From assembly GCA_018660835.1 (NCBI GenBank), contig JABJJN010000080.1, positions 1 to 64,000 of the forward strand: DNA of 64,000 nucleotides. Direction: 5' to 3'. This document shows positions 1 through 64,000 of the stretch, in pieces. The position numbers and the translations under genes are program-made. The notes below the pieces were generated by a model, which was not told where the DNA came from, did no database searches, and was given only the letters and a program-made list of their open reading frames with translations. The first letter of the stretch is position 1. Each line of letters starts with the position of its first letter. Origin of the DNA: Gemmatimonadota bacterium (lineage in GTDB: Bacteria; Latescibacterota; UBA2968; UBA8231).

Positions 1-1431
1 GATGCCATCGACGGTGACCGTATTGTGCGACAGCGTCGTCAGTGTCCACGCTCGATACCGCGTATGCGTGTAGCCCATGTCGCCAAGTCGTTCCTGTCCA
101 CGCGCAAAGAGTGTCATTCCTAACACATCACGATGCTGGTGTCCGTAACCACCTGAGAAGTGCAGATGCGTTTGCATCTGACCGTCGCCTTCGCCCCGTC
201 CGAGCCAGGCGTGACCCAGCTCCGGGAGAATCGACGACTGCGAGCTCTGCGTCGGCGCCATGCTCTCACGCGCCCAGGTATCGTGAAAAGCGACGACGCG
301 TCCATTCGGATAACGCAGCAGATTCGGCACGTCCTTTGCCCGTGCCAGAATCGGTAACTGCTCGCCCACATCGAGATTATCGAATCGTGGTCCCGCCCAG
401 GGCTTTGCAGCATCAGGCATGTAGCCAGGTGGGTCGCTGTAGCCATCGAGCAGATCCACCAGCGCCCCCAAGCCCCGCGTCGTCTGGTTGTGATACGACA
501 CAGCGCCTTCACGCCAGGCGCCATCGGCGAAGAATTGCTGGCGCGTCAGCAAGCCGATGCGACGCACGGCATCGTGGATGTAATCGGGTTCGTGCAGCAC
601 CCGGCCCGCCCAGATCAGCGAACGCAGCAGCGTCGGATCCATATTCGTCAATGCCGGCTCATAGTTGTTGATGAATTCCACCATGGCATGAAACAGATCG
701 GTCTCGATCAACCGCTGCTCATCTTCGTTCAGTGCGCCACTGTCGCGGATGACTTCGTACGCCTTCAGCAGATCTTCACTGATGTCCATGTAGGCCCACC
801 ACGACCACTTCGCGGCGCGAAAGTCGGGCACGGGATAGGGGAAATCTTCATCACCCGACCACAGGATCTTCTGGCGGAAGGGATAGTCATAGTGCACGAG
901 ATACCCGGGATATACTTCGGCAAATCGACGCAGGATCAGCGCCGAGCGACGCGCGTATCTCTCCTCGCCCGTTGCCGCGTACAATTCAGCAAGCCAGCGC
1001 GCCACATCCTGGAAATACTCTCGCGCCACATACCACCCCTTCGCCTGGAAGAAGTGGTGATAGCCATCCGCATCGTCCCAGTAGGGATACGCGTGGGTTT
1101 CGCCGCGACTGTTGACGACGCTGAGCGTTTGGTCGTCTGGGTAGATGTCATTCGGATAGCGCAGATCACAGTGCTGGCAGTAGACGGAGTGCGGCTCTTC
1201 GATCGTCCACCACAGCTGATTCTCCTGCGTACCACCGGTACAGTTCGGACAACCCGTGAAGCGCAGCCCGGCGCGTTCGGGAATCAGTGCAAGAACCTCG
1301 TTGTCACTTAGAGCCATCACGGGCGCGACGGATGACTGCAGTCTCTCGATATCCTGTGCCTGTGTCATCGATACTCCTCCCAATGTGGCCAACAACACAA
1401 GCCACCATCTGTTTCCACTACTCATCATCAT
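1..1431 (-). CDS. Secreted heparinase II/III-family polysaccharide lyase (3' end cut by window)
   Basis: The visible 477 residues run off the left edge, so the C-terminus is missing. Three consecutive ATG codons (1425-1431) precede a signal peptide with a WWLVLLATLGG core and a likely cut after TQA. An internal ATG at 1368 has a strong GGAGGAG ribosome site but would remove the signal peptide, so I prefer the upstream start. An early region with paired Cys (CPNC, CQHC) is followed by a helix-rich middle like the alpha/alpha toroid of uronate lyases. Near the break are YGHQHRD and SHNTVTVDG, which resemble the conserved C-terminal sheet-domain motifs of heparinase II/III-like lyases. Such enzymes cleave uronic-acid polysaccharides by beta-elimination in the periplasm or outside the cell. 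It lies 44 bases downstream of the next minus-strand gene and is probably co-transcribed with it. The polymer substrate cannot be told. Confidence 0.8.
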   Translation of the reverse strand, partial: MMMSSGNRWWLVLLATLGGVSMTQAQDIERLQSSVAPVMALSDNEVLALIPERAGLRFTGCPNCTGGTQENQLWWTIEEPHSVYCQHCDLRYPNDIYPDDQTLSVVNSRGETHAYPYWDDADGYHHFFQAKGWYVAREYFQDVARWLAELYAATGEERYARRSALILRRFAEVYPGYLVHYDYPFRQKILWSGDEDFPYPVPDFRAAKWSWWAYMDISEDLLKAYEVIRDSGALNEDEQRLIETDLFHAMVEFINNYEPALTNMDPTLLRSLIWAGRVLHEPDYIHDAVRRIGLLTRQQFFADGAWREGAVSYHNQTTRGLGALVDLLDGYSDPPGYMPDAAKPWAGPRFDNLDVGEQLPILARAKDVPNLLRYPNGRVVAFHDTWARESMAPTQSSQSSILPELGHAWLGRGEGDGQMQTHLHFSGGYGHQHRDVLGMTLFARGQERLGDMGYTHTRYRAWTLTTLSHNTVTVDGI

Positions 1432-1475
1432 CTGCGGCACTCTCAGTCTGCACACGTTTGCTAAACTCTCCAATG

Positions 1476-2216
1476 TCAGTGTGGGAACAGTGGTTTCTTG
1501 CCGCGTTGGTCCTGCAGACGGAACCAGTCCATATAGACCCGTGACAGATCTGATCCCAGTCGGCCACCCCCTAGGTAAGCAATATGTGGCAGGTCCTGAA
1601 AGCGTCCATGCAGCAGACGACCAGTGACCGGGTCGCGATAGAGAAGGATGGAATATTCGGGTTGGGCGATGTTGACAGCCGTCAGAATGGCACAAAAATC
1701 AATACCCTCTGTAACGGCCGGCGTTCTGCCAAACACGAGATACCCGGGGTGCAGCTGTCGTTCGCGTATGTGGGTCCACAGGGCAGCGTCATCTATTGGC
1801 AGGATGAGCCGACCACGCCGATGCAGCTCCCTGAACAATCTGCTCAGTGAATCATACTCCGCTTCCACCGGCGGGTGTAGTCCCCATTCTGTGATATCAC
1901 TGGTTGGAACTCCTGCGACCTGGGCAACCATACGAGGTAGCAGATCACGACCTTCCAGCACACTTGGCGTGGCTCGATCCTCACGTGCAAGGCTATCCAG
2001 GTAGCTGAGATAGAGTAGATCTGAACGCAACGCCTTCGGCGCGGCGGCGAAAGGCGCCATCCGTGCTTCGCTACGATGCGTCACGAAATGGTAGATGGTA
2101 CCGATGGTGCCACCTGTCATCGCCAATGCTGCGAGGCGAAGGAGAAGGGTCCGTACCCTCTTGTGGGTCCATCGACGCCGGGCAGGGCCTTTTCGAGTGC
2201 GTGATGTTCGAGCCAT
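1476..2216 (-). CDS. Hypothetical membrane-anchored protein
   Basis: This 246-residue protein has a very basic N-terminus (about ten Arg/Lys in the first 23 residues), then one hydrophobic segment at about residues 22-44, then a soluble domain. That is a signal-anchor topology with the bulk outside the cytoplasm. The soluble part holds a GYLVFGRTPAV stretch and a C-terminal YMDWFRLQDQ segment, and I recognise no family. The ATG at 2216 was chosen because the reading frame upstream (to 2342) has poor coding character and would bury the anchor. It precedes the heparinase-like gene on the same strand by 44 bases, so a role near polysaccharide breakdown is possible but unproven. Confidence 0.6.
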   Translation of the reverse strand: MARTSRTRKGPARRRWTHKRVRTLLLRLAALAMTGGTIGTIYHFVTHRSEARMAPFAAAPKALRSDLLYLSYLDSLAREDRATPSVLEGRDLLPRMVAQVAGVPTSDITEWGLHPPVEAEYDSLSRLFRELHRRGRLILPIDDAALWTHIRERQLHPGYLVFGRTPAVTEGIDFCAILTAVNIAQPEYSILLYRDPVTGRLLHGRFQDLPHIAYLGGGRLGSDLSRVYMDWFRLQDQRGKKPLFPH

Positions 2217-2384
2217 GGCGCGGCCTGCGCCTCTCGATCGGGTGAGATGGTGCTTGGTAAACCGGAAGCTCACGTGGAATATGGTCGCCGGTGTGTCTTG
2301 GGCAAAGCGGGTTCTGCTGGTTGCCGAAAATGGCCACTTCAACCTACCCTAAGCCCTCAAGTCAACTTCAAAACGAGACCGAGT

Positions 2385-3818
2385 ATGCTCGAAACCATCG
2401 AACGACACTTTAGGGCCCTGGCCCCCGCTGTTGATTTCTGCTCTTTGCGTTTCATGGCCGAGCAGAACGAGGAGATTGAGGTCCGCCAGGACGTCTTACA
2501 GCCCGTGGACACGGCCGACGATGTCGGTGTCATGATCACCGTCGTCGATCAGGGCGGTCTCGGTTATGCCGCCACCTCTGATTTGACCCTCTCTGGCCTG
2601 CGCGGCGCCCTCGAGCACGCGACGAACTGGGCTCGTCAAACAGCAAGCCATGCCGTCGTCGATCACGGCCAGATCACTCGACCGGCCCCCGTCGGGGACT
2701 ATGCAGCTCACGTAGCGCTGCCGTGGTCCCAGACACCACTGAGTGATCGGATCGACCGGGCCAGAAGCCAATGCGCCCGACTCAAGACAGATGATCGCAT
2801 CGTCGACTGGTCCGCCTCCTTGTGGTGGATCAGCTCCGAGCAACTCTATCTCACGTCTGACGGTGGTCGTACACACCAGCGCTTCGAGTATCTGATCCCA
2901 GGTCTTTCGGTGACGGCGAACGAGGGCAGCGAGACCGTTTCGCGACGCTACGGTGGCTTTGACTTCGGTCGCCAGGGCGGTCTCGAGATTCTCGACCAGG
3001 TCGGCTTTGATCAGCAGGCACCGCGTCTGGCGCAAGAGGTTCTGCAGTTGCTTGCCGCGCCGAACTGTCCTACGGGGACGATGGACCTGCTCCTGTCACC
3101 CGATCAGATGTATCTGCAAATCCACGAATCGATCGGACACCCCCTCGAACTGGATCGCATCCTGGGTGATGAACGCAACTACGCCGGCACCAGCTTCGTC
3201 ACTCTCGATATGCTCGGTAGCTATCGCTACGGCTCCGATCTGCTCAACATTACTTTCGATCCCACGATTGCCGATGAGTTTGCCACATACCAGTGGGACG
3301 ATGACGGTGTCACCGCGGATCGTCAGTACATCATCCGCGATGGCATTCTCGAACGCGCTCTTGGTGGCATCACGTCGCAGTTGCGCGCCGACCAACCAGG
3401 CGTAGCCAACTCCCGCGCCTGCTCGTGGAATCGACCACCCATCGACCGCATGGCGAATCTCAACCTCGAACCGGGCGATGACAGCTTCGACGACATGGTC
3501 TCCGGCGTGGAGAATGGCATCTACATGCAGCGCAACACGTCGTGGTCCATCGACGACAGTCGCAACAAGTTCCAATTCGGCTGTGAGATGGGACATCTGA
3601 TCCGTGACGGCGAGCTGCGAGGCATCGTTAAGAAGCCAAACTACAAGGGCATCTCCGCCACCTTCTGGCGATCACTCAAGGGCGTCGGCAACCCTGATCT
3701 CTTCGAAGTGCTCGGTACACCGTTCTGCGGTAAAGGCGAACCAAATCAGGTCATTCGCGTCGGTCACGCTTCACCACCGGCGCTGTTCGCTGATGTCGAA
3801 GTCTTCGGAGGCGAATGA
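2385..3818 (+). CDS. tldD: TldD-family metallopeptidase
   Basis: The protein has 477 residues, close to E. coli TldD. The zinc-site signature HESIGH is at residues 247-252 and fits the HExxxH motif of the active TldD subunit. A Cys near residue 400 (QFGCEMGH) is in the region that supplies the third ligand. The family forms a TldD-TldE heterodimer that degrades unfolded or leader peptides inside a closed cavity; in E. coli it matures microcin B17 and degrades CcdA. The ATG at 2385 follows a weak GAGACCGAG site, and the frame before it is not protein-like. Its stop overlaps the start region of the TldE-like gene, so the two subunits are translationally coupled. Confidence 0.93.
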   Translation: MLETIERHFRALAPAVDFCSLRFMAEQNEEIEVRQDVLQPVDTADDVGVMITVVDQGGLGYAATSDLTLSGLRGALEHATNWARQTASHAVVDHGQITRPAPVGDYAAHVALPWSQTPLSDRIDRARSQCARLKTDDRIVDWSASLWWISSEQLYLTSDGGRTHQRFEYLIPGLSVTANEGSETVSRRYGGFDFGRQGGLEILDQVGFDQQAPRLAQEVLQLLAAPNCPTGTMDLLLSPDQMYLQIHESIGHPLELDRILGDERNYAGTSFVTLDMLGSYRYGSDLLNITFDPTIADEFATYQWDDDGVTADRQYIIRDGILERALGGITSQLRADQPGVANSRACSWNRPPIDRMANLNLEPGDDSFDDMVSGVENGIYMQRNTSWSIDDSRNKFQFGCEMGHLIRDGELRGIVKKPNYKGISATFWRSLKGVGNPDLFEVLGTPFCGKGEPNQVIRVGHASPPALFADVEVFGGE

Positions 3819-3820
3819 AG

Positions 3821-5173
3821 ATGACCATGAAAAGCGATTTCTACGGCCTCGCCGACACTCTGTGCGCCAAGATGACCGGCAGCGAGGTCTTGCTGCTCAA
3901 CTTTAACGGTGAAGAGACGGACTTCGTGCGTTTCAACATGTCTCAGGTGCGTCAGCCGGGACACGTGCAGCAGCGATATCTCAGAATCGAACTGATCGAC
4001 GGTCAGCGTCACACCAGTGCGACGCTGACTCTCAGCGGCGGCAGCGAGTGCCGCAACGGGCGGGATGAGTCCGTCGATCTGCCGCGGTCCATCGCCGTAA
4101 TCGAGCAGTTGCGTCAACGATTGACCGAGCTTCCCGAGGATCCGCACCTGCTCTACAACACCGAATCCACCTCAAGTGAGACACAGAGCGACCATCGCCT
4201 GCCCGCCGCTAACGAGGTGGTGGATCAGATCCTGCGTGCTGGAATCGGTCACGATCTGGTTGGCATTCTCGCCATGGGCAGCATCTGCGCCGGTTTCGCC
4301 AACTCCCTGGGTCAGCGCAACTGGTTCGCCAGCCACAGCGCCAACTTCGATTGGTCGTTCTACCTGCGGGCGGACAAGGCCGTCAAATGCGCCTACGCCG
4401 GCGTCGAGTGGAAGGCCGACCAGTTCCAGGCGAAAGTTGACGGTGCCCTGGAGCAGCTCAGCGTCCTCGAACGTGAACCCCGCACGATCCCACCGGGCAA
4501 CTATCGCGTCTTCCTTGCCCCCGGCGCCCTCGCTGACTTGGTGGGGATGCTCAATTGGGGTAGTCTCGGTCTGAAGTCGTACGAGACGAAACAGACCAGT
4601 CTGCTGCGCATGATCACCAACAAGGCGGCCCTCGATGCATCGGTCACGCTGCGGGACAACACGGCTGACGGTGTCACCGCAAACTTCCAGTCCCAGGGTT
4701 TCTTGAAACCCGACCACGTGGAGTTGATCTCGGCCGGCACCCACGCGGACTGGCTTGTGTCGCCGCGCTCGGCACGCGAATATGGCGTCACAGCCAATGG
4801 CGCCGACGATTGGGAATCAGCGTCCTGTCTCGAGCTGGCGGCCGGCACCATCCCGCAAGCCCAGATCCTCGAACAACTCGGCACCGGCGTCTTCATCAAC
4901 AATGTCTGGTATCTCAACTTCTCCGATCGACCCGCCTGTCGCATCACGGGCATGACCCGTTTCGCTTGTTTCTGGGTTGAGGACGGGCAGATCGTGGCGC
5001 CGATCAATGTCATGCGTTTCGATGAAACCCTCTACCGCGCCCTCGGCGAAAATCTTATCGGCCTGACACAGGAGCGAGAGATGATCCTCGATGCGGGGTC
5101 CTACAGTCGGCGGGCGACGAGTTCGGCTCGTTTCCCCGGCGCCTTGATCGACGACTTCCACTTCAATCTGTAG
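3821..5173 (+). CDS. TldE/PmbA-family partner subunit
   Basis: This 450-residue protein of the PmbA/TldE family lacks the HExxxH zinc motif seen in its upstream neighbour, as expected for the non-catalytic subunit. Family-like stretches include the central GDxVGILAMGS-type region and the C-terminal FSDRPACRITGMTRFACFW segment. Two starts are possible: ATG 3815 overlaps the TldD stop as ATGA, and ATG 3821 lies 9 bases after a GGAGG site at 3807-3811. I favour 3821 because 3815 leaves only 3 bases of spacing. With TldD it should form the heterodimeric peptidase. No RiPP synthetase gene is visible nearby, so the natural substrate is unknown. Confidence 0.9.
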   Translation: MTMKSDFYGLADTLCAKMTGSEVLLLNFNGEETDFVRFNMSQVRQPGHVQQRYLRIELIDGQRHTSATLTLSGGSECRNGRDESVDLPRSIAVIEQLRQRLTELPEDPHLLYNTESTSSETQSDHRLPAANEVVDQILRAGIGHDLVGILAMGSICAGFANSLGQRNWFASHSANFDWSFYLRADKAVKCAYAGVEWKADQFQAKVDGALEQLSVLEREPRTIPPGNYRVFLAPGALADLVGMLNWGSLGLKSYETKQTSLLRMITNKAALDASVTLRDNTADGVTANFQSQGFLKPDHVELISAGTHADWLVSPRSAREYGVTANGADDWESASCLELAAGTIPQAQILEQLGTGVFINNVWYLNFSDRPACRITGMTRFACFWVEDGQIVAPINVMRFDETLYRALGENLIGLTQEREMILDAGSYSRRATSSARFPGALIDDFHFNL

Positions 5174-5181
5174 GAGCCTCT

Positions 5182-5277
5182 GTGCCCGTAGTCCAGCACA
5201 TCAACGATGAGACGCATCCCGACGGCTGCACGCCGACGGTTCGTCAGGTCACCGCGCGGAAGGTGGCAAAGCGTTGA
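5182..5277 (+). CDS. Possible 31-residue small ORF between tldE and the importer
   Basis: A GTG at 5182 lies 6 bases after a GGAG element and opens a 31-codon frame whose TGA (5275-5277) overlaps the TTG start of the next gene as TTGA. The peptide is hydrophilic, holds one Cys (HPDGCTPT) and ends basic (ARKVAKR). It could be a leader ORF that couples translation of the fusion transporter to the tld genes, or a small peptide. The size is within what chance gives, so this is tentative. Confidence 0.3.
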   Translation: MPVVQHINDETHPDGCTPTVRQVTARKVAKR

Positions 5278-7607
5278 GACTCGCTCTGCGATCCCGGCGA
5301 ATGTGGAGCAACCGGTTCTTGGCGATCGGCACGATGCTCGTTCTTGCCCTTCTCGCCCCTTCCATGACCTCGGCTTCAGAAGAGGACACGCGTGTCCCGG
5401 CCACAGAGGAGGACGCGCGCAAGAGAGTCGTCTTCTGGAATCTCTTCACCGGCGGCTCCAGCCACGAAGTCGTCACTGAACTGGTCGCTCGTTTCAATCG
5501 GCGGCAGACGGAATACGTCGTCGAGCAAGTCGATATTCCCGGCAATCACATTACGTCCAAGATCCTGCCCGCTGTCGCCGGGGGCGTCGCCCCCGATCTG
5601 ACGATTTTCGACCGCTTTCTTGTCGCCAGTTATGCCGCCCGCGGTGCCTTTGAACCTCTCGACGAGTATGCCGCCCGCGACGGCATCCGTGGCGAGGACT
5701 TCTTCCAGGCACCCTGGGAAGAGTGTTTGTACGATGGCAAACTATATGCCGTCCCGTACGACACGGACGTGCGACTCCTCTACTACAACCGTGAACTGTT
5801 TCGCGAGGCGGGACTCGATCCGGATCGACCACCGAAGACCTGGAGTGAATTGCGCGAGTTCTCGCAGCGTCTGACCAAACGTCGACCCGACGGACGCCTC
5901 GAGCAGATCGGTGCCGTACCGAGCTGGGGAAACACGGGACTCTACCTCTATTGCTGGCAGAAGGGGGGTGAATTCCTCTCGGAAGACGGCAGCCGCGTCA
6001 CCCTCGATGACCCGCGCAATGTCGAGGCCCTCACCTGGATTCGCGACTTCGTACGCGACTACGGCATCGAGCAATTGCTGACCCTGCAGACAGGATTTGG
6101 TGCAGAGAGCCAGAACCCGTTGATCACGGGGCGCGTGGCGATGATCGTCTACGATGTAGGCACCCTGACCATGCTCCAGCGTTATGGCGCCGATCTTGAT
6201 TGGGGGGCGGCGCCGCCTCCCTACGCCGATGATGGTGTACCTGCCACGTGGTCCGGTGGATTCTCCTTGGTCATGCCCAAGGGCGGGCGTCAACCTGAGG
6301 GCGCCTGGCAATTCGCTCGCTTTATTCTACAGGACGAGTCGCAGCGCTACATGGCGACTTCCAGCAACAAGCTGCCTGCCCTGCGCTCAGCAGGAGAGGA
6401 CCCCTTCTTCCAGTCCAGTCCCTACTGGCGACTGGCCATCGACCAGATGCGTTTCTCTCACTATCGCCCTGTCTCGGCTGTCGGTGGTGCCCTGAGTACG
6501 GAGATGGGCATCGCCGTCGATCAGGTGTTACACGGCAAGCTCAGTCCCGAAGAGGCACTGGGCGCTGCCACACGTGAGACTCAGGCACAACTGGATCGTT
6601 TCCTCGACAAGAACCGCGGCACCCCCGTCGACTGGACCATCGTCTACTCGATCCTTGGCGGCATGCTGGCAATTACCCTCGTTGTACGCGGCGGCTTCTC
6701 CTGGCGACGCATGCAAACGATGACGATCCACCGCCGTCAGGCCTTGGCGGGATATCTCTTCGCCCTGCCTGCCATCCTCGGACTGCTCATCTTCACGGTC
6801 GGGCCGATCCTCACGACCTTCATCTACAGCTTCGCCCGTTATGACATTCTCACAGCCGCCACGTGGGAAGGCTTCGACAACTATCGTCGTCTCTTCACGA
6901 CGGATCGGTATTTCCTCATCGCCTTGTGGAACACGCTCTATTTCACCGCCCTCTCCGTGCCGGTGAGTATCACCATCTCCCTCGGTCTGGCGATGCTGCT
7001 GAATCGACAGATCGCGGGTCGAGCATTGTATCGCGCCCTCTTCTATTTACCGACCGTCGTCCCCCTCGTCGCCGGCTCTCTGCTGTGGGCGTGGCTCTTT
7101 AATGGCGAATACGGCCTGATCAACGTCACCCTCGGATACATCGGCCTGCCGCAGCTACCCTGGTTGACGAGTGAGCACCTGTCGAAACCCGCGCTCGTAA
7201 TCATGGGACTGTGGAATGCGGGGGGTGGCATGATCATCTTCCTTGCTGCCCTGCAGGGCGTACCACGTGCACTGCAGGAAGCGGCCCTGCTCGATGGTGC
7301 CGGGCGCTGGGCCTCCTTCCGCCATGTGACGCTGCCCATGATCTCTCCCGCCATGTTCTTCATGACCGTCATGGGACTGATCGGCTCTCTGCAGGTCTTT
7401 GCCCAGGCCTTCCTGATGACCAATGGCGGCCCTGTGAATTCGACCCTGTTCTACGTGTTGCACCTGTTCCGCGAAGCCTTCCAGAATCTCAACATGGGCA
7501 GCGCGTCGGCCATGGCCTGGGTCCTGTTTGTCATCATCCTCGCCATCACGGGTGTGCAATTCGTCGTCAGTCGGCGCTGGGTCCATTACGATGGCGGTGT
7601 GAAATGA
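5274..7607 (+). CDS. Sugar ABC importer: solute-binding protein fused to MalF-type permease
   Basis: A single 777-residue polypeptide carries two normally separate subunits. Residues 1-40 are a signal or anchor segment. Residues about 45-445 are a family-1 extracellular solute-binding domain, with typical stretches such as ITSKILPAVAGGVAPD, VPYDTDVRLLYYN and MIVYDVGTLTMLQ. A hydrophobic helix at about 456-475 leads into a MalF/UgpA-like permease with six membrane segments. The EAA loop that docks the ATPase is present (EAALLDGAGRWASFRHV). The TTG start at 5274 has a good AAGGTGG site 7 bases away; ATG 5301 is the alternative. The next gene starts inside its stop codon. No ATP-binding subunit is adjacent, so a shared MalK-like ATPase must be encoded elsewhere. 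The sugar is unknown. Confidence 0.9.
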   Translation: MRLALRSRRMWSNRFLAIGTMLVLALLAPSMTSASEEDTRVPATEEDARKRVVFWNLFTGGSSHEVVTELVARFNRRQTEYVVEQVDIPGNHITSKILPAVAGGVAPDLTIFDRFLVASYAARGAFEPLDEYAARDGIRGEDFFQAPWEECLYDGKLYAVPYDTDVRLLYYNRELFREAGLDPDRPPKTWSELREFSQRLTKRRPDGRLEQIGAVPSWGNTGLYLYCWQKGGEFLSEDGSRVTLDDPRNVEALTWIRDFVRDYGIEQLLTLQTGFGAESQNPLITGRVAMIVYDVGTLTMLQRYGADLDWGAAPPPYADDGVPATWSGGFSLVMPKGGRQPEGAWQFARFILQDESQRYMATSSNKLPALRSAGEDPFFQSSPYWRLAIDQMRFSHYRPVSAVGGALSTEMGIAVDQVLHGKLSPEEALGAATRETQAQLDRFLDKNRGTPVDWTIVYSILGGMLAITLVVRGGFSWRRMQTMTIHRRQALAGYLFALPAILGLLIFTVGPILTTFIYSFARYDILTAATWEGFDNYRRLFTTDRYFLIALWNTLYFTALSVPVSITISLGLAMLLNRQIAGRALYRALFYLPTVVPLVAGSLLWAWLFNGEYGLINVTLGYIGLPQLPWLTSEHLSKPALVIMGLWNAGGGMIIFLAALQGVPRALQEAALLDGAGRWASFRHVTLPMISPAMFFMTVMGLIGSLQVFAQAFLMTNGGPVNSTLFYVLHLFREAFQNLNMGSASAMAWVLFVIILAITGVQFVVSRRWVHYDGGVK

Positions 7608-8446
7608 GCACCGCGACTCGGCAACGGCATCTGGCGGGGCAGATCCTCTACCACCTGGTTCTTATCGGGCTGCTTATCGTTTTCCTCGGCCCCTTCTTCT
7701 GGCTCGTGAGCACGTCCTTCAAGACCGACGCTGCCATGTTCCGGCTACCTCCACAGTGGTGGCCCAACCCGGTGACCTTCGAGCACTATCAGAATGTTTT
7801 CGTGCTGCTTCCCTTCTTTCGTTACATGCTCAATACGCTGATCATCGTCGTCGTATCGACGACGGGTACCCTCATCAGTTGCTCTATGGCGGCCTACGCC
7901 TTCAGCCGACTCCATTGGCCCGACCGCGCCATGTTCTTCGGCCTCGTGCTCGCCACGATGATGATTCCAGGGCAAGTCACATCGATTCCACTCTTCATCC
8001 TCTTCAGCGAAATTCACTGGATCGACACCTTTCTGCCCCTGACGGTGCCCTCCTTCTTTGGCAGCGCTTTCTTCATCTTTCTGCTGCGCCAGTTCTTCGC
8101 CACCTTGCCCGAAGAACTGCTCGAAGCGGCTCGACTCGATGGCGCCGGCGAGTGGCAGATCTTTCAACGGATCGTGCTTCCCCTGTCAAAACCAGCGCTG
8201 CTGACGGTAACGATCTTCTCTGTTCTGGGTGCGTGGAATGACTTTATGGGGCCGTTGATTTATCTGACAAGCGAGAGCAAGCGGACCCTGGCACTGGGGC
8301 TGGCGCATCTCAACAGTGTGCAGAGTACAGAGTGGGGAGTGCTCATGGCGGCAGCTCTCATCATGACGCTGCCGGCGATCCTGCTCTTTCTCGTGGCGCA
8401 GCGATTCTTTATCGAGGGCATCGCCCTCACAGGCACAAAGGGATAG
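7604..8446 (+). CDS. Sugar ABC importer permease, MalG/UgpE type
   Basis: This 280-residue protein has six predicted membrane helices and the C-terminal hallmark EAA loop (EAARLDGAGEWQIFQRIVLP). It starts with a cytoplasmic segment then a helix around LVLIGLLIVFLGPFFW, as in MalG-type subunits of carbohydrate uptake (CUT1) transporters. Its ATG overlaps the stop of the fused binding-protein/permease gene as ATGA, so the pair should form the membrane dimer in 1:1 ratio. The ATPase is missing locally. The gene ends 40 bases before the convergent exporter gene. Confidence 0.93.
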   Translation: MSTATRQRHLAGQILYHLVLIGLLIVFLGPFFWLVSTSFKTDAAMFRLPPQWWPNPVTFEHYQNVFVLLPFFRYMLNTLIIVVVSTTGTLISCSMAAYAFSRLHWPDRAMFFGLVLATMMIPGQVTSIPLFILFSEIHWIDTFLPLTVPSFFGSAFFIFLLRQFFATLPEELLEAARLDGAGEWQIFQRIVLPLSKPALLTVTIFSVLGAWNDFMGPLIYLTSESKRTLALGLAHLNSVQSTEWGVLMAAALIMTLPAILLFLVAQRFFIEGIALTGTKG

Positions 8447-8486
8447 GAGACAACACCCATCTGGCAACCTGACTCAGCGTATTCCC

Positions 8487-9833
8487 TCAGTCAGCAGCCA
8501 GTCGCCGTCGCACACCCCAGCTAACGCCCACCGCTTCGGCGGCAAAGCCGCAGAATAGAGCCGTCACACCCAGTGTCGCGCCATGCAGGTCGGTTGCCGA
8601 CAACACCCACAGCGCCAGGGCAATTGCAACGAGCCGATAGGGCCCACTCATGGCCATGGCATCTGTCACCCGGTTCACCAGCCCCACACCGTGATAGTAG
8701 CCACGCAGGGTCACGACGAAGGGGAACAGGGAAAACACCATCAGCGGCGCTACGCAGAGAGCGGCGATCGGCGCTTCGACGCCGATCAGATCGAGGAGGA
8801 TCACATCACGCAGGGGTGTCCAGAACAGGATGAATGCCAACAGGAGTGAAATGGCGAGGCAGGCAACGACGAAACGGCGGATGTAGTAGAGGCTGTTGGC
8901 TTCGTCGCGGAAGGCGGGCGCCAGGGAGCGGATCTCGTTGACCCAACCATAGTGCAGGTGTCCAAGGGCATAGACGATGGTCAGCACCGCCAGCGCCTGT
9001 GTGCCGTCCTCCCCTCGACTCACGACCATGTTGATCAAGGGCCGACTGAAGCCCTGGAAGATCATGATCACCGCCAGGGGCCACAGGAAACGTAGCATGG
9101 CAGCGACAGACCCCACCGCAATGTCGCCACCCGACTCCTGGCCTTCCTGCGCCGAGACCAACGTTGGACGCACATATCGCAGGTGTCCCCAGATCAAGAC
9201 GAGATACTCCGTCACAGCGCCCAACAGCGTCACCGCCACAGGGAACAGAATCGGTGTCGCCTCGACGAAGGCCATGTCGATCAGCAGAAAGACGGAGAGG
9301 ATTCGTACGCCGATTCCCGCCAGGCTGCTGGCGCTGATGATCTCGGTACGCCGCACGCGCGCCAGCAAACCGGAGTAGTATCGGGCCAGTCCGCTGATGA
9401 GCGGCAGAGGCACCAGCCACCAGAGGGCCGTCTGCGCTTGGTCGGCAAGTGTCGCATCGATCTCGTGGAGATCTTCCACCAGCCAACGTCCAGGACCATC
9501 TGCTGCCAGGCCCGCTGTCGCCAGCGACAGAACAGCGCCGGAGACGAAGATCACACGTATCCCCGTTCGCAACTGCGCCACACTGTCGATCATGGCCAAG
9601 CCGAGTTGACGCGACTGATACAGCGGTGCCGACAACACCGACATCAATCCGTAGGCCAACCCGAAGGCGGCCAGCGTCTGTGTCGCCTGCGGCACACGCG
9701 ACATGCCACCATTGAGAAACTGCGCGCTCAACTCCTGCGCGAACATGGCCAACGCAAAGGGTGCCAGAAAACGAGCGAATTGGGCGTACAGAGTCAGCTC
9801 TCCTCCACGAACGCAGCGCCTGCACGCCGACAC
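8487..9833 (-). CDS. MOP-superfamily (MATE/ANKH-like) membrane exporter
   Basis: The protein has up to 448 residues with about 12 hydrophobic segments spread over its length and short loops, typical of the MOP flippase/exporter superfamily. Internal stretches such as GFSRPLINMVVSRGEDGTQA and TLRGYYHGVG recall MATE- or ANKH-like members rather than Wzx flippases. The start is uncertain. The GTG at 9833 has no ribosome site, while a strong GGAGGA at 9801-9806 (minus strand) sits 9 bases before an in-frame CTG at 9791, which would still keep the first helix. It stands alone, convergent with the sugar importer and divergent from pirin. The transported compound is unknown. Confidence 0.75.
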   Translation of the reverse strand: MSACRRCVRGGELTLYAQFARFLAPFALAMFAQELSAQFLNGGMSRVPQATQTLAAFGLAYGLMSVLSAPLYQSRQLGLAMIDSVAQLRTGIRVIFVSGAVLSLATAGLAADGPGRWLVEDLHEIDATLADQAQTALWWLVPLPLISGLARYYSGLLARVRRTEIISASSLAGIGVRILSVFLLIDMAFVEATPILFPVAVTLLGAVTEYLVLIWGHLRYVRPTLVSAQEGQESGGDIAVGSVAAMLRFLWPLAVIMIFQGFSRPLINMVVSRGEDGTQALAVLTIVYALGHLHYGWVNEIRSLAPAFRDEANSLYYIRRFVVACLAISLLLAFILFWTPLRDVILLDLIGVEAPIAALCVAPLMVFSLFPFVVTLRGYYHGVGLVNRVTDAMAMSGPYRLVAIALALWVLSATDLHGATLGVTALFCGFAAEAVGVSWGVRRRLAAD

Positions 9834-9950
9834 CAGTGGATCTGGTGCACCATGGCAATCGGTGAAGTCGGTTCGAGGCGCAAAGGGTTCTCGCTATCGC
9901 GGGTCCGGGGTCGAACAACTCAACCACCTGGGTCGGTCTCGTGCAAATCT

Positions 9951-9978
9951 TTGACTTGGCCGTCCTCATCGATAGACT
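9951..9978 (+). promoter_or_regulatory. Candidate sigma-70-type promoter of the pirin gene
   Basis: TTGACT (9951-9956) and TAGACT (9973-9978) are separated by 16 bases, upstream of the GTG start at 10035. The match is moderate. It is the best promoter-like pair in the 201-base gap between the divergent exporter and pirin genes. Confidence 0.4.
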
Positions 9979-10034
9979 CGCATATCGAAGCACACTCCCA
10001 TTCCACTCGAGATCACTTTCTCCATGAGGTCACC

Positions 10035-10946
10035 GTGTCTATCCGTCCTGTCAAACGCATCGTCGAAGCTCAACCCCACATTGAGGGCGCCGGTGTGCGC
10101 TTACGCCGAGCCTTTGGCTTCGGCGATACAGAAGAGACCGATCCTTTTCTGCTCTTCGATGACTTTCGTGGCGACCAGCCAACGGACTACATGGCCGGTT
10201 TCCCCTGGCATCCGCATCGTGGCATCGAGACGATCACCTATGTATTGGCTGGCACCGTCAAACACGGCGACAGCCTCGGCAATCAGGGTGCCCTCGGCGC
10301 CGGTGACATCCAGTGGATGACAGCCGGTTCGGGCATCCTGCACCAGGAGATGCCCCAGGGGGATGACGCGGGCCGCATGCATGGCTTCCAGCTGTGGGCC
10401 AATCTACCCGCTGCGGAAAAGATGACGACGCCTCGGTACCAGGATGTGGCGGGCGCCGACATCCCGGAAGTCACTGATGACGACGGCACAACCGTGCGCA
10501 TCATCTGCGGCGACTTCTGGGGACAGCGCGGACCCGTCGACGGAATCGCCGCCGACCCACGCTACCTCGATGTTACCGTACCACCGGGCAAGCGTAAGAC
10601 ACTACCTGTCGAGATGGATCGCCACGGTTTCGCCTACATCTTCGATGGCGCTGGCAGCTTCCGCGACGCCTCCGCTCCGCAGACTGTAGCGACAGAAATC
10701 ATGGAAGAGGGTGTGCCCGATGCCACCAGTGTCGACATGACAGGTAATCGCAATCTCATCCTCTTCGACTCTGGAGATGAAATCACCGTACAAGCAGGCG
10801 ACGAAGGGATTCGCTTCCTCCTGGTCTCCGGCAAGCCGATCGAAGAACCCGTTGCCTGGCGTGGGCCGATCGTGATGAATTCTCAGGATGAATTGCAAGC
10901 GGCCTTCCGCGAACTGCAAGAGGGCACCTTCATCAGGAAGAGATAG
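10035..10946 (+). CDS. Pirin family protein
   Basis: This 303-residue bicupin carries the pirin metal ligands in the N-terminal cupin: WHPHRG (His59, His61) and LHQE (His103, Glu105). The usual G-D-x-Q-W-M-T-A-G-x-G-I-x-H block surrounds the last two. Pirins are iron proteins; some oxidise quercetin and others modulate metabolic enzymes or transcription. The GTG start at 10035 follows a GAGG site with 6 bases spacing; the frame continues upstream but there it is antisense to the exporter gene and not protein-like. The gene is followed by an SGNH hydrolase and a PhyH gene on the same strand. The physiological role here is not evident. Confidence 0.92.
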   Translation: MSIRPVKRIVEAQPHIEGAGVRLRRAFGFGDTEETDPFLLFDDFRGDQPTDYMAGFPWHPHRGIETITYVLAGTVKHGDSLGNQGALGAGDIQWMTAGSGILHQEMPQGDDAGRMHGFQLWANLPAAEKMTTPRYQDVAGADIPEVTDDDGTTVRIICGDFWGQRGPVDGIAADPRYLDVTVPPGKRKTLPVEMDRHGFAYIFDGAGSFRDASAPQTVATEIMEEGVPDATSVDMTGNRNLILFDSGDEITVQAGDEGIRFLLVSGKPIEEPVAWRGPIVMNSQDELQAAFRELQEGTFIRKR

Positions 10947-11031
10947 GATCGGAATCTCGTGAGCGCCTGAGCATCACGGGCTGGCTTTTGCGCCGCTGAG
11001 GTATGAACATTGGTGCAAAAGGAGAAGGACC

Positions 11032-11679
11032 TTGGAACGGATCCGACGAATTCTTGAGGACAAGAAGCCCGCCAGGTGGGTCTTCTACGGCGACAGCATC
11101 ACCCACGGTGCGCTACACACCTTTGGTCAACGCGACTATGCGGAGCTATTCGCCGAACGTCTGCGCTTTGAACTGGCTCGCACGATGGACATCGTCATCA
11201 CCTCTGCCATCAGTGGCGACAATACACGCGGCCTGCTGCAGAGCTTTGACTGGCGTGTGGGCCAGTTTGATCCCGAAGTAGTTCTGATCATGATTGGCAT
11301 GAATGACTGCAGTGCGAATAACGAGATCACTGTAGCCGAGTTCAGCGACAATCTGACACAGCTGGTGCAGCGATTGGAGCAGATCAACGCGGTCCCCGTA
11401 TTGCAGACAACCTGTCCCATTCTGCCGGGGCTGGCGCCCGATCGCGAACCTCACATCGACGCCTATATGGATGCAATCCGGCAGGCGGCCTCCGATCACT
11501 CCCTGCCCCTCGTCGATCACACGGCATTCTGGCAACAACACGTCGACAAGCGTTCGTACTGGATGAGTGATGCTTTCCACCCGAATGAATATGGGCATCG
11601 CGCCTTCGCAGACCTGCTGTATCGCGAATTCGGCCTACACGATCCCGACAGCCACGCATGCCGGCTGTATTACCCATGA
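11032..11679 (+). CDS. SGNH/GDSL-family esterase
   Basis: This 215-residue protein has all four SGNH blocks: GDSITHG (catalytic Ser22), SGDNTRG (Gly62), GMNDC (Asn91) and DAFHPNEYGH (Asp180 and His183). There is no signal peptide, so it is probably cytoplasmic. Such enzymes remove acetyl or other acyl groups from sugars or lipids. The TTG start at 11032 is supported by AAAAGGAGAAGGA just upstream. Its stop overlaps the ATG of the PhyH gene as ATGA, so the two are coupled. With sugar importers and lyases nearby, carbohydrate de-esterification is a reasonable guess. Confidence 0.9.
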   Translation: MERIRRILEDKKPARWVFYGDSITHGALHTFGQRDYAELFAERLRFELARTMDIVITSAISGDNTRGLLQSFDWRVGQFDPEVVLIMIGMNDCSANNEITVAEFSDNLTQLVQRLEQINAVPVLQTTCPILPGLAPDREPHIDAYMDAIRQAASDHSLPLVDHTAFWQQHVDKRSYWMSDAFHPNEYGHRAFADLLYREFGLHDPDSHACRLYYP

Positions 11680-12545
11680 GGCAATCCGTGGACTACGAAG
11701 ATTTCACACCCGACAGTGCCCGCCGCAAACGTAATCAACTCGTCTCCGACGGTTTCACCATTGTACCCGGTGTCCTTGGCGATCCCTTGCTGTCTGAGCT
11801 GCAAAGCTGGTCTCAGGATGTTTTCGAGCGGGTCCCCGTCGACCCGCGCTATCGTTATCAGGGCAGCGACATCCATGTGTATACGCCGGATCGCTGGCAA
11901 TTGATGGATCGCGAGGCTACACACCAGCACTTTTCCGATCCCATCGTGCAGAAACTCCTCGATCAACCTGAGCAGAAGCAGGCCTGCATCGATCTGGGTC
12001 TCGAAGATGTGAGATCTGCTGGGGGCGGCCTCATCCTGCTATCAAAGCCTGCCTTCGGACCACCGCTGTATTGGCACCAGGATTTCATGAACTGGAATCA
12101 CCCGGAGGCGGCAGCGCCATGGCCGACGAAGATCTTCCTCTCCTACTACATGAGCGACACGACGCGGGAGAATGGTTGTCTGCGGGTTATTCCCGGGACA
12201 CATCGAAGGCGCATCGACTTGCATGATGTGTTACCCAATGCGCACACACCTGAAATTCAGGCGATCGACGATCTCGATCACCCCATTTTTGCTGATCATC
12301 CTGACAGTATCGATGTGCCATTGAATTCGGGTGACCTGATCATCGCCGATGCCCGCCTACTGCATGCAGCATGGCCCAATCAGACCGACCAGCGGCGCAC
12401 ACTGGTCCTCGCCTGGCACGATGTCTTCTCTTTCCCCCAGCCACCGAGTTGGTGGGAGGGTGAGGTCCCTGACGTCATTCGGGATTTCGAGCCAGGGGGC
12501 AGCTTTGAGAGCACACGGACTCCCAGTCCCTACCTGCCACGCTGA
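11676..12545 (+). CDS. PhyH-family Fe(II)/2-oxoglutarate-dependent dioxygenase (PhyH-1)
   Basis: This 289-residue protein belongs to the phytanoyl-CoA dioxygenase (PhyH) family. The facial triad is visible as WHQDFMNW (His and Asp) and, near the C-terminus, HAAWPNQTDQRR, which gives the second His and the Arg that binds 2-oxoglutarate. A mid-protein GCLRVIPGTHRRR strand is also typical. The ATG at 11676 overlaps the SGNH stop; a GTG at 11688 with a GAGG site 6 bases upstream is a credible alternative. Bacterial members hydroxylate varied small molecules, so the substrate cannot be inferred. It ends 121 bases before the peptide-type ABC operon. Confidence 0.9.
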   Translation: MRQSVDYEDFTPDSARRKRNQLVSDGFTIVPGVLGDPLLSELQSWSQDVFERVPVDPRYRYQGSDIHVYTPDRWQLMDREATHQHFSDPIVQKLLDQPEQKQACIDLGLEDVRSAGGGLILLSKPAFGPPLYWHQDFMNWNHPEAAAPWPTKIFLSYYMSDTTRENGCLRVIPGTHRRRIDLHDVLPNAHTPEIQAIDDLDHPIFADHPDSIDVPLNSGDLIIADARLLHAAWPNQTDQRRTLVLAWHDVFSFPQPPSWWEGEVPDVIRDFEPGGSFESTRTPSPYLPR

Positions 12546-12666
12546 AGGCCCTGCCTGAACCCGTTTGCGCCAGCCCCTGGCTGTTGCTGATCATTGGTAA
12601 TTCTACAACCAACCCCGTGGGAGAACGGTCCCGTGTCGCGATTGCCGCAGAGGGCTTGAATTAGCA

Positions 12667-13668
12667 ATGCCTGCCGACTACCTGGTCAGACGTTTCGCCG
12701 TCTTCCTCATCATCGTCTGGGCTGGGGCGACGATCAATTTCTTCATGCCCAGACTGGCGCCGGTCAATCCGATCCGTGAACGACTGCTGCAAGCCGTGTC
12801 CTTTGGTGGCGCTGGCAAGACGGACATGGAAGCCGTCGTCGCCACATACGAGGCGAAGTTCGGCCTCGATCAGCCCCTGTGGAAACAGTATCTGCGGTAC
12901 ATAGGAGACGTCGCGCGCCTCGACTTTGGCGTCTCCATCGCCAACTTCCCGTCGCGTGCCTCCGACATCATTCTGCGCGCTCTACCGTGGACTCTTGGCC
13001 TGCTGACGATGGCGACGCTGATCGCCTTTGCCATTGGCACCCTGCTCGGCGCTTTGCTCGCCTGGCCTAAGTCGCCTGCCGTTCTGCACTACCTGTCGGC
13101 ACCTTTGCTGGCCTTGTCGGCGATCCCCTACTATCTACTCGGTCTCGTGCTCGTCTTCGCCCTCGGCTTCACCCTGCGCGTGTTCCCTCTCGGCGGCGGT
13201 TTTACTCTGGGGACGCTGCCAAACCCCAGTGTAGCCTTTGCCATCGACGTCATCTACCACTCCATCGTTCCCGCCTTGTCCATCGTTTTGTCCTCTGTCG
13301 GTTTCTGGGCCCTGTCGATGCGCGGCATGATGGTGACAGTCCAAGGGGAAGACTATGTGAACTACGCGGAGGCACGGGGACTCAAGAGTCGTGACGTCTT
13401 CCTCCGTTATGCTGTGCGCAACGCCCTGCTACCACAAACGACCTCTCTCGCCCTGGCGATGGGTTATGTCGTCTCCGGTGCCGTGCTCGTAGAAGTGGTC
13501 TTCGCTTACCCGGGTGTTGGTACCGTCCTGTTTCGCGCCATTCAGACCTTCGACTATTTCGTCATCTATGGCGTCGTCGTGATGGTCATCCTCGCCATTG
13601 CTTTGGCCACACTCATTCTCGATATCGTCTACCCACTGCTCGATCCACGCATCGCATACAAGCGCTGA
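12667..13668 (+). CDS. Oligopeptide-type ABC transporter permease (DppB-like)
   Basis: This 333-residue inner-membrane subunit of the PepT family starts with the usual single helix (YLVRRFAVFLIIVWAGATINF), then a periplasmic loop, then five helices. The ATPase-docking loop is EDYVNYAEARGLKSRDVFLRY. It opens a five-gene operon that runs permease, permease, ATPase, ATPase, binding protein. The upstream 121 bases hold no promoter I would defend. The family imports di- and oligopeptides, and in some bacteria oligosaccharides; the sugar-related surroundings make either possible. Confidence 0.93.
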   Translation: MPADYLVRRFAVFLIIVWAGATINFFMPRLAPVNPIRERLLQAVSFGGAGKTDMEAVVATYEAKFGLDQPLWKQYLRYIGDVARLDFGVSIANFPSRASDIILRALPWTLGLLTMATLIAFAIGTLLGALLAWPKSPAVLHYLSAPLLALSAIPYYLLGLVLVFALGFTLRVFPLGGGFTLGTLPNPSVAFAIDVIYHSIVPALSIVLSSVGFWALSMRGMMVTVQGEDYVNYAEARGLKSRDVFLRYAVRNALLPQTTSLALAMGYVVSGAVLVEVVFAYPGVGTVLFRAIQTFDYFVIYGVVVMVILAIALATLILDIVYPLLDPRIAYKR

Positions 13669-13679
13669 GCCGCGGCCCG

Positions 13680-14534
13680 ATGACACGACCATCCTTGGGC
13701 GCCCTGGCGCGCCAGCATCCGCAATTGACTGCGGGCCTCGTCGTCGTGTTTCTCGTCGTCGCCTTTGGCCCCGTCGGTTCTGTCTTCGTCGACACGGATC
13801 TATCGCGTGTTGGTTCCGCCGCGGCCAATACCTCTCCTTCTGCTGAGCATCCACTGGGCACCGACGCCGCCGGCCGCGATCTGCTCGCCGTCATGGTCGC
13901 AGGAACCCCGCTGACGCTGAGGATTGGTTTCATCGCCGGTGCCGTGGGACTTGGCATTGGCACATTGCTCGGATTCATCGCCGGATTCTTTGGTGGCTGG
14001 ATCGATACCCTGATCCGTGGGGCGGCGGATGTACTGATGACGATACCAGGGCTGCTCTTTCTCGTGGTTCTTGCCACGTCTCTGCAGGCCACGGTGACAG
14101 TGAACATGATGGCCCTCGTCGTCGCCTCCCTCGCCTGGATGATTCCGACCCGCACGATTCGCTCACAGGTCCTGTCCATGCGTGAAGCGGGTTATGTGCA
14201 GGTCGCGCGGCTGTCGGGTCTTGGCGATCTGGAGATCATCGCGCGTGAGCTGTTACCCAACCTGTTGCCCTACCTGGCTGCGAGCTTCGTCAGTGCCGTG
14301 GGGGCCGCCGTACTCGCATCGATCGGCCTGGAAGCGCTTGGACTTGGACCACAGAACGAGCCGACCCTGGGCATGACGATCTATTGGGCGCTGTACTACA
14401 CGTCACTTCTGCGTGGTGTCTGGTGGTGGTGGGCACCACCGATCATCATGATCGTACTGATCTTCGTGGGTCTCTTCCTGGTTTCCATGGGCCTCGACCG
14501 AATCGCCAATCCGCGCATGTGGAAGACACCATGA
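13680..14534 (+). CDS. Oligopeptide-type ABC transporter permease (DppC-like)
   Basis: This 284-residue protein has an N-terminal helix, then HPLGTDAAGRDLLAVM, the conserved DppC/OppC entry motif, then five helices. Its EAA-like loop reads EAGYVQVARLSGLGDLEII. It pairs with the preceding permease to form the channel. It starts 11 bases after that gene, and its stop overlaps the start of the first ATPase as ATGA. No strong ribosome site is visible, so reinitiation after the upstream stop is likely. Confidence 0.93.
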   Translation: MTRPSLGALARQHPQLTAGLVVVFLVVAFGPVGSVFVDTDLSRVGSAAANTSPSAEHPLGTDAAGRDLLAVMVAGTPLTLRIGFIAGAVGLGIGTLLGFIAGFFGGWIDTLIRGAADVLMTIPGLLFLVVLATSLQATVTVNMMALVVASLAWMIPTRTIRSQVLSMREAGYVQVARLSGLGDLEIIARELLPNLLPYLAASFVSAVGAAVLASIGLEALGLGPQNEPTLGMTIYWALYYTSLLRGVWWWWAPPIIMIVLIFVGLFLVSMGLDRIANPRMWKTP

Positions 14535-15541
14535 GTCACGCTGACGGACGCATTGCCTTGCGGGTCGAGGATCTGCGTGTGCACTTCCACACCGAGCGAG
14601 GTCCGGTGCGGGCTGTCGAAGGTGTTGGTTTTGAGCTCTATGCGGGAGAGCGTCTTGGGCTGGTTGGCGAATCAGGTTCGGGCAAGACGACGACGGCGAT
14701 GGCCCTCATGCGTTTGATCCGCACCCCAGGGCGCATCGAATCAGGTCGGGTGCAGCTTGGGGATCTGGAGTTGCTGTCCCTGTCGGATGAGCAGATGCGG
14801 CAGGCACGATTTGCACGGATCTCGCTGATTCCTCAGGGCGTCATGAACTCCCTCAATCCCGTCATGCGTGTGGGTGCTCAGATCATAGACACGATCCAGG
14901 CACACCAGGAGGGATTGACGCGAGAGCAATTGCAGGAACGCGTGCACGAGCTGCTTGGATTTGTTGAACTCGATCCCAGCACGGCACAGATGTACCCCCA
15001 TGAACTGAGTGGGGGCATGAAGCAACGCGTCGGCATGGCGATCTCCGTAGCCCTCAGGCCACAGGTCATCATCGCCGACGAGCCGACGAGTGCCCTCGAC
15101 GTCGTCGTGCAGAAGCGCGTGATGGACACACTCTTTCGTGTGCAGAAAGACCTCGATGCGGCGGTGATTCTCGTCGGCCATGACATGGGGCTCATGGCCC
15201 AGTGTGTCGATCGTCTTGGAGTGATGTATGCGGGGCGACTTGTCGAAATCGGCCCTATCCAGCAATTGCTCGAGGAGCCACAACATCCCTATACACGATT
15301 GCTTGTATCCAGCCTTCCCTCTCTCGAGCGCAAGGGGGTTTTTCGCGGCATCCCAGGGATCACCCCGTCGCTACTGGATCCACCACCGGGTTGCCCCTTT
15401 CACCCGCGCTGTCCTGAAGCCATCGATGGCTGCTCCACGCAAGTTCCAGAGCTGCTGACCGTCGTCGCCGGTTCTGAGAAGGACGATACACGCCTGCAAC
15501 AGCTGGCGGCCTGCCACTTGCACACGGGAGTGGATGCATGA
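14531..15541 (+). CDS. Oligopeptide-type ABC transporter ATP-binding protein (DppD-like)
   Basis: This 336-residue ATPase has Walker A GESGSGKT, signature LSGGMKQR, Walker B VIIADEPTSALD and the switch His in LVGHDMG. The C-terminal oligopeptide-transporter extension contains Cys-rich PPPGCPFHPRCPEA, which in relatives can carry an Fe-S cluster. The first ATG (14531) overlaps the permease stop. It forms a heterodimer with the next ATPase, whose start again overlaps this stop. All motifs needed for hydrolysis are intact. Confidence 0.95.
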   Translation: MSHADGRIALRVEDLRVHFHTERGPVRAVEGVGFELYAGERLGLVGESGSGKTTTAMALMRLIRTPGRIESGRVQLGDLELLSLSDEQMRQARFARISLIPQGVMNSLNPVMRVGAQIIDTIQAHQEGLTREQLQERVHELLGFVELDPSTAQMYPHELSGGMKQRVGMAISVALRPQVIIADEPTSALDVVVQKRVMDTLFRVQKDLDAAVILVGHDMGLMAQCVDRLGVMYAGRLVEIGPIQQLLEEPQHPYTRLLVSSLPSLERKGVFRGIPGITPSLLDPPPGCPFHPRCPEAIDGCSTQVPELLTVVAGSEKDDTRLQQLAACHLHTGVDA

Positions 15542-16617
15542 CGGCTCCTCTGCTTGAAGCTCGACAGGTGCGCCGCGAATTTGGTGGTGGTCTCTTCGAA
15601 CGGCAGCGACTCGTCGCGGTGTCCGGTGCATCCTTGCTGTTGTCGCAAGACCGTCCCGTTGTCATCGCCATTGCGGGTGAAAGTGGGAGTGGCAAGACGA
15701 CCCTTGCGCGTTTGCTCCTCGGGATGGTGCCGCCAACATCGGGCTCCATCCTCTATGAAGGGACTGATCTCAACGATCTCGATCGCCAACAGCGCCGGGT
15801 CTTCCGGCGTCAGGTACAGGCCGTTTTTCAGGATCCCTTTGGCGTCTTCAATCCCTTCTATCGAGTGGATCACACCCTCACCATGCCCGTCGCCAAGTTC
15901 TTCCCTGAACTGTCACGGGCCCAGCGTCTGGAACGGATCGAAGAGGGCTTGCGTGCCGTCGGGCTTCGCGCCGAGGAAACTCTTGGACGATATCCGCATG
16001 AACTCAGTGGCGGCCAGCGTCAGCGCATCATGGTGACCCGGGCTCTGCTACTCGACCCGAAGGTGATCGTTGCTGACGAACCGGTCTCCATGGTCGACGC
16101 ATCGTTGCGTGCAACCATTCTGGAGAGTCTGTTTCGTATCCATCAGGAGCGGAAGATCAGCCTCGTCTACATCACCCACGACCTGACGACGGCCTATCAG
16201 CTGAGTCACACGATCCTGATCATGTATCGGGGTGACGTCGTGGAAGTGGGCGACGTTGACCAGGTGATCAAAGCACCTAAGCATCCGTATACGCAGTTGC
16301 TGGTCCGCTCGATCCCCCTCGCCGATACGAAACGGCGCTGGGGTGAAGAAACAGATCCTGGTGGAGATCAGGGCGAGGCAGAGACACCGGCTTCAACGCA
16401 GTCCGTGGAGAAGCCTGCAGATGGACGCACGGGTGCAGTGGGGTGTCCTTTTGCCGATCGCTGTCCCCAGGTGATGGCCCGGTGCCGCCAGAGTAATCCA
16501 CCCCTTGTGCTGACGGATCCGGATCGAGCCGCCGCCTGCCATCTTTATGACGATGCGCCCCCCCTGTCCGAGCGACAGATCGGCGAGTTGTCCTATGGGG
16601 GGCTGCAGCATGCCTGA
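15538..16617 (+). CDS. Oligopeptide-type ABC transporter ATP-binding protein (DppF-like)
   Basis: This 359-residue partner ATPase has Walker A GESGSGKT, signature LSGGQRQR, Walker B VIVADEPVSMVD and switch YITHDLT. The D-loop is S-M-V-D rather than the common S-A-L-D, a mild divergence shared by some transporters whose two sites are unequal. A C-terminal GCPFADRCPQVMARC segment is the usual Cys-rich tail. A low-complexity insert rich in Glu, Asp and Gly lies just before that tail (around residues 270-300). The start overlaps the previous gene and the stop overlaps the binding-protein gene by 8 bases. Confidence 0.95.
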   Translation: MTAPLLEARQVRREFGGGLFERQRLVAVSGASLLLSQDRPVVIAIAGESGSGKTTLARLLLGMVPPTSGSILYEGTDLNDLDRQQRRVFRRQVQAVFQDPFGVFNPFYRVDHTLTMPVAKFFPELSRAQRLERIEEGLRAVGLRAEETLGRYPHELSGGQRQRIMVTRALLLDPKVIVADEPVSMVDASLRATILESLFRIHQERKISLVYITHDLTTAYQLSHTILIMYRGDVVEVGDVDQVIKAPKHPYTQLLVRSIPLADTKRRWGEETDPGGDQGEAETPASTQSVEKPADGRTGAVGCPFADRCPQVMARCRQSNPPLVLTDPDRAAACHLYDDAPPLSERQIGELSYGGLQHA

Positions 16618-18430
16618 AGCCCGTATGCATCCAGACTCAGGGCCACAGATCCCGCATCCTGGACGCATCCCCATCCTGGGGTTCGTCCTGGCATTCACGC
16701 TATTGTTCGGCGCCTGCGGACCCACCGTTGAATTGCCCGAGGTCCATCGTGATCGCACCCTGATCATCATGAATGGTGGGCCGAACCAATACCCTCTTTT
16801 CAACAATCAGAATCCATACATTCCTGGCTCCGATCAGGGTTATCACCTCGGTACATTACCGGCGATGTTCGAGCCCCTCATCATGTTCAATGTGATCACG
16901 GGCGAACACGAGAATTGGCTCGCCGAGACGTGGGAGTACAATCAGGACCACACCGTCATCACCATGACCCTGCGCCAGGGCATCGAGTGGTCTGATGGTC
17001 ATCCACTGACAACGAAGGACGTCGCCTTCACCTTCGAGTTGCTTAAGCAGAACGCGGGGTCGATGGTGCATCTGGCGGACTTGCCGGAATTCTTCGACTC
17101 CACACAAGTCATCGATGAACGCACATTCCGGTTGGTTCTCAATCAGCCCGGTCCTGCCTTCTGGGCCAGCACGCTGAGCAGTAGTCACGGCGTCCACATC
17201 CTGCCCGAACACATCTGGAAGGATGTCGACCCTCTCGAATTCACCAATCACGATATCGAGGCGGGGCTGCCATTGGGCACCGGCCCCTACCAGCTCGTGT
17301 ATGCCTCGCCTTATCAGAAGATCTACGACCTGCGCAAGGACTGGTGGGCTGCCAGGACCGGCTTCCAACGTCTGCCTCGCGTCGAACGCATCATCTATGT
17401 GCCACAACAGGATGAAAGCCAGGCAGCACAATTGCTGCTTACAGACCAGTTGGACATGGGCTTCATCATGCAGGTTCTCACTCTCGAGAGTGTCCTTGAG
17501 CGCAACGACCAGATCATGACCTTCACCGAGCGTGAGCCGCCCTATGGCTATCTCGATTGGTGTCCCATCGACTTGTCACTCAATTGCTCAGCCGCTCCCT
17601 TCGACAACCCTCAAATTCGCCAGGCGATCAGCCTGGCTGTGGATCGCGACAAACTCGTCGGCCTCGCTGAGTCGGGTGCTGGCGTCGCTGCCCTGCATCC
17701 CTTCACGCCCTACGAATGGTTCACACCCTTCATCGACCCCTTGGACGAGATGATTGCAGCCAAGGGCTACGGCACGAGTGCCAGGCCCGACCAAGTCGTG
17801 CGGATTATGCAGGCCAATGGCTATACCAAAGACGACGATGACATGTGGATCGATGCCGCCGGCGAACGTGTCGAAATAAGTATGTATGTGCCGCAATGGC
17901 TCAAGCCCTACGCGCCACCGCTGACGCAGCAACTGCGTGATGCCGGATTCGACGCCGCCTTCGACACCTCACCCGGACTTGCCTCTCTCGCGCAGACAGG
18001 CGAACAGAAAGCCTATCTCGGTTGCAAGGGACCAAGTGGCGTGCGCGGCATGGATCCCTTTATGATGCTCTCTGTCTACACGTCGCAGTATTATCGGCCC
18101 ACTGGGCAACCGGCCCCCCTGTGGTCGACGACCTCGCGCTGGCGCAACGAGGAATACGACAACATCGTGGCGAAAGTCGCGCCTCTGCAGGTGGGCGACC
18201 CCGAACTGCACCGATTGTTCCTCGAAGCCATGGAGATCTGGGTCGATGAGATGCCCGACATTTTCCTGGCGCAATTGATCATCCGTTATCCTCTGAACAC
18301 GTCCCGCTGGACCGGATGGCCAACACAGGACGATCCGTATGGGTTCCCCCATTCCTGGCAGTGGGAATTGCTGAAAACCTTCATTCGCCTGGAACCAACG
18401 CGCGATGTGCCACGACCACCGACCATCTGA
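16610..18430 (+). CDS. Oligopeptide-type ABC transporter substrate-binding lipoprotein
   Basis: This 606-residue protein of the SBP_bac_5 family has a lipoprotein signal: a hydrophobic stretch then LFGAC, with Cys as the lipidated residue. Family features include the LRQGIEWSDGHPLTTKDVAFTF block and GTGPYQLVY. It captures the solute in the periplasm and passes it to the two permeases. The ATG at 16610 overlaps the DppF-like stop and follows a G-rich ribosome site; ATG 16625 is an alternative. Being last in the operon, it is unusually placed for a binding protein, which is more often first. A PhyH gene follows after 16 bases. Confidence 0.92.
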   Translation: MPEARMHPDSGPQIPHPGRIPILGFVLAFTLLFGACGPTVELPEVHRDRTLIIMNGGPNQYPLFNNQNPYIPGSDQGYHLGTLPAMFEPLIMFNVITGEHENWLAETWEYNQDHTVITMTLRQGIEWSDGHPLTTKDVAFTFELLKQNAGSMVHLADLPEFFDSTQVIDERTFRLVLNQPGPAFWASTLSSSHGVHILPEHIWKDVDPLEFTNHDIEAGLPLGTGPYQLVYASPYQKIYDLRKDWWAARTGFQRLPRVERIIYVPQQDESQAAQLLLTDQLDMGFIMQVLTLESVLERNDQIMTFTEREPPYGYLDWCPIDLSLNCSAAPFDNPQIRQAISLAVDRDKLVGLAESGAGVAALHPFTPYEWFTPFIDPLDEMIAAKGYGTSARPDQVVRIMQANGYTKDDDDMWIDAAGERVEISMYVPQWLKPYAPPLTQQLRDAGFDAAFDTSPGLASLAQTGEQKAYLGCKGPSGVRGMDPFMMLSVYTSQYYRPTGQPAPLWSTTSRWRNEEYDNIVAKVAPLQVGDPELHRLFLEAMEIWVDEMPDIFLAQLIIRYPLNTSRWTGWPTQDDPYGFPHSWQWELLKTFIRLEPTRDVPRPPTI

Positions 18431-18446
18431 GGAAATTGATCAAGTC

Positions 18447-19421
18447 ATGCCATCTCTAAATCCGACACAACTGGAACAATTCCATCGACAAGGATATCTC
18501 GTCGTCGAAGGATTGCTCGATGTGGAGACCGTCATCGCCCCTGTCATGCGCGAGTATGAGGGAGTCCTTGATCGCCTGGCGGCCGAGCTACATGCAGACG
18601 GCACGATTGCCTCCACCTACAGAGATCTACCATTCCAGGAACGCCTGACACGGGTATATCAGGAAAGTGACAAGGTCCATGCCCAGTATTTCGATTTCAG
18701 TCTGCCCCAGGGAAATGTCCAACCGGATACGCCGTTCTGGGCCGGGCCTGCTGTTTTTCAGACGCTGATCAACGAAGCCCTCCTCGATGCGGTTGAATCC
18801 ATCGTCGGCCCTGAGATCTATTCCAATCCCGTCCAACATATACGCCTCAAACCACCCGAGCGCTTAACACCGGTAAATGCTGATACGGGTCTACCGCAGG
18901 TGGGGATCACGCCCTGGCATCAGGACAATGGTGTCGTCTTGCCGGAGGCGGATGACGGCGAGATCCTGACCGTCTGGTTTTCTCTCACAGATGCCCTCGC
19001 CGAGCACGGGTGCCTGCAGGTGTTTCCACGCAGCCACCAGCATGGCTTGCTGCATCACTGTCGACGACCGATCGGCCTCAGCGTCGCCGAACCACAGCTG
19101 CCCTCACAAGACCCCGTTGTTCTGCCCATGAAGGCAGGAGATGTGCTTTTCCTGACACAGCTGACGTGTCACAGTTCGCTGTCGAATGTGAGCGACACCG
19201 TGCGTTGCAGTTTCGACCTGCGCTACCAGCCCACGGGCAAACCGACGGGCCGTCCCGCTTTTCCCGGTTTCGTCGCCCGCAGTCGCCGGCAACCTGCCAC
19301 CGAGCTCCGTGATCCTGCTCAATGGGAGCAGATGTGGCGTGATACAAGGGACCGAATGGCGCAGGAAGAGTACAAAGCCCCCTTCAATCGCTGGAGCGTA
19401 GACGACGCAGTCTGCGCTTAA
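18447..19421 (+). CDS. PhyH-family dioxygenase (PhyH-2)
   Basis: This 324-residue phytanoyl-CoA-dioxygenase-like enzyme shows the metal-binding H-x-D in ITPWHQDNGVV, a distal His in LTCHSSLSNVSDTVRCSFDL and an Arg in the same strand for 2-oxoglutarate. GCLQVFPRSHQHG is the typical strand between them. It starts 16 bases after the ABC binding-protein gene, so it probably belongs to that operon and may oxidise the imported compound or a product of it. A GAGGA element lies about 13 bases before the ATG. The substrate is unknown. Confidence 0.9.
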   Translation: MPSLNPTQLEQFHRQGYLVVEGLLDVETVIAPVMREYEGVLDRLAAELHADGTIASTYRDLPFQERLTRVYQESDKVHAQYFDFSLPQGNVQPDTPFWAGPAVFQTLINEALLDAVESIVGPEIYSNPVQHIRLKPPERLTPVNADTGLPQVGITPWHQDNGVVLPEADDGEILTVWFSLTDALAEHGCLQVFPRSHQHGLLHHCRRPIGLSVAEPQLPSQDPVVLPMKAGDVLFLTQLTCHSSLSNVSDTVRCSFDLRYQPTGKPTGRPAFPGFVARSRRQPATELRDPAQWEQMWRDTRDRMAQEEYKAPFNRWSVDDAVCA

Positions 19422-19432
19422 GGCCCTACCTG

Positions 19433-19500
19433 AGTAAACGATTCATTCTGAGTTAGATCGCCTTCTAACTTGGCAAGTAAGCAATCGTTTACTTACATAT
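19433..19500 (+). promoter_or_regulatory. Duplicated palindromic operator and promoter of the TetR gene
   Basis: AGTAAACGATT (19433-19443) recurs inverted as AATCGTTTACT (19483-19493). The second copy lies in a 20-base palindrome, AAGTAA-N8-TTACTT (19475-19494). Between the copies is a smaller palindrome, AGTTAG-N8-CTAACT (19451-19470). A promoter can be read as TTGGCA (19470-19475) and TACATA (19494-19499), so the main palindrome fills the spacer. Transcription would then begin near 19506, at or next to the ATG, and no ribosome site is seen, which suggests a leaderless message. Autorepression is inferred. Confidence 0.6.
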
Positions 19501-19506
19501 AGCGTA

Positions 19507-20085
19507 ATGACCACTGGACGGAAGAACCGCCGAGGAGAAATCGTCGACGCCACGATTCGAGTCGCCGCAAAGCAAGGCGTTTCCGGCGCGTCGATCCGTC
19601 AGATTGCCAGTGAAGCAGGGGTAACCGAGGGGGCGCTCTACCGTCACTTCGACAGCAAGGACGATCTGTGTCAGCAGGCATATCAGCAGATCGTCGCAGA
19701 CATGGCCGAAGAGAAGGAGCAGTTGCTCCAACTGCGCGCGGCGCCACTGCAACAGCTGCTACGCAACTGGATCAGACTCTCTTTCGAGTACTACGACCGC
19801 TACCCCGAAGCTTTCACCTATGTCTTGCTGACACCATATGATTTCACGGAAAGTGACATCACGATGCGGCAGGGCCGAATGTTTTCGAAGTTGATCGCAG
19901 ATGCAATTCAGGCGGGTGAGTTCCCGGATATGGACCCCGTCATCGCCATGAGCCATTTCAGTGGTCTCATGTTGAACATCCCTCGACTCATCAATGAGGG
20001 AACCCTGGCGCCACCGGCGCTGCAGTATGTCGACACAGTCTCAATGGCGGTACAAGGCGTGTTTGGCCTTGCGAACAACGGGTGA
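19507..20085 (+). CDS. TetR/AcrR-family transcriptional regulator
   Basis: This 192-residue protein has an N-terminal helix-turn-helix at about residues 27-47 (IRQIASEAGVTEGALYRHF), a near-canonical TetR reading. The remaining two thirds is helical and would form the ligand pocket and dimer interface. The start at 19507 is fixed by the operator region just before it; no Shine-Dalgarno sequence is present. It is likely to bind the palindromes at 19433-19494 and repress itself, and possibly the downstream beta-keto-acid gene set. The ligand is unknown; a CoA ester or keto acid would fit the neighbours. Confidence 0.93.
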   Translation: MTTGRKNRRGEIVDATIRVAAKQGVSGASIRQIASEAGVTEGALYRHFDSKDDLCQQAYQQIVADMAEEKEQLLQLRAAPLQQLLRNWIRLSFEYYDRYPEAFTYVLLTPYDFTESDITMRQGRMFSKLIADAIQAGEFPDMDPVIAMSHFSGLMLNIPRLINEGTLAPPALQYVDTVSMAVQGVFGLANNG

Positions 20086-20436
20086 CGTAGTAGCTCAACC
20101 GAAGCTCGGCCAGTGATACCCAGGCAGATGAGTTGCCTGAGATGAACTTTTGGGCGGGCGGCACCGAGAGCCAGTAGCTTGAGGAGGGCAGGGAGGTGTC
20201 TTTGACACCCCCTCCTTGGGCGAAAGGGCCGGCGCCGCCCGCTTTTTTTTGTGTGCAAATCTCCGAGAATCCCCCACAGTCTACGCCGCATGGGTGTCTT
20301 CGATCAAGGTCGCCGCTACCGCCTGGCGTGAAGGTTCTTGTACTCAAGCAGTTGACGTGCTTGTTAGATGACGCTTTTCTGCCTTAGCCGAGATTCCCAC
20401 AAACCACCACCTGCCTCTTAGAAAGATCCTGCGACC
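20086..20436. other. 351-base intergenic region between tetR-like and BKACE genes
   Basis: No convincing gene lies here. The first half holds a strongly structured G/C-rich element ending in eight T (described separately). The second half (20251-20436) is ordinary sequence that should contain the promoter of the BKACE operon. I found no copy of the TetR palindrome in it, so control of that operon by the adjacent regulator is not shown by sequence alone. Confidence 0.6.
20154..20250 (+). terminator. Multi-helix rho-independent terminator-like structure
   Basis: A closing stem GCGGGCGGC (20154-20162) pairs exactly with GCCGCCCGC (20234-20242) and is followed at once by T8 (20243-20250). Inside it, GGTGTC-TTT-GACACC (20195-20209) forms a second perfect hairpin, which a bulge could extend with GGAG/CTCC. 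This is much larger than a usual terminator. It lies 68 bases after the TetR stop and would end that transcript. Confidence 0.55.
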
Positions 20437-21366
20437 ATGGCCAAGCCCGTCATCATTACTTGTGCACTTACGGGGTCCATTCACACGCCGACCATGTCCG
20501 ACTATCTGCCCATTTCGCCACAACAGATTGCAGATCAGGCCGTCGCCGCGGCCAATGCAGGTGCCGCCATTCTGCATCTCCACGCCCGGGATCCCGAATC
20601 CGGACGCCCCACGGCAGACATCGACGTATTCAGACAATTTCTACCGCGTATCAAGGAAGAGACCGACGCTATCATCAATATCACCACAGGCGGCGGCCAC
20701 AACATGACGGTTGAGCAGCGCATGCAGCCGCCGCTGAATCTGCAGCCCGAGATGTGTTCGCTGAACATGGGCTCCATGAATTTCGCGCTGTATCCGCTGC
20801 TAGAGAAATACGACACGTGGAAGCACGACTGGGAGCCCGGATATCTCGAGGCCACACGCGACTTCATTTTCAAGAATACCTTCCTCGACATCGAGACCAT
20901 TCTGGAGCAGATCGGCGAAGGTTGCTCGACTCGCTTTGAATACGAATGCTACGATGTGGGACATCTCTATAGCCTGGCGCATCTTCTCGACCGGAAATTG
21001 GTGAAGCCACCGTTGTTTGTGCAGACGATTTTCGGTGTCCTCGGAGGGATCGGCGCCGATGCGGAGAATCTCCAGTTCATGCGCCATACAGCGAACAAGC
21101 TCTTCGGCAATGACTACGAGTGGTCAGTCCTGGCCGCCGGCAGGCACCAGATGAGCCTCGGCATGATGTGCGCCAACATGGGTGGAAACGTGCGCGTCGG
21201 TCTCGAGGACAGCCTGTATATCTCCAAGGGAGAATTCGCCAAATCGAATGCCGAGCAGGTATCCAAGTTGAGGCACCTGCTGGACGAGATGTCCCTGGAC
21301 ATTGCGACACCTGCTGAAGTTCGTGAGCGACTGGCCCTGAAGGGCGCCGACAACGTGAAATTCTGA
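20437..21366 (+). CDS. BKACE-family beta-keto acid cleavage enzyme
   Basis: This 309-residue protein belongs to the DUF849/BKACE family, whose prototype Kce cleaves 3-keto-5-aminohexanoate with acetyl-CoA. The zinc ligands appear as LHLHARD (His47, His49), and the catalytic cluster as NVRVGLEDS (Arg253, Glu257, Asp258). The residues where Kce has its substrate-binding Glu14 (T-G-A-E type) here read TGSIHT, which points to a substrate other than the amino-keto acid. It is followed with a 1-base TGATG overlap by a dehydrogenase that could supply the beta-keto acid. Together they would turn a beta-hydroxy acid into acetoacetate or an acetoacetyl-type product plus a CoA ester. Confidence 0.9.
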   Translation: MAKPVIITCALTGSIHTPTMSDYLPISPQQIADQAVAAANAGAAILHLHARDPESGRPTADIDVFRQFLPRIKEETDAIINITTGGGHNMTVEQRMQPPLNLQPEMCSLNMGSMNFALYPLLEKYDTWKHDWEPGYLEATRDFIFKNTFLDIETILEQIGEGCSTRFEYECYDVGHLYSLAHLLDRKLVKPPLFVQTIFGVLGGIGADAENLQFMRHTANKLFGNDYEWSVLAAGRHQMSLGMMCANMGGNVRVGLEDSLYISKGEFAKSNAEQVSKLRHLLDEMSLDIATPAEVRERLALKGADNVKF

Positions 21367-22340
21367 TGAGTGAGTCACAGATGGTATCTCCCGAAGTCAC
21401 CGCCGTCGTCGGCTGCGGCACGATCGGCTCCAGTTGGGCCGCGCTGTTTGCCTTGCATGGTCATCGAGTCATCATGTATGACATCACCGAAGAGGCGACG
21501 CTTGCTGGCCGCGACAAAGCCCTGGCCCTGATCGACAGTGTCGTGACCCATGATCTGTATTCAGCGGACGTTGCCCAAAGTGCCCGGCCACTACTCGAAC
21601 CGGTAACCGAGATGGCGGCACTAGCAGAAGCCAGCTTCGTCCAGGAGTCGGTCCTGGAGACGTACGAGACCAAGGCCGAGATGCACCGCCAGATCGAACA
21701 ACATGTCAGCGCCACGGCGACGATCGTAAGTAGCTCGTCGAGTCTGTTACCGAGTCGCATGCAGGACGAGTTGCAGCATGCGGGGAGATTCCTCCTTGCC
21801 CACCCCTTCAATCCCCCGCACCTGGTACCTCTGGTGGAGTTGGTGCCTGGCAAGGCGACTGAGACGCACGTCATGCAGGCGGCCCAGTCCTTCTATGAGG
21901 GCCTGGGGAAGATTCCTGTGGTCTTGAAGAAGGAAGCCCTGGGCTACATCGGCAATCGGCTCGCCGCCGCCCTGTGGCGCGAGGCGATCCATCTCGTGGA
22001 CGAAGGCGTGGCAAGTGTGGAGGACGTCGACAAAGCGCTCTATGCGGGTCCCGGCCTGCGATTTGCCCTGATGGGCCAGCACCTGATTTACCATCTGGGC
22101 GGCGGTCGCGGTGGCTATCGGGAGTTCTTCGAGAAACTGGCGCCCACAGCAGCGGAACCGATTATCGCTGATCTCGCCAAGTGGGAGACTGTCCCGGACT
22201 CAGCGCGACAAGCTGTCATCGAAGGGATGGACGATTTCGTCGACGGCAAGAGCATACAAGACCTGGAGGCCGATCGGGACACGAAGCTGGCCCTGCTGTT
22301 GAAGGCCCTCTACCCGACTCAGCAAGAAGGCACACCATGA
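21366..22340 (+). CDS. 3-hydroxyacyl-CoA / L-carnitine dehydrogenase-family enzyme
   Basis: This 324-residue NAD-dependent enzyme has an N-terminal Rossmann motif GCGTIG (16-21) followed by an acidic residue in MYDI, favouring NAD. The catalytic His is in LAHPFNPPH (His146) and the conserved VELV and GYIGNRL stretches follow. The length and single C-terminal domain match L-carnitine dehydrogenase and L-gulonate dehydrogenase better than FadB fusions. In carnitine catabolism such an enzyme makes 3-dehydrocarnitine, which a BKACE enzyme then cleaves. That gene order is seen here, but the true substrate is inference. Start and stop both overlap neighbouring genes. Confidence 0.9.
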   Translation: MSESQMVSPEVTAVVGCGTIGSSWAALFALHGHRVIMYDITEEATLAGRDKALALIDSVVTHDLYSADVAQSARPLLEPVTEMAALAEASFVQESVLETYETKAEMHRQIEQHVSATATIVSSSSSLLPSRMQDELQHAGRFLLAHPFNPPHLVPLVELVPGKATETHVMQAAQSFYEGLGKIPVVLKKEALGYIGNRLAAALWREAIHLVDEGVASVEDVDKALYAGPGLRFALMGQHLIYHLGGGRGGYREFFEKLAPTAAEPIIADLAKWETVPDSARQAVIEGMDDFVDGKSIQDLEADRDTKLALLLKALYPTQQEGTP

Positions 22341-22924
22341 CCACCCGCAACTCACCTGCACTCGCCCCCTCGGCATTCGATGACAAGGATCTGCCCTATC
22401 CGGATGTGAAACTGCGACCGGCGGGATTCGTTGACGATTTCACCATCGCTGAGGATGCCTTCATCGCAGCCAATGCCACCCTCATGGGAACAGTGACCGT
22501 CGGCGCTCGATCGTCCGTCTGGTACAACTGTGTCCTGCGCGGTGACATTGCCGAGATCGTCATCGGTGAAGACACCAATATTCAGGATGGCACGATCGTC
22601 CATTGCAGCAGAGACCTGGCCGCTGTTGTAGGAGATCGCGTCACGGTGGGTCACAACTGTCTTATCCACGCTTGTACTGTCGGCACGCGCGCCGTGATCG
22701 GCATGGCGGCATCGATCCTGGATGGCGCCACCGTCGGCGAAGGAGCCCTGGTCGCGGCGGGCTCCGTCGTGCGCGAGGGGACGCAGATTCCTCCTGGCTC
22801 GTTCTGGGCCGGTGTGCCCGCTGTGTCCAAAGGTGATGTGCCAGAGCAGTGGCGCCAACGCTTCGACGACAACTGGAAGGGATACGTCAACAATGCATGG
22901 GCGTATCTACGCAAACATGGCTGA
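22337..22924 (+). CDS. Gamma-carbonic-anhydrase-like hexapeptide-repeat protein
   Basis: This 195-residue protein is built from left-handed beta-helix hexapeptides (for example VTVGARSSVW, AVIGMAASILDGA) and ends in a helix. Three metal-site His are present with the family spacing: His89 (IVHC), His106 (VGHN) and His111 (LIHA). Relatives include YrdA, PaaY and CaiE; PaaY hydrolyses CoA thioesters and CaiE is encoded in the carnitine operon. Its ATG overlaps the dehydrogenase stop, which ties it to the same pathway. A thioesterase or CoA-recycling role would suit the BKACE product, but carbonic anhydrase activity cannot be excluded. Confidence 0.9.
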   Translation: MTTRNSPALAPSAFDDKDLPYPDVKLRPAGFVDDFTIAEDAFIAANATLMGTVTVGARSSVWYNCVLRGDIAEIVIGEDTNIQDGTIVHCSRDLAAVVGDRVTVGHNCLIHACTVGTRAVIGMAASILDGATVGEGALVAAGSVVREGTQIPPGSFWAGVPAVSKGDVPEQWRQRFDDNWKGYVNNAWAYLRKHG

Positions 22925-22962
22925 GCCTGCCGCGTCAGACTGAGCAAGGAGTTCGTGCGATC

Positions 22963-23886
22963 ATGACGACACCCGAAATCGTCTCACTCACCAGAATCTG
23001 GGACCACGCGCCCCACAATGCCTTCACCGACCTGACGCGATTCGGTGCAGGCTGGCTCTGCACATTCCGCGAGGCCAAGGGTCACGAGCACTGCCTTGCC
23101 ACGATCCGCGTCCTGCAGTCAGATGACGGTCTCCGGTGGCACAGTGTCGCCGAGATCGGCGAGGAGGGTGTCGATCTGCGCGACCCCAAACTGTCGATCA
23201 TGCCCGATGGGCGCGTCATGTTGCTTACGAGTGCCAACTTCTACGCAGACGACGGTCGCTACATTACGCGAAGTCCTCGCGTCTGCTTTTCCGATGATGG
23301 TCTTCACTTCACGCCGCCTGCACGCTGCCTTGCCGAAGATCACTGGTTATGGCGTGCCACCTGGCATGAAGGCGTCGCCTACAGCGTGTCGAAGCTCGGT
23401 GTTGGCAACAATCCGCGACGAGGCTTCCTCTATGCAACACGCGATGGCCTCGATTGGCACTTCATCACCGAATTCATCCTGCCGAACGACACGTGGACGG
23501 CAAGTGAAACGACGGTGCGCATCATGCCGGATGGTGAGATGATCGCGCTCATTCGACCCGATTGGATTGGTTCGAGTTACCCACCCTACGAAGATTGGTC
23601 TTTCACCCAGATCGAGGCGAGTCTGGGTGGCCCCAATTTCGTTCGTGCCCCCGACGGCTACCTGTGGGCGTCGGCTCGCGGACGAGGTGCCGACGGTAAG
23701 GCAGCGACGATCCTGGCGCGCATGACGCGCAACAGCTATGAACCGACCCTCATCCTTCCCAGCGGTGGAGATTGCTCCTACCCCGGTATGGTCTGGCATG
23801 ATGGTCTGTTGTGGATGAGCTACTATTCCTCTCACGAGGGCAAATCAAGTATCTATCTGGCCACGATCCGACTCCCAGCGAGTTAG
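22963..23886 (+). CDS. Sialidase-fold (beta-propeller) protein
   Basis: This 307-residue protein has three Asp-box-like repeats, SDDGLRWHSV, SDDGLHFTPP and TRDGLDWHFI, typical of sialidase-type propellers. There is no signal peptide, so it is likely cytoplasmic. The Arg triad and nucleophile Tyr of true sialidases cannot be assigned by eye; RESEARCH-level structural modelling would be needed to tell an active glycosidase from a binding scaffold. The ATG at 22963 follows AAGGAG with 12 bases spacing. It is 38 bases after the carbonic-anhydrase-like gene and 12 bases before the transglutaminase-like gene. Confidence 0.7.
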   Translation: MTTPEIVSLTRIWDHAPHNAFTDLTRFGAGWLCTFREAKGHEHCLATIRVLQSDDGLRWHSVAEIGEEGVDLRDPKLSIMPDGRVMLLTSANFYADDGRYITRSPRVCFSDDGLHFTPPARCLAEDHWLWRATWHEGVAYSVSKLGVGNNPRRGFLYATRDGLDWHFITEFILPNDTWTASETTVRIMPDGEMIALIRPDWIGSSYPPYEDWSFTQIEASLGGPNFVRAPDGYLWASARGRGADGKAATILARMTRNSYEPTLILPSGGDCSYPGMVWHDGLLWMSYYSSHEGKSSIYLATIRLPAS

Positions 23887-23898
23887 AGAGAAACAACG

Positions 23899-26055
23899 AT
23901 GATGACCGTCAAAACACAGGACGTGCAGATGGACGCACAGGAAACGGCCACCCAGCGGATCACGACCTCTTTCAGTGCCGATACGCTCTACGACGAAGCT
24001 GACCGAACCATTGGCTTGTGGAAGGGGGGGGCCGAAGACCATATCCACCTGTTCCAGGGAGAGGTCGTCGAGACCGATTCGCCCGCCTCGGGTCGTTCTG
24101 ATGATCCGGATATCCAGCCATTTCTGCGCCTCGACGGGCCGGCACAGATCAGTAAGACACTTCATCTCGACGGAGCCGATGGCAGCCCCGCTCAGATCGG
24201 CTTTGTCGGCATTGAAGATGAAGGCAACACAGCCACCCTGCAGTTGCACATCAACGGTGTGGAGGTCCTGCGCCCCCCGTCATCACAAGCAACTCCGGAG
24301 GCGCGACAATACCAGGAGCTGTCCTGGAGTCGTTGGTATTACGTCGATATCCCACCGTCGGCACTGCACGAAGGTGACAACGAGGTCTGCCTGAGTGCCG
24401 TCGATGGTGGTGTCGGCTGGCAGGTGATGGTCGCCGACGATCGCGATGTCATCAAGGGCATGGAAGATCCCCTTCAGTTGGCTCACAGCAGCAAGCGCAG
24501 CGACGATTGCGGCGCCACGTGGGTGCCGGAACGAGGCGAGTATGTCATCCGCTTGCTCCTCGACCGATACGTGCCTGCAGGAGAGTTCCTCGCCGCCGTC
24601 TTCGATGCTGCGGGCGAAGAGAATGACGCGATCAAAGGCCACCGGACGGTTGAGCGATTGCAGGTTCGCTGCGCAACGACTCTACCCGACTCGACGGAGC
24701 TGCAGCTGTTCGTGCGCACGGGTCCCTGTCCCTCTCCTGGCGCATCGCCAGAAGGCCCGTCCCCAGATACGCGATCTCCGGAGACCAGGGACTGGAGCGA
24801 TTGGATGGCCTGTGAGTCAGGCAGTCCTGTCGCCGATGTACGAGGTCGCTATGTGCAGGTGAAGGCAGCATTCGTGACCCACGACCGTCGGCAGTCGCCA
24901 CAGTTGGACAGTGTCACCATCGACGCGCAAGTCGTCATCGGCGAAGAAAACAAGCCGCGTATTGCCGCGTCACAGAATGCCCGCATTCAGCGCTCCTCAT
25001 ACGACATGCCTCACGAAGATCCACGCTGTCGCCTGCTTCGCCAGCTGCGGTCCGAATGCGAGTTGGATGCCATCGTCACGGGGGCACAGACTGAATTCGA
25101 GAAGATCCAGCGACTGCATCGGTGGGCTTATCACATACCTCTTGGAGATTGCACCCACTTCCCGTGGAATATCCTCGATTGGATCGACGTGCGCCGCGAC
25201 GACAACTGCAGCATCGAACTCAACGAGTATTCACAACGCCGACGTGACAAGATGTGCCTCTATCCGAATGTCGTCCTCGTCGCCGCATTGCAGAGCTTCG
25301 GTATCGTCGCGCGTCACCTGAACTTCCACAGCGAAGGCATGACAGGGCACGAGATCTGCGAAGTGTGGTCCAATGACTATGGCAAGTGGATCCATCTCGA
25401 TGCGACACGGGATTATTACTTCTTCGATCGCCGCACACTGACCCCACTCGACACAGAAGAGATCCATCAGGTTCTCATCGCCCGTCTCGACGAGGTGGAA
25501 ACGTGGGAGCGCCCGTATCTCTACCGGCAGGATCTCGATGCCCTCGTGGAGGATTTGCCGATCTCGTATTGGGACGGTGACTATGAACACTCTGCGGGAT
25601 CTGGCGACCACGGGGCGTTGTTTCTATTCCGTAGTTTCTGTCACTTCCGCGTGATCCCGCGCTTCGATGTATTCAGTCGCTCACGTCCTCTGCCAGTGAG
25701 TCAGGGCACCGAAGTATGGTCGTGGAATGGGTATGTGAACTGGGCGGATGACAAGGTGCCTCCCCTGCGGCACTTCTCGACGCATACGAATCGGCGTGCC
25801 GATATGTATCCGACGCTGAACCAGACACACTTCACAGCCCAGAGTCAGCAGGACGGTCGGCAGGTACAGATCTGGATGCAGACGGCAACGCCAGACTTCG
25901 ATTGCTTTGAAGTGCGCCTCAATGGCGACAACTGGCAACCAGCAGAAGGGGCATGGAACTGGTCCTTGCGAGATGGCATGAACTCAGCCGAAATGCGCAC
26001 GCGCAATCGCTCGGGCGTGACGGGTGTGATCAGCGCATTATCAGTGGTTGTCTGA
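23899..26055 (+). CDS. Large transglutaminase-like domain protein
   Basis: This 718-residue protein has no signal peptide. The N-terminal 350 residues look like beta-sandwich modules (LQLHINGVEVL, a DWSDWMACESGSP stretch). The middle carries a papain-like transglutaminase core with all three catalytic residues in order: Cys453 (KMCLYPNVVLV), His484 (GHEICEVW) and Asp501 (HLDATRD). The C-terminal 150 residues include a Trp-rich beta domain. Bacterial members are usually proteases or amide-hydrolysing enzymes rather than cross-linkers. It begins 12 bases after the sialidase-fold gene, so the two probably share an operon. The stop overlaps the convergent recQ by 15 bases. Confidence 0.75.
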   Translation: MMTVKTQDVQMDAQETATQRITTSFSADTLYDEADRTIGLWKGGAEDHIHLFQGEVVETDSPASGRSDDPDIQPFLRLDGPAQISKTLHLDGADGSPAQIGFVGIEDEGNTATLQLHINGVEVLRPPSSQATPEARQYQELSWSRWYYVDIPPSALHEGDNEVCLSAVDGGVGWQVMVADDRDVIKGMEDPLQLAHSSKRSDDCGATWVPERGEYVIRLLLDRYVPAGEFLAAVFDAAGEENDAIKGHRTVERLQVRCATTLPDSTELQLFVRTGPCPSPGASPEGPSPDTRSPETRDWSDWMACESGSPVADVRGRYVQVKAAFVTHDRRQSPQLDSVTIDAQVVIGEENKPRIAASQNARIQRSSYDMPHEDPRCRLLRQLRSECELDAIVTGAQTEFEKIQRLHRWAYHIPLGDCTHFPWNILDWIDVRRDDNCSIELNEYSQRRRDKMCLYPNVVLVAALQSFGIVARHLNFHSEGMTGHEICEVWSNDYGKWIHLDATRDYYFFDRRTLTPLDTEEIHQVLIARLDEVETWERPYLYRQDLDALVEDLPISYWDGDYEHSAGSGDHGALFLFRSFCHFRVIPRFDVFSRSRPLPVSQGTEVWSWNGYVNWADDKVPPLRHFSTHTNRRADMYPTLNQTHFTAQSQQDGRQVQIWMQTATPDFDCFEVRLNGDNWQPAEGAWNWSLRDGMNSAEMRTRNRSGVTGVISALSVVV

Positions 26056-27972
26056 ATTCTGGCAGGCCGTCACCCACGCGAGTACATCGACAAAGGGCAC
26101 CTCACCCAGTTCGCCAAAGAGAGGGTCCTTCGCCAAACGCGCTCGTCCACTACGCGGTGAACTGAGTCCACAGAGAAATCGTGCCACCGCACGCGGTGTG
26201 CCGAGGGCTTCTTCGGCGGCGTGGACTGTCGGCTCAACGCGACCCCACAGTTCACGCCCGATGGCCTGAGTCGTGCGTGCGGGCACGACTTCGACCTCAC
26301 CGCGACACCCGCTGCACTGCCCGCAGGGTGCCTCCAGCTGTTCGCCGAAGTGTTCACCGAGGGCTGCCGCCCGACAGCCGTCGAGGCCGAGCAGATCCAG
26401 CACCTGCTGCAGACGACCGGTCTCGGCTTCCTCGCGTTTCACATTGTAAGCGAACAGTTCGTGGGCCATGGCCTGGGCGTCCTCAGGCAGCCGTAGCCGT
26501 CGATAGCGATTGCGCACACCTCCTGCCTGCACCTCCAGAAGCTGCTGGTCCCCCAGCCAATCAAGGGCACGGATTACCCGCATCCGATCAACACCCAGAT
26601 CGCCAGCGGCCTGTGCTGGATCGAGCTGAAACCAGACACGTCCCTGCTTGGCCGTCGCGAACAGACTGCTGACGAATTGCCGACGTTCACCATCAAAGCG
26701 CTGCAGAATCTGATCTGGTTCGACGAGAGGCTTGAACTTGTACGCCGAGTAGAAGGGCGTCCCCCCCTCCAGATAGCCGTCGAGTTCCAACCGTGTCAGC
26801 AATGTGCGCAGCACGAGAGGTCGGATGTCGTGTTGCGATGACAAATCGTAGAGACTCACATCGAATTCCGCTTCACGAGCAAAGATGTCATCCACAAGCC
26901 CACGCACAGATTCAGGATCAGGCGTGTCGCCATAGATGAAGTTTTCGAGCGCCGTCAGGTCATCGGTACATACCAGACTGTGGCAGATCGAGGCCTGCCC
27001 ATCTCGGCCGGCACGACCGATCTCCTGAGCGTAGTTCTCCAGACTCTTGGGCAGATTGTAGTGGTAGACGTAGCGAATGTTAGACTTGTCGATCCCCATA
27101 CCAAAAGCAATCGTCGCAACAACGATGGATGAATCAGAGGCCATGAATTCATCCTGCACGGCGGCACGCTCTTCATCCTTCATGCCCGCGTGATAGGCGC
27201 GCGCGGAGAGTCCTGCCTGTTGCAGTCGTTCGGCAACGTCAACCGCCGTTCGCTGCAAAGTGACATACACGATCGTTGGACCTACGGGACGCGCCTGGAT
27301 CGCCGCCAGCAGCGCCTCATCCCTCCCGGCAGCGGACACGGCCGTTGTCCGCAGTGCCAGATTTGATCGGTAGAATCCCGTGCGTACCGCATGATCTGGT
27401 TGGATGTCGAATCCCGAGCAAATGTCGTCGAGGACTCTGGGCGTCGCCGTTGCCGTCAGTGCGAGGATGCGCTCAGCGTCGTATTGGCGGGCGAAACCGG
27501 CGAGTTTCAGATAGTCGGGTCGAAAGTTGTGCCCCCACTCCGAAATACAATGCGCCTCATCGACAGCGAAGAGACTGATACGTACACCATGGAGGGCTTC
27601 GCGGAAGCGCTCGTTGTTGAAGCGTTCGGGGGCCACATAGAGCAAGCGCAACTGCCCTGAGCGAACACCGTCCATGACAGACCGATATTCGTCGAGTGTA
27701 AGGCTGGAATCCAGCCGCGCCGCCTCGATGCCGCGGCGCTGCAAGGCGTCGATCTGATCCTTCATCAGCGCAATGAGCGGCGACACGACGAGGGTCAGTC
27801 CTGGCAGCAATAGCGATGGCAATTGATAACACAGTGACTTCCCCCCACCCGTGGGGAACACAGCGGCTGTCGAATGCCCCTCGAGCAGATGGCGAACTGC
27901 GTCCTGTTGTCCTGGGCGAAATTCGTCGAATCCGAAATACTGCTTGAGAGCGGCAAGGGCGTCGTCGGGCAT
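26041..27972 (-). CDS. recQ: ATP-dependent DNA helicase RecQ
   Basis: This 643-residue superfamily-2 helicase has Walker A FPTGGGKSLCYQ (Lys45), the DEAH box in VDEAHCISEWGHNFRPDY (138-141) and motif VI QEIGRAGRDGQ. A zinc-binding region ends in CGQCSGC, as in RecQ. The extreme C-terminus (FLCGLSSPRSGRARLAKDP) does not look like a canonical HRDC domain. RecQ unwinds DNA 3' to 5' and acts in recombination repair and fork restart. The ATG at 27972 is divergent from the PhyH-HEAT gene across a 262-base gap. Confidence 0.95.
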   Translation of the reverse strand: MPDDALAALKQYFGFDEFRPGQQDAVRHLLEGHSTAAVFPTGGGKSLCYQLPSLLLPGLTLVVSPLIALMKDQIDALQRRGIEAARLDSSLTLDEYRSVMDGVRSGQLRLLYVAPERFNNERFREALHGVRISLFAVDEAHCISEWGHNFRPDYLKLAGFARQYDAERILALTATATPRVLDDICSGFDIQPDHAVRTGFYRSNLALRTTAVSAAGRDEALLAAIQARPVGPTIVYVTLQRTAVDVAERLQQAGLSARAYHAGMKDEERAAVQDEFMASDSSIVVATIAFGMGIDKSNIRYVYHYNLPKSLENYAQEIGRAGRDGQASICHSLVCTDDLTALENFIYGDTPDPESVRGLVDDIFAREAEFDVSLYDLSSQHDIRPLVLRTLLTRLELDGYLEGGTPFYSAYKFKPLVEPDQILQRFDGERRQFVSSLFATAKQGRVWFQLDPAQAAGDLGVDRMRVIRALDWLGDQQLLEVQAGGVRNRYRRLRLPEDAQAMAHELFAYNVKREEAETGRLQQVLDLLGLDGCRAAALGEHFGEQLEAPCGQCSGCRGEVEVVPARTTQAIGRELWGRVEPTVHAAEEALGTPRAVARFLCGLSSPRSGRARLAKDPLFGELGEVPFVDVLAWVTACQNSDNH

Positions 27973-28234
27973 TTACTTCCTTTGGCAGCAACTGGGCGAT
28001 GAGACTGGGGGCGAAATCACCCAGTCCAGTGGACGAACGTGAGATGTCAGATGAACAGCAGCGTGATCTGATCGTGAGTGGCGCGCATACAATCTACACG
28101 CTGCATGCATCCCATACCGAACGAGGGGACGCGCACTCGATTTGCCTTCACACCCTAAAAGGTACGATCATGCAGTGGTTCATTTGAGCAATCCCGGACA
28201 CTCACCAGGCCACAGCGGTAACCAAGCTACCCAC
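27973..28234. promoter_or_regulatory. Divergent intergenic region, recQ / PhyH-HEAT
   Basis: Both promoters should lie in these 262 bases. A perfect 7-base inverted repeat, GACTGGG (28004-28010) and CCCAGTC (28021-28027), would form a hairpin in the recQ leader. No sigma-70-like pair stands out. Confidence 0.35.
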
Positions 28235-29686
28235 ATGACAGATCACACTTTCAGTGACACAGCGCTTCGGGACTTCCTTGCCGATGGTTATACACTCATC
28301 GGCAGCGATCATGCCCCTGAATATCACCAGGACATGTGCGAACGTCTGGATCGTCTCATTGAACGGGAAGGCAATCCGGGCAACAACGTCCTACCCTGCG
28401 TGCCGCAAATCCAGCAGGTTTTTGAAGCACCGAAGGTAGCCTCTGCGCTTACCCGGATCCTCGGTCCGGGCTACATCATGCATCCCCATCGTCACTGCCA
28501 TCACCGTCCGCCTGGATCCAAACCTCAGGGCTGGCACAAGGATGACTACGTATACGATCAGAACGTGCGTCATCATCGTGGCCGCTGGGTCATGGCTTTC
28601 TATTATCCGCAGGCGGTGACTGCCGACATGGGACCCACGTCGATCGTCCCACGTCAGCAGCACCACGATACGATGGCAGGATCTGAGGCAGATCCGACCC
28701 TCGAGATGGCGATCACCGGCACAGCTGGTACTGTGGCCATCGTCAACTTTGACATCTGGCATCGTGCCTGTGCCAATGTCAGCCCGCACAATCGCTACAT
28801 GCTCAAATTCCAGTTCCTGCGTATGGACGAACCAGCCGCGTCGCCGGCACCCACGTCTTCACCTGACGCAGTCGAATGGGGTGCGACTGATCATACGGCA
28901 CGCCATCAGTGGAACTGGCTTCACGGAAATTCAAACGACGATTCAGATGGCCCCGGTTCTCTCGATTCGGGCCACAGCCATGGCGCGGACGATGATATGG
29001 CGATGGCGATCGCGACGTTGCGAAGTGACAGTGATCCGGCACGGCTGCAGGCGACATATGCCCTGGCCCGGATGGGGGCACGTGTCGTGCCGACCCTCGT
29101 TGACGCCCTGCGCGACGAGGCAGAGGAACAGGCCGAGGCCAAGACCGCCAAGTGCCCTGCCAACCCTGCAGGTGGGAATCCGGCGGATCTTGCAACGGCC
29201 CACGCTTTGGCTGCCCTAGGGCCACCCGCTATAGATGCCCTCGTGAATCTGACTGGTGATGACCATTGGGCCGTGCGTGCGACGGCGGTCGACGTATTGG
29301 GCACCATTGGAAAACCGGCAAGAGTCGCAGTGGACGCGATTCGTCACAGTTTGCAGGATGACAATCTCTGGGTTCGTCGCAATGCGGCGGAGGCGCTTGG
29401 CACGCTGAATGATGTGAGTGGCACCGACGATCTGACCAAAGTACTTGCAGACGAGGACTGGCGCGTGCGTCTCAACGCAGTTGGAACACTTGCACGAATC
29501 GGCCCACAGGCCGCGCCCAGCACTGCCGCCGTGAGTTCGCTGCTGGATGACGAAAACAGATATGTACAGGCCAATGCATTGCAGGCACTGCGACGGTTCG
29601 ACACATCTGAGGCGACTGATGCACTGATGAGCCATCTGATGTCGGCTCGTTGGTGCGCCGTGACCAGCAAGGACAACCCTTACTGA
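28235..29686 (+). CDS. PhyH dioxygenase fused to HEAT repeats (PhyH-3)
   Basis: This 483-residue two-part protein has a PhyH domain in residues 1-220, with metal ligands GWHKDDYVY and DIWHRACANVS followed by an Arg-containing strand. An acidic, His-rich linker (DDSDGPGSLDSGHSHGADDD) leads to about four HEAT/PBS-lyase-type repeats from residue 245 on, for example AVRATAVDVLGTIG and RVRLNAVGTLARIG. HEAT repeats bind proteins or cofactors, so the fusion may tether the oxygenase to a partner or substrate carrier. The ATG at 28235 was chosen because the domain begins there; the ribosome site is weak. The C-terminus ends 13 bases before the convergent oxidoreductase. Confidence 0.82.
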   Translation: MTDHTFSDTALRDFLADGYTLIGSDHAPEYHQDMCERLDRLIEREGNPGNNVLPCVPQIQQVFEAPKVASALTRILGPGYIMHPHRHCHHRPPGSKPQGWHKDDYVYDQNVRHHRGRWVMAFYYPQAVTADMGPTSIVPRQQHHDTMAGSEADPTLEMAITGTAGTVAIVNFDIWHRACANVSPHNRYMLKFQFLRMDEPAASPAPTSSPDAVEWGATDHTARHQWNWLHGNSNDDSDGPGSLDSGHSHGADDDMAMAIATLRSDSDPARLQATYALARMGARVVPTLVDALRDEAEEQAEAKTAKCPANPAGGNPADLATAHALAALGPPAIDALVNLTGDDHWAVRATAVDVLGTIGKPARVAVDAIRHSLQDDNLWVRRNAAEALGTLNDVSGTDDLTKVLADEDWRVRLNAVGTLARIGPQAAPSTAAVSSLLDDENRYVQANALQALRRFDTSEATDALMSHLMSARWCAVTSKDNPY

Positions 29687-29699
29687 TCAGCCGCGTTTG

Positions 29700-30716
29700 C
29701 TAACTCGGTGCCTTGGCTAGAGCCCGCCCGTCGTCGACCCCACAGCCGCGCAGGAGCGTTCGTTGCACCGCCAGATCGTGGGGGAGAGAAAAGTCGGGGA
29801 TCTTGCCATCGATACATGCCGCCATCTCCCGCAAGAGTGATCCCGCCTTCGCCTCGTGAGGTGTAAACTCGCGCTCCACCCATTCCCCCGCGGGATAACC
29901 AGGACTCTCCTTCTCCAGAAACACACGCAGCTTGTTGGAACCCAGCGGTTCGTGCAGCGCCGTTCCCCCCGTACCATGCACCTCAACTCGGCGGTCCATG
30001 CCGATCTGCATCGCCGTCGTGTCCACCATGCCCAGGCCATCGGTGCACTCGTGCACGACCATGGCATTGTCCACATCGTGCCGTTCGCCGTAGTGCCGGC
30101 CCAGCGCTGGCAGGACTTTCGTGGGCTCACCCAGAAAAGCGACCATCAGATCGATGAGATGACCGGCCATCTCGAAGTAGGCCGCACCGTGATATAGCGT
30201 GTACTCCACGGCGAGTTCCTGGTGCCAGTTCTTGGGTTTGGGAATATGGCCGCGATACTGGAAGATTTGCCCCAGCGCACCAAGGGCATGTAGTCGCAGG
30301 ATTTCCTGGATGGCAGGATTGTATCTCCACATGTAGGCCATGTTAAGATGCAGCCCCTTGCCGTGAGCCAGCGCCTGGATCCTGGACAGTTGATCGAGAT
30401 CGACGCCGGCGGGCTTCTCCAGGATCACGTGTTTGCCCGCCTCCAGGGCAGCCTCGGCGTAGTCGAGATTCTGGTAGACGTGGCCTTCCACGATGACCAC
30501 CTCCGCTTCACTGTCGAGCACGTCCTGCTGTGATGGCAGCACCGGGATGGTCAGCCCGTGTGGGGCCCAGCGTTCGAGATTTCCGGCGATGACGCCCGCG
30601 TCTGGATCGTACATGCCGACGAGTTCGACTTCATCCTTACGCTCGGCGGCTTCGCGCACGTGCATCACGGCGTGACTGTGCCATGCTCCGAGGAGAGCGA
30701 ACTTCAGTGCCATCAT
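29700..30716 (-). CDS. Gfo/Idh/MocA-family NAD(P)-dependent oxidoreductase
   Basis: This 338-residue protein has an N-terminal Rossmann strand with the loop LLGAWHSHAV, in which the usual GxGxxG is degenerate, and the family EKPAG motif, whose Lys assists catalysis. The C-terminal domain contains NMAYMWRYNP and HGAAYFEMAGHLIDL. Such enzymes oxidise or epimerise sugars and cyclitols. Two ATG codons at 30716 and 30713 follow GGAGTGTA; the first is used. The gene is divergent from PhyH-4. The neighbours suggest sugar-acid metabolism, but the substrate is unknown. Confidence 0.9.
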   Translation of the reverse strand: MMALKFALLGAWHSHAVMHVREAAERKDEVELVGMYDPDAGVIAGNLERWAPHGLTIPVLPSQQDVLDSEAEVVIVEGHVYQNLDYAEAALEAGKHVILEKPAGVDLDQLSRIQALAHGKGLHLNMAYMWRYNPAIQEILRLHALGALGQIFQYRGHIPKPKNWHQELAVEYTLYHGAAYFEMAGHLIDLMVAFLGEPTKVLPALGRHYGERHDVDNAMVVHECTDGLGMVDTTAMQIGMDRRVEVHGTGGTALHEPLGSNKLRVFLEKESPGYPAGEWVEREFTPHEAKAGSLLREMAACIDGKIPDFSLPHDLAVQRTLLRGCGVDDGRALAKAPS

Positions 30717-30910
30717 TACACTCCTGTAGTCGAAATGGAACCCACTGTAGAAACTTAGCCCTCCAGAGGGTTGCCGGAAATCCGCTGAGGACCTTCGACC
30801 CTGTGGCCCTCTCTTGCCCGCGGGTGGGGGCAGAGCGTATCTCATAGGAGAAACCGAGGCGTGGAAGCGTCACCAGGCCTGGTCAACATCCACCCAAACC
30901 ACTGACGATC
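30717..30910. promoter_or_regulatory. Divergent intergenic region, oxidoreductase / PhyH-4
   Basis: These 194 bases hold a hairpin-forming segment at 30811-30835 (CTCT-T-GCCC paired with GGGC-AGAG) around a CCCGCGGG core, and a short CCCTC/GAGGG repeat near 30760. No clear promoter pair or ribosome site for the plus-strand gene is visible. Confidence 0.3.
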
Positions 30911-31930
30911 ATGACTGCGATACAACCATTCCTCGACTCAAACGACATCATCAGTGACGGGGCCGAACTCGCCCGGCGCATGGATCGTGATGGGTATCTC
31001 GTTGTGCGTGGTCTCCTGGACCCGGATCGCATCTTCGCCCTGCGACAAAAGTTTCTCGCCATTGCCTACAATGCCGGTTGGCTCCTCAAGGACAGCCCCC
31101 TCAACGAAGCCACCGCAGACCTGAGCAGATTTTGCGTCGAACCGGAGGATCCCTACATGGAGATCATCCGGCGCATGAATCAGATCGAGCAATTCCACGC
31201 CGTGCAGCATGATCCGGCGTTGGTGGATCTGCTCGAACGCATGTGCGGGGAGCCGATCCTACCCCATCCCCGCGTGATCACACGCGCCATCTTTCCGCGA
31301 CGTGATGCCTTCACGACCCCGCCACACCAGGACTTCATTCCCATTCAGGGAACACCTGACACATTTACGGCCTGGTTCCCTCTCGGTGATCTACCGGCAC
31401 CGATGGGCGGTGTTGAGATCGCCAAGGGTTCGCACACGGGCGGTCTCTACGAATTCCAACCAGGCCTCGGTGCCGGTGGCATCGAAATCACCGAGTCCTT
31501 CGAAGGTCGCTGGCGCGGTGGGCCCTTCGCGGCGGGGGATGTCCTGTTCTTCCACAGCATGGCCGTGCACCGCGGTGTGCCCAACAAGACCGACTCTCTA
31601 CGGTTGTCTGTTGATGCCCGTTATCAGAAGATCAGCGAACCCATTGCACCGGGATCCCTGCTACCCCACACGAAACCCCAGACGTGGGAGGAGATCTATG
31701 CCGACTGGCCTGCGGACAGTCCCTATCGCGACTACTGGTCGGCTTTTGATCTGCAGGTGGAAGAATACGACGACAGCTACCATGGCAAGCGCGACGACAT
31801 GGCTCTAGAGATGGCGGCCCAGGGTGATGCGAGGTCGCGCTCGGTGCTGCAACGAATCATTGCGCGCGATCCCGACCCGGCCAAACGCGAGCAGGCGCAG
31901 ACTCTACTCGACGGATTGCCGACGACATGA
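30911..31930 (+). CDS. PhyH-family dioxygenase (PhyH-4)
   Basis: This 339-residue PhyH-family oxygenase has metal ligands TPPHQDFIPIQG (His, Asp) and VHRGVPNKTDSLRLSVDARY (His plus the 2-oxoglutarate Arg). GGVEIAKGSHTGG is the intervening strand. A charged C-terminal helix region with two short repeats (MALEMAAQGDARSR, PDPAKREQAQTLL) follows the core. Its stop overlaps the ATG of the DapA-like lyase as ATGA, so the oxygenase and lyase are coupled and probably act in one pathway. No ribosome site is seen before the ATG. Confidence 0.9.
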   Translation: MTAIQPFLDSNDIISDGAELARRMDRDGYLVVRGLLDPDRIFALRQKFLAIAYNAGWLLKDSPLNEATADLSRFCVEPEDPYMEIIRRMNQIEQFHAVQHDPALVDLLERMCGEPILPHPRVITRAIFPRRDAFTTPPHQDFIPIQGTPDTFTAWFPLGDLPAPMGGVEIAKGSHTGGLYEFQPGLGAGGIEITESFEGRWRGGPFAAGDVLFFHSMAVHRGVPNKTDSLRLSVDARYQKISEPIAPGSLLPHTKPQTWEEIYADWPADSPYRDYWSAFDLQVEEYDDSYHGKRDDMALEMAAQGDARSRSVLQRIIARDPDPAKREQAQTLLDGLPTT

Positions 31931-32790
31931 ACTCACCACACTTCCAGGGCGTCGTCCCCATCCTGATCACGCCCTTCGACGAAGCGGACCGAATAGATGA
32001 GGACAGTCTACGACGACTCGTCGATTATTGCATCGATGCCGGCGTCCACGGATTCGGCATCGCCTTCGCCACAGAGATTCCTAAACTGACAGAAGCTGAG
32101 CGAGATCGAGTCACGCAGATCGTTGTTGAGCAGACCCGCTCGCGTGTGCCGATCGTCGCCAACACGGGAGCACCTTCTACACAGGCCACCATCCAACACA
32201 GCCTGCGAGCTCAAGATCTCGGTGTTGATGCCGTGATGGGCACACCGCCAGATGCATCGGCAGAACTGATTCGTCAGTACTTCACGGGTCTATGCAAAGC
32301 CGTGGAAATCCCGCTGTTTGTACAGGAGGTCAGTGGCGTGATGAGCGGAGCCTTGTTGAAACAATTGGCCGATGAGAGTGAGAACCTCCGTTACGCCAAG
32401 GTCGAAAGTGCGCCGACACCGACAAAGATCAAGGACTGCGTCGACCACTGCGGTGATCGGGTTACCGTGTTAGGCGGTGCCAGCGGTACCCAGTTGATTG
32501 AGGAACTGCGCCGTGGTTCTCAAGGGACAATGCCCTGGCCTAGCCTGCCGCACGCTTTCGTGCGTGTGTGGGATCTGTGGCAGAGCGGTGATGGAACCGG
32601 TGCCCGACAGGCCTGGGAACAGCAGATCCAACCCGTGCTGCGCCTCAACGGTGTCGTGCACAAAAAGATCCTTTGTCGCCAGGGCGTGATCGCGCACTCG
32701 CACTTTCGTGCTCCCGACACGGTGCCACCATTGGACGATGCGACGCAGCGAGAATTCGATGAAGTATGCGAACGACTGGATATCGATTAG
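31927..32790 (+). CDS. DapA/NanA-superfamily aldolase (lyase)
   Basis: This 287-residue class I aldolase of the dihydrodipicolinate synthase/N-acetylneuraminate lyase family carries the Schiff-base Lys at 158 (RYAKVESAPT). The usual catalytic Tyr in YNxPxRT is replaced by Phe (FVQEVSG, Phe131), and the GTTGE motif reads AFATE. True DapA activity is therefore unlikely; a retro-aldol or dehydratase reaction on a keto-sugar acid is more plausible. It follows PhyH-4 by a 4-base overlap. The enzyme should be a cytoplasmic tetramer with a TIM-barrel fold. Confidence 0.87.
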   Translation: MNSPHFQGVVPILITPFDEADRIDEDSLRRLVDYCIDAGVHGFGIAFATEIPKLTEAERDRVTQIVVEQTRSRVPIVANTGAPSTQATIQHSLRAQDLGVDAVMGTPPDASAELIRQYFTGLCKAVEIPLFVQEVSGVMSGALLKQLADESENLRYAKVESAPTPTKIKDCVDHCGDRVTVLGGASGTQLIEELRRGSQGTMPWPSLPHAFVRVWDLWQSGDGTGARQAWEQQIQPVLRLNGVVHKKILCRQGVIAHSHFRAPDTVPPLDDATQREFDEVCERLDID

Positions 32791-32836
32791 TGGGCCTGCC
32801 CATCTGATGACTTGTCGCAACAAGATCGAGATGCCG

Positions 32837-34291
32837 ATGACGACCGCGCCCCGAGCGGTGTTGTACTGCTCTTCAGTATGTCTGCTGTTGGCCACTCTAC
32901 CGGTTGACGCCGACTCCTTCGTATTCTCCGACCGCACCTACACCCACAGTGGCCACGGCCGACTCCATTCGAACTGGGATTTTGTTACGAATGTTCTGAC
33001 GAAGGCGGAGGCACCGAAAAATTGGGAGACACCCATCAACTACAAAGACGGGTCCTTCGAATTCAGGGTGGAGGTTTTGGAGATGGAGGAGATCGAGCAG
33101 TCGATGGTAATCTCCTTCGGTTGGATCAATTCACCCTTCGATCCGCAGAGAAAACATACCAGTGGTGGTGGCATTTATTTCTCGAAACCGGGCCTCTACG
33201 AGACCACGGGTCGTATTCAGCAGATTTCGAAGTATCGTGGGGACAATGGTGCGTTGACGACACAGTGGGACTGGAGCAGTGCCTATTCCAAGCATTCCGT
33301 ATTCACCATCATCAATCCGCAGGCCAACCCAAGTGCCGCGGGGTTTCCATTCAAGATCCATATTACGGTGAGGATATTCTCTGCCGACGGACTCGTGCCT
33401 GAGAAACCTGGAGAGTTGACGGCGGCCGTCGTCAGCTCAGACCGCATTGATCTGCTTTGGACCGACAGCAGCGACAACGAAGATGCCTTCAAGATCGACC
33501 GCTACCGGGGCGGCGGCTGGGAGAGAATCGCCGAGGTCGAGGCAGGGACCACCCACTTCAGCGATACTGGTTTGTCACCGGGCAAGGTCTACTCCTATCG
33601 AGTCCGGGCATACAATGCGCAAGAAGGCAATTCGTTTCCGTCAGGGGCCGCGTCAGGTCGAACGATGCGGTTGCCGCCGGCGTTGCCGAGCGACCTGACC
33701 GCTGAGCCGACAGAGGCGGGTGGCCTTCGCCTGCACTGGCGCGACAACAGTGACAACGAGACACATTTCGAGATCGGACGCAGCACGAATGGCGTCGATT
33801 TCGCCGACGAGATCACGGTCCCGGCAAACGAGACCACCTACGTCGACAGCGATCTGGTATCGGGAGTGACGTATCACTACCGGATCCGCTCCGTCGGTCA
33901 GCAGTCGGCGGAAACGACCTACACAGACCCGATCCGCATCACGTGGGGGGGCCACGTTGCCACCGCCATCGACGGCGAAACCACAGGAAGCGAGTTGTCC
34001 TACGCGCTGCTTGGGAATTTTCCCAATCCCTTCAACGCCCACACGACCATTCGCTTTTCTCTACCTGTGGCCGGACACGTCACGCTGCGGATCTACGATA
34101 CGACCGGGGCCGTTGTGCGTGAACTGACTGCTCCATCCTCGGCGGTCGGAGGGCAACACGAAATCAGTTGGGACGGCCGCGGGGCCCGTGGCCAATCACT
34201 GGCCAGTGGCGTCTATCTGTATCGCCTGCGAGTTGAGACGCTTCGATCAGCCAACCAGGAACTGACGGGCAAACTACTGCTGCTTCAATAA
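32837..34291 (+). CDS. Secreted fibronectin-III protein with FlgD-like C-terminal domain
   Basis: This 484-residue protein has a signal peptide (core VLYCSSVCLLLATLPVDA), an N-terminal unknown beta domain (30-220), two fibronectin-III domains (about 222-315 and 318-410, with WTDSSDNEDAFKIDR and WRDNSDNETHFEIGR) and a C-terminal FlgD-like/T9SS-type tail (NFPNPFNAHTTIRF, SWDGRGARGQSLASGVYLY). Such tails direct or anchor extracellular proteins in FCB-type bacteria. ATG 32837 follows GAG with 6 bases spacing; ATG 32831 and 32807 are also in frame. It is 46 bases after the aldolase gene and is probably read from that operon. Confidence 0.82.
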   Translation: MTTAPRAVLYCSSVCLLLATLPVDADSFVFSDRTYTHSGHGRLHSNWDFVTNVLTKAEAPKNWETPINYKDGSFEFRVEVLEMEEIEQSMVISFGWINSPFDPQRKHTSGGGIYFSKPGLYETTGRIQQISKYRGDNGALTTQWDWSSAYSKHSVFTIINPQANPSAAGFPFKIHITVRIFSADGLVPEKPGELTAAVVSSDRIDLLWTDSSDNEDAFKIDRYRGGGWERIAEVEAGTTHFSDTGLSPGKVYSYRVRAYNAQEGNSFPSGAASGRTMRLPPALPSDLTAEPTEAGGLRLHWRDNSDNETHFEIGRSTNGVDFADEITVPANETTYVDSDLVSGVTYHYRIRSVGQQSAETTYTDPIRITWGGHVATAIDGETTGSELSYALLGNFPNPFNAHTTIRFSLPVAGHVTLRIYDTTGAVVRELTAPSSAVGGQHEISWDGRGARGQSLASGVYLYRLRVETLRSANQELTGKLLLLQ

Positions 34292-34375
34292 CCCACCTTC
34301 AGGCCAACGGCGATCGGCAGACTGGGCCGGCGACACCGAACAATCCGTCACACACAACGCGGCCACCCGCTCGGC

Positions 34376-36448
34376 TTAGCGCACCAGAAGCAGGCGACGG
34401 CTTTGGACCTGATCTTGCGTCCGAAGAAGATAGACGTATACACCGCTGGCCAAATCCTGCGCCAACGCATCGCGACCATCCCACTGCACCGTGTGAGTAC
34501 CTGTTGGATGATACCCGCGTGTAAGGGTGGTCACCTTCTGTCCCACTAAATTGTAGATGGAAAGATCCACGTCGCCATCCTGCGGCAGGTTGAATCGCAG
34601 GGTCGTCCCACCGTTGAACGGATTGGGAAAGTTCTGTTGCAGCAGAAATCCACTCGGTGCAACGCCAACCGGGTCTTGTTCGATCGACGTTGGGACATCG
34701 GCGGCAACGACCATCCGGATATCGTCGACCAGCAGACTGCCATCCAGCCGACCTTCCAGGCCTAGCGATTCAACCCAGGGAAATCGGAGGGAGAGCGCCG
34801 TCAGTGGTACCTCGATGCTCTGCCAACCCTGTCCGGTAGCGGCAAAGCCGAATGCCCCCTGACCATCTTTGAGCAGATCCACCTTACGATCATTGACCTG
34901 CAACTTGAGCCAGTTAAACTCGTTCAGATTCTGGCCGTCCACATTCACCGCCAGGTGCAGTGTGCGATAACCTGTGAGGGGCACGGGGCCAGTGGCAGAA
35001 GTCGCTTCCAGAAGCGAGAAGAAACTGCGCGAAGGTTTGATCGCCAGCGCCGTGCTGCCAGAATATGCGTTGGTGCTCTCTTGCAGATCTGCGTCGAAGG
35101 GGACTTTCAGAGTCCACGTGGGAGACACTTCATCTGCATAGATGGGCAAATCGATCACGGGTCCGGCAGGCGGTAGCGTATCGAGATCTGTGTAGCGTAC
35201 CAACAACGCAATGCCCGGCCATAATACCTCGATACCATGATGGTTCGTCGCATCCATCGTAAAAAGTGAATTGGTACCACTCCGAATGGCATCGAGAGGA
35301 ACAGGGATTTCGTCGTAGCTGTAGTTGTGGTCCCTTCCCGGTCCTGCGGACACCCTGATCCCATTGAGACCGACGGCGTTGGCACTAGCGCCATTCCAGG
35401 TGGTGAGCACCATGCGCGCTTCCTCGGCCCGCGCCAGATCATCGCCCACGAACACCTTGGACCTGTGAGTTGCTCCCGTTCGGGTCTGCCACCTGGGGGG
35501 CACGTTGAAGGGCTTGTAGAGCTTGACGGACGTACCGGGGCGTTCGAGACCGATGCCTGCCACGGCAGGTGTGATGTAGGTGAGTCCCGTCTCGTCTTTG
35601 ATGCGGGCCATGATCTGCATCGGCTGATCCTGGTCCGGTACCCACGTTGTGTGCCAATTCACGGCATAAGGTGATGTCGTCGCAGTTCCGAGGTGGTTCT
35701 GAATGCGGCCTGCAGCGTATCGATAGTGCCACTGCCGAAAGATACCATTGCCCTCGTAGTCGAAGTCTTCGTAGAGACCGATGAAGTCCACCTCAGCAAT
35801 GTCCCCATTCGGACTCGACGCCTCGGCGGCGAGCATCACGGAATCGGCGATGGTGCTCCCCGCCAGGGGAGCGATGACACGCCCCGTCGGATGCGGCCTG
35901 GACGCGTCATAGTAGATGCGGAAGGTGATACCGTGTACCCCCCACTGCCCCCAACCGAAGTTGAAGCATGTCTGACCACTGCTGGTGAACTCCAGCGTGT
36001 TGATCCCCTCGTGCAGTTGCTCTATCGGTACCGGCACCGAGGGATAGATGAATTGCTGATAACACTCAGGACTCTGATGCTCCGCACGGCCTGAATCACC
36101 AGGGATGGCCTCCGGATCGGGAATCGAAATCCAGGACCCGCCATTCACCCGCAAGCGCTTGTTGCTCGTGCCGGCGTGTCCTCCCCACATCTCGAGATAG
36201 ATCTCCGCACGCACGGCGCCTTGCAGGTCTTCGATCAATTTTCGATTGAGCGTATTGGGGAACGCTTTGGCTCCGGACGCGGTCGCATTCGGATCGGTGA
36301 CGCGCTGCCACGTATAGATCTGCATGGGCCACTCGCGGAAGATGTCCCCGGGCCCAGGGTCCGCATACACAGCGGCGGCGCCACTCAGAATGGTCAGGAT
36401 GCACCAAGTCAGAATGTGATGGCTCAGTATGCGGTGGAAACATCCCAT
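34376..36448 (-). CDS. Secreted multidomain protein with FlgD-like C-terminal domain
   Basis: This 690-residue protein has a signal peptide (ILTWCILTILSGAAAVYA) and a long beta-rich body. One module resembles a carbohydrate-binding or Ig-like domain (RVIAPLAGSTIADSVMLAAEA), and a later one (430-590) resembles a CBM-like jelly roll ending in GSLLVDDIRMVV. The final 85 residues are the FlgD-like tail (NFPNPFNGGTTLRF, QWDGRDALAQDLASGVYVY). No catalytic domain is recognised. It converges with the FN3 protein across 84 bases and lies 36 bases downstream of the dpp-type ATPase, so it may be the last gene of that operon. Confidence 0.8.
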   Translation of the reverse strand: MGCFHRILSHHILTWCILTILSGAAAVYADPGPGDIFREWPMQIYTWQRVTDPNATASGAKAFPNTLNRKLIEDLQGAVRAEIYLEMWGGHAGTSNKRLRVNGGSWISIPDPEAIPGDSGRAEHQSPECYQQFIYPSVPVPIEQLHEGINTLEFTSSGQTCFNFGWGQWGVHGITFRIYYDASRPHPTGRVIAPLAGSTIADSVMLAAEASSPNGDIAEVDFIGLYEDFDYEGNGIFRQWHYRYAAGRIQNHLGTATTSPYAVNWHTTWVPDQDQPMQIMARIKDETGLTYITPAVAGIGLERPGTSVKLYKPFNVPPRWQTRTGATHRSKVFVGDDLARAEEARMVLTTWNGASANAVGLNGIRVSAGPGRDHNYSYDEIPVPLDAIRSGTNSLFTMDATNHHGIEVLWPGIALLVRYTDLDTLPPAGPVIDLPIYADEVSPTWTLKVPFDADLQESTNAYSGSTALAIKPSRSFFSLLEATSATGPVPLTGYRTLHLAVNVDGQNLNEFNWLKLQVNDRKVDLLKDGQGAFGFAATGQGWQSIEVPLTALSLRFPWVESLGLEGRLDGSLLVDDIRMVVAADVPTSIEQDPVGVAPSGFLLQQNFPNPFNGGTTLRFNLPQDGDVDLSIYNLVGQKVTTLTRGYHPTGTHTVQWDGRDALAQDLASGVYVYLLRTQDQVQSRRLLLVR

Positions 36449-36484
36449 GGAGGCGGTCCGGTGAAAGCGGATGAGGCACCTACC

Positions 36485-37489
36485 CTAACGATGTGCACCT
36501 ACGTCGTCTTCCACAAGGTGACAGCGAACCTGTCTGCCGTCCTCCAGCGTACGCATGGCCGGCTCCACGTCAAAGCAACGGGCCTCAGCCAGGGGGCAGC
36601 GACCACTGAACTTGCAGCCTGCCGGTGAATCGGCCGGATTTGGCGTGTCCCCTGCCAGGATCTGCCGATCACTCGTGGCTGTGGGATCTGCCACGGGAAT
36701 CGCCGACAGCAGTGATTTTGTATAGGGGTGACGGGGATCGGCGAAAAGACGTTGGCTCTCCTCCAACTCCATGATCTGCCCGAGATACATCACCGCAATT
36801 CGATCGCAGATCCGCTCAAGCACACTCAAGTCATGGGCGACGATCAGATAGGTCATGCCCAACTCCTGCTGCAAATCAAGCAGCAGATTGAGAATCTGCG
36901 CCTGCACGGACACGTCGAGGGCTGACACCGGTTCGTCGAGCATGAGCAGTTGCGGTTCCAGGGCGAGGGCCCGCGCGATGCCGATTCGCTGCCGCTGTCC
37001 GCCACTGAAAGCATGGGGATAACGATTCATGTGTGAAGCGTTGAGACCGACACGTATCAGCAGCTCACCGACTCGATCAGATAACTCGCTCCCACGCCAC
37101 TGCCCGCGGATCACGAGTGGTTCGGCGACGATGTCCTTCACCGTCATGCGCGGATCCAGCGCCGAGAAGGGGTTCTGAAACACATATTGCATCTTCGAGC
37201 GCACCTGCTTCAATTCGTCGGCGTCGAGTTCGGTCACCATTTTCCAGGCGTCGCCGTCGTGAAACTCGACGGTCCCTGATGTCGGCTCGATGGCGCGCAT
37301 GATGCTGCGGATCGTCGTGGTCTTGCCACATCCACTCTCGCCGGCCAATCCCAGAATTTCACCGCGATGGACGTCGAGGTTGACACCGTCCACGGCCTTG
37401 ACCCAACCCACGGGGCGGCGGATCAGCCCACGCAGGACGGGGAAATACGTCTTCAGGTCGCGCACCCGCAGGATTACATCATCCGCCAT
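36485..37489 (-). CDS. Second oligopeptide-type ABC ATP-binding protein (DppF-like)
   Basis: This 334-residue ATPase has Walker A GESGCGKT, signature FSGGQRQR, Walker B LMLDEPVSALD and switch IVAHDLS. The Cys-rich tail is CKFSGRCPLAEARC. An extra hydrophobic or basic stretch after the N-terminal strand (YFPVLRGLIRRPVGWVKAV) is standard for DppF. The start at 37489 lies inside the preceding ATPase gene (11-base overlap). It closes the importer operon that runs from 45524 down. Confidence 0.94.
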   Translation of the reverse strand: MADDVILRVRDLKTYFPVLRGLIRRPVGWVKAVDGVNLDVHRGEILGLAGESGCGKTTTIRSIMRAIEPTSGTVEFHDGDAWKMVTELDADELKQVRSKMQYVFQNPFSALDPRMTVKDIVAEPLVIRGQWRGSELSDRVGELLIRVGLNASHMNRYPHAFSGGQRQRIGIARALALEPQLLMLDEPVSALDVSVQAQILNLLLDLQQELGMTYLIVAHDLSVLERICDRIAVMYLGQIMELEESQRLFADPRHPYTKSLLSAIPVADPTATSDRQILAGDTPNPADSPAGCKFSGRCPLAEARCFDVEPAMRTLEDGRQVRCHLVEDDVGAHR

Positions 37490-38507
37490 GATTCGCCATG
37501 TCTGTGCGGTAACAGCGTGCGTGATGGCCTTCACCGAGTTGCACAGCCTCTACGGGTCCGGCCCGATCGCACAGATTCGCCTCGAATTGATCGCAGCGCG
37601 GACCGAAGGCACAGCCCTGTGGTACCTGACGAGGGTCCGGCACGGTGCCACGAATCGCCGGAAAACGTTCCTTGTGCTGCTGCCCGGGACGTGGGATGCT
37701 GTGTAGCAGTCCCTGTGTGTATGGATGAGACGGGCGTTGAAAGATGTCGAGCACTGATGCCTCTTCCACGACCCGACCCATATACATCACATTGACACGC
37801 TCGCAGAAGCCGGCGACGACGGCCAGATCGTGAGTAATGAGCAATACAGCCAGATTCATGGTTTCGCGCAGCTCTTGTAGCAGGTCCATGATCTGTGCCT
37901 GAATCGTCACATCCAACGCCGTCGTCGGTTCATCGGCGATCACCAACGTCGGTTCGCAGGCGAGGGCCATGGCAATCATGACGCGCTGCAGCTGTCCTCC
38001 TGAGAGATTGTGCGGATACTGTTTGGCTGCCCGTGCTGGTTCAGGGATTCCGACGCGTTGGAGCATATCCTCTGCTTCCGCGTGGGCTTGCTTTCGACTC
38101 TTGTCCTGATGCAGCCAAATTACCTCAGCGACCTGGTGCCCGACGGTAAACACCGGCGACAAGGAGCTCATGGGCTCCTGAAAGATCATGGCAATGTCGT
38201 TGCCGCGGATATGCTGCATCTGTTCACTTCCGGGATCCACCTGTGCCAGATCCACCGGGGCGCCCCCCGCCGTGCCGTAAAACTTGATCGATCCGGATAG
38301 ACGGGCGGGTGGCTCTCGCAGCAATCGCAGGACACTCATCGCCGTCACGCTCTTGCCCGAACCGCTTTCTCCTACCAGTCCCACGGCTTCACCGCGCCGT
38401 ACAATCAGATCCACACCTCGCAGCACCTGGACGTCCCCCTCCAGTGTGCCAAACTCCACCTGCAAGTCCTCAATCTCAAGGACCGTGTCTGACGGGGTGG
38501 CGGTCAT
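37479..38507 (-). CDS. Second oligopeptide-type ABC ATP-binding protein (DppD-like)
   Basis: This 342-residue ATPase has Walker A GESGSGKS, signature LSGGQLQR, Walker B VIADEPTTALD and switch LITHDLA. The C-terminal PQGCAFGPRCDQFEANLC segment is the family Cys cluster. The ATG at 38507 gives 7 bases to the upstream permease stop; an in-frame ATG at 38540 would overlap that gene and lacks a ribosome site. It forms a heterodimer with the following DppF-like protein. Confidence 0.94.
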   Translation of the reverse strand: MTATPSDTVLEIEDLQVEFGTLEGDVQVLRGVDLIVRRGEAVGLVGESGSGKSVTAMSVLRLLREPPARLSGSIKFYGTAGGAPVDLAQVDPGSEQMQHIRGNDIAMIFQEPMSSLSPVFTVGHQVAEVIWLHQDKSRKQAHAEAEDMLQRVGIPEPARAAKQYPHNLSGGQLQRVMIAMALACEPTLVIADEPTTALDVTIQAQIMDLLQELRETMNLAVLLITHDLAVVAGFCERVNVMYMGRVVEEASVLDIFQRPSHPYTQGLLHSIPRPGQQHKERFPAIRGTVPDPRQVPQGCAFGPRCDQFEANLCDRAGPVEAVQLGEGHHARCYRTDMANHGG

Positions 38508-38514
38508 GGGTTCT

Positions 38515-39609
38515 TCAATCTGTGTAGGGATCTGCAGCATCGCGGAAGGCGTCGCCGAGAAAGTTGAAGGACAACACGGTGATCACGATGAACAGCGCTG
38601 GCAACAATAGCCATTGATGGAAGTACAGAGTTGTCAGATTTCGGCCCTCCTGTAACAACACACCCCAACTCGTCATCGGTGCGCGAATACCCAGATTGAG
38701 GAAGGAAAGCGCACTCTCTGCGAGGATCATCGTGGGCACGGCAATCGTGGCGACAACGATGATCTCCCCAAGCACACCCGGAATCAGATGACGAAAGATG
38801 ACACGTTTGTGACTGGCTCCCATCAGCTGCGCCGCCATGACGAACTCTTCGCTGCGCAGGGACAACACCTTGCCACGAACGATGCGGGCTAACGACGTCC
38901 ATCCGAGAAGTGACAGGATAAGGGTGATCATGAAATAGCTGGTGATCTGGTCGACATCAGGTGGAATCGCCGCCGAGAGCGCCATCCACAACGGGATCTG
39001 CGGAAAGGCACGTAACATCTCTATCGTGCGCTGCGTGAGTTCGTCGACCCAGCCACCGAAGTAACCGGAGGTCACACCGAGCACGGCGCCAAGTATGACA
39101 CTGATCGTCACGCCTATGAGACCGATCGTCAGTGAGATGCGCGCCCCGTAGAGGATGCGTGACAACAGATCGCGGCCCTGCCGATCCGTACCAAAGAGGA
39201 ATAACCCGTCCTCTGCTGCAGAGTCGATGCCGAACAGGTGCAGATCGGTCTCGAAGCCCAGAAAGCTGTGCGAATCGCCCGTGGCAAACAGTTGCAGCGT
39301 GTAGCGGACCTCTGGATCGTGTGTAAACAGGGTCCGCCCGGTGTGATCTACATGTTCCTTCAATCCATAGGCGAAAGGCAGGTGCAAACCATCGCTGGCG
39401 AACAGGTGCAGCCCCTGGGGTGGCACGTAGGGACGCCGGGCGAAACGGTGGTCTGGACCGTAGGGGGCCAGGAAACCACTGAACACCGTCATCAGATACA
39501 TCAGTGCCAGGATCACGCCGGACACGAGAGCCACCCGGTTTTGACGGAACTTGATCCACGCGAGCTGCCATTGGCCCGCTGTGGACAGCGTGTCGTTGAT
39601 CTCACTCAA
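38515..39609 (-). CDS. Second oligopeptide-type ABC permease (DppC-like) with long periplasmic insert
   Basis: This 364-residue permease uses a TTG start at 39609 that overlaps the DppB-like stop by 8 bases; no later ATG keeps the first helix. Helix 1 (about 25-50) is followed by a roughly 90-residue insert before the conserved GTDRQGRDLLSRI entry motif. The insert repeats short aromatic/Gly units (LHLFASDG, LQLFATGD, LHLFGIDS, LFLFGTDR). The EAA-like loop is SEEFVMAAQLMGASHKRVI. Long inserts at this place occur in DppC relatives that move sugars or antibiotics, so the insert may contact the binding protein. Confidence 0.9.
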   Translation of the reverse strand: MSEINDTLSTAGQWQLAWIKFRQNRVALVSGVILALMYLMTVFSGFLAPYGPDHRFARRPYVPPQGLHLFASDGLHLPFAYGLKEHVDHTGRTLFTHDPEVRYTLQLFATGDSHSFLGFETDLHLFGIDSAAEDGLFLFGTDRQGRDLLSRILYGARISLTIGLIGVTISVILGAVLGVTSGYFGGWVDELTQRTIEMLRAFPQIPLWMALSAAIPPDVDQITSYFMITLILSLLGWTSLARIVRGKVLSLRSEEFVMAAQLMGASHKRVIFRHLIPGVLGEIIVVATIAVPTMILAESALSFLNLGIRAPMTSWGVLLQEGRNLTTLYFHQWLLLPALFIVITVLSFNFLGDAFRDAADPYTD

Positions 39610-40585
39610 GGCGAATTCTCGGATCGACGAGAGCCAGCAGGATATCGGCAAGCAGGTTACCGAGGAGCAACAAGACAGCCAGCAACATGAGGAAGGTGCC
39701 CGCCAGATACATGTCCTGCGTTTCCAGCGCCCGGTAGAAGAGAGGTCCCGTCGTCGGCAGACCGAGTACGATGGCGACGATGATCGATCCGGATACAAGC
39801 TGCGGAATCTGCATACCCATAATACTGATCATTGGATTGATGGCGACGCGCACAGCGTATTTGTAGATCACCCAGCGCTCCGCCAGCCCTTTGGCGCGCG
39901 CTGTCGTGATGTAAGCTCGGTCGAGAACGTCGAGCATGCTCGTTCGCATGAGACGCATCATGGTTGCGGTACCGGCGGCGCCGATGACGACGACAGGCAC
40001 CCACAGGTGGCCCAGCAGATCCCACACTTTCGCCAGACTCCACGCGGCGTACTTGTATTCCTGCGAGAACAGACCACCCGCACTGCCCCCAAACCAGAAG
40101 ACGGAGGCATACATCGCGATCAAGGCGATGACGAAGTTGGGAATACACAGACCGATGAAGGCGACGAAGGTCAGACTGTAGTCGCTCCACGACAGCCGAT
40201 TGCGTGCAGAATAGATGCCGATGGGGATCGCCACGACCCACATGAAAACGAGCGAACCGAGGGACATGACGAAGGTGAGCCCCAGACGTTCACCGATCAG
40301 ATCGGCCACGGGACGTCGCCACTCGAAGGAGTAACCGAAGTCGCCTTGCACACAGCCACCGATCCAGAACAGATACTGCTTCCACAGTGGCTTATCGAGG
40401 TGATACTGTTTGCGCAGTGCGTCAAAGGCCTGCTGATCAGCACGCGATTCACTCTCTGCCAACTGCGCCTGCAGGGAATCGAAAAAGTCACCCGGTGGCA
40501 GTTGAATGATGATGAAGGTCATGATCGAAATCACGATCAGTGTCGGAATCAATCGCAGCAATCGTCGGACGATGTAGGTCAGCAT
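39602..40585 (-). CDS. Second oligopeptide-type ABC permease (DppB-like)
   Basis: This 327-residue protein begins with a typical first helix (YIVRRLLRLIPTLIVISIMTF), then a periplasmic loop with YHLDKPLWKQYLFW, then five helices. Its EAA-like loop is DRAYITTARAKGLAERWVIY. It starts 15 bases after the binding-protein gene and overlaps the DppC-like start by 8 bases. It forms the channel with that subunit. The long antisense frame across this region is composition-driven and was not called. Confidence 0.94.
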   Translation of the reverse strand: MLTYIVRRLLRLIPTLIVISIMTFIIIQLPPGDFFDSLQAQLAESESRADQQAFDALRKQYHLDKPLWKQYLFWIGGCVQGDFGYSFEWRRPVADLIGERLGLTFVMSLGSLVFMWVVAIPIGIYSARNRLSWSDYSLTFVAFIGLCIPNFVIALIAMYASVFWFGGSAGGLFSQEYKYAAWSLAKVWDLLGHLWVPVVVIGAAGTATMMRLMRTSMLDVLDRAYITTARAKGLAERWVIYKYAVRVAINPMISIMGMQIPQLVSGSIIVAIVLGLPTTGPLFYRALETQDMYLAGTFLMLLAVLLLLGNLLADILLALVDPRIRLE

Positions 40586-40600
40586 GGCTTGCTCATTTCC

Positions 40601-42511
40601 TCAGCGTCCATCCATCGTGGTCAGAGCGCGCGCACTCTTGCTGTAAAATGTTTCCGGATTGAGATAGCCAGGTGTCATCGCCACCCAGGACGCCACACCA
40701 CGTTCCGACACATTGCCAAAGTCGTTGCTCACGACACCAATCGACGTCGCCTGCGACACCAGCGGAATCACCCAGAGATTCTCAGCGTGGTTGCGCATGA
40801 CCTCTTGCCACAGGCGCTTGCGCTCGTCAGCATCCACCGTCACCGACAGAATCGCCTGCAATTGCTGCAGACGCTTTACCTCGGGCGGTGGCTCGATCCC
40901 TCGCTCACCACCACTCAGATGCCAACGCGCCCAGTGGTGTCCCCACTCACACCACAGGCTGGTGGAAAACCAACGCGCCGAACTCAGCAATGGGAAAGTC
41001 GCCTCGGCGCCCTGAACGCCGATCATATGCTCACCATTCTGCGCGACGCGCTGAAAATACAGCGTGCGCTCCTCAGGCTTGAGCGCCGTCTTGATTCCCA
41101 CCGCCTCCCACTGGGAGCGAACGATCTCGACAGCGTCCATGTCGGGTCCAACGACGGTGGCCAGTTCCATGATGAGACTCACCGTCTTGCCGTCGAGTCC
41201 GAGGCGGTAGCCATCGGCGTCTCGTTGATCCAGACCGATGGAATCCAACAAGGCTCTGGCCCGCTCCGGGTCGTAGACGGCATAGTTGGGCGCGTGGGTC
41301 AGTTCGACGTAATCCGGCGCTGAGGGATGCAACTTCATCGCCGTAATACGACCGGTGCCATCGTAACAAAGACGATTGATCAAATCACGATCGATGGCCA
41401 ACGATAGAGCAATACGAAACTCGCGCGTCATCAGCAGTTTCTCCAGTGCCGGGTCACCGGGGTACTGAAGATTGGGCATGATGGCGCGGATCCCCGCCGC
41501 CTCATAGGTGAGGATCGAATAATCCCGCTTCTCAGTGAAGGATCGTAGCAGCGGCAGATTTTCGCGCGTAAAATGTCGCTGTTGCATCTGCAGCATGCCC
41601 GTGACCGCACGAAAATTGATCATTTCCGTATTCAGGAAGATCTCCATGCGGATCTGATCCAGGTAGGGCAGTTGGTTGCCTTCCGGATCCACTTTCCAGT
41701 AGTAGGGATTGCGTTCCGCCAACAGATGGTTGCCAGGCTCCCACTCCTTTACCCGCCATGCGGACATGACCGGTCGCTCCGGATTGAAATCGTTGGCCGC
41801 CTGCTCAAACGTGGCATAGGTGGCCACATCGGCGGCGCCTGCCTGCGGCAGATAGGGTTCCAGGAAGTGGCGTGGCGCGAAAAAGCCGGAGCGCTCGAAC
41901 ACGAGGGGCCACTGATTTCCCTTGAAGGCCAGATACATCACGGCCAGCGGATATGGTTTCGAAAAGCGCAGATCTACGGTAAAGCTGTCCGCCTTGACCA
42001 CCTCCATGGGTGTGTCATCGGGTTTCCAGTAGGCTGGCAGAGACCCACTCAGATTGGCATCGTTGGCAATGTGATGCCACCAGAACAGGACGTCGTCGGC
42101 CGAAAAAGGAGCACCGTCCGACCAACGCAGACCTCGTCGCAGATGTAGCCGCAGGGTGCGATCGCTGTCCGTAAACTCCCACTCTCGCACCAACCCAGGG
42201 CCGACTTCGAGACCACCCGTCTCAGAGACCTGCCAACGCACCATCTGCTCATACACGAGACGGCTGTATGCATGAAAGTCACTGGAGCCCTTCATCATGC
42301 GGTGCCATGTACCGCCGTACCGGCCGATCTCGTGCACCGGTTCTACAATCATCGGCAGCGGTGGCAGTCGCTGTTCAAGGGGCGGTAGTTCACCTCGTTC
42401 CACGGCGGCTGCCAGCATGGGCGCCTGCTGGTATTCCAGTGCCGGCACCATGACAGGTACCATCACCAGGCCCAGGACAACGGCAGTGATGCAGGTTAGT
42501 CGATTACTCAC
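40601..42511 (-). CDS. Second oligopeptide-type ABC substrate-binding protein
   Basis: This 636-residue SBP_bac_5 protein has a cleavable signal peptide (LTCITAVVLGLVMVPVMVPA) rather than a lipobox. Family blocks include LRRGLRWSDGAPFSADDV and REFRIALSLAIDRDLIN. Length and the early RYGGTWHRM motif suit the larger binding proteins that take oligosaccharides or long peptides. The GTG start at 42511 directly abuts the stop of the leucine-rich-repeat lipoprotein gene, with a weak GGGA site, so translation is probably coupled. It is the first transporter gene of this operon. Confidence 0.92.
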   Translation of the reverse strand: MSNRLTCITAVVLGLVMVPVMVPALEYQQAPMLAAAVERGELPPLEQRLPPLPMIVEPVHEIGRYGGTWHRMMKGSSDFHAYSRLVYEQMVRWQVSETGGLEVGPGLVREWEFTDSDRTLRLHLRRGLRWSDGAPFSADDVLFWWHHIANDANLSGSLPAYWKPDDTPMEVVKADSFTVDLRFSKPYPLAVMYLAFKGNQWPLVFERSGFFAPRHFLEPYLPQAGAADVATYATFEQAANDFNPERPVMSAWRVKEWEPGNHLLAERNPYYWKVDPEGNQLPYLDQIRMEIFLNTEMINFRAVTGMLQMQQRHFTRENLPLLRSFTEKRDYSILTYEAAGIRAIMPNLQYPGDPALEKLLMTREFRIALSLAIDRDLINRLCYDGTGRITAMKLHPSAPDYVELTHAPNYAVYDPERARALLDSIGLDQRDADGYRLGLDGKTVSLIMELATVVGPDMDAVEIVRSQWEAVGIKTALKPEERTLYFQRVAQNGEHMIGVQGAEATFPLLSSARWFSTSLWCEWGHHWARWHLSGGERGIEPPPEVKRLQQLQAILSVTVDADERKRLWQEVMRNHAENLWVIPLVSQATSIGVVSNDFGNVSERGVASWVAMTPGYLNPETFYSKSARALTTMDGR

Positions 42512-43348
42512 TCAGGTCTGATTCCCATCGATGATGACCTCGCCGGCGAATCCACCGGCTCTGAGTCGATCTGCAAGAGCTTGGGCCGATTGTGTCGCCA
42601 GCATCGGGTTGTTCTCGATCGTAAACCCGCCGACTTGGGTAAGACGATCGAAGGCGTCCAGACTCTTCAGCGATTGATTCTGAACAATACGAAGCGATCC
42701 ACCAATTCGTGTAAGGGCACCGAGCGCCTCGACATTCATCAGTTGGCGATTGTCACCAATTTGCAGAAATCCGCCGACACTGGAAAGCCGTTCCAAGCCT
42801 TTCAGACTGGCAAGCGCGTCACAATCGAAGATATCCAGATCTTCTCCAATGCCGGTTAGCCCACTGAGGGCCTCGATACTGGCAAGTTCATCATTGAAGC
42901 TGATGTGCAGATCCCCATGGATACCGGTGAGATTGTTCAGTCCGCGCAGACTGGGAAGATGATCATTGAATCTGATGCGCAGACCACCGTCGATGTTCGA
43001 GAGATTCTCCAACCCCGCCAGACTCGTCAGGGCGCTGTTGAATCTAATACGTAAATCTCCCCCGATGCTGATTAGATGACGTAAGCCTTCGACGTGGGTC
43101 AGATTCGTCTCGGCAATCGTGAGATCCCCCGTGATGCTGAAACATTCATCCCCTGCAGGGATGAGCATCGCCATATCCTCCTCAGTGGCGATCACGAAGT
43201 CACCGACTAGAGCAACCGTCGGCGAAGTGCAATCGCTACTGGCCGTGCGGGACGAAAGGGCGTGCTCGTCGCAACCGCAAATCGTGGCAATCAACACAAA
43301 ACAGCTGGGCGCGATTCGGCGTGCCCCTCGCCGGAGATTTCCCTTCAT
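42512..43348 (-). CDS. Lipoprotein with leucine-rich / receptor-L-like repeats
   Basis: This 278-residue protein has a lipoprotein-type signal (FVLIATICGC; Cys at 24 or 26). From residue 70 to 265 it contains about eight 23-residue repeats of the pattern GDLxIxxNxxLxSLxGLxxLxxIG, as in the receptor L domain and in ECM33-type surface proteins. The repeats form a parallel beta solenoid, usually for ligand binding. It sits between the DUF362 gene and the ABC binding-protein gene with gaps of 4 and 0 bases. Being outside and upstream of a binding protein, it may help bind the nutrient or the surface. Confidence 0.8.
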   Translation of the reverse strand: MKGNLRRGARRIAPSCFVLIATICGCDEHALSSRTASSDCTSPTVALVGDFVIATEEDMAMLIPAGDECFSITGDLTIAETNLTHVEGLRHLISIGGDLRIRFNSALTSLAGLENLSNIDGGLRIRFNDHLPSLRGLNNLTGIHGDLHISFNDELASIEALSGLTGIGEDLDIFDCDALASLKGLERLSSVGGFLQIGDNRQLMNVEALGALTRIGGSLRIVQNQSLKSLDAFDRLTQVGGFTIENNPMLATQSAQALADRLRAGGFAGEVIIDGNQT

Positions 43349-43352
43349 GTGG

Positions 43353-45524
43353 CTACCGAATCAGTGTCATCATCTTGGACTGCCTTGCTCCATCAGCCTG
43401 CAGCACGGCGAAATAGGCGCCACTGGCCACGTTGAAGCCCGCCCCGTCCCGGCCGTCCCACTGGTATTCGTATTGTCCAGCGTTGTGGGTCCCATCAGCC
43501 AGCGTGCGCAGACGCTGTCCCGCAGCGTCGAAAATCGCCAGGCGTACGGCGCCAGGCTGTGACACATCGAAGCGAATCGTTGTGCCCGGATTGAAGGGGT
43601 TCGGGTAGTTCTCCAGTAAGGCTTGGGCCCGGGGGCGCGTGGCAGAGAATTCCTCGCCAATCGCCGTGGGGCGCGAACTCGGCAGCTCATACTCAATGCC
43701 AAAGAGTCGATCGCCATCCTCATCGACGACGTGGGCCGCTATCCACGCATCTCTGCTAACATTGCCAATCTTGAACAGCAAGCGGTTATCACCGCGACGA
43801 AGGCGGGCGTGTATCCTTGGAAAGGTCGTGTCGGCGAGCATAAAACCATGCCGCTCGCTGTTCTCGTAAACGACCTCCCCATTCAGCCAGACCTTGGCCA
43901 AGTCGCCGCCATCTGCATCACCCGTCAGTACGTCGCCGTAGCCGAATGCCAGGTAACCATCCTGCTGCCGTTCACTATGCACGAGCGTAAAGGCGTAGTG
44001 GGAGACGTCGTCCTCGTCACCGTTGATCTCTCCCAGGTCGAGGACTTCGGCGGAATACCCCAGGTGTTCGACGCGGGTCCATGTTCGATCGCCAGCGATC
44101 TGTCCCTCCACGGGTAATACATTCGCCTCATCCGGCAGATGGGTAATGCCGATATCCGATCCGGAGAAGGGTCCCGCCACCAACCAGCGGCGGATACCAC
44201 GACCATAGAAGCGTGGATGCGGTGCGCCGAGTGTGTGGATTCGGGATTTCATGTAGTTCCGCTCGACGGACTCAGCAGATCTGCCGAGGACCTGAATACG
44301 CTTCAGGTCGAAGGTGCCAAATCCCTTGATCGCTGCCAGATAGAGGATCTCCAGATCGAGAGGATTGTATCCCATCGTAACATTTGCCACCGCTTCCGTC
44401 GCGACAGGATCACTGCCGACAATCACAATATTGTGCTGCGTATTGAGACCATCCTGCGGACCGTTCCCCTCGGTACCCCAGAATCCTTCGATGATCGTGT
44501 ACGCTGCCGGGTTGAAAGTGTACATATCTACCTGACCGTGCTCAGGGTTGAACTGAAACAGCTCTCCCTTGGACAGGCCACTCTGCGGTCGCAGGGTACC
44601 CACATAATTCTTGATGCCGAGGGTGGTCCCATAGACGTGGGTCTTCATTGCCGGCAGGGAAATGACCTTGTCTGCTTCGAGAATGATATTCGGTACGGTC
44701 AGCGTCGCCCGGAACTGACCCGTGCCGGCCACATGGAAGCCCTGTTGGGCATTCGGATAGTTCAGACGAACTACACCCAGGCGTTGGTAGGCACCTCCCG
44801 GCACGAACTTGCGGCTGAAGGACGCGTAGTTGAGATCGGCTGTATCGACGACGGTGGAGACGCCCGAGGCGGCGAACTCTTCGAGTATCTTGATGTAGGA
44901 CAGATCATCGAACTCACGGTAGGTCACCGACCAGCTGTCCTCGGTCGCATTCGTCGGGAAACCGGGCTTGTCCCGCCGCGGGGATTGCGATCCGCCTTCA
45001 ACGACAGTGATCCGAGCAGGGCCCACGTGGTCGATCAGATAGCCGATCACACTTTTCACCACGCGCAGGTCCGTGATCTGTCCTGGGTGCTCGAAGCCGC
45101 GGCGGAAATACGACGAACCCGGATTTCCGCGGTTCGTGATGTTGTTGACTTTGATCAGCACTTCGTCGGTGGGCTCTATGACATCTCGCAGGGAGCTTCC
45201 GGATTGGTCCAGATTCAGCGCACGACGTACGATGGCATCGACCTGTTCGAAACTGAGACTATCTCCGAGAGGGGCAGGATTGGCCAGTTCACCATCGATT
45301 GACGCGGCAATCGCAACCGTCGGATGCCCCTCGCCGAGGGTCACTGTGCCCGGTCGTATGATGGGCAGACCCTCCACACGGATCGGCTCAGTGTCATCCT
45401 GAGCCGAGACCGCAGGTGATACAAACCAGATGGTCGCCCGGTTGGTTTGAATGTCCCACGAAATGAGTGCCACCACGAAAATCGCGATGGCAATTTTGGC
45501 AGTTCGGCTCGTTAGTGGTTTCAA
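43353..45524 (-). CDS. Secreted DUF362 protein with FlgD-like C-terminal domain
   Basis: This 723-residue protein has an N-terminal hydrophobic segment and a likely signal cut after AVSA. Residues about 60-430 form a DUF362 domain (VLIKVNNITN, ISLPAMKTHVYGTTLGIKN, NIVIVGSDPVATEAV). Residues 440-640 are beta-rich (WLVAGPFSGSDIG, a PA14/carbohydrate-binding-like stretch), and the last 85 are the FlgD-like tail (NYPNPFNPGTTIRF, QWDGRDGAGFNVASGAYF). DUF362 has no settled function. The TTG start at 45524 has a strong AGGAGGA site. It heads the dpp-type operon, 4 bases before the LRR lipoprotein gene, and is divergent from 45600. Confidence 0.85.
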   Translation of the reverse strand: MKPLTSRTAKIAIAIFVVALISWDIQTNRATIWFVSPAVSAQDDTEPIRVEGLPIIRPGTVTLGEGHPTVAIAASIDGELANPAPLGDSLSFEQVDAIVRRALNLDQSGSSLRDVIEPTDEVLIKVNNITNRGNPGSSYFRRGFEHPGQITDLRVVKSVIGYLIDHVGPARITVVEGGSQSPRRDKPGFPTNATEDSWSVTYREFDDLSYIKILEEFAASGVSTVVDTADLNYASFSRKFVPGGAYQRLGVVRLNYPNAQQGFHVAGTGQFRATLTVPNIILEADKVISLPAMKTHVYGTTLGIKNYVGTLRPQSGLSKGELFQFNPEHGQVDMYTFNPAAYTIIEGFWGTEGNGPQDGLNTQHNIVIVGSDPVATEAVANVTMGYNPLDLEILYLAAIKGFGTFDLKRIQVLGRSAESVERNYMKSRIHTLGAPHPRFYGRGIRRWLVAGPFSGSDIGITHLPDEANVLPVEGQIAGDRTWTRVEHLGYSAEVLDLGEINGDEDDVSHYAFTLVHSERQQDGYLAFGYGDVLTGDADGGDLAKVWLNGEVVYENSERHGFMLADTTFPRIHARLRRGDNRLLFKIGNVSRDAWIAAHVVDEDGDRLFGIEYELPSSRPTAIGEEFSATRPRAQALLENYPNPFNPGTTIRFDVSQPGAVRLAIFDAAGQRLRTLADGTHNAGQYEYQWDGRDGAGFNVASGAYFAVLQADGARQSKMMTLIR

Positions 45525-45599
45525 CGTCGATCCTCCTCAGCGAAAGGCAACCATCGGCACATCTGAAGTGGGTATATTCCAGAACCGTAAGGCCGTCTC

Positions 45600-46226
45600 A
45601 TGCAAATACTCCTATCACATCTTGCCAGGGCGTGGCTGCGTCTGCTCATAATGGTGCTGGCCGTTCTGCTACTCACGCTGCCGTCGATCACTACCGCTGG
45701 CCGCAATGTCATCCTCGATGCGGTGACGCGGGCGACGACGTGGAACACCTATACGGGTGATCTCGAGTTGCTGCAGGATGGCGAAGTGCCTGGCGAGGGC
45801 GTTCAACCCCGTGCCCTCCTCTGGGAGGGTGGCGGGATTCTCGTTTTCGAATGGGACGAACCGTTGGCACTGGAAAAGGTGCGCATCTATATCGGCGAGA
45901 TCGGCAACAACTATATCGTCCGTGCCTACCTTGGTGGTCGCCTGGATGAGATTGGCGTAATTCGCGTTCCTGAAGGCTTGCAGACTGCCGATGTGCCGGA
46001 CGATTCGCGCAAAGTCAGTCAATGGACCCAGGTCTCCTTTCCTGCAGGCACGATGGCGGACAACATCGAAATTGTTGCCCTCGGGACCATCGTCTTCTAC
46101 GAGATCGAAGTCCATGTGTTGGACCCCGTGGCGACTGTGATCGACCCGGCCTCAAACGACCCAACCTCAATCAAAACGGCGAGTTGGAGCAGGGTCAAAG
46201 GCATGCCGCGTCAGCTTGCTCCATAG
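45600..46226 (+). CDS. Hypothetical secreted beta-sandwich protein
   Basis: This 208-residue protein has a signal peptide (LRLLIMVLAVLLLTLPS, cut near TTA-GR). The mature part reads like a discoidin/F5-8C or galactose-binding-type sandwich, with YTGDLELLQDG, LVFEWDEPLALEKVRIYIG and VSQWTQVSF, but no family motif is certain. AAGG lies 8 bases before the ATG. It is divergent from the DUF362 gene across 75 bases. Its final 16 bases overlap the 3' end of the convergent mannonate-dehydratase-like gene. Confidence 0.65.
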   Translation: MQILLSHLARAWLRLLIMVLAVLLLTLPSITTAGRNVILDAVTRATTWNTYTGDLELLQDGEVPGEGVQPRALLWEGGGILVFEWDEPLALEKVRIYIGEIGNNYIVRAYLGGRLDEIGVIRVPEGLQTADVPDDSRKVSQWTQVSFPAGTMADNIEIVALGTIVFYEIEVHVLDPVATVIDPASNDPTSIKTASWSRVKGMPRQLAP

Positions 46227-47182
46227 ACAGACTGAATGGCTGCCCGCATATAGCCTGTCGCCAGTGCATGCCCCGCACGCCCGTCCGTGTCCCCTGGGAT
46301 GCTGGGTGTATGATCCATCATAAAGGGTCCTTGAAAGCCAATCTCCTTGTACGTCTGCATGGCCTTGATCATATCCACGTCTCCCTCGTCGACAAAGACC
46401 TCCTCGAAGTAATGCTCGGAGCCCTTCACGTTGCGAAAATGCACGTAGACAATCTTACCCTGCGAGCCGATTCGACGGATGGCGTCGTACACGTCGACAC
46501 CCATCTCGGTGACACACCCCTGACAGAAGAGCATGGCATTGGCCGGGCTGGGCGCCATCTTGAAAATGCGCTCGTATTGATCGAGGGACGACACGATCCG
46601 CATGGCACCACCCATGGCTTCGGGGATGGGAGGATCATCGGGATGCAGCGCGAGGCGCACACCGCATTCCTGGGCGACTGGCACGATACGATCGAGGAAG
46701 TATTGCATGTTCGCCCACATGGACTCTGCATCGATCTGCTTGTCCGGCCACTCCCCCTTCGTCTTCTGCCACAGATCGTAGTCGAAGGTGCTGTATTTCG
46801 CTCCCCCTCGTCCCGTGGCTGATGGCGTGCGGAAATTGCCAATGGGTTTGAAATTGTAACCCAGTGTCGGCACATCAGCGTCGGACATCGCGTGTAACAC
46901 ATCGATCCACTGCGCGATTTTCGCGTCTCGTTCAGGACGCGCCAATGTGATCTCATCTGGCCCCGTGAGAGCGATATTCATCAGTTTGAGACCGTGCGAT
47001 GCGGCCTGATCCCGCACCTGGATGAGATAGTCCGCCATCTCCGGGCGCGAGGAGAGTTCGCCCGTGATACCCGCAGCAAAGGGCGGCGGATTGATCGTGA
47101 GATAGTCGACGCCGATTGCCCTGTAGAAGGCGAGATTCTCATCCGTGACGTGTGCGTGGTTCAGCTGATCCTGGATGTACAT
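46211..47182 (-). CDS. Mannonate dehydratase-like (UxuA family) TIM-barrel enzyme
   Basis: This 323-residue protein is shorter than E. coli UxuA (near 390). The metal and substrate motifs are present in order: LALHPDDPP, LFCQGCVTEMG (Cys), VYVHFRNVKG and a terminal MMDHTP. UxuA dehydrates D-mannonate to 2-keto-3-deoxygluconate in hexuronate catabolism. It is the last of four co-directional genes and lies 18 bases after the unknown barrel gene. Because the N-terminus is reduced, a related aldonate substrate is possible. Confidence 0.85.
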   Translation of the reverse strand: MYIQDQLNHAHVTDENLAFYRAIGVDYLTINPPPFAAGITGELSSRPEMADYLIQVRDQAASHGLKLMNIALTGPDEITLARPERDAKIAQWIDVLHAMSDADVPTLGYNFKPIGNFRTPSATGRGGAKYSTFDYDLWQKTKGEWPDKQIDAESMWANMQYFLDRIVPVAQECGVRLALHPDDPPIPEAMGGAMRIVSSLDQYERIFKMAPSPANAMLFCQGCVTEMGVDVYDAIRRIGSQGKIVYVHFRNVKGSEHYFEEVFVDEGDVDMIKAMQTYKEIGFQGPFMMDHTPSIPGDTDGRAGHALATGYMRAAIQSVYGAS

Positions 47183-47200
47183 GACAGTCTCCGCCGCGTA

Positions 47201-48493
47201 TCAGGCCGTGAAGTCGTAATCCATGAGTTCATCCGTCCCCTGCCAGATGATGCCATTGTGTCCGAGATTCTTCGCCTCGCTGACAATTGTGTCGATGCCG
47301 TCGCGCGGCCAACCCTCTCCATGGATGATCGGATACGACGGCATGTCGGGTGGCAGATAGAGTTTCGCCTTGGTCAAGTCACGAAGTATCAGGTCGACCA
47401 AGGGGATCCGATAGGCCAGCGTCGCTGCCTCATCGGCACCATAGGCTTCGACAGTTTCTGGAAGTCCCATGCCGTCGTAGCCAGTGAAGCGATAGACAAC
47501 CTGCAGGGCATCTTCCTCGGAGAGATTCGGCACTTCCTCCTGTAGAAAACGAGCCCATTCGATGAAGGTGTTGCAGGTGAAGGCCGAGATGTGGGACACC
47601 AGAGGGCTGGCGAAGTCTGCCATCTCTCCCCAGCGCCGGTGATCATGACCCGCCGTCAGGGACATGGAGGAGGGATAGGTATCGGTGCCAAATCTCACAT
47701 CCGGTGCCGCCTCATGTACGACCGTGCGGAAACGGTTGAGATTTCGACTCAACAGATCACAGCGGAAACGGACCCAATCGAGAACCCCTGATTTGAGCCC
47801 CATGGCTTGGACGACATCGAAGAAGCCAAAACCCAGACGCGCCACCTGACCCAGTCGGACGCCATCGAGTTGATGCAATCCTTCCCGTGCACTCTTCAGA
47901 TCCGCGATCATCTTCTTCATGTCGTATCCCAACTCACCGGCGGCGGTCTCGCAGAAACTGCACGTACAGCCGAACAAGCCGAGGGGAAAACTGGCCATGG
48001 AGTAGCGCGTGTGCGTGATATCGAGGGCATCAAAGCCGTATTGTGTTGCCCAATGCGCGTAGGCTGCCTCGAACCAACGCTGTGTATCGGGTCGCGACGG
48101 GCAATAGGTGAGGCGCCGAATGGTCCAGGCGCCACCATAGGTCCACACTTTCAGACCTGCGTTCTGCAATTGCTCCACGATCGCCCGAAATGCCTTGTCG
48201 TCACCATTGGCGGTCACAGCAGGGCCACAGAATTTCTTTGCTTGCTCATATTCGCGTGGATCGACAGGCCGCCCATCAAAGTGGCGCAAAACGAGTTCGT
48301 CCAGTTCCGCATCCGTCGGCGTACGGCCACCATACGGGCTCAGACTCATCACGTCCTCTGGCAATTCGCCCGTGAAGGGAATCACCACCGTATCGAGCCC
48401 GATCTCGTCGCGCAGTCGCTCTACGTAGACTGGATGTTTCTGAATGATATCGGGGGTCAGATAGATACCCGTCTTCCAGGAATCGTTGGCCAT
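47201..48493 (-). CDS. Unknown protein, probable sugar-related TIM barrel
   Basis: This 430-residue cytoplasmic protein belongs to no family I can name. Alternating strand-helix stretches (GLKVWTYGGAW, GFDALDITHTRYS, VRFGTDTYPSS, IIWQGTDELMDYDF) suggest a TIM barrel of the glycoside-hydrolase kind. Cys176, Cys178 and Cys181 (GCTCSFCE) form a tight cluster that may bind a metal. The ATG at 48493 follows GAGGTT and overlaps nothing, one base after the Ldh-family stop. Its operon position between two sugar-acid enzymes suggests a hydrolase, lyase or isomerase on the same path. Confidence 0.7.
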   Translation of the reverse strand: MANDSWKTGIYLTPDIIQKHPVYVERLRDEIGLDTVVIPFTGELPEDVMSLSPYGGRTPTDAELDELVLRHFDGRPVDPREYEQAKKFCGPAVTANGDDKAFRAIVEQLQNAGLKVWTYGGAWTIRRLTYCPSRPDTQRWFEAAYAHWATQYGFDALDITHTRYSMASFPLGLFGCTCSFCETAAGELGYDMKKMIADLKSAREGLHQLDGVRLGQVARLGFGFFDVVQAMGLKSGVLDWVRFRCDLLSRNLNRFRTVVHEAAPDVRFGTDTYPSSMSLTAGHDHRRWGEMADFASPLVSHISAFTCNTFIEWARFLQEEVPNLSEEDALQVVYRFTGYDGMGLPETVEAYGADEAATLAYRIPLVDLILRDLTKAKLYLPPDMPSYPIIHGEGWPRDGIDTIVSEAKNLGHNGIIWQGTDELMDYDFTA

Positions 48494-48494
48494 G

Positions 48495-49499
48495 TCAGAA
48501 CCTCGTCTTGTCGAATTGGGCGTAACCGCAGTCGACACCGACTTCGGCTGCCAGGGTCTCGAGCTGTTCTCGATGTTCGTCCCCCAGCGGAATTCCACGT
48601 TCTTGATTGTCCTTCTCCCACTGCCACTCCATGCCGCCAGGTAGCTCAGCCCGGCTGAGACCGGGCAGTGGTTGCATGTTTCGAGCGCCCTCGGTGAAGC
48701 GATCCATCTCTGCTGTGTATTCGTCGACATCCATGAAGTGGCGCACATCCCACGCACACAGGAAGCTACCCTGGTTTGCCGTCCACTTCCCTTCGGGCGG
48801 TGTGAGCTCTTCTCTGTAGATACCGGCAAGGATCCCGGAGAGGCCCTGCACGACAGCAGACAGGCCGATCGCCTTGAAGAAGCCGTGCGGCATCCGCTCC
48901 ATCAGTTCCGCATCCCGCGGGAGGATGTTGCTGCCCATATCGAGGACAAATGGTGGTTGTTCGCCAGCAGGAAAAGCGAAGCTGACGGGTGATGCATTCG
49001 GCAGTTCTGAGATCATCCTGCTCGGGTCGAGGCGGTTGCGATGCGCCGACATGGCCATGCCGATGTATCCCTTCGCCGCCGCCATGCGTGTCCAGGTACC
49101 AACAGATCCGACGTGAAAGTGATTGCCCGTAGTGCACGCCCCCGTGCCAAGTTGCTCTGTAAGTTCCAGCACCTTCTCCATACCCACACGGCAGGCCATA
49201 TAGCCAAGGCCACCGTCACCATCGATACGAGCCGTGGCACCGAAGGCCGACACGACCTGAACATTCGGCGCAGGATTGATGTTGCCGCCATTGAGATTCT
49301 CAAGGTAGTGGGGCAACTGTCGGCTGCCGTGGCTGTAGAGGCAGCGTCCGTCGTTGGTCACAAGGCGATCGGCCAGATAGTCGGCATCAGAGGCGCGCAT
49401 CTGCGTGCTGCCAAGTAGATCTCGGATCACCTGCCGCTGATGCGCCAGGGGAATCAGGATTCCTGATTCGGGCGGATAGTTTCTCGATTTAAATGCCAT
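48495..49499 (-). CDS. Ldh-family (malate/L-lactate dehydrogenase type 2) oxidoreductase
   Basis: This 334-residue protein of the Ldh_2 family (YiaK, ComC, AllD relatives) shows DGDGGLGYMACRVGMEKV, the NHFHVGSVGTW segment with catalytic His, and AFPAGEQPPFVLDMGSN. These enzymes use NAD(P)H on 2-keto acids such as 2,3-diketogulonate, ureidoglycolate or delta-piperideine carboxylate. With a mannonate-dehydratase relative two genes on, a keto-aldonate substrate is a fair inference. The ATG overlaps the preceding stop as TGATG, with GGAGG upstream. Confidence 0.88.
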   Translation of the reverse strand: MAFKSRNYPPESGILIPLAHQRQVIRDLLGSTQMRASDADYLADRLVTNDGRCLYSHGSRQLPHYLENLNGGNINPAPNVQVVSAFGATARIDGDGGLGYMACRVGMEKVLELTEQLGTGACTTGNHFHVGSVGTWTRMAAAKGYIGMAMSAHRNRLDPSRMISELPNASPVSFAFPAGEQPPFVLDMGSNILPRDAELMERMPHGFFKAIGLSAVVQGLSGILAGIYREELTPPEGKWTANQGSFLCAWDVRHFMDVDEYTAEMDRFTEGARNMQPLPGLSRAELPGGMEWQWEKDNQERGIPLGDEHREQLETLAAEVGVDCGYAQFDKTRF

Positions 49500-50788
49500 C
49501 AGTCCTCCAAAACTCCGTTCAATATCTGTTTGCCAGCTGCGTTGTTGAGGAACACGCTGACCGTCGCATCAGCGTCGGATAGGGAAAGGTCCTTATCAAT
49601 GATCTGCACTTTGCCAGGTGTCAGATCGGTCGTGGACAAGACCTCACCCGACGGCATCTCGACGACGGCCAGTTGTGCATCGCCTGTCACAGCGATCGTA
49701 ATGTCGATGTGTGCTTTCTTCGAAGCGACTTCCACACGCGGCGCCTGCAGCAACAGATAGTCGCCCGTCATACTGTGCACTGATGTGATCTGACTCTTGG
49801 ACACGCCGTGAAACATGGCCATGTCTACTGTAAAGGCGCAGATCTCACCTCGGTCCAGATCGACGGAGTATCCCTCGCGCTCCCAGCGGTCATCGTGATT
49901 GGAGATATGCCGTGTCAGCGAAGGCTCGAGATAGTAGTTCTCGCCGCCGCGGGTGTAACCCATGTACATCGGGATCTCACGGTCGCCCACCATCACGGGT
50001 GAACTCACCATGGCCATGACTTCTTTTGTCTTGTCATCTCCCATCACACCCCAGGAGGCGGGTACAAATAGCTGCAGACCACCCTCGGCATCACTTGGGG
50101 CGAAGTCCACGGCCTCCTGAATGGGCCATGGGTGCCACGACTGATCGGGGATCTTCAGGTGCGGCAGAATGCTACTCCACACGATCCAACTGCGGTCTCC
50201 TGGCGCGAAGAAATAGTCACCATCGTCGCATGCACCGCCGACACAGGGGCTGCCATGAACGCAGTGCTGAAAGCGAGCCGGGCCATCACCCACATTCTCG
50301 ATGCGATAGTCCATCTTCAGCCGTGTGGAGCCGTCGTAGGCGGTCATCGTTTTTTGGAATCTTAGCTCCGCCAGCCGCCCCGTGACAGGATCCGGATAGG
50401 GGAAAGTGATCTCTCCCGTCAACACGACGTGGTCGTCATATGTGCGTGCCGTCATCTGCCACGGTTGCGTCCAGAGATACCCCATATACGGAGACCCGCC
50501 TGTCCAGGGAACGGCCTCCGCTACACCACCATGGGATGTGTGCTTGCCGTGATTCCCATTCAGCGGCGCCAACTGCCGCAGCTGTTCTACCTGTGTGATT
50601 TTGTCGAAATAGCTCAACGGAGACCTTGCGCGGGTATAGGCGATCTCGCTCCGCACGTACTTGTTCTCGATGACATAGATGGGCTGGCCATCGCGTTCAC
50701 TCTTGGACAAAGAGACCTGACTGCTCGCAGGCAGCACCCACAAGACAGCCAGCCAGAAAACAGTCAGAACAACCGTGCGGTTCCTCAT
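49499..50788 (-). CDS. Secreted hypothetical protein, possible mutarotase-like fold
   Basis: This 429-residue protein has a clear signal peptide (VLTVFWLAVLWVLPASS). The body is beta-rich with regular long strands (ELRFQKTMTAYDGSTRLKMDYRIENVG) reminiscent of galactose-mutarotase or large beta-sandwich proteins that act on polysaccharides. A Cys-rich loop, HCVHGSPCVGGACDDGD, is the main distinctive motif. No family is certain. It leads the four-gene operon with the Ldh-type enzyme and may act on the sugar outside the cytoplasm. Confidence 0.65.
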   Translation of the reverse strand: MRNRTVVLTVFWLAVLWVLPASSQVSLSKSERDGQPIYVIENKYVRSEIAYTRARSPLSYFDKITQVEQLRQLAPLNGNHGKHTSHGGVAEAVPWTGGSPYMGYLWTQPWQMTARTYDDHVVLTGEITFPYPDPVTGRLAELRFQKTMTAYDGSTRLKMDYRIENVGDGPARFQHCVHGSPCVGGACDDGDYFFAPGDRSWIVWSSILPHLKIPDQSWHPWPIQEAVDFAPSDAEGGLQLFVPASWGVMGDDKTKEVMAMVSSPVMVGDREIPMYMGYTRGGENYYLEPSLTRHISNHDDRWEREGYSVDLDRGEICAFTVDMAMFHGVSKSQITSVHSMTGDYLLLQAPRVEVASKKAHIDITIAVTGDAQLAVVEMPSGEVLSTTDLTPGKVQIIDKDLSLSDADATVSVFLNNAAGKQILNGVLED

Positions 50789-50834
50789 TCAAAAGCTCCT
50801 TTTCACAGATCTTATAGCGACAGCACTGTGCCAG

Positions 50835-52568
50835 TCACTCGGCATCACGGCTCTCGGCGACACGTCCCTCACCCTCCATCACGACGACTGTCTGATCGAC
50901 GGTGAGTTCATGAATGCGGTCCACAACTCCACTTGGCCACCGCACCTGCAACAACTCGATGTTCTCTCTAGCTCCCAGACCGAAAGTGACTCGCAAGTCA
51001 TTCTGGCTGTAGAGACCAGATCCCGTCTTGATCTCTCGGAACTGATGCATTCCCTCAGTGCGGATCTCGACCTTTGCGCCAACGCCATCACGATTGCTGG
51101 TCACACCCACAACTCGCACGTGGAGCCAGTGCCCCGCACGATTGGCGCCGTCGTTGCGCAATAAGTCAGCAGCACCGGTCGAATGGACGACAAAGATATC
51201 CACATCACCATCCTCGTCGTAATCACCAAAGGCAGCTCCTCGACTGACCTTCGAGATCGCCAGCCCGGGTCCCATGTCGTCGGTTACGTCATCGAAGGTG
51301 CCATCGTGACGATTGGCGAACAGCTGGTTACGCTGCGGGTAGGTGGCGGACGCATCGAAGAGCTCGATGTTGTCCAACGTATGTCCATTGGCGACGAAAA
51401 TATCAAGGAAGCCATCATTGTTATAGTCGAAAAATGCGGTACTCCAGCCAACGGTGGTCAACGATGCGCCGCCGATGCCGGATCGAGATGATTCGTAGGA
51501 GAACATTCCGTCTCCGTCGTTGCGATAGAGGCTGGTTGGCTCGCCCTGAAAATTTGGCACAACGAGGTCCATGAATCCATCATTGTCATAGTCACCAAAA
51601 TCTGCCCCCATACTGGCTTCTACACGCCCATCACCACTGTAACCGACACCGGCGAGTAAGGCCTCGTCGGTGAAGGTTCCATCACCGCCATTGTGATAGA
51701 GAAAGTTCGCACGCTGATCATTGGCGACGAAGACATCCACAAAGCCGTCTGCATCATAGTCACCACTCACGACACCCATCCCCTTGCCATCGGGGTTGAG
51801 GACGCCCGCCTTTTCGGTGACGTCCACGAAGACTCCATCTCCAACATTGTGGTAGAGGATGTCTGCGGCACCGTCAAAGTTATCCGGACTCGGGTAGGCG
51901 CGCAGGTCCATTCTCGGCGCATCACCGACCGCAGCGACAACATAGGGTGTCAGGTCCTTGCCCGTGTCCTCGAGGGTGTAATCCAGATAGTTGGTGACAT
52001 AGAGGTCGAGGAGCCCATCGTTGTCGAAATCGAGAAACGTGCAACCAGTACCCCATCTTGAGTCGCCGACACCAGCCGCTTCGGTGTGGTCTTGAAAACT
52101 GCCGTCCGCCGAATTGGTATACAGGACGTTCGGACCATAGTTGCTGACATAAAGATCCGCATCTCCGTCATTGTCGTAGTCAGCGGCCGTCACGCCCACG
52201 CCATATCCGCGGTCATCAACCCCCGCAGAGACTGAGACATCGGCAAATGTCCCATTCCCCTTGTTGCGAAAGAGACGATTTGTTTCTTGCGCCTGAGCCC
52301 CTTCTTTCAGGGAGTGTCCATTGGCCGCGTAGATATCGAGTCCACCATCGCCATCGTAGTCCAGGAAAGCACACCCGGGGCCCATGGTCTCGATGAAGAA
52401 CTTTTGCCCCGTGCCACCGTGGGTATAGCGAAAATCGACACCTGCCTCGGCGGCCACATTGACGAAGGTCACTGCACCCCAGACCGGCGACCAGACCGAC
52501 GATGCCATCAAGCAGCACGACACACAGAGCCACACGGTCCAGACTCCTCTGCTCTGCCAGCGTTTCAT
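50835..52568 (-). CDS. Secreted FG-GAP/VCBS beta-propeller with ASPIC/UnbV domain
   Basis: This 577-residue protein has a signal peptide (VWLCVSCCLMASSVWSPVWG). Seven calcium-binding D-x-D-x-D-G-x-x-D motifs (DYDGDGGLD, DYDNDGDAD, DFDNDGLLD, DYDADGFVD, DYDNDGFMD, DYNNDGFLD, DYDEDGDVD) mark a seven-bladed propeller. The C-terminal 100 residues hold the ASPIC/UnbV domain (VRVVGVTSNRDGVGAKVEI, RWPSGVVDRI). Such proteins are extracellular and often bind sugars or partners. GAGGGCGG precedes the ATG at 52568. It is the last gene of the long envelope run. Confidence 0.92.
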   Translation of the reverse strand: MKRWQSRGVWTVWLCVSCCLMASSVWSPVWGAVTFVNVAAEAGVDFRYTHGGTGQKFFIETMGPGCAFLDYDGDGGLDIYAANGHSLKEGAQAQETNRLFRNKGNGTFADVSVSAGVDDRGYGVGVTAADYDNDGDADLYVSNYGPNVLYTNSADGSFQDHTEAAGVGDSRWGTGCTFLDFDNDGLLDLYVTNYLDYTLEDTGKDLTPYVVAAVGDAPRMDLRAYPSPDNFDGAADILYHNVGDGVFVDVTEKAGVLNPDGKGMGVVSGDYDADGFVDVFVANDQRANFLYHNGGDGTFTDEALLAGVGYSGDGRVEASMGADFGDYDNDGFMDLVVPNFQGEPTSLYRNDGDGMFSYESSRSGIGGASLTTVGWSTAFFDYNNDGFLDIFVANGHTLDNIELFDASATYPQRNQLFANRHDGTFDDVTDDMGPGLAISKVSRGAAFGDYDEDGDVDIFVVHSTGAADLLRNDGANRAGHWLHVRVVGVTSNRDGVGAKVEIRTEGMHQFREIKTGSGLYSQNDLRVTFGLGARENIELLQVRWPSGVVDRIHELTVDQTVVVMEGEGRVAESRDAE

Positions 52569-52569
52569 G

Positions 52570-53463
52570 TCACCGCCCTCGTGGCGCACGTAACAGGTCA
52601 TTCTCGCGGATGTCCTGTTCGCCCTCAGTCACTCGGATCTGCGACAGGTGCTCGGCCAGGGGAGCGATGATCTGAATGGCACCTACTATCTGACTATCGA
52701 TGTGGGAACGAACTAGAAAGCGATGCCCCGGCTCCATCTTGTCTGCAATACCCAGATTCACAAAACCCGACCTTCCCTCCAGACTCAGAATCCTCGGTCT
52801 CGCCTTCAAAGCGACCGTTTCATTCAGGATTCGTGTGGCAAGCCCATCCACGATCTGTTGCAGTGATCGATGTGTGGCCTTGCCGATGAGCGTCGCCGAG
52901 AACACGGTGCCACCAAAAGGCACATCGTTGAGTTGCTTATGGACGGCACCCGACTGCGATGGTTTGCCAAGCAGCGTCAGCCCCAGATCGTCGGCAGCTT
53001 CTTCGGCCTTGCCACGGAAAGACTCTACCCTTGTCGCGCCAGGGAAGGTCCGTAGCAGACGTATCTCCAGATCGACGAGAGTTGTGTAGGAGGCATAGCC
53101 TGCGACAAACGGATTTCCCACAGAGAATCGTTTGATGGAGAAGTCGAGGATATTCCCTGTCAGAACGAGATCGGCGCCGAGAGCCTCGCCGATACTACGA
53201 TACTGATCCGTCGTCAGCGGTCCCGCCGTGTCGGTCTTGGATGTGACCGAGTCGAAAGGCACAACGACCAGGTCGAGGGTCTGCTGCAAGGATGCTGCCA
53301 ATTGCTCTGGCAGACCACGACTCAGGTCCCAGGTGCCAGGAAAGTCGCTGTGATTTTCGAAAGGAAGGATGGCGACCCTGTCGCCGCGTTGAATCGCGTG
53401 CACCTGAAGAACCGATAGGAAACAGACAGCTGTCACCAACCTCAGAAGACATCTACGACGCAC
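52570..53463 (-). CDS. CsgG/FlgT-like secreted protein
   Basis: This 297-residue protein has a signal peptide (LLRLVTAVCFLSVLQVHA). Residues about 25-115 look like the N-terminal domain of CsgG/FlgO-type proteins (RVAILPFENHS, GADLVLTGNILDFS). The C-terminal 80 residues resemble the FlgT C-terminal domain (IADKMEPGHRFLVRSHID, VTEGEQDIRENDLLR). Both families are periplasmic or outer-membrane assembly parts. The GTG start at 53463 follows GGAG. It fits a structural or assembly role in the envelope cluster, 1 base before the FG-GAP gene. Confidence 0.75.
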   Translation of the reverse strand: MRRRCLLRLVTAVCFLSVLQVHAIQRGDRVAILPFENHSDFPGTWDLSRGLPEQLAASLQQTLDLVVVPFDSVTSKTDTAGPLTTDQYRSIGEALGADLVLTGNILDFSIKRFSVGNPFVAGYASYTTLVDLEIRLLRTFPGATRVESFRGKAEEAADDLGLTLLGKPSQSGAVHKQLNDVPFGGTVFSATLIGKATHRSLQQIVDGLATRILNETVALKARPRILSLEGRSGFVNLGIADKMEPGHRFLVRSHIDSQIVGAIQIIAPLAEHLSQIRVTEGEQDIRENDLLRAPRGR

Positions 53464-53473
53464 GGGCTCCGGC

Positions 53474-54262
53474 CTACGGCTGTCGGCTGTCGGTGCTTAC
53501 CTGAGTATCTTCCACCGTCCACTTCTCGATGTGACGATCGAAATCAAACTGGCAGTCGATCGCATCGATGACAGCACCGAATTCATCGAACTTGAGAGCG
53601 AACTCTGGCAGCGCAAAGCGGACCTTTTTCACCTCGGAATCAAGGGCATCGAAGGCGATCAGACCGCTATAGTTCTCACCCTTGAAGATGGGCTGGTCCT
53701 CGGCATAACCAAGACTACGCACATGTCCCATCCGCACTTCGAAGCGATAGAACTCGTTGCCACTTTGCCCGCGGATACCACGGTAGTATCTCTCGAAACT
53801 GCTGTGCGGAGAGGTGGATGGAATCCCATATGCGTGTTTTGTCTCACCTTGATCGGTGATGAGAACAACATCAAGCGGATCGAACTCGACTTTCGCATAG
53901 GTCTGATTGAAGACACTGACACGAAAGACGGTGAAGCGATTCGGAACATAGCCGACGTCCCCTTCGATGTCATCGCCATAGGTGTAGGGATTGGTAGAAT
54001 ACTCGCCGCGCCCCGAGTCCTCTGGAAGTAGCGCGTTCAACTCAGCATCGGTCAGGTAATCGACGCTTACCCGCAATCCCTCGGCGACATAGGAAACAGA
54101 ACCGTCCTCGTCGGTGCGATAGGATTCAGTATCCTCCGGGAGCTCAGTGGGCATCATGTAGGAGTTGTAGTGGATCTTCGGAGGGAAAATGATGCAACCC
54201 GCCGCAAACAGACCCATACAGATCGCCGAGGCCCAGTTCACAACTTTCCGCTGAGAGCTCAT
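53474..54262 (-). CDS. Lipoprotein of unknown function
   Basis: This 262-residue protein has a short signal ending in FAAGC, with lipidated Cys at 23. The mature part is acidic and beta-rich, with segments RFTVFRVSVFNQTYAKVEFDP and RFALPEFALKFDEFG. I recognise no family. AAAGGG precedes the ATG at 54262. It lies 32 bases after the giant TPR gene and 10 bases before the CsgG/FlgT-like gene, so it is probably an outer-membrane-attached part of the same system. Confidence 0.75.
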   Translation of the reverse strand: MSSQRKVVNWASAICMGLFAAGCIIFPPKIHYNSYMMPTELPEDTESYRTDEDGSVSYVAEGLRVSVDYLTDAELNALLPEDSGRGEYSTNPYTYGDDIEGDVGYVPNRFTVFRVSVFNQTYAKVEFDPLDVVLITDQGETKHAYGIPSTSPHSSFERYYRGIRGQSGNEFYRFEVRMGHVRSLGYAEDQPIFKGENYSGLIAFDALDSEVKKVRFALPEFALKFDEFGAVIDAIDCQFDFDRHIEKWTVEDTQVSTDSRQP

Positions 54263-54294
54263 GACTACCCTTTCTGACGCAAACGAGAGGCCTC

Positions 54295-57200
54295 TCAAAG
54301 TCGAGAGGTCACGATCCAGTCGCGATGACCCTTGGCGAACTGATATGCTTCCTGACTCGCCTCCTGGTTCTCGAACAGCTCGATCACTTTGTCGTATGTC
54401 TGTACCGCATCGGTCCACTGATTGAGGAACTCATAGCAGATGCCGAGATTGCTCAGGGCTCCAACCTGTACCTCCGTGCCCGGATACTTTTCCATCAGAT
54501 CGACGAACAAAGGCACGACCTCACGGAACTTCTCTACCGCTTCCGCCTTGTTGTCGGCTTTCTCAAGACTCAGTCCCTCGCTGAAAATGGCAATCGCCTG
54601 CTCATACTCACCGTAGGCTATGATCTCGCGAACATTCTTCAGCACCTCGGGAACCTCGAGGGCGATCTTCGAATCACCGTGGTCACGCATCACGATCTGG
54701 TATTCTGTCAGAGCCTGCTGATACATCTCCTTGTTGAAGAAGTGATCTCCGAGGGTAAAGCGCGCATCCGGCGCGAATTCACTCTCTGGAAAGGTATCAA
54801 GCAAACGACGCAGACCATGTACGAAGGCCTCTTCATCCTTCGCCTCATAGTAGGCCCAGGCCATGTTATATGTGGCTTCATCACGGATAGGTGCGTCGGG
54901 ATACGCAACGAGCACCTCCTGATAGACATCGATGACCGTGGCGAACTCGCTCAGATTAAAAGCACTCTCCGCGACGCGCATCATGGATTCTGCCGCGACT
55001 TCCGAGTCGGGGAATCTCTGGGCAAGATCGGCGAAGACGTCGCGAGACTTGTCAAACTCGCGCAGGCTGAAGTGAGCATAGCCAAGGTAGTAGAAGCCAT
55101 ACAAGGCATTGGGTGAATCACCGAAACGAGTGACGAAGTCTTCGAGGGTCGCCGCCGCCTCGTCCAGACGATCCATCTGGAAGTAGAGGGTACCCAGCGC
55201 GTAGGCCATATCCGGAGAGTAGAACGAGTCAGGATAGCGTCTAAGCCCCTCACGGTACGCTTCGACGGCGGCCTCATAGTTCTCGGCGCTGTGTTGGCTC
55301 TCGGCAATGAGGAAGTGCACCTGTTCCTGGATCGAATACTCGCTGTCCTTCTTGTCGTCTGCCAGCTCCAGTGCCAGAATCTGGCGCCCCACTGCCACAG
55401 CCTCTTCGTATTGCTCCTGCTCCATGTGGAGTTCAAGAATCAGAACCAGGTAGTCCGCACGCTCAGAGAGATCTGTGGATGCTGCTGCCAACTCGAGATA
55501 GCTCTTCAAGGCCTCCTGCGAATCGTTCAGTCGCAGATAGGCCATACCGAGCATCCTCTGCACGGCGCCGCGGATACGTTCGTTTTCTGAATCTGAAAGG
55601 ATCTTCAGATCCTCCACGGCCTCGACGTATCTCTCCAGACGCGTGTAGCTCGTGCCCCTGTCGTAACGAGCGATCTCCTGAAGCAGCGGATCGGAGGAGA
55701 CTCCGATGGTCTTGGAAAAGGCATCCACTGCAAGCGTGTAGTCTTGCTTGCCCACGTAGGCCTTGCCCGTCAGATACCAGTATTGGGCCCGTTCGCCGTC
55801 GTTCTGAGCGACGTCCATTCCCTGCTGCAACACAGCCAGCGCCTGGTCGTAGTCGGTAAGGCTGACAAAGCCACGGGCAGCTTCCAGCCTTGAAAGTGAA
55901 TACTGTGCGGATCCCTTACGAACTTGCAGCAAATGCCGGGTCGCCTGGGCCAGATCCTTCGCCGTCGCCAGAACCAGCCCGAGTTCGAAATGCGCTACAT
56001 CCAGATGGCTCGAATCCGCCGTGGCTGCGATGATTTCGGCATACGTGGCAGCCGACTCATCATGTTGCCCCAAGCCGAGTTGAATACGGGCAAGCTGGAA
56101 TTGCGAGCTTGTCGCATAGGATCCGTCTGGATCCTCAGCGATGATCTCTCTGAAGCCATCAATGGCTTCGATCTTCGCGTCTCCGCCGATCATCTGCTGG
56201 GAGAGGGCCGCGTTGAAGCGGGTGGCCATGTTGAAAGCCGGGTCAGGATGCTGTTCTAATTGCGTTGAATACGACTGCAATGCCTCGCGGTAGGCGTCTC
56301 GCGATGGTGCAGCGGCTCCCTGTGCTGCCAGGCGTTCTGCTCTGGCGTAGTGAACTTGCCCGATTTCGTACCACGTGTTAGCGAGAGAATAACCGGCTGA
56401 ACTAGCGACCTCAGCGTATGCTTTCAGATAGACATTGTATTCGCGAATCGCATCGTCGAATAGATCTTCTCCCCACTCCTTGCTAGCTTCAGTGTAGCGC
56501 TGCGCCAACTGAAACTGCATGCGCGCTTGAAACGCCTTGCTCGCGGCACTGTCGATGGCTTCTCGGTAGGCGTCCACACACTGGGCCAGCAGGTGGCTCG
56601 AGAAATACATGTCTGCCAGACTCTGGTAGGCCTTTTCCACCAGTCGTCGTTCCTGGGAGAACACCGTCGTGACGATGCGATAGGCATCTTCCGCCTTGTC
56701 GAAATCCCGCAGTTGGCTGTGGCTGTCACCAATTCGGATCTGCGCCTTCGCTGTCAGCTCATACTCGGTTTCATCAACCAAACCAGCGACCTTCTCAAAC
56801 TGCATTCGCTGTACATCCTGCTCCGTCAACTCACCAATGTCAGCTTGGTCTACGAGGGCCTGATAATGCGGGATCGCCTCGGCGTAGCGTTCCTGGTCGT
56901 AGTAACACTCGCCGATCTGAAACAGGGCGCGGCTGACCTGAAAGCCGGACTCGAATCTCTGCGTGAGTTCGGTGAAGGCGAGAATGCTGTTGTCGTAATC
57001 TTTGAGCTCATAGTAAGACCAGCCGATATTGTAGAGAGCTTCCACCACATACGGGTGGTCCGGGTAGCCTTCGACAAACTCCCGGCCCTCACGAATCACT
57101 TCTTCGAAGTGTCGGGCACTGTACCAGCAGGTCATGATGCGACCTTGGGCAAGGACCCGAAGCTCTTCCGATCTGGATTGCTCTGCCACCCGCGAGAAGA

Positions 57201-57579
57201 AACTCACCGCCTGTTCGAGATATTCTTCAGCCTGTGCAAGCCGCCGGGTCTTCTCTTTGGCATCCCTCAGGTTCTGTGCCGCTTGCGACTCTTCCTCGAA
57301 GAGCTTGAAATAGGAGTTGCCCACCTGGTAGGTGGCGGCATCCTTGACGGTCGCCTCGACCTCGCCGACGACGACGATGATATCTCTGTCGTCCAGCAGA
57401 ACACTGGTCACATCACCGACACTCCTGTACTTGTCGATTGCCTGGTCGTAAGCCCCCTCTGAATAGAAACCTTGTCCAGCCTGGAAGGTGGAGAGCATAA
57501 AGTCGCCTGTGGGCACATCCCTGGCGATGAAGGCGACGCTCATCGAGATACTGACGATGGCAATTCCTAGAAATCCCAT
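54295..57579 (-). CDS. Giant tetratricopeptide-repeat protein (1094 residues)
   Basis: A hydrophobic N-terminus (FLGIAIVSISMSVAFIA) acts as signal or anchor. The rest is almost wholly TPR: more than twenty repeats with the W/Y-G-A/Y pattern, for example YDQAIDKYRSVGD, YAEAIPHYQALVDQ, YEAAVEAYREGLRRYPDSF and WTDAVQTYDKVIELF near the end. This makes a long superhelical scaffold on the periplasmic side. Its last repeats resemble YbgF/BamD-type modules. GGAGG lies far upstream of the ATG. In the cluster it would organise the other envelope components. Confidence 0.88.
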   Translation of the reverse strand: MGFLGIAIVSISMSVAFIARDVPTGDFMLSTFQAGQGFYSEGAYDQAIDKYRSVGDVTSVLLDDRDIIVVVGEVEATVKDAATYQVGNSYFKLFEEESQAAQNLRDAKEKTRRLAQAEEYLEQAVSFFSRVAEQSRSEELRVLAQGRIMTCWYSARHFEEVIREGREFVEGYPDHPYVVEALYNIGWSYYELKDYDNSILAFTELTQRFESGFQVSRALFQIGECYYDQERYAEAIPHYQALVDQADIGELTEQDVQRMQFEKVAGLVDETEYELTAKAQIRIGDSHSQLRDFDKAEDAYRIVTTVFSQERRLVEKAYQSLADMYFSSHLLAQCVDAYREAIDSAASKAFQARMQFQLAQRYTEASKEWGEDLFDDAIREYNVYLKAYAEVASSAGYSLANTWYEIGQVHYARAERLAAQGAAAPSRDAYREALQSYSTQLEQHPDPAFNMATRFNAALSQQMIGGDAKIEAIDGFREIIAEDPDGSYATSSQFQLARIQLGLGQHDESAATYAEIIAATADSSHLDVAHFELGLVLATAKDLAQATRHLLQVRKGSAQYSLSRLEAARGFVSLTDYDQALAVLQQGMDVAQNDGERAQYWYLTGKAYVGKQDYTLAVDAFSKTIGVSSDPLLQEIARYDRGTSYTRLERYVEAVEDLKILSDSENERIRGAVQRMLGMAYLRLNDSQEALKSYLELAAASTDLSERADYLVLILELHMEQEQYEEAVAVGRQILALELADDKKDSEYSIQEQVHFLIAESQHSAENYEAAVEAYREGLRRYPDSFYSPDMAYALGTLYFQMDRLDEAAATLEDFVTRFGDSPNALYGFYYLGYAHFSLREFDKSRDVFADLAQRFPDSEVAAESMMRVAESAFNLSEFATVIDVYQEVLVAYPDAPIRDEATYNMAWAYYEAKDEEAFVHGLRRLLDTFPESEFAPDARFTLGDHFFNKEMYQQALTEYQIVMRDHGDSKIALEVPEVLKNVREIIAYGEYEQAIAIFSEGLSLEKADNKAEAVEKFREVVPLFVDLMEKYPGTEVQVGALSNLGICYEFLNQWTDAVQTYDKVIELFENQEASQEAYQFAKGHRDWIVTSRL

Positions 57580-57613
57580 AGGTGCCTGCCTCCTGATGCC
57601 GATTGCCTTGCCA

Positions 57614-58891
57614 TTAGCGGGACTCTGACATCTCGAGAACCGCGGACAACGCCTGCCGGGCGGCCTGAAAACCCGGTCGGATCGACAGGGCCATGCGATA
57701 TGATGCGATCGCCCTGTCGTGCTGCTGGTATTTCTCGTGGATCTGTCCCAACTGCAGATGTGCTTTCGAATCCCGTGGCAGGTAGAGGAGAATCCGTTCG
57801 ATGCTCTCCACCTCCCTGTTGTAGGCACTCATAGATCTGAAGAGTTCCATCTCCCGCGTGGCGGCATCTCTGCTGCCCTGCTTCATAAAGAGACGGGCCA
57901 GATTGTAGTGCGCATCTGCGTATTGTGGATCGATGTCGATGGCGGCCGTGAAGAATTCCTCGGCGTCCTTGAAATTCGCTTGGCCAACAGCGATCAAACC
58001 CAAGCGATAGTGCGCTTCTTTGTGGGCAGAATCGAGGCTCAGAACTCTCTCGTATTGTGCTTTCGCCTGCATCTGTTGACGCAACCCCTCAAGGGCCAGG
58101 CCGAGATGATAATGGACGTCGGGGTTGTCCAACCCGTTGCCAAGTGCCTTGCGGTAGTGGGCGACGGCGGTTTCGTAGTTCCCCTGCTCCTCGAGAGCGA
58201 GTCCAAGATTGTAGTACGCGCGACCCTGACGCGGATTCAGCCTGATCGAGGTCTGAAATTCCGTGACAGCGTCTCCTGTGTTACCCAGGGCGATGTAGGC
58301 CAGGGCAAGATTGTTGTGTGCCTGGTACAAATCGTGGCGCAACTCAATGGCACGCTTGTAGTGCTCGGCCGCCGCCGCGTAGGAGCCAACCTGGGCATAG
58401 AAAGCACCGACATTGAAGCGCATCACCGCCGACGTGGAGTCGATGGTCAGCGCTTTGCGATACGTCGCCTCTGCCTCCCTGAGGCGCCCACCTTCGGCAT
58501 AGACGATCGCCAGATTGTTGTACGTCTCCACTGCACCGCTGTCTAAAGAAATCGCCCGACGTAGATATCTCTCGGCGCGGGGAAAGTCGCCCGCGCCTCG
58601 ATACGCCATGCCGAGGCCATTGTGAGCAAGCACGGATGTCGCGTCGAGCTGGATGGCACGACTGTAGTGGTCTATTGCCTTCATCGTTTGTCCAGCCTGC
58701 AGCAGCGCGTTGCCCTTCTCCACCAAGACCCGGGCCCCGGCTTGTTCTCTGATAGGTACCAGCCAGTATGTATAGATGGCGGCGCCACCGATAAGCAGCA
58801 GGATCGCTGCGGCGATAGCTCCGCGCCTGAGCGTCTTGTACCTTCTAATGGAGTCGTCATTCTTGCCATTTTTTGACCTACTCGGCGACAA
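57614..58891 (-). CDS. Membrane-anchored TPR protein
   Basis: This 425-residue protein has one helix at about 25-45 (GAIAAAILLLIGGAAIYTYWL) after a basic cytoplasmic tail, then about eleven canonical 34-residue TPRs (VLAHNGLGMAYRGAGDFPRA, AYYNLGLALEEQGNYETAV, AHYNLARLFMKQGSRDAA). The TTG start at 58891 overlaps the DUF4340 stop by 14 bases and has GGAG 7 bases upstream. The topology is a periplasmic scaffold tethered to the inner membrane, complementary to the giant TPR protein that follows after 34 bases. Confidence 0.9.
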   Translation of the reverse strand: MSPSRSKNGKNDDSIRRYKTLRRGAIAAAILLLIGGAAIYTYWLVPIREQAGARVLVEKGNALLQAGQTMKAIDHYSRAIQLDATSVLAHNGLGMAYRGAGDFPRAERYLRRAISLDSGAVETYNNLAIVYAEGGRLREAEATYRKALTIDSTSAVMRFNVGAFYAQVGSYAAAAEHYKRAIELRHDLYQAHNNLALAYIALGNTGDAVTEFQTSIRLNPRQGRAYYNLGLALEEQGNYETAVAHYRKALGNGLDNPDVHYHLGLALEGLRQQMQAKAQYERVLSLDSAHKEAHYRLGLIAVGQANFKDAEEFFTAAIDIDPQYADAHYNLARLFMKQGSRDAATREMELFRSMSAYNREVESIERILLYLPRDSKAHLQLGQIHEKYQQHDRAIASYRMALSIRPGFQAARQALSAVLEMSESR

Positions 58892-60200
58892 AAATCCGCT
58901 CCGGCATCAGTCGATCTGCCGTTGCCTTCTCTACCAAGCCGCCAGATTCGACGGCCCCACCTCGTACGTGAACTCTATCACCCTCCACATCCCCAAGGGC
59001 GAGATCGGCTACGTTCGTATCTCCGGCCCAGGCGCGAATGCGTAAGCGTGGCGCTTCGAGGCCGCGAGAATCTTCAACGAAGGCGACTGCCTCCAGCCGC
59101 TCGAGAGCAAGCAAGATCGCTTCGATCTGTGTGCCATCAACAGGCTGAACCGGTGACACAGCAAGCCAGGCATTGTTGTCACGAACGCAGAGGATCGAGC
59201 GGTCGGGATACACAAATTCGATCCGATCTACATTCTTTCGCTGAAAGTCGAGTAGACGCTTGGGACGCAGAGGAAGGTCCGATGTCGGAAGACTCTGTAC
59301 GAAAGAGCTATCCAGACTGAAGACCGATGGGCCTGATGTGCTTTTCGCATAGTGACCCTTTTCGGTCTCATCGCCAATCCACAAGGTGTGTATTGCTTGC
59401 GATCCATCCGCACCCTGTACGTGGACATCGATTTGCATCGTTGGCGAATCGAGTCCGAAGGGTGCGAGACTCGCGGGTGTGTCATCGACGAATGTCATGA
59501 AAGCCGAACCCAGATGTGCAAGCACGGAATCGACCTGTCCACCATCTGCCGGTCCTACCGAAGGCTGCTGTAGACGCCATCCCTCGGCGGCCTTAGCCAC
59601 TTCGATCGTCGACCTCTGCCCGGCGATTCGCCATTCGGTCACGGCGGACTTCGCAAATACCAGAGCCCGTTTTTCCCGCATTTGGCGCAGATTTCTGGCC
59701 ACGCCGGTCCGCCTGTATAGCTCGGTCATACCGACGCGATCCTCAGAAGCCTTCTTCACGTACACGTATACATTGAGCGGGCTGTTGCCGTAGTCGATCG
59801 TATCAAGTACGGCACCCTCGACCTCGACGATGACTCTGACCATCGGGGGTAACAGACCATACTCAGTAAGCCGTTCGGTTTCCTCTCCTTCTTCCAGGAG
59901 CAGGAACTTCTTCAGGTGTGCCCTCTCGAGATTTGCAAGAACACCTTGCACAGAGCCTTCGCTTGCAGGCAAAGCAAGGGGTTCGGTAATACTCCACGTG
60001 CCTTCCTCTTTGCGAAGAACCACCGTCCCAGAGTCTGTTTGGATGGTTAGACCATCCACTTTCTCCTTGTCGAGGACGAGCAACTCCTTCGTCATCTGAA
60101 CGACCTGTTCCTCTTCCTCCTCTTTCTGGTTTGAGTAGAGAACGGCCCCTAAGAGGAGGGCGAATACGATACAAATCTGCAAGACGGACTTCAGGTTCAT
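58878..60200 (-). CDS. DUF4340-domain membrane-anchored protein
   Basis: This 440-residue protein has an N-terminal helix (VLQICIVFALLLGAVLYS) followed by an acidic run. Its periplasmic part holds repeated DUF4340 units (VDGLTIQTDSGTVVLRKEEGTWSI, WRIAGQRSTIEVAKAAEGWRLQQP, VDRIEFVYPDRSILCVRD). In other genomes DUF4340 proteins often accompany GldG-like and ABC gliding/secretion genes. No ABC partner is seen here; ExbB/ExbD genes take that position. It lies 43 bases after the second ExbD. Confidence 0.85.
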   Translation of the reverse strand: MNLKSVLQICIVFALLLGAVLYSNQKEEEEEQVVQMTKELLVLDKEKVDGLTIQTDSGTVVLRKEEGTWSITEPLALPASEGSVQGVLANLERAHLKKFLLLEEGEETERLTEYGLLPPMVRVIVEVEGAVLDTIDYGNSPLNVYVYVKKASEDRVGMTELYRRTGVARNLRQMREKRALVFAKSAVTEWRIAGQRSTIEVAKAAEGWRLQQPSVGPADGGQVDSVLAHLGSAFMTFVDDTPASLAPFGLDSPTMQIDVHVQGADGSQAIHTLWIGDETEKGHYAKSTSGPSVFSLDSSFVQSLPTSDLPLRPKRLLDFQRKNVDRIEFVYPDRSILCVRDNNAWLAVSPVQPVDGTQIEAILLALERLEAVAFVEDSRGLEAPRLRIRAWAGDTNVADLALGDVEGDRVHVRGGAVESGGLVEKATADRLMPERIFVAE

Positions 60201-60243
60201 CGCTCTTGAAATCCTCCATCAGCCCCTACCCAACACATTACTC

Positions 60244-60657
60244 TCACAACTCGATCTCCTTGTTGTCTTCTGTGGCCAGAACCACCTTCTCGATCCCCAT
60301 ACCTTTGGCAACCTCGAGCAAATCAAGCAGGTGGCCATGCTCTGTTGTCTTGTCCGTTCGCACGATCAACGTCAGACTTCTCGTCTGTTGCTTGTGATGC
60401 GACAGGACCTGCTGCAGTTGTGCCTTGGTCACCGGCTCGCGATTGATTTCCATCCTGCCATCGGCAGTGATCGAGCAGACCAGCTTCTTCTCCTTCACCT
60501 GTTGCGCCTGTCGTGCCTCTGGCAACTCGACCTGCAAGCTATAAGGCTGCTTGAATACGGTCGTTACCATGAAAAACACCAACAACAGGAACACACAATC
60601 GATCATCGGTGTAAGGTTGAGATCTTGCTCCTCGTGCTGACTTATCCGTGCCGCCAT
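60244..60657 (-). CDS. ExbD/TolR-family biopolymer transport protein (second copy)
   Basis: This 137-residue protein has a single helix near the N-terminus with the family motif LTPMIDCVFLLLVFFM; Asp20 is the proton-pathway residue. The C-terminal domain is the periplasmic TolR-like fold (LVCSITADGRMEINREPVT, LIVRTDKTTEHG). The ATG at 60657 lies 4 bases after the first exbD stop. Two different ExbD copies following one ExbB would allow a mixed ExbD dimer inside the ExbB pentamer. Confidence 0.93.
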   Translation of the reverse strand: MAARISQHEEQDLNLTPMIDCVFLLLVFFMVTTVFKQPYSLQVELPEARQAQQVKEKKLVCSITADGRMEINREPVTKAQLQQVLSHHKQQTRSLTLIVRTDKTTEHGHLLDLLEVAKGMGIEKVVLATEDNKEIEL

Positions 60658-60661
60658 CGCC

Positions 60662-61078
60662 CTATTCTTCCTGCACGCGCACGAAGGCAATGCCTTGCAC
60701 GCCTACACCCTTGGCCGTGTCCACGACGAATACCACGTGCCGCTGATGACATTTCTCGTCCGCTCGAACAATGATATTCTCATTGTTGGCGGCCTCCATC
60801 GCCGCCGTCAAGCGCTCGCCAAGAGATGACGCATCGACTGCCTCACCGCTAATCTGGATCTCGCCGTCGGCACTCAACACGACATTGATATCCTTCTTCT
60901 GCTCTTCCTCGGCTTCACTCGGTGCGGGTAGATCTACGTCGAGTCCCTTTGCCTGCAGGAACACAGTCGTCACCATGAAGAACACGAGCAATAGAAATAC
61001 GCAATCGATCAACGGCGTAAGATCCGGCTCGGTATCGTCGGCGAAACTCTTACCGTGTTCTTGGCGGTGCCTGGCCAT
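60662..61078 (-). CDS. ExbD/TolR-family biopolymer transport protein (first copy)
   Basis: This 138-residue protein has the membrane motif LTPLIDCVFLLLVFFM with proton-pathway Asp25, and a periplasmic domain (INVVLSADGEIQISGEAVD, IIVRADEKCHQRHV). The acidic linker after the helix (SEAEEEQKKD) differs from the other copy. It starts 13 bases after the exbB gene. With ExbB it forms a proton-driven motor unit. Confidence 0.94.
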   Translation of the reverse strand: MARHRQEHGKSFADDTEPDLTPLIDCVFLLLVFFMVTTVFLQAKGLDVDLPAPSEAEEEQKKDINVVLSADGEIQISGEAVDASSLGERLTAAMEAANNENIIVRADEKCHQRHVVFVVDTAKGVGVQGIAFVRVQEE

Positions 61079-61091
61079 AGTCTGCCCGCCC

Positions 61092-61826
61092 TCAGGCGCT
61101 GGGTTCGTTCCGCGTGGACATGATCAAGGTATTGGCGAAGGCATGACCGTAGACCTCAACTTGCTTCAGCGACCTGTCTGCCCAACGAGCGAGAAACCGA
61201 TAGATGACAATCGAGGGTATGGCGACGATCAGACCCGAGGCTGTCGTAACGAGCGCCTGCGAGATACCGCCAGCAACGACTCTTGGATCACCCGCCCCGG
61301 CAACGGCGATCGACTCAAAGGCGATGATCATACCCATGATCGTACCTAACAGACCGAGCAAGGGGCTGATGTTCCCAATCGTAAACAGCACGACCAGGTT
61401 CTTACCCAGATACTCGCGTGCTGACTCTTCCGTCTCGACAACCAGCTCCGTCTTCAGGTCTTCAAGTTCGCGCAGCATCACCATGCACCGGCCCATGTCT
61501 CCACCACCGGCACTCTCGGCGAGATCGACAATCTCCTGGTGCGTCGCCTGGAACTCGCGTTGTTCAATCATCAGCGTTGTGTGCCGCTTTAACAGAGCGG
61601 AAAACACGTAGTTGAGGACCCCCTTGCCTTGGCTGCACTGTTCAACCGCTGCTTCCGGACTGCGTTCGAGGGCCGCCTCCAGCTCATCGAGCTGGGCCTT
61701 GGCCTGATCGGACTCGGGCATGAGTCTGAGTACCCAGATTCTCTCGATCGTATAGGCGAGACCCATGATCGCGCAGATGGTAAGAGGCACCATCATCGGA
61801 CCGCCGCTTTGTATAATTTCCCACAT
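61092..61826 (-). CDS. ExbB/TolQ/MotA-family proton channel protein
   Basis: This 244-residue protein has three helices: an N-terminal one (MMVPLTICAIMGLAYTIERI), then two C-terminal ones (ISPLLGLLGTIMGMIIAF and ALVTTASGLIVAIPSIVIY). The conserved P-L-L-G-L-L-G-T motif and the T-T-A-x-G-L-x-V-A-I-P motif are intact. It makes the pentameric channel around the ExbD helices. AAGGAG is 8 bases before the ATG at 61826 but can be masked by a hairpin. It follows the DUF4159 gene by 54 bases. Confidence 0.95.
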   Translation of the reverse strand: MWEIIQSGGPMMVPLTICAIMGLAYTIERIWVLRLMPESDQAKAQLDELEAALERSPEAAVEQCSQGKGVLNYVFSALLKRHTTLMIEQREFQATHQEIVDLAESAGGGDMGRCMVMLRELEDLKTELVVETEESAREYLGKNLVVLFTIGNISPLLGLLGTIMGMIIAFESIAVAGAGDPRVVAGGISQALVTTASGLIVAIPSIVIYRFLARWADRSLKQVEVYGHAFANTLIMSTRNEPSA

Positions 61827-61834
61827 CTCGACTG

Positions 61835-61854
61835 CTCCTTGTTACCTACAGGAG
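61835..61854 (-). promoter_or_regulatory. Hairpin that may mask the exbB ribosome site
   Basis: On the minus strand, CTCCT (61854-61850) can pair with AGGAG (61839-61835), the core of the exbB Shine-Dalgarno site, leaving a 10-base loop. A five-pair stem is short, so the effect is uncertain. It would make ExbB level depend on translation from the gene upstream. Confidence 0.25.
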
Positions 61855-61880
61855 GTGATTGGTCGAATCTCTTGCTGGTA

Positions 61881-63143
61881 CTACTCAGTTAGTTCTGTAT
61901 AGAAATCGATTTGCTGCTGTGCGATGGAACCTTCTTGTGTCAAAGCGAAGACGACGAGATTTACACCCATTCGTAGTTGCGGCTCGTTCTCGAATTCGTC
62001 CTGCCAGATACTTCCGTAGCCCATATCAGAGTACACCGCTACCAAGCGCCCATCGACGAAGACACCTTCAAGAAAACCGACTTCGTCGGGCTGGTAGTAG
62101 ACATCGGTCGATTCGTTGGAGTTCAGATAGAAGATGTCCGGGTTGCCACGAACACTCAGATATTCTCCCCCGACGGGCGGACCGTCCAGGTCAAAGAAAC
62201 TGTGGTAGATGGCATGGCTATTCTGGATCCGTGTCAGCTTGCCTTCACGGCCAAGAGCTTGACCAAACATTGATCTGAGTGAGGCCTCGGCGGGCCCGAA
62301 ATTCAGATCCGGACGGTCATTGTCGGCAAACACGAAGCCACCACTGCGCATGTATTGCCCCAGACTTTCGATCTCCTTGTCTGTGAGCTCGAAGCCGTCC
62401 TGGTCGGTGATATAGACAAAGGGGGTCTTGAACAATTCAGGTGAATCGAGGAACATGTGATCCGCGACCTTCGCCTGAATTCCCGTATAGGTGTTGATCC
62501 CTTCTGCCAGCTTGGACACAGAGCGCGGTGCATCGGGCTGCAGGTCATTGCCCCATGCCAGGGCCAGATAGACGAACCCACGGATATTCGTGCGGTCGTT
62601 GGGGTCCTGAATGACCATGCCGCGATACTTCCCCGTATCCAGGGCGCTCAGATCCAGGAATTCCTCCTGCATGCTGATCCGATTCTCCGGGTCCTTCGAA
62701 CTGCGGATCTGCATAGCCGCCACCTGCGGCGTAACCGTTCCAGCGCCAACACTTGCCCCCACATCGATCTGGTGCGCAAAGGTGGCAACTCCACCCAGTG
62801 CGTCGGCACGACGAATCGAGCGGGGCGGTGTGCGCGCAATCTTCGGCCTCGCCGTCGTCAGCCGTCTCGTCATCTGCCGCTTCTGCACCTGCGTCTTGCG
62901 CATGCGGAATGGCTTCTTGGCTTGCGGTTTCTGAATGATGAATTCCATCGCCATTGGCTTGGGTGCCGGCCCCTCATCCTCCAATGCCATAAAATAGCCG
63001 AAGGCAGACGCAACGATCCCCACAGCCAAGCCGTAGGCGAAATACGAAACCCGCCGCGTCTCTCGGAACAGTCGCCCAAGCTCCAGCGCATCTGTCGGAG
63101 CCTCAAAACGTCCGTGATTGGGTTCGGTCATCTGTCTCGCCAT
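61881..63143 (-). CDS. DUF4159 protein with TonB-like membrane anchor
   Basis: This 420-residue protein has a cytoplasmic tail, one helix at about 32-53 (VSYFAYGLAVGIVASAFGYF), a Pro/Lys/Arg-rich linker at 59-110 (PAPKPMAMEFIIQKPQ, KPFRMRKTQVQK) and then a DUF4159 domain (about 185-415; WGNDLQPDAPRSVSKLAEG, FVYITDQDGFELTDKE, YMRSGGFVFADND). The front half mirrors TonB, but the usual TonB C-terminal domain is replaced by DUF4159, a predicted glutamine-amidotransferase-like fold. DUF4159 has no known reaction. It lies directly upstream of exbB and two exbD genes, so it is the likely motor-coupled effector. Confidence 0.85.
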   Translation of the reverse strand: MARQMTEPNHGRFEAPTDALELGRLFRETRRVSYFAYGLAVGIVASAFGYFMALEDEGPAPKPMAMEFIIQKPQAKKPFRMRKTQVQKRQMTRRLTTARPKIARTPPRSIRRADALGGVATFAHQIDVGASVGAGTVTPQVAAMQIRSSKDPENRISMQEEFLDLSALDTGKYRGMVIQDPNDRTNIRGFVYLALAWGNDLQPDAPRSVSKLAEGINTYTGIQAKVADHMFLDSPELFKTPFVYITDQDGFELTDKEIESLGQYMRSGGFVFADNDRPDLNFGPAEASLRSMFGQALGREGKLTRIQNSHAIYHSFFDLDGPPVGGEYLSVRGNPDIFYLNSNESTDVYYQPDEVGFLEGVFVDGRLVAVYSDMGYGSIWQDEFENEPQLRMGVNLVVFALTQEGSIAQQQIDFYTELTE

Positions 63144-63171
63144 CGGCTATCCTGGACGCCTCGGTTCTCTA

Positions 63172-63573
63172 TCACTGTGGGATAAAGACGGTGTCGAGGT
63201 TAGAACTCTCACTCACGAAATCAGTGGCATCCACGGCTTCGACACGAAATGTGTAGAAAGAGTCGGTCCATGTGAACTCCACTGTATCAGTCTGCGTCGC
63301 AGACGGGGCCGTGAATTTCCACTCAGCCCCAGTGCTCCCTTCAGCAACTGTGACGATATAGTACAGGATCTGTGCCGATGCGCTGATCGTCCACTGCAGC
63401 ACGACCCGCTCCTCTTCGTACGTTGCGCTCAGAGCCTGTGGGCTCTCCACACGGTCCTCGTGAAATTTCGCCGGTAGACTGTGTTGGTCTCCACATGAGG
63501 TCCCCAGCAATGCCAAGGTGACCAACAGAAGCCACATGGTTCGGCCATTCAACTGTATTTGCGTGAAGCTCAA
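63172..63573 (-). CDS. Small lipoprotein with a fibronectin-III-like domain
   Basis: This 133-residue protein has a TTG start at 63573 that overlaps the upstream TGA as TTGA. It supplies a positively charged n-region (GRTM) before the hydrophobic core WLLLVTLALLGTSC; ATG 63537 is the alternative but gives an uncharged signal. The lipobox is LGTSC. The remainder forms one fibronectin-III-like sandwich (ERVVLQWTISASAQILYY, FTWTDSFYTFRVEAVDA). It precedes the DUF4159 gene by 28 bases and may be its outer-membrane partner. Confidence 0.75.
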   Translation of the reverse strand: MSFTQIQLNGRTMWLLLVTLALLGTSCGDQHSLPAKFHEDRVESPQALSATYEEERVVLQWTISASAQILYYIVTVAEGSTGAEWKFTAPSATQTDTVEFTWTDSFYTFRVEAVDATDFVSESSNLDTVFIPQ

Positions 63574-64000
63574 AATCTGCTCGCAATCACAAGCCGTGCG
63601 GGGGCACCCTGCATGGCGGGCAGTGCGCGAAGACGCCAGCCAGCGGCGGCGGTCGTTTTTGGGCCATCGAACAACAGAATATCCGCAAGACTGTAGGCAT
63701 AGATGCCGAGGGCGGCGGCGGTGAACACCCGTCTCGTCAAACCAAGACGATCCAAGCTTTCGGCGTCTTTTTGAAGTTGCTGCCATCTCGCGTCTGCCGC
63801 GTCGAACTGACTATCTCCAGCAGCCATCTCCTCATACTCCGACTTCTGCCGCCTGAAGTTGTCGAGACGCGTTCTGTAGTTCTCGTTCGCAGTCAGAGCC
63901 GTAGCCAGGGAACTGAGTTCAGCAAGCACGAGAATCGACCCCGTCATCTTCCGCCCCTTCGACAGTTGGCCCATCCCGGGGAACAAGGCGGATAGGAGAA
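63570..64000 (-). CDS. Membrane protein with PGxGQ motif (5' end outside window)
   Basis: The frame is open to the right edge, so the start is missing; about 143 residues are visible. The stretch SALFPGMGQLSKGRKMTG is the signature seen in DUF5683-type integral membrane proteins (small amphipathic motif P-G-x-G-Q-x-x-x-G). A helix follows (SILVLAELSSLATAL), then a charged coiled segment, then a second helix (RVFTAAALGIYAYSLADILLF). Its stop overlaps the FN3 lipoprotein start. It is the first visible gene of the envelope cluster. Confidence 0.7.
   Translation of the reverse strand, partial: LLSALFPGMGQLSKGRKMTGSILVLAELSSLATALTANENYRTRLDNFRRQKSEYEEMAAGDSQFDAADARWQQLQKDAESLDRLGLTRRVFTAAALGIYAYSLADILLFDGPKTTAAAGWRLRALPAMQGAPARLVIASRF

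Follow-up and report, generated by a model that had tools for sequence, protein, structure and literature searches.

An anchored DUF4159 protein beside an ExbB-ExbD-ExbD motor as a candidate force transducer in Latescibacterota

Could a protein without a TonB domain take up the force of an ExbB-ExbD motor? The question is raised by a gene cluster near the end of the window (the whole 64,000-nucleotide stretch that we analysed, from contig JABJJN010000080.1 of an uncultured bacterium, probably of Candidatus Latescibacterota), in which a 420-aa protein with a C-terminal DUF4159 domain is encoded next to exbB and two exbD genes.

Architecture of the DUF4159 protein and its gene cluster

The candidate force transducer (61881..63143, minus strand; ORF list, Pfam and AF2) consists of an N-terminal segment, a transmembrane (TM) helix at about residues 22-53, a basic Pro-rich linker at about 55-165 and DUF4159 at about 170-403, an architecture established by computation. 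The protein belongs to the Pfam family, as PF13709 matched residues 191-401 with 97.7 bits against a gathering cut-off of 25.9. The AF2 model contains a single helix at 22-53, followed by low-confidence coil to about residue 165 that a short helix interrupts near 152-162. In residues 55-115, Pro makes up 13%, Lys 11.5% and Arg 16.4%, and the net charge is +12. An hmmscan of the protein at E <= 0.1 returned DUF4159 only, with no TonB C-terminal domain (PF03544/PF13103), and Pfam and NCBIfam scans found no TonB-type domain of the GltG/GltJ type in it. The sequence-only reading had described a TM helix, a Pro/Lys/Arg-rich linker and DUF4159 in place of the TonB domain, upstream of exbB-exbD-exbD; ORFs, Pfam, the AF2 model and the composition bear out this description, including the replaced domain.

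Beginning 54 bp beyond the end of the DUF4159 gene, an ExbB/TolQ-like motor subunit of 244 aa (61092..61826, minus strand; PF01618, 98.3 bits) is followed by two ExbD/TolR-like subunits, the first at 60662..61078 and the second at 60244..60690 (both minus strand; PF02472, 100.9 and 113.5 bits), and all three matches are above cut-off. The second ExbD is listed from a TTG, and the ATG at 60657 is its likelier start. Asp25 of the first and Asp31 of the second align with D25 of E. coli ExbD, so the earlier claim that both copies keep the proton-path Asp proved correct. ExbB Thr148 and Thr181 are described as essential, in E. coli numbering, in a passage of PMC12905483; they would correspond to T162 and T195 of the window ExbB, judging from an equal-length span match to 5sv0_B, for which the printed alignment is with Serratia ExbB and the E. 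coli numbering comes from PMC12905483. By sequence, then, the genes that adjoin DUF4159 could supply a cognate motor of one ExbB and two ExbDs with the motor Thr and Asp residues.

The cluster extends to about double the length first described, and all of its genes lie on the minus strand. On the far side of the DUF4159 gene are a small lipoprotein (63172..63537; ORF listed from 63786, start taken as the Met before the lipobox), which had no Pfam match above cut-off and whose Fn3 likeness is a sequence impression, and a DUF5683-like small protein (63570..63998; 16.9 bits, under the cut-off of 26.7), which runs past the window end. Members of the small lipoprotein's family are found again upstream in four transducer clades, and a family with the DUF5683-like look recurs in four clades. 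Beyond the motor genes come a 440-aa DUF4340 protein (58878..60200; PF14238, 124.1 bits), a 425-aa TPR protein (57614..58891; NCBIfam GltE, 74.7 bits, under the cut-off of 225) and a giant TPR protein of about 1094 aa (54295..57579; ORF listed from 57828, start inferred) with several YbgF/CpoB-like and BamD-like TPR stretches (TIGR02795, 207.9 bits over six, cut-off 90.1). Next is a short form of a lipoprotein that we call LP (53474..54262; ORF listed from 54418, start taken as the Met before the lipobox; lp HMM E 1.8e-103). A 297-aa protein of unknown family (52570..53463), without a match in Pfam and NCBIfam scans, begins 10 bp after LP and is homologous to the gene preceding ExbB in locus L060 (28% over 266 aa). 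The genes from the small lipoprotein through DUF4159, ExbB, the two ExbDs, DUF4340, the two TPR proteins and LP to the 297-aa protein are likely an operon. An ordinary TonB with its own ExbB-ExbD-ExbD is present separately in the same genome. Thus the window protein appears to be built like TonB but with a different end domain, and to have its own motor and lipoproteins in the cluster; such a build beside a proton-driven motor and lipoproteins may represent a machine, so far unrecognised, for the transfer of energy across the cell envelope.

The membrane anchor and its association with motor genes

How TonB-like the anchor looks depends on whether the family or the window copy is considered. 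The window copy departs from the Ser-3X-His-6X-Leu-3X-Ser TM motif, with Val in the docking-His column, and its clade lacks the docking His, whereas in many relatives both a TonB-like docking His and a strand resembling the motor box are present. His occupies this column in 57/104 anchors read; five of 11 genuine TonBs encoded beside ExbB in the phylum are without it. Most anchor rows read have a hydrophobic strand and a Pro after the TM helix, and in the window protein the segment MAMEFIIQKP, with conserved Pro73 and Lys77 and unstructured in the AF2 model, lies where the motor box or D-box strand would be expected. A TonB N-terminal HMM gave a median of 7.3 bits over 67 anchors, against 2.7 or less for 40 column-permuted HMMs. 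The window anchor scored -0.3 bits, a value that 129 of 333 control TM segments equalled or exceeded (334 before L095_7435, which has the look of a genuine TonB N-terminus at 71 bits, was removed after scoring), and the median score was 1.2 for anchors linked to ExbB (n=16), below the 9.1 of unlinked anchors (n=51).

Two further measures were set aside. The AUC for the ranking of anchors, 0.92, fell within the spread of column-permuted models (mean 0.87, SD 0.04, maximum 0.95), so the ranking alone reflects composition. An association between a Ser in ExbB and a polar residue in the anchor, concordant in 28 of 30 pairs (L122, whose docking residue is unreadable, being left out), was rejected as support, as it contains one independent pair; by eye, no ExbB Ser occurred in 11 genuine TonB-ExbB pairs, six with His and five without.

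Linkage to the motor is established by computation across genomes. In ten genomes, 21 of 85 DUF4159 matches were found within 4 kb of an ExbB-family match, against 0.91 expected from uniform placement, and each genome had at least one ExbB-linked DUF4159. We also counted anchored proteins of 340-520 aa, which leaves out 14 of 141 DUF4159 matches, and merged identical ones (127 before merging and 112 distinct afterwards, of which 104 fall into hand-drawn clades). A same-strand ExbB within 4 kb was found for 34 of the 112, and 40 had one within 6 kb when both strands were counted; among the 60 flanked on each side by 4 kb of DNA the counts were 20 and 25. TPR-type neighbours accompany 61/104 distinct transducers and occur in all 13 hand-drawn clades. 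The ExbB-ExbD-DUF4159 order was found at three Neomarinimicrobiota loci as well, in a group where 84 of 100 genomes have DUF4159 matches and only three matches extend into the anchor region of the model. The survey that the sequence-only reading called for gave a divided answer: linkage is far above chance, but many homologues lack the anchor or the linkage.

Co-inheritance and the motor residues are likewise matters of observation. In an ExbB tree that left out L128, L129, L206, L207, L210 and frames shorter than 190 aa, one branch (SH-aLRT 99) separated 31 DUF4159-linked from 11 TonB-linked ExbBs. Distances among DUF4159 proteins and among ExbBs correlated with r 0.82, against 0.23 for the top of 2000 permutations, a correlation for which vertical inheritance alone could suffice. 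Among distinct linked sequences, the ExbB Thr residues are kept in 34/34 readable and 35/35 cases and the ExbD Asp in 48/50.

These data bear on what the DUF4159 protein does for the motor. It may be tethered in the membrane as a scaffold or gate, either for the motor or for the lipoprotein/TPR complex; it would then belong to the machine without transmitting force, the work being passed by ExbD to the cell wall or taken on by a different transducer. This is a possible arrangement but an unlikely one, favoured by the docking His that the window anchor lacks, by TPR-ExbB-ExbD-ExbD-LP cassettes without a DUF4159 neighbour in the sequence covered (L238, L240 and L243; TPR named by eye) and by four of the eight window-clade loci (L051-L054), which keep DUF4159 and the remaining cassette but lack exbBDD, an opposite-strand transglutaminase-type gene occupying its place. 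It fits poorly with the many relatives that combine TonB-like topology, a motor-box-like strand and the docking His, and a TM helix with a long basic linker would exceed the needs of a tether. The same four loci, together with the 72/112 distinct anchored proteins (35/60 of those with 4 kb on both sides) for which neither strand of the sequence covered has an ExbB within 6 kb, could instead mean that anchored DUF4159 acts on the lipoprotein/outer-membrane system without ExbBD and that the motor genes are convenience neighbours in one subset. We consider this decidedly improbable given the excess of linkage over chance and the distinctness of the linked ExbBs; moreover, additional PF01618 matches that could act in trans are present in all ten genomes, and one orphan exbB-exbD-exbD set, of the L060 type with 89% identical ExbB, is separated from its DUF4159 paralogue by about 20 kb.

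The DUF4159 head and the LP lipoprotein

Foldseek placed the head closest to 4i66 (Hoch_4089), followed by flavodoxin/WrbA/ThuA-like folds, with glutamine-amidotransferase proteins also among the neighbours; no vWA head was found, and nothing in a viral structure library matched at E <= 0.001. Loss of polar sites is directly observed. Domain-only DUF4159s have 36 conserved polar sites in common, of which 47 anchored forms keep 5-11 and the window protein nine. One alignment of ours left out L111, a 1493-aa frame. The positions of His248, Lys324, His326, His328, Glu374, Asp375 and Asp378 were matched in 0/47 anchored rows, although the 324-331 loop is gappy and its alignment therefore less sure; both forms retain His310, Arg366 and Asn395. 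Because most domain-only polar sites are lost in anchored forms, the head is more probably a domain for binding or force than an enzyme. A motor-driven or tethered enzyme acting on cell-wall or polymer substrates, for which the ThuA-like and glutamine-amidotransferase neighbours, the His/Asp/Glu set conserved in domain-only relatives and the three shared residues would speak, is thus very improbable in the face of this loss. The sequence-only reading had proposed DUF4159 as a force-receiving or enzymatic end; the enzymatic half is disfavoured, and the force-receiving half finds support at the level of the family only.

Recurrent neighbours, an observed feature of these loci, point to LP as a likely partner. 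LP is immediately downstream in six clades, as it is in the window cassette, and in at least four clades it carries a TonB-type C-terminal domain. An AgmX/PglI-type C-terminal domain scored above cut-off in 4/4 Latescibacterota LP long forms tested, with fold support too. The window LP is without a TonB-like C-terminal domain and had no NCBIfam match at E <= 0.01. One could imagine a split Ton-type machine, in which the motor-docked protein has traded its TonB domain for a DUF4159 grip devoid of its former polar sites, the TonB/AgmX-type domain has moved to the adjoining LP, force runs from the motor through the DUF4159 arm and the TonB-headed lipoprotein to an outer-membrane protein, and each Latescibacterota genome has several such transducers with dedicated and shared motors. 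Taken jointly, this proposal is speculative and we think it doubtful.

Proposed mechanism and comparison with known systems

On balance, we favour the view that these window genes specify a trans-envelope machine of the Ton/Tol/Agl class that is powered by protons, with the DUF4159 protein as its TonB-like transducer. At the family level this view gains from the TonB-like topology, the linkage and the separation of the ExbBs from those of Ton systems; for the window copy, with no docking His, its anchor score and half of its clade's loci without exbBDD, the case is weak. We infer membrane docking, force transfer, the choice of partners and a task at the outer membrane. ExbB, presumably in five copies, and the ExbD pair would form the inner-membrane motor, on which the N-in TM helix of the DUF4159 protein may dock, while a short hydrophobic strand just past the membrane would meet the periplasmic domains of ExbD. 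The basic Pro-rich linker would carry the head into the periplasm, where its flavodoxin/ThuA-like fold, with most domain-only polar sites lost, may act as a grip that engages LP, the TPR proteins and the large secreted proteins of adjacent genes, which probably reside in the outer membrane. The proton gradient could thereby do work at the outer membrane.

If true, this would be the second non-TonB head among the few proposed PMF-driven transducers, the first role for the anchored branch of the uncharacterised DUF4159 family (we found no paper on DUF4159 or Hoch_4089 in the open-licence PMC literature) and a trans-envelope machine in the phylum of the window organism, which is not known to have a cultured model. 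Because several clades without the docking His keep the motor, which parts of TonB docking needs becomes testable.

Among known systems, TonB-ExbB-ExbD shares the topology, the motor subunits and, putatively, the motor-box-like strand, but the window DUF4159 protein has no TonB_C and the linked ExbBs form a distinct group. No TolB or Pal match, as in Tol-Pal, was found among the window proteins scanned. Domain-only DUF4159 proteins (for example, L009, with MoxR/DUF58 genes nearby) share the Pfam domain, for which 4i66 is the closest solved structure, but have no long anchor or linker and keep the polar sites. The machine, which the sequence-only reading had called new, would not be wholly so in kind. 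Force transducers with vWA heads, encoded beside a TPR gene, a single tolQ-like gene and two distinct tolR-like genes and proposed to be PMF-driven, are described in the main text of PMC12204202 (Williams-Jones et al. 2025), where the words DUF, BatA and glutamine amidotransferase are absent. Like them, as that text presents them, the window protein has a TM helix, a disordered Pro-rich linker and a non-TonB head, and by Pfam the same TPR, tolQ-like and two tolR-like neighbours; its head is DUF4159 rather than vWA, and many vWA transducers retain the SHLS motif, whose His is missing from the window copy. In Myxococcus xanthus Agl-Glt, passages of PMC3169522 and PMC5349195 describe one TolQ-like and two TolR-like subunits (AglR, AglQ and AglS), outer-membrane proteins, the large TPR proteins GltD (1191 aa) and GltE (471 aa) and the TonB-type transducer GltG, which was examined with AglR by bacterial two-hybrid (PMC3169522). 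The window shares the one TolQ-like and two TolR-like subunits and the large TPR proteins, its GltE-model match being under that model's cut-off; GltG/GltJ bear a TonB-type C-terminal domain, whereas the window transducer bears DUF4159, and the AgmX/PglI-type domain is found on LP in some clades. The best reading of these sequence comparisons would be a PMF-driven transducer with a non-TonB head, to be placed alongside the vWA transducers and Myxococcus Agl-Glt.

The cassette in the window

Four adjoining minus-strand genes, each with a Pfam match above cut-off, encode a 420-aa DUF4159 protein (61881-63143), ExbB (61092-61826) and two ExbDs (60662-61078 and 60244-60690). Both ExbDs keep the proton-path Asp, as had been read from the sequence, and both Thr residues are conserved in ExbB. 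The operon likely extends in both directions, all its genes being separated by short gaps: genes for a small lipoprotein and a DUF5683-like protein precede the DUF4159 gene, and genes for DUF4340, TPR, giant TPR, LP lipoprotein and 297-aa proteins follow the motor genes; the preferred starts of the second ExbD, the giant TPR protein and the two lipoproteins were judged from sequence. LP, the second lipoprotein family of the cassette (53474-54418; profile match E 1.8e-103), is present here in its short form, without the TonB/AgmX-type C-terminal domain.

An FG-GAP/UnbV_ASPIC protein (50835-52601) lies at the cassette's downstream end. Upstream lie three large secreted proteins of 902-1057 aa in tandem (L011:4139-12858, from the same genome), at least two of which are members of a family found repeatedly near the transducers, and two secreted proteins (L011:12938-17202) with type IX-like sorting domains, above cut-off in one and below it in the other. 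The genome has nine DUF4159 matches and an above-cut-off match to SprA_N of the type IX translocon (G000:C15:22406-23713). Among the best 80 of 319 relatives, the closest named ones are MAGs whose labels include Gemmatimonadetes (L048, 95%) and Latescibacterota (L049, 87%); the genome is probably of the phylum Candidatus Latescibacterota. Because the named-genome scan covered these 80, distant phyla are under-sampled, and anchored DUF4159 proteins, with a transmembrane helix and a basic Pro-rich linker, may exist in further phyla.

Motor genes and the anchor

Linkage of DUF4159 to exbBD, a point of the sequence-only reading, is recurrent but partial: in 10 genomes that we chose among 60, 21 of 85 DUF4159 matches lay within 4 kb, start to start, of an ExbB-family match, against 0.91 expected under uniform placement, with at least one linked pair in every genome. 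The most frequent linked order, ExbB-ExbD-DUF4159, preceded by a large TPR-type gene where read, was also found at three Neomarinimicrobiota loci. ExbB stood near 34 of 112 distinct anchored proteins (same strand, within 4 kb) or 40 (either strand, within 6 kb); among the 60 whose flanking DNA reached 4 kb or more on each side, these counts were 20 and 25. One branch of the tree split the 31 DUF4159-adjoining ExbBs from the 11 adjoining genuine TonBs.

At four of eight window-clade loci (the orthologues L051-L054), exbB-exbD-exbD is absent from its place and the other cassette genes are retained; a reverse-strand gene of 707-719 aa stands there instead, with one further gene in L053. The L052 copy, the one run through Pfam, has a PF01841 transglutaminase core; the other copies share 90-95% identity with L052. 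Three TPR-ExbB-ExbD-ExbD-LP cassettes (L238, L240 and L243) had no DUF4159 within the 11-12 kb examined. Motor service in trans is possible, because in a genome with such a cassette an exbB-exbD-exbD set whose ExbB is 89% identical to that of locus L060 stands about 20 kb from its DUF4159 paralogue (L237). In the C clade of transducers, exbB-exbD-exbD lies 3-5 kb off on the opposite strand. Asn replaces the proton-path Asp in one ExbD of the pair at L113:6401 and L199:4414, the latter reading as an ExbB-ExbD fusion, and in the second ExbD of L238, L240 and L243.

A TonB N-terminal profile, built from 15 Latescibacterota TonB N-termini, scored 67 anchors at a median of 7.3 bits, and none of 40 column-permuted profiles exceeded 2.7. 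Its ranking of anchors (AUC 0.92), however, was not above that of the permuted profiles (0.87, SD 0.04, maximum 0.95). The window anchor scored -0.3 bits, which 129 of 333 controls equalled or exceeded. Medians were lower for linked anchors (1.2, n = 16) than for unlinked ones (9.1, n = 51); proteins of the unlinked kind might use the general Ton motor.

In the column of the docking His of TonB (motif Ser-3X-His-6X-Leu-3X-Ser, SHLS), 57 of 104 aligned anchors have His, some clades have Glu or Asn, and the window and L010 clades have an apolar residue. Most of the aligned anchors that were read carry a short hydrophobic strand, then Pro, at about the distance of the TonB motor box, and Pro73 and Lys77 are conserved at 90% or more (47 sequences). 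The proposal that DUF4159 takes the place of the TonB domain held up: no TonB domain was found on the window protein, which, as it also lacks the SHLS His, is not a TonB. A missing docking His is nevertheless compatible with docking, since 5 of 11 genuine TonBs adjoining ExbB in the same genomes lack it. Core-type transducers of 446 aa with Glu at the His position occur at L012:4952-6292, where additional hydrophobic stretches precede the Glu, and similarly in L191, L197 and L224. A 585-aa protein (L017:8144-9901) joins an SLLLH TonB-like transmembrane segment to a diverged DUF4159, with no ExbB match within its 18 kb locus.

The DUF4159 head

In the AF2 model of the window protein, helix 22-53 is followed by low-confidence coil to about residue 165 and then by a confident alpha/beta domain, except for a poor loop at 327-349. 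The top solved structural match of this head is 4i66 (Hoch_4089; E 1.7e-13), followed by flavodoxins, WrbA and ThuA-like proteins at E near 1e-3. Pfam describes DUF4159 as a domain of unknown function.

Anchored forms have lost most of the polar sites of domain-only proteins, which are without the long anchor. Thirty-six polar positions are common, at 90% or more, to 27 domain-only proteins of Neomarinimicrobiota (the phylum of genome G060) and the L009 protein of the window's genome. Domain-only proteins keep 33-36 of the 36, partly by construction because the sites were picked on that same set, and 47 anchored proteins keep 5-11 (window copy 9); His310, Arg366 and Asn395 are retained in both forms. 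The highly conserved domain-only signature (GHGN, FLHADDNYG, KIHEHDGK and ETDLGDGWE; L009:8041-8736, L131-L157) resembles a metal or active site; domain-only proteins may be enzymes. Much of this signature is missing in 4i66 too when aligned to L009. MoxR-type AAA and DUF58 genes lie near L009.

Recurrent partners and known systems

Same-strand genes within 7 kb of 104 distinct transducers were clustered by single linkage and recounted over 13 clades, which were delimited by eye from a quick tree in which 38 of 118 inner branches are open. A TPR-type cluster (369 to more than 1090 aa) stood near 61 transducers and was present in all 13 clades; ExbB stood near 34, in 8 clades. LP (27 transducers) and a family of secreted proteins of mostly 900-1070 aa (26) each recurred in 7 clades, and the small lipoprotein (13) and the DUF5683-like family (12) each in 4. 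We read the 900-1070 aa proteins as putative outer-membrane barrels; Pfam, run on three of them, returned a single barrel match, below threshold.

LP occurred in the loci of at least 46 of 112 distinct anchored proteins; this figure is a minimum, as the loci are short and the one in the window was left out of the count. Long LPs carry a further domain at their end, which the AgmX/PglI C-terminal model NF033768 matched in all four Latescibacterota long forms tested, above its cut-off of 40 (66.5, 60.7, 53.9 and 43.7 bits). PF03544, run on ten LPs (nine long, one short), reached its cut-off of 24.6 in two, fell below it in four and gave no match in four; the Neomarinimicrobiota LP matched TonB models below threshold only. 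For an AF2 model of the L079 LP (mean pLDDT 80.5), the top Foldseek matches include TonB C-terminal domains (6fip, 6sly, 1u07 and 2gsk; E 0.016-0.09), with no match of any kind at E <= 0.001 and YjhA (3cfu, 0.002) as the best. The LP family is large: eight Latescibacterota genomes have 1 to 17 matches each, many of them away from DUF4159.

On computational evidence, we favour the proposal that the window system is a PMF-driven transducer, whose DUF4159 head would grip the lipoprotein, TPR and outer-membrane part of its own cassette. Two systems come closest in the literature consulted: the vWA-headed transducers (PMC12204202), with which it has its topology and a TPR-tolQ-tolR-tolR neighbourhood in common, and Agl-Glt (PMC3169522, PMC5349195), with which it shares large TPR proteins and a motor of one TolQ-like and two TolR-like subunits. 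It falls outside both because its head is DUF4159.
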